NCBI GenBank assembly: GCA_020061125.1
Contig: JAGUYV010000030.1
Location: 1-5,491, forward strand
Reading direction: 5' to 3'
DNA length: 5,491 nucleotides
Source: a bacterium
GTDB taxonomy: Bacteria > UBP15 > UBA6099 > DSWB01
A program made the translations under genes and the position numbers. The number at the start of each line of letters is the position of its first letter. Positions within the stretch are counted from its first letter, which is position 1. The notes beneath the pieces were generated by a model that saw nothing but the letters and a program-made list of their open reading frames with translations, made no database searches and was not told the origin of the DNA. This document shows positions 1 to 5,491 of the stretch, one piece after another.

Positions 1-102
1 CTCGGCTCACGCATCCTGCGCAGCGAAACCGCCGCGGCTGCGGCCGCGGCTCTGGCCCTGCACGCCATGGGCGCGCTCGACGCGCCTCTGCCGGATCTGT
101 AA
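1..102 (+). CDS. rsmE: 16S rRNA (uracil1498-N3)-methyltransferase RsmE, C-terminal end (5' partial)
   Basis: The reading frame is open from the left window edge to a TAA at 100-102, giving 33 residues. It begins with LGSRILRSETA, which matches the conserved C-terminal LGxRILRxETA block of RsmE. In that family this block forms part of the SPOUT-type trefoil knot that binds S-adenosylmethionine. RsmE methylates N3 of U1498 in 16S rRNA of the small ribosomal subunit and acts in the cytoplasm. An alanine-rich helix (seven Ala in a row) and a short tail ending in PDL follow, so the true C-terminus is present. The N-terminal PUA-like domain and most of the SPOUT domain lie outside the window. The next gene on the same strand starts 48 bases downstream with no terminator between, so co-transcription is possible. 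The identification rests on one short but distinctive motif. Confidence 0.85.
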   Translation, partial: LGSRILRSETAAAAAAALALHAMGALDAPLPDL

Positions 103-137
103 CCCGTTGCCCGTCTCGGCATTGTGATGGGCCGGTC

Positions 138-141
138 GGAG
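138..141 (+). promoter_or_regulatory. Shine-Dalgarno GGAG for the membrane protein start at 151
   Basis: GGAG lies nine bases before the ATG at 151. The alternative starts at 124 (GTG) and 127 (ATG) have no purine-rich element at a suitable distance, so this site decides the start. Confidence 0.6.
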
Positions 142-150
142 ACAATAACC

Positions 151-717
151 ATGAACTGGCGCATAGCGGCGGACATCGCGATTGGCCTGGCGGTTCCCCT
201 GGGGTTTGCAGCGGCGTTCGCCGCGGGCAAGGTGACAAAGCGGGAGTTGCTATTTCTGGCCGCGGGCTTCGCCATCGGCGCGTCGTTCGAGTTTTTTACA
301 TGGGCAATGGGCGGGGATTTCTTTTTCGTAATCTTGGACTGGCCTCTGCCCATGGCCACCTATTACCTGTGCCATTCCTCGTGGGACGCGGGCATCTTCT
401 TCGCCGGGTATGCGCTGTGCGCGGCGCTGCTTCGCAAGCCCCGGGCGTCGGTCGCGGTGTCGTTCGACTGGCGGGAAGCGCTGATCATGACCGTGTGGGG
501 CGCGGGCACCGCGTTTTTCGTGGAGATCGCGGGCAACGGAATCATCTGGCAATATGTTCCCGGCAAATGGAATCCCGAATGGATCACCGTGGCCGGGCGC
601 AGGTACACCATATTCATTCAGGCCGTGTGGCTCGCGGCTCCGGCTGTGTTCTATGCGTGCTGCCTTGGGATTTCCAGGGCGTCGCGAAGGGACCAAAACC
701 CCGAGTCCGGGGAATAG
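151..717 (+). CDS. Uncharacterised integral membrane protein, about five helices
   Basis: This is a 188-residue hydrophobic protein whose family I do not recognise. The ATG at 151 was chosen because GGAG sits nine bases upstream; the frame stays open to GTG 124 and ATG 127, which would add nine or eight residues. Likely membrane segments, judged by eye, are residues 5-25, 32-54, 70-95, 110-128 and 152-175. The tail (SRASRRDQNPESGE) is charged, and basic residues (K27, K30, R31; R95, K96, R98) mark likely cytoplasmic loops. Polar residues lie in or next to the hydrophobic stretches: E47, H75, D79, E125 and N129. Aromatic residues cluster around residues 131-144 (IIWQYVPGKWNPEW). No signal peptide cleavage site is evident. 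The polar intramembrane residues could mean an enzyme or a transporter rather than a simple anchor, but no function can be assigned. It sits 48 bases after rsmE on the same strand. Confidence 0.75.
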   Translation: MNWRIAADIAIGLAVPLGFAAAFAAGKVTKRELLFLAAGFAIGASFEFFTWAMGGDFFFVILDWPLPMATYYLCHSSWDAGIFFAGYALCAALLRKPRASVAVSFDWREALIMTVWGAGTAFFVEIAGNGIIWQYVPGKWNPEWITVAGRRYTIFIQAVWLAAPAVFYACCLGISRASRRDQNPESGE

Positions 718-754
718 GCCAGAGCGGCTGGCGGGTCCGGCCGTTCCTCCCGTA

Positions 755-782
755 TTGAATCCGCAGGCGCAGGCGATACAAT
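755..782 (+). promoter_or_regulatory. Sigma70-like promoter for the alpha/beta hydrolase gene
   Basis: A -35 box TTGAAT (755-760) and a -10 box TACAAT (777-782) are separated by 16 bp. They match the consensus at 4/6 and 5/6 positions. Transcription would begin near 789, inside the gap after the membrane protein gene. This falls downstream of the in-frame ATG at 785, so a transcript from here would use the start at 821 or later. The call is by eye; chance matches are less likely in GC-rich DNA but cannot be excluded. Confidence 0.5.
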
Positions 783-803
783 GTATGCGTGAAAAATACC
801 GGC

Positions 804-810
804 AAGGGGG
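804..810 (+). promoter_or_regulatory. Shine-Dalgarno AAGGGGG for the hydrolase start at 821
   Basis: This purine run ends ten bases before the ATG at 821. It lies within the short leader predicted from the promoter at 755-782. No comparable site precedes the ATG at 785. Confidence 0.5.
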
Positions 811-820
811 TTGGCGCGGC

Positions 821-1777
821 ATGCGGGTTGCAGGGTTGATAAACCGGGACAAGAGGTTTCGACGATATTTGAAGGCGCAGACGGCGCTGGTCGCGGCGGC
901 GCTGCTGTGGTGCGCAGCCGCATGCGCGGCGCCCGCGCCCACGCTCCCGGATTATTCCTATGGGCCGCACGAGCGCAATGTGCTGGATTTCTGGCGGGCG
1001 GAATCCGCAACGCCCGCGCCGGTTGTGATCTACATCCACGGCGGCGGCTTCTATCTCGGGAGCAAGGGGCAGGTGAACGGCGCAGACATCGAGACATGCC
1101 TGAATAACGGCGTGTCCGTGGCGTCTATCAATTACCCTTACTATGCCGATGTGTCGCTGCAAGGCATCATCCGCGACAACATCGCGCGCGCCGTGCAGTT
1201 TCTGCGCTACAAATCCGGAGAACTGAACATAGACAAGGACCGGATCGCCGTGTACGGGCAGTCCGCGGGCGCAGGCTCGTCCCTGTGGCTTGCATTTCAC
1301 GACGACCTCGCGGATCCCGCGAGCCAGGACCCGGTTCTGCGTGAGTCGTCGCGCGTGCGCGCCGCGGGCGCCATTGACACGCAGGCCACTTATGATTTCC
1401 TGCGATGGCCCGAAATCTTCAAACACACCATAGACGGCCGGGCCATGAACGGCTGGATGATGGTCATGAAGCAGGTCATTCTCGAGATGTATCATGTGAA
1501 AAAGGAGAAGGATCTCAAATCTCCGGAAAATGCGGCCATGCGAAGCGACCTTGACATGCTCGCGCTCATGGATGCATCCGACCCGCCCGTGATCATGCAG
1601 ACCTTCGAGAGCCGGTTGAGGTCGTCCGATGTGCTCCATCACATCGCCCATCCCGTGACCGTGCTTGAAAATTGCGAAAAGACAGGAGTCTCGTGCACGC
1701 TGATCCGGGACGAAACGCCCGAGGAACAGCGCATTCGTGTGGTCGAATTCCTGATTCGCCATCTCAAGCAGGATTGA
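821..1777 (+). CDS. Exported alpha/beta hydrolase, HGGG (HSL/esterase-like) type
   Basis: This is a 318-residue protein of the alpha/beta-hydrolase fold, close to the usual length for the family. After a basic N-terminus (KRFRRYLK) there is a hydrophobic run (TALVAAALLW, residues 21-30) and Ala-rich residues ending near APAP at 37-40. This looks like a Sec signal peptide, so the enzyme probably acts outside the cytoplasm. HGGG (73-76) is the oxyanion-hole motif of hormone-sensitive-lipase-like esterases, and GQSAG (146-150) is the nucleophile elbow with Ser148. The likely reaction is hydrolysis of an ester on a small molecule or an acylated carbohydrate; the substrate is unknown. The usual C-terminal HGxxD acid and GHG-type histidine are not recognisable; D270 and H273/H274/H277 are possible replacements. 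ATG 821 has a Shine-Dalgarno site. ATG 785 overlaps the predicted promoter, and TTG 869 would give a shorter signal peptide. The gene ends at TGA just before a strong terminator. Confidence 0.88.
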   Translation: MRVAGLINRDKRFRRYLKAQTALVAAALLWCAAACAAPAPTLPDYSYGPHERNVLDFWRAESATPAPVVIYIHGGGFYLGSKGQVNGADIETCLNNGVSVASINYPYYADVSLQGIIRDNIARAVQFLRYKSGELNIDKDRIAVYGQSAGAGSSLWLAFHDDLADPASQDPVLRESSRVRAAGAIDTQATYDFLRWPEIFKHTIDGRAMNGWMMVMKQVILEMYHVKKEKDLKSPENAAMRSDLDMLALMDASDPPVIMQTFESRLRSSDVLHHIAHPVTVLENCEKTGVSCTLIRDETPEEQRIRVVEFLIRHLKQD

Positions 1778-1804
1778 TTTCCCAATACAAGATATCGCCA
1801 AAAT

Positions 1805-1838
1805 AAAACCGGCCCCCTGTGCGCAGGGGGCCGGTTTT
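1805..1838. terminator. Bidirectional intrinsic terminator between convergent genes
   Basis: A perfect 15-bp inverted repeat has its left arm at 1805-1819, its loop TGCG at 1820-1823 and its right arm at 1824-1838. The GC core CCGGCCCCCTG is flanked by AAAA on the left and TTTT on the right. On the plus strand the U-tract continues as TTTTCTGTTTT; on the minus strand it is TTTTATTTTGG. It therefore fits as a Rho-independent terminator for both the hydrolase gene (ends 1777, +) and the SLH protein gene (ends 1870, -). Confidence 0.93.
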
Positions 1839-1869
1839 CTGTTTTCGGAAGTTGTGCGGATGCGCGGGA

Positions 1870-4803
1870 TTACTTGTCCTGCAGCGCGATTTCCTCGGCG
1901 ATGACATTCACCATGAGCGGGTCCTTCATGCCGAGCAGGGACTGGGTGTAGATGTTCCAAGCGCCCACGCCCTGGGAATACTGTAGATTCTGGAAGATGT
2001 CGAAGTAGAATTTGCAGAAGTCATACTTGCTCGACGGCGCTTTTGTCCAGGGTTCGTACCGGTCCGAGCAGGCTGCGGTCATGCTGGAGCGCTGGATGCG
2101 GTTGAGGATCACATTGTAGCCCAGCGGCTCGAAGCCGGCCTTGTTCGCGGCCGCGCCCATGGACATTTCGCAGTCCGCGGTGCGGAACAGGGACCGGGTG
2201 CGGTCATCGGGATCTTCGTACAGCGCGGGGGCCAGGGAGCAGTCTTTGCGGAAGTGCCTGTTTTTACCCTTTTCCACCACGCCGAAGGCCAGCGGGTCTA
2301 TGAGCAGTTCCACTGCCAGCCGGGCCTGGATTTCCTTGTCGTCTTTTTTGCCCTGGGGATCGATCTGCATGGCTCGCAGGCGGCCGAACAGGTTCCACAC
2401 CTCGGGCTGATAGAGCACGACCTGCTCGGGCAGGTTCGCCGGGTCCGTGGTATCGGAGATGGCGGGCACCGAGGCCGGAGTCCCGCTGCCCAGGGTGTTG
2501 TGGTACTTGAGGGTGTAAACGATGGCGATTTCGCCGAGCACGGGTTCTTTCTGATCAATGAACGCTTCGCCGGGCATCTTGATGGCCTTGGCCCAGGACC
2601 GGCTTCCAAACGCCAGGACATTGGGATCCAGATCGAAGGTCTGCGTGTCTTTGGCTTTTTCGGGATCTTCGGGGTCGAGCAGGAGCATGGTCACACGCGC
2701 CGCAGTGTCGTTGTCGTTCATGACCACGCCGGTCACGCGGCCGTAATGCCGGGTGAAAGTTGCGATGGGAATGCGCGGCGCGTGTTCGCGGTGCGCCATG
2801 TCCACTTCGAGATAACCGAGCAGTTTTTTCTTGCCATCGGCCTCGATGCACTCCGAGGTGTCGCCGCTGCGGCCCGGCACGCATAGACCCTGGGCCTTGG
2901 ACTGCTCGGGGGGAATGCGCAGGTACAGGGTGAAGGAATCTTTTTTGGCGTCCCAGGCTTTCTCCTCGTCCTTGACATCGTCGGCGTCAATCATCATGCC
3001 GCCGTAGTCCAGAGTGAGGGACGCGATGCGTTTGCGCAGAGTGGCGTCCCACCCGTCGCGCGTGGCGGACTGGACCAGGGAGCTTACGGCCGCCGGGGAA
3101 TCCTGATAGGTGCGCTGATGCCAGGTGATGAAGTCCGCCATCTGCTGGATGCGGCTGCGCACCTGCGCCTTTTCGTTTTCTATGACATTGAGGTAGCAGA
3201 GGCGGCGGGCGTTGAGCTTGCCGCCGGAATACAGATCGAAGAAATCGTTTGCGGAGACCTCGCGCACCACGGCCGTGTCGTCGCCGTTCCAGCAGTCGCG
3301 CACATACAAGTAGGCCAGGTCGTCCACGCGGAACTCGCCGTCCTTGAGGGCCAGGGTGCGGCCGCCGCCGTCCACGCTCTTGATGATGCCCGAGGCGTCC
3401 CACATGCCGGGGCAGGATTTCTCGTTCCAGTTGCCGATGAAGAACTTGGACAGAATCGCCACGGCCTCGGAGCGGTCAATGTAGCGGTCCGGCTTGAGCC
3501 GGATGTCGGTGATGCCGCTGCGCGGATCGAGTTTGGCCGCGGCGTCCGCCTTGATGCCCGTGCGGGAATCAATCAGTCCTTCGCGCATGGCCACCACGAT
3601 GAAGCCCGGATAGTTCTGCGCGGCGTCCACATCCTCGCGCCGCTTGATTTCCCCGGCGGCCAGGCTGACATCGCTGAACCGCGTGTACTGCTGGTTCAGT
3701 TCCAGGGCGCGGTCCACAATGCCCGCGTAGTATTTGAAATTGTTCAGGGACTGGTTCACGGCCGGGCCGCAGTAGTATTTGTCAAATGAGTACTTGGCGT
3801 CGTTCGCGTTTTTGTCGCGGGCGATATAGTCCACCAGGGCCACGAAGGACGCGATGAACTCCTCGCGGGTCACGAACTGGTCCGGGAACGCGCGGCGGTC
3901 TTTGCCGTAGTCGTCCAGCGGGTTGACGCTGCGCTCCACATCCTTCCATTCATAGTCCGCGCCCGTGACTTTGGCGCGCCCCTTTTCGGACTTGGCTTTG
4001 TCCTTATCCTTGCTCTTGCTTTTTTCCTTGTCCTTTTTGCCTTCCTTGCCATCCTTTTTGGCGGCCTGGGCGGCATCGTCCTTGACAGCGGCGCGCATGC
4101 CCTTGAGAGTGTGAACATGCTCGAAAATGGCGCGGTCCACGACTTCCTCCATGTACATGAACGAGGGGTGCAGGGCGCGCACATCGTTGTACAGGGTCGG
4201 CTCATTGGTGCGCTGATGCAGGACTTCGGAGCGGTTCTGATACGGGCCGTGGGGGACATTCTGCCCGTCAATCACGATTTTGGTGTTCACATCGGCTTCG
4301 AGAGTGAAGGGGCCGCCTTTTTCGATGGAGTTCAGAAGGCGGGCGAAGATGACCACCAGGTCGGCGCGGGTGAGGTAGTGCTTGAACCACGAGTGCATGA
4401 TCGCGGCTTCGTGAACATCCGGGCCGTAGTTCTTGGTCACGAATTTCTCGATGGCGCGTTCCATGTCGAAGCGCTCGCCGCTGTGCCACCACATATTGTC
4501 CTGCGCGCACAGGTGGTTGTTGGCGCTCCAGTTGGCCCAGGGGAACCGCTTGCTGGCGTTCATTGTGGGCGTGTTGCCGAACCAGGACACGCACTGGCCC
4601 GTGTCTGTGGCGATTGTGCCTTCTTCGCACTTGTCGTCCCAGATCTCGCAGCCCAATCCCTGGATGTCTTTGAAGTAGACATGATCGGGAATTTCCTTGG
4701 GCGTTTCCCTGGCCTGCAACCGCGGCAGGGGCGCGGCAATCAGGGCCAGCAGGAAAATGCTGAACAAGCAGATTTTGGTCCGATCCATCCCAAATGTGTG
4801 CAT
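1870..4803 (-). CDS. Secreted SLH-domain surface protein with Lys-rich insert and unrecognised C-terminal half
   Basis: This is a secreted protein of about 977 residues. An N-terminal signal peptide (hydrophobic core CLFSIFLLALIAAPLP) probably ends near LQA, residues 29-31. Three S-layer-homology signatures follow: LTRAD (144-148), VTREE (311-315) and IDRSE (442-446). Each is followed by a hydrophobic helix, as at the end of an SLH module. FKDI (44-47) and FSDV (376-379) resemble SLH module starts. SLH triads usually bind pyruvylated or other cell-wall or envelope polymers, so surface attachment is inferred. The modules are split by long inserts, one of them Lys-rich (249-278). Two stretches (about 471-547 and 685-767) look beta-rich. 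The remainder to residue 977 is unrecognised. The mature part holds 14 cysteines, suggesting disulfides. ATG 4803 was chosen for its GGTGA five bases upstream; GTG 4812 and ATG 4788 are alternatives. The gene has its own promoter and a shared terminator. Existence of the gene is certain; the SLH assignment is fairly firm, its function unknown. Confidence 0.85.
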   Translation of the reverse strand: MHTFGMDRTKICLFSIFLLALIAAPLPRLQARETPKEIPDHVYFKDIQGLGCEIWDDKCEEGTIATDTGQCVSWFGNTPTMNASKRFPWANWSANNHLCAQDNMWWHSGERFDMERAIEKFVTKNYGPDVHEAAIMHSWFKHYLTRADLVVIFARLLNSIEKGGPFTLEADVNTKIVIDGQNVPHGPYQNRSEVLHQRTNEPTLYNDVRALHPSFMYMEEVVDRAIFEHVHTLKGMRAAVKDDAAQAAKKDGKEGKKDKEKSKSKDKDKAKSEKGRAKVTGADYEWKDVERSVNPLDDYGKDRRAFPDQFVTREEFIASFVALVDYIARDKNANDAKYSFDKYYCGPAVNQSLNNFKYYAGIVDRALELNQQYTRFSDVSLAAGEIKRREDVDAAQNYPGFIVVAMREGLIDSRTGIKADAAAKLDPRSGITDIRLKPDRYIDRSEAVAILSKFFIGNWNEKSCPGMWDASGIIKSVDGGGRTLALKDGEFRVDDLAYLYVRDCWNGDDTAVVREVSANDFFDLYSGGKLNARRLCYLNVIENEKAQVRSRIQQMADFITWHQRTYQDSPAAVSSLVQSATRDGWDATLRKRIASLTLDYGGMMIDADDVKDEEKAWDAKKDSFTLYLRIPPEQSKAQGLCVPGRSGDTSECIEADGKKKLLGYLEVDMAHREHAPRIPIATFTRHYGRVTGVVMNDNDTAARVTMLLLDPEDPEKAKDTQTFDLDPNVLAFGSRSWAKAIKMPGEAFIDQKEPVLGEIAIVYTLKYHNTLGSGTPASVPAISDTTDPANLPEQVVLYQPEVWNLFGRLRAMQIDPQGKKDDKEIQARLAVELLIDPLAFGVVEKGKNRHFRKDCSLAPALYEDPDDRTRSLFRTADCEMSMGAAANKAGFEPLGYNVILNRIQRSSMTAACSDRYEPWTKAPSSKYDFCKFYFDIFQNLQYSQGVGAWNIYTQSLLGMKDPLMVNVIAEEIALQDK
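3970..4059 (-). repeat. Lysine-rich low-complexity segment inside the SLH protein
   Basis: These 30 codons encode a highly charged tract with 14 Lys, 1 Arg, 4 Asp and 3 Glu and short KD/KS/KE alternations such as DKEKSKSKDKDKAKSEK. It interrupts the second SLH-like module, between the helix ending HTLKGM and the VTREE signature. It is probably a disordered or extended linker. Such codon-repeat tracts often vary in length between strains; that is inference here. Confidence 0.8.
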
Positions 4804-4808
4804 GAGGT

Positions 4809-4813
4809 TCACC
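4809..4813 (-). promoter_or_regulatory. Possible ribosome binding site GGTGA for the SLH protein start at 4803
   Basis: Reading the minus strand, GGTGA lies five bases before the ATG at 4803. It is a weak, slightly close match to the Shine-Dalgarno consensus, but it is better than anything ahead of GTG 4812 or ATG 4788. Confidence 0.4.
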
Positions 4814-4857
4814 GCCCGAATCAGGGTTAGCGCTTCTATTATCGAAAACCGGAACGC

Positions 4858-4886
4858 ATTATATCACAACAATTTAATAAAGACAA
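4858..4886 (-). promoter_or_regulatory. Strong sigma70-type promoter for the SLH protein gene
   Basis: On the minus strand, a -35 box TTGTCT (4886-4881, 4/6 match) and a perfect -10 box TATAAT (4863-4858) are separated by 17 bp. The surrounding 4858-4900 stretch is AT-rich, in sharp contrast with the GC-rich coding DNA. Transcription would begin near 4851, giving a leader of about 48 bases before ATG 4803. The near-ideal layout suggests high expression, as expected for an abundant surface protein. Confidence 0.75.
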
Positions 4887-4906
4887 TAAATGTGCAAACC
4901 GTGTCG

Positions 4907-5491
4907 TCATGGCGTGAAAACGCGCACGCGCGGAGGCAGGCCCGAGTCCGGCGCAGGTGTGGAAGTCAGGGTCACACTCACGGCCGGATCAATTTCGAAC
5001 AGCCTGAACCAGGGCACAAGCGTGTGCATGGAAAATCCTGACAGCACAAATGCCGGTGCGGCCGGTCCCAGGTTCAGCGATGTGCCCTCAAAGTATTGTG
5101 CGAACAGGGTGCGGGTCCGGGCCTCGACATCTTTCGCCAGCCTGACCCTGATTTCCGGATAAAGATTGCCGGGAATGTTGAACGGCGACGCGCCGCGCAT
5201 GCGCAGCTCCGTTTCCAGAGGCGGGCGTATCGCGGCCATGTAAAGGTAATCGTCGGCGAAGCGCTGGAGCAGGAATGCGGCATGCGCCGCGGCGCGCGCG
5301 CGGATGTCCGCGCCGCGTTCCGCATCCAGGCGAAGAATCCTGGCCATGAGCAGGTGAGCGGCCGCGGTTCCAAAGGCGTTGCCCGCGGTGTTCCATCCCG
5401 CGTATGAAGACAGGGCCGCGGGTCCGGGCCCGGCCAGCAGAAATCCGGCCAGAGCTTCGTCGGCCCGGTTCACCAGGCGCACATCGGCCAC
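4907..5491 (-). CDS. DUF4127 family protein, C-terminal part (5' end beyond the window)
   Basis: The frame is open from the right window edge to TGA at 4909-4907, giving about 194 C-terminal residues. The valine codon at the edge is probably internal, since DUF4127 proteins are much longer. YAGWNTAGN (fragment residues 30-38), followed by an FGTA stretch, and PWFRLFEID (160-168) near the end resemble conserved C-terminal blocks of DUF4127, a family of uncharacterised bacterial proteins. Between them lie an alanine-rich helical stretch (44-78) and DDYLYMAAIRP (80-90), also compatible with the family. The biochemical role is unknown. No transmembrane segment is visible in this part; the N-terminus, where a signal peptide would be, is not seen. 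The gene lies upstream of the SLH gene on the same strand. About 100 bases separate them, and the SLH gene has its own promoter, so co-transcription is not required. No clear terminator follows the stop codon. Confidence 0.75.
   Translation of the reverse strand: MADVRLVNRADEALAGFLLAGPGPAALSSYAGWNTAGNAFGTAAAHLLMARILRLDAERGADIRARAAAHAAFLLQRFADDYLYMAAIRPPLETELRMRGASPFNIPGNLYPEIRVRLAKDVEARTRTLFAQYFEGTSLNLGPAAPAFVLSGFSMHTLVPWFRLFEIDPAVSVTLTSTPAPDSGLPPRVRVFTP

Follow-up and report, generated by a model that had tools for sequence, protein, structure and literature searches.

A strongly diverged candidate SLH triad with long spacers in an orphan, predicted secreted protein

The 980 aa protein P0001, encoded in the window analysed here, is most likely SLH-derived and, judging from its sequence, would work like an SLH anchor. 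We put at about 0.68 the probability that it is an exported envelope protein whose N-terminal 460 residues form a strongly diverged single-chain SLH triad that anchors it. The window is the whole of a 5491 base contig (G000:C475) from a 4.1 Mb genome that is 79% complete, and the lineage is small and poorly sampled, with seven genomes making up our sample of the phylum. Features of the window are listed in Table 1.

Table 1. Features located in the 5491 base window
Feature	Residues of P0001	Position	Strand	Remarks
Gene for P0001, predicted secreted, orphan	1-980	1870..4812	-	likely start Met4 or Met9; G+C 61%, GC3 0.83; no homologue in the collections searched
Predicted signal peptide	9-35	4708..4788	-	cleavage near LQA-RE; basic n-region, hydrophobic core, AxA-like site; judged by eye
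Cys/Trp-rich segment	55-109	4486..4650	-	4 Cys and 6 Trp; upstream of core helix 1
SLH core-helix (TRxE) site 1, FKHYLTRADLVVIFARL	143-159	4336..4386	-	10.8 / 12.3 bits (lineage / broad matrix)
SLH first half of module 2 (F-DV loop and helix 1), PTLYNDVRALHPSFMYMEEVVDRAIFE	205-231	4120..4200	-	15.7 bits
Long helix 1-helix 2 loop of module 2	232-309	3886..4119	-	sits between two matched halves
SLH core-helix site 2, PDQFVTREEFIASFVAL	310-326	3835..3885	-	15.3 / 12.6 bits (lineage / broad matrix)
Weak candidate helix 1 of module 3	358-370	3703..3741	-	similar to aa 217-229; self-match 33, P ~0.09 by shuffling; tentative
SLH core-helix site 3, PDRYIDRSEAVAILSKF	441-457	3442..3492	-	14.6 / 17.1 bits (lineage / broad matrix)
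Small predicted beta-rich domain	463-560	3133..3426	-	directly after triad; single-sequence AF2
C-terminal region	561-980	1873..3132	-	no Pfam or NCBIfam match
Sigma-70-like promoter TTGTCT-17-TATAAT, extended -10		4858..4886	-	just upstream of P0001 gene; 10/12 consensus matches; consensus match only
Terminator hairpin, 15 bp stem		1805..1838	called on +	between convergent esterase and P0001 genes

The initial annotation had recognised three SLH-type signatures, LTRAD (4374-4360, aa 147), VTREE (3873-3859, aa 314) and IDRSE (3480-3466, aa 445), at intervals of 167 and 131 residues, and all of these positions and intervals were confirmed. Ordinary SLH modules are approximately 55-60 aa each, and the intervals in P0001 exceed the usual spacing two- to threefold. 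Core-helix sites were scored with two matrices: a lineage matrix, which drew on seven genomes of the host's order (25 SLH copies) and left P0001 out, and a broad matrix made from 104 copies, mostly from other phyla. By the lineage matrix the three signatures mark the top three TRxE-helix sites in P0001, the next best scoring 4.8 bits. When P0001 was shuffled, the top three sites had means of 5.4, 3.2 and 2.1 bits, and the observed second or third value was not reached in any of 2000 shuffles. The decoys were 277 real genes (119 198 aa) from three genomes of the order, and the third-best site never exceeded 6.5 bits in any of them; with the broad matrix, a single site across all decoys reached 12 bits. 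A TRAE-type motif is present at the start of all three core helices at a level beyond that of the 277 decoy genes. A Poisson estimate from the decoy rates suggests that roughly one protein in 10 000 to one in 10 million would contain three such sites; that the sites had been chosen by eye from an unstated number of windows softens this estimate, but chance is still unlikely.

Module 2 alone could be mapped on both of its halves; modules 1 and 3 each show a clear core helix but no clear helix 1. The first half of module 2, which reads HP for HW and AIFEH for GIIxG, scored 15.7 bits against a decoy-gene maximum of 10.7 bits and lies in the correct order, ahead of site 2. It is separated from the core helix by 78 residues, against about 10-14 residues between the halves of an ordinary SLH module. 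This loop is likely to be unstructured and includes a Lys-rich tract (aa 244-284, window 3961-4083) in which 15 of 41 residues are Lys. Both the Lys-rich tract and the Cys/Trp-rich segment reported earlier are real. The accompanying claim that the modules carry long inserts held for module 2 (approximately 80 aa, Lys-rich), and inserts in the other modules could not be mapped with confidence. Neither module 1 nor module 3 has a first-half match (F-DV/HW start, GIIxG end) beyond chance. FKDI (aa 47) and FSDV (aa 379), which had been suggested as module starts, are present, but chance alone would provide about 0.27 and 0.11 such motifs in their respective intervals, and we do not retain them as starts.

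Comparison of P0001 with itself, which involves no profile, pointed to the same elements. Residues 305-321 and 436-452 matched with a score of 38, above the 95% shuffle level, followed by 217-229 and 358-370 (33), 146-165 and 313-332 (30) and 146-158 and 444-456 (26). These four SLH-site or helix pairs are among the top five self-matches, the fifth being a Lys-rich low-complexity pair, and the best matches in shuffled sequences scored 30 +/- 4. The SLH matrix does not recognise the candidate helix at aa 358-370. Taken together, the matrix scores, their calibration on decoys and the internal repeats support a divergent SLH triad whose spacers are long, and the initial interpretation is upheld in that part.

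The residues of the presumed ligand site give a mixed picture. In SpaA from Paenibacillus, Trp13, Gly29 and Arg43 hold the pyruvylated sugar (PMC6081394). All three modules of P0001 retain the core arginine (R149, R316 and R447) together with its acidic partner. In module 2, Trp13, Gly25 and Gly29 are replaced by Pro216, Ala228 and His232, and in modules 2 and 3 no GYPDGTF loop can be recognised. The loss of the Trp13 and Gly29 equivalents from module 2 fits the earlier suggestion of altered ligand binding, which we infer from sequence. The same replacements, and the unrecognisable loops, also favour the main rival explanation, that the triad is of SLH descent and has kept its TRxE helices for packing but lost wall-polymer binding, any role in the envelope falling to the C-terminal region or the inserts. 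TAAA double mutants of SpaA are insoluble, such that the TRAE motif also has a role in folding (PMC6081394) and might be conserved for that reason. However, all three arginines and their acidic partners persist in P0001, and the SpaA Gly29Ala substitution lowers affinity approximately tenfold without abolishing binding (PMC6081394). We therefore consider loss of binding unlikely. An improbable variant is that P0001 is the first observed representative of a family whose three SLH modules all have insertions of 60-80 aa in or near the ligand loop, with the Lys-rich and Cys/Trp-rich inserts forming a new binding surface around the spindle that replaces the classic pyruvate site.

When the Pfam SLH profile was used to search whole P0001 or unaltered pieces of it, no match was returned, an outcome that by the initial annotation's own terms formally counts against an SLH assignment. 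We judge this profile to be too strict for half-modules that are separated. With its insert left out, module 2 scored 12.8 bits against a PF00395 cut-off of 20.8 bits, and as the cut-off was not reached P0001 is not filed under PF00395. No SLH match was found anywhere in P0001 with NCBIfam, and whole-protein HMM totals were 3.7 bits for the lineage SLH model and 5.0 bits for the broad one. A single-sequence AlphaFold2 model of aa 36-478 was uninformative (pLDDT 35). Set against a pseudo-threefold spindle of three modules of approximately 55-60 aa, P0001 offers three sites spaced 167 and 131 aa apart and a model with a pLDDT of only 35. The absence of a stock profile match, the very low whole-domain scores and the failure to find helix 1 in modules 1 and 3 would suit convergence, in which unrelated amphipathic helices with a T/D-R-x-D/E cap make up a new all-alpha domain that has no SLH ancestry. 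Convergence would, however, have to produce three sites in one protein at odds of roughly 1e-4 to 1e-7 by the decoy rates, and also a first-half match that exceeds every decoy and is correctly placed ahead of site 2; we regard it as quite improbable.

No homologue of P0001 was found in the seven phylum genomes beyond its own at E values up to 10, in the genome_contigs or viral_contigs collections (with patterns reaching close relatives only), among PDB sequences, plasmids and phages, in 42 SLH-bearing genomes of other phyla or in four further genomes. Matches with E values of 0.06-0.3 in the 42 genomes looked chance-like on reading, for example ABC-transporter-like, TPR-like and glycosyltransferase-like stretches, and were rejected. 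As a second member was not found in the collections searched, the divergent SLH subfamily proposed earlier is not established. That the contig is misbinned, with the orphan status of P0001 in the phylum reflecting a foreign source, is very doubtful: the contig is only 5.5 kb and other phylum genomes lack a homologue, but the window's G+C content of 61% fits that of the genome's SLH-bearing stretches (56-61%), DUF4127 genes like the one it carries are found in 7/7 phylum genomes, and the anatomy of P0001 stands regardless.

If P0001 is a diverged SLH anchor, it would be exported after expression from its own transcription unit, and each module would contribute one TRxE core helix (aa 143-159, 310-326 and 441-457) to the parallel three-helix core of an SLH spindle. 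The long spacers, of which the best mapped separates the two helices of module 2, would loop outside the spindle. Attachment to an anionic wall or envelope polymer would be through R149, R316 and R447, with the C-terminal 500 residues remaining free. Should this be correct, the SLH core can stretch and drift below profile detection, yet keep three core arginines, and SLH-anchored proteins are undercounted in deep lineages. Inserts in the ligand loop, if confirmed, would allow the parts of the SLH groove that wall binding requires to be tested on a natural variant. A half-module matrix calibrated on real genes is a cheap way to detect SLH proteins that have drifted.

Clear SLH proteins are encoded in 7/7 phylum genomes, each of which has an SLH protein of approximately 550-620 aa with a single SLH near the N-terminus. 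A PF04230 pyruvyltransferase-type gene is present in five of the seven, including the host of P0001, where two contigs each have a partial match. As a broad family, PF04230 is found in many bacteria, and its co-occurrence with SLH proteins lends weak support to wall anchoring. SLH-based envelope attachment, as in the OmpM/SlpA SLH porins of diderm Terrabacteria, is plausible in the lineage of P0001 also. OmpM, however, trimerises and carries a single SLH in each chain, whereas P0001 has three sites per chain and lacks a recognised barrel domain. The OmpM-type plan of a single N-terminal SLH, a coiled-coil stalk and a C-terminal beta-barrel was not found in P0001, and there was no Pfam or NCBIfam porin match.

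Like the exported Bacillus anthracis Sap (3PYW) and Paenibacillus alvei SpaA (6CWH), which have single-chain triads, P0001 has three TRxE-type core helices within one chain, and it too is predicted to be exported. All three sites in P0001 include the arginine, which is missing from one in SpaA. Compared with both, P0001 differs in its 167 and 131 aa gaps, its largely unrecognisable helix 1 halves, the absence of Trp13 and Gly29 from module 2 and scores below the Pfam cut-off. Stretched SLH sets are not new: the host's relatives and bacteria of other phyla have them, with gaps of 105-194 aa, and a further example has been published. This reduces the novelty of the arrangement and indicates that long inserts are tolerated in SLH. 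What is unusual in P0001 is its degree of divergence and its orphan status. A literature search found no paper dedicated to SLH with long insertions.

Parallels to the module 2 insert are L192 (G011:C143) and L193 (G013:C93) of other phyla, which have SLH triads whose gaps measure 194 and 66 aa and a BsuPI domain (PF12690) inside module 2. They are from metagenome-assembled genomes named Terrabacteria ANGP1 and Bacillota. In both, the BsuPI/IPI Ig-like domain lies between the module 2 helices and an extra small segment follows module 3. Like P0001, they carry the insert between the two helices of module 2 and have a small domain after the triad; unlike P0001, they have ordinary modules (three Pfam SLH stretches in L192), a folded Ig-like insert and far less divergence. 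A specific kinship was considered and rejected, as a two-sequence profile of the L192 and L193 triads does not separate P0001 from decoys. A 585 aa protein of Clostridium thermocellum contains three SLH-IPI repeats (PMC3901451) and, as in P0001, there are approximately 100 aa or more extra between SLH core helices, but this protein too has ordinary modules and, as its insert, a folded Ig-like domain.

A 514 aa frame (L194, G009:C31), also from outside the host's phylum, has four SLH sites at spacings of 105-118 aa, and a helical-looking linker comes after each of them. In the host's phylum, L032 (G001:C115) has gaps of 149 and 71 aa between its core helices and a weak middle helix (8.2 bits). 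L032 and L040 (G002:C209) both have a long beta-rich-looking N-terminal region and a stretched SLH set, and L032 has a C-terminal SPOR domain by Pfam. With two kinds of peptidoglycan-associated domain per chain, these proteins are possibly an outer-membrane tether of the phylum. They resemble P0001 in the stretched set and the phylum, but have a different N-terminal region, a SPOR domain and recognisable SLH, and no sequence relation to P0001 is detectable.

Beyond the triad, single-sequence AlphaFold2 predicts approximately seven strands and one helix for aa 463-560 (pLDDT 63), and a structural search with this model gave no convincing fold match. By position, this segment resembles the small post-triad segment in L192 and L193. 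The promoter-like site upstream and the terminator between the convergent genes downstream suggest that the P0001 gene is probably its own transcription unit. The convergent neighbour is a BD-FAE/alpha-beta hydrolase gene within 554-1777(+), and a 197 aa frame with hydrophobic stretches at 124-717(+) matches nothing in Pfam or NCBIfam and lacks a further copy elsewhere in the genome. On the other side, a partial DUF4127 gene occupies 4907-5491(-) at the contig end. This is the second DUF4127 copy in the genome, and the other, on contig C56, matches the phylum-wide copy.
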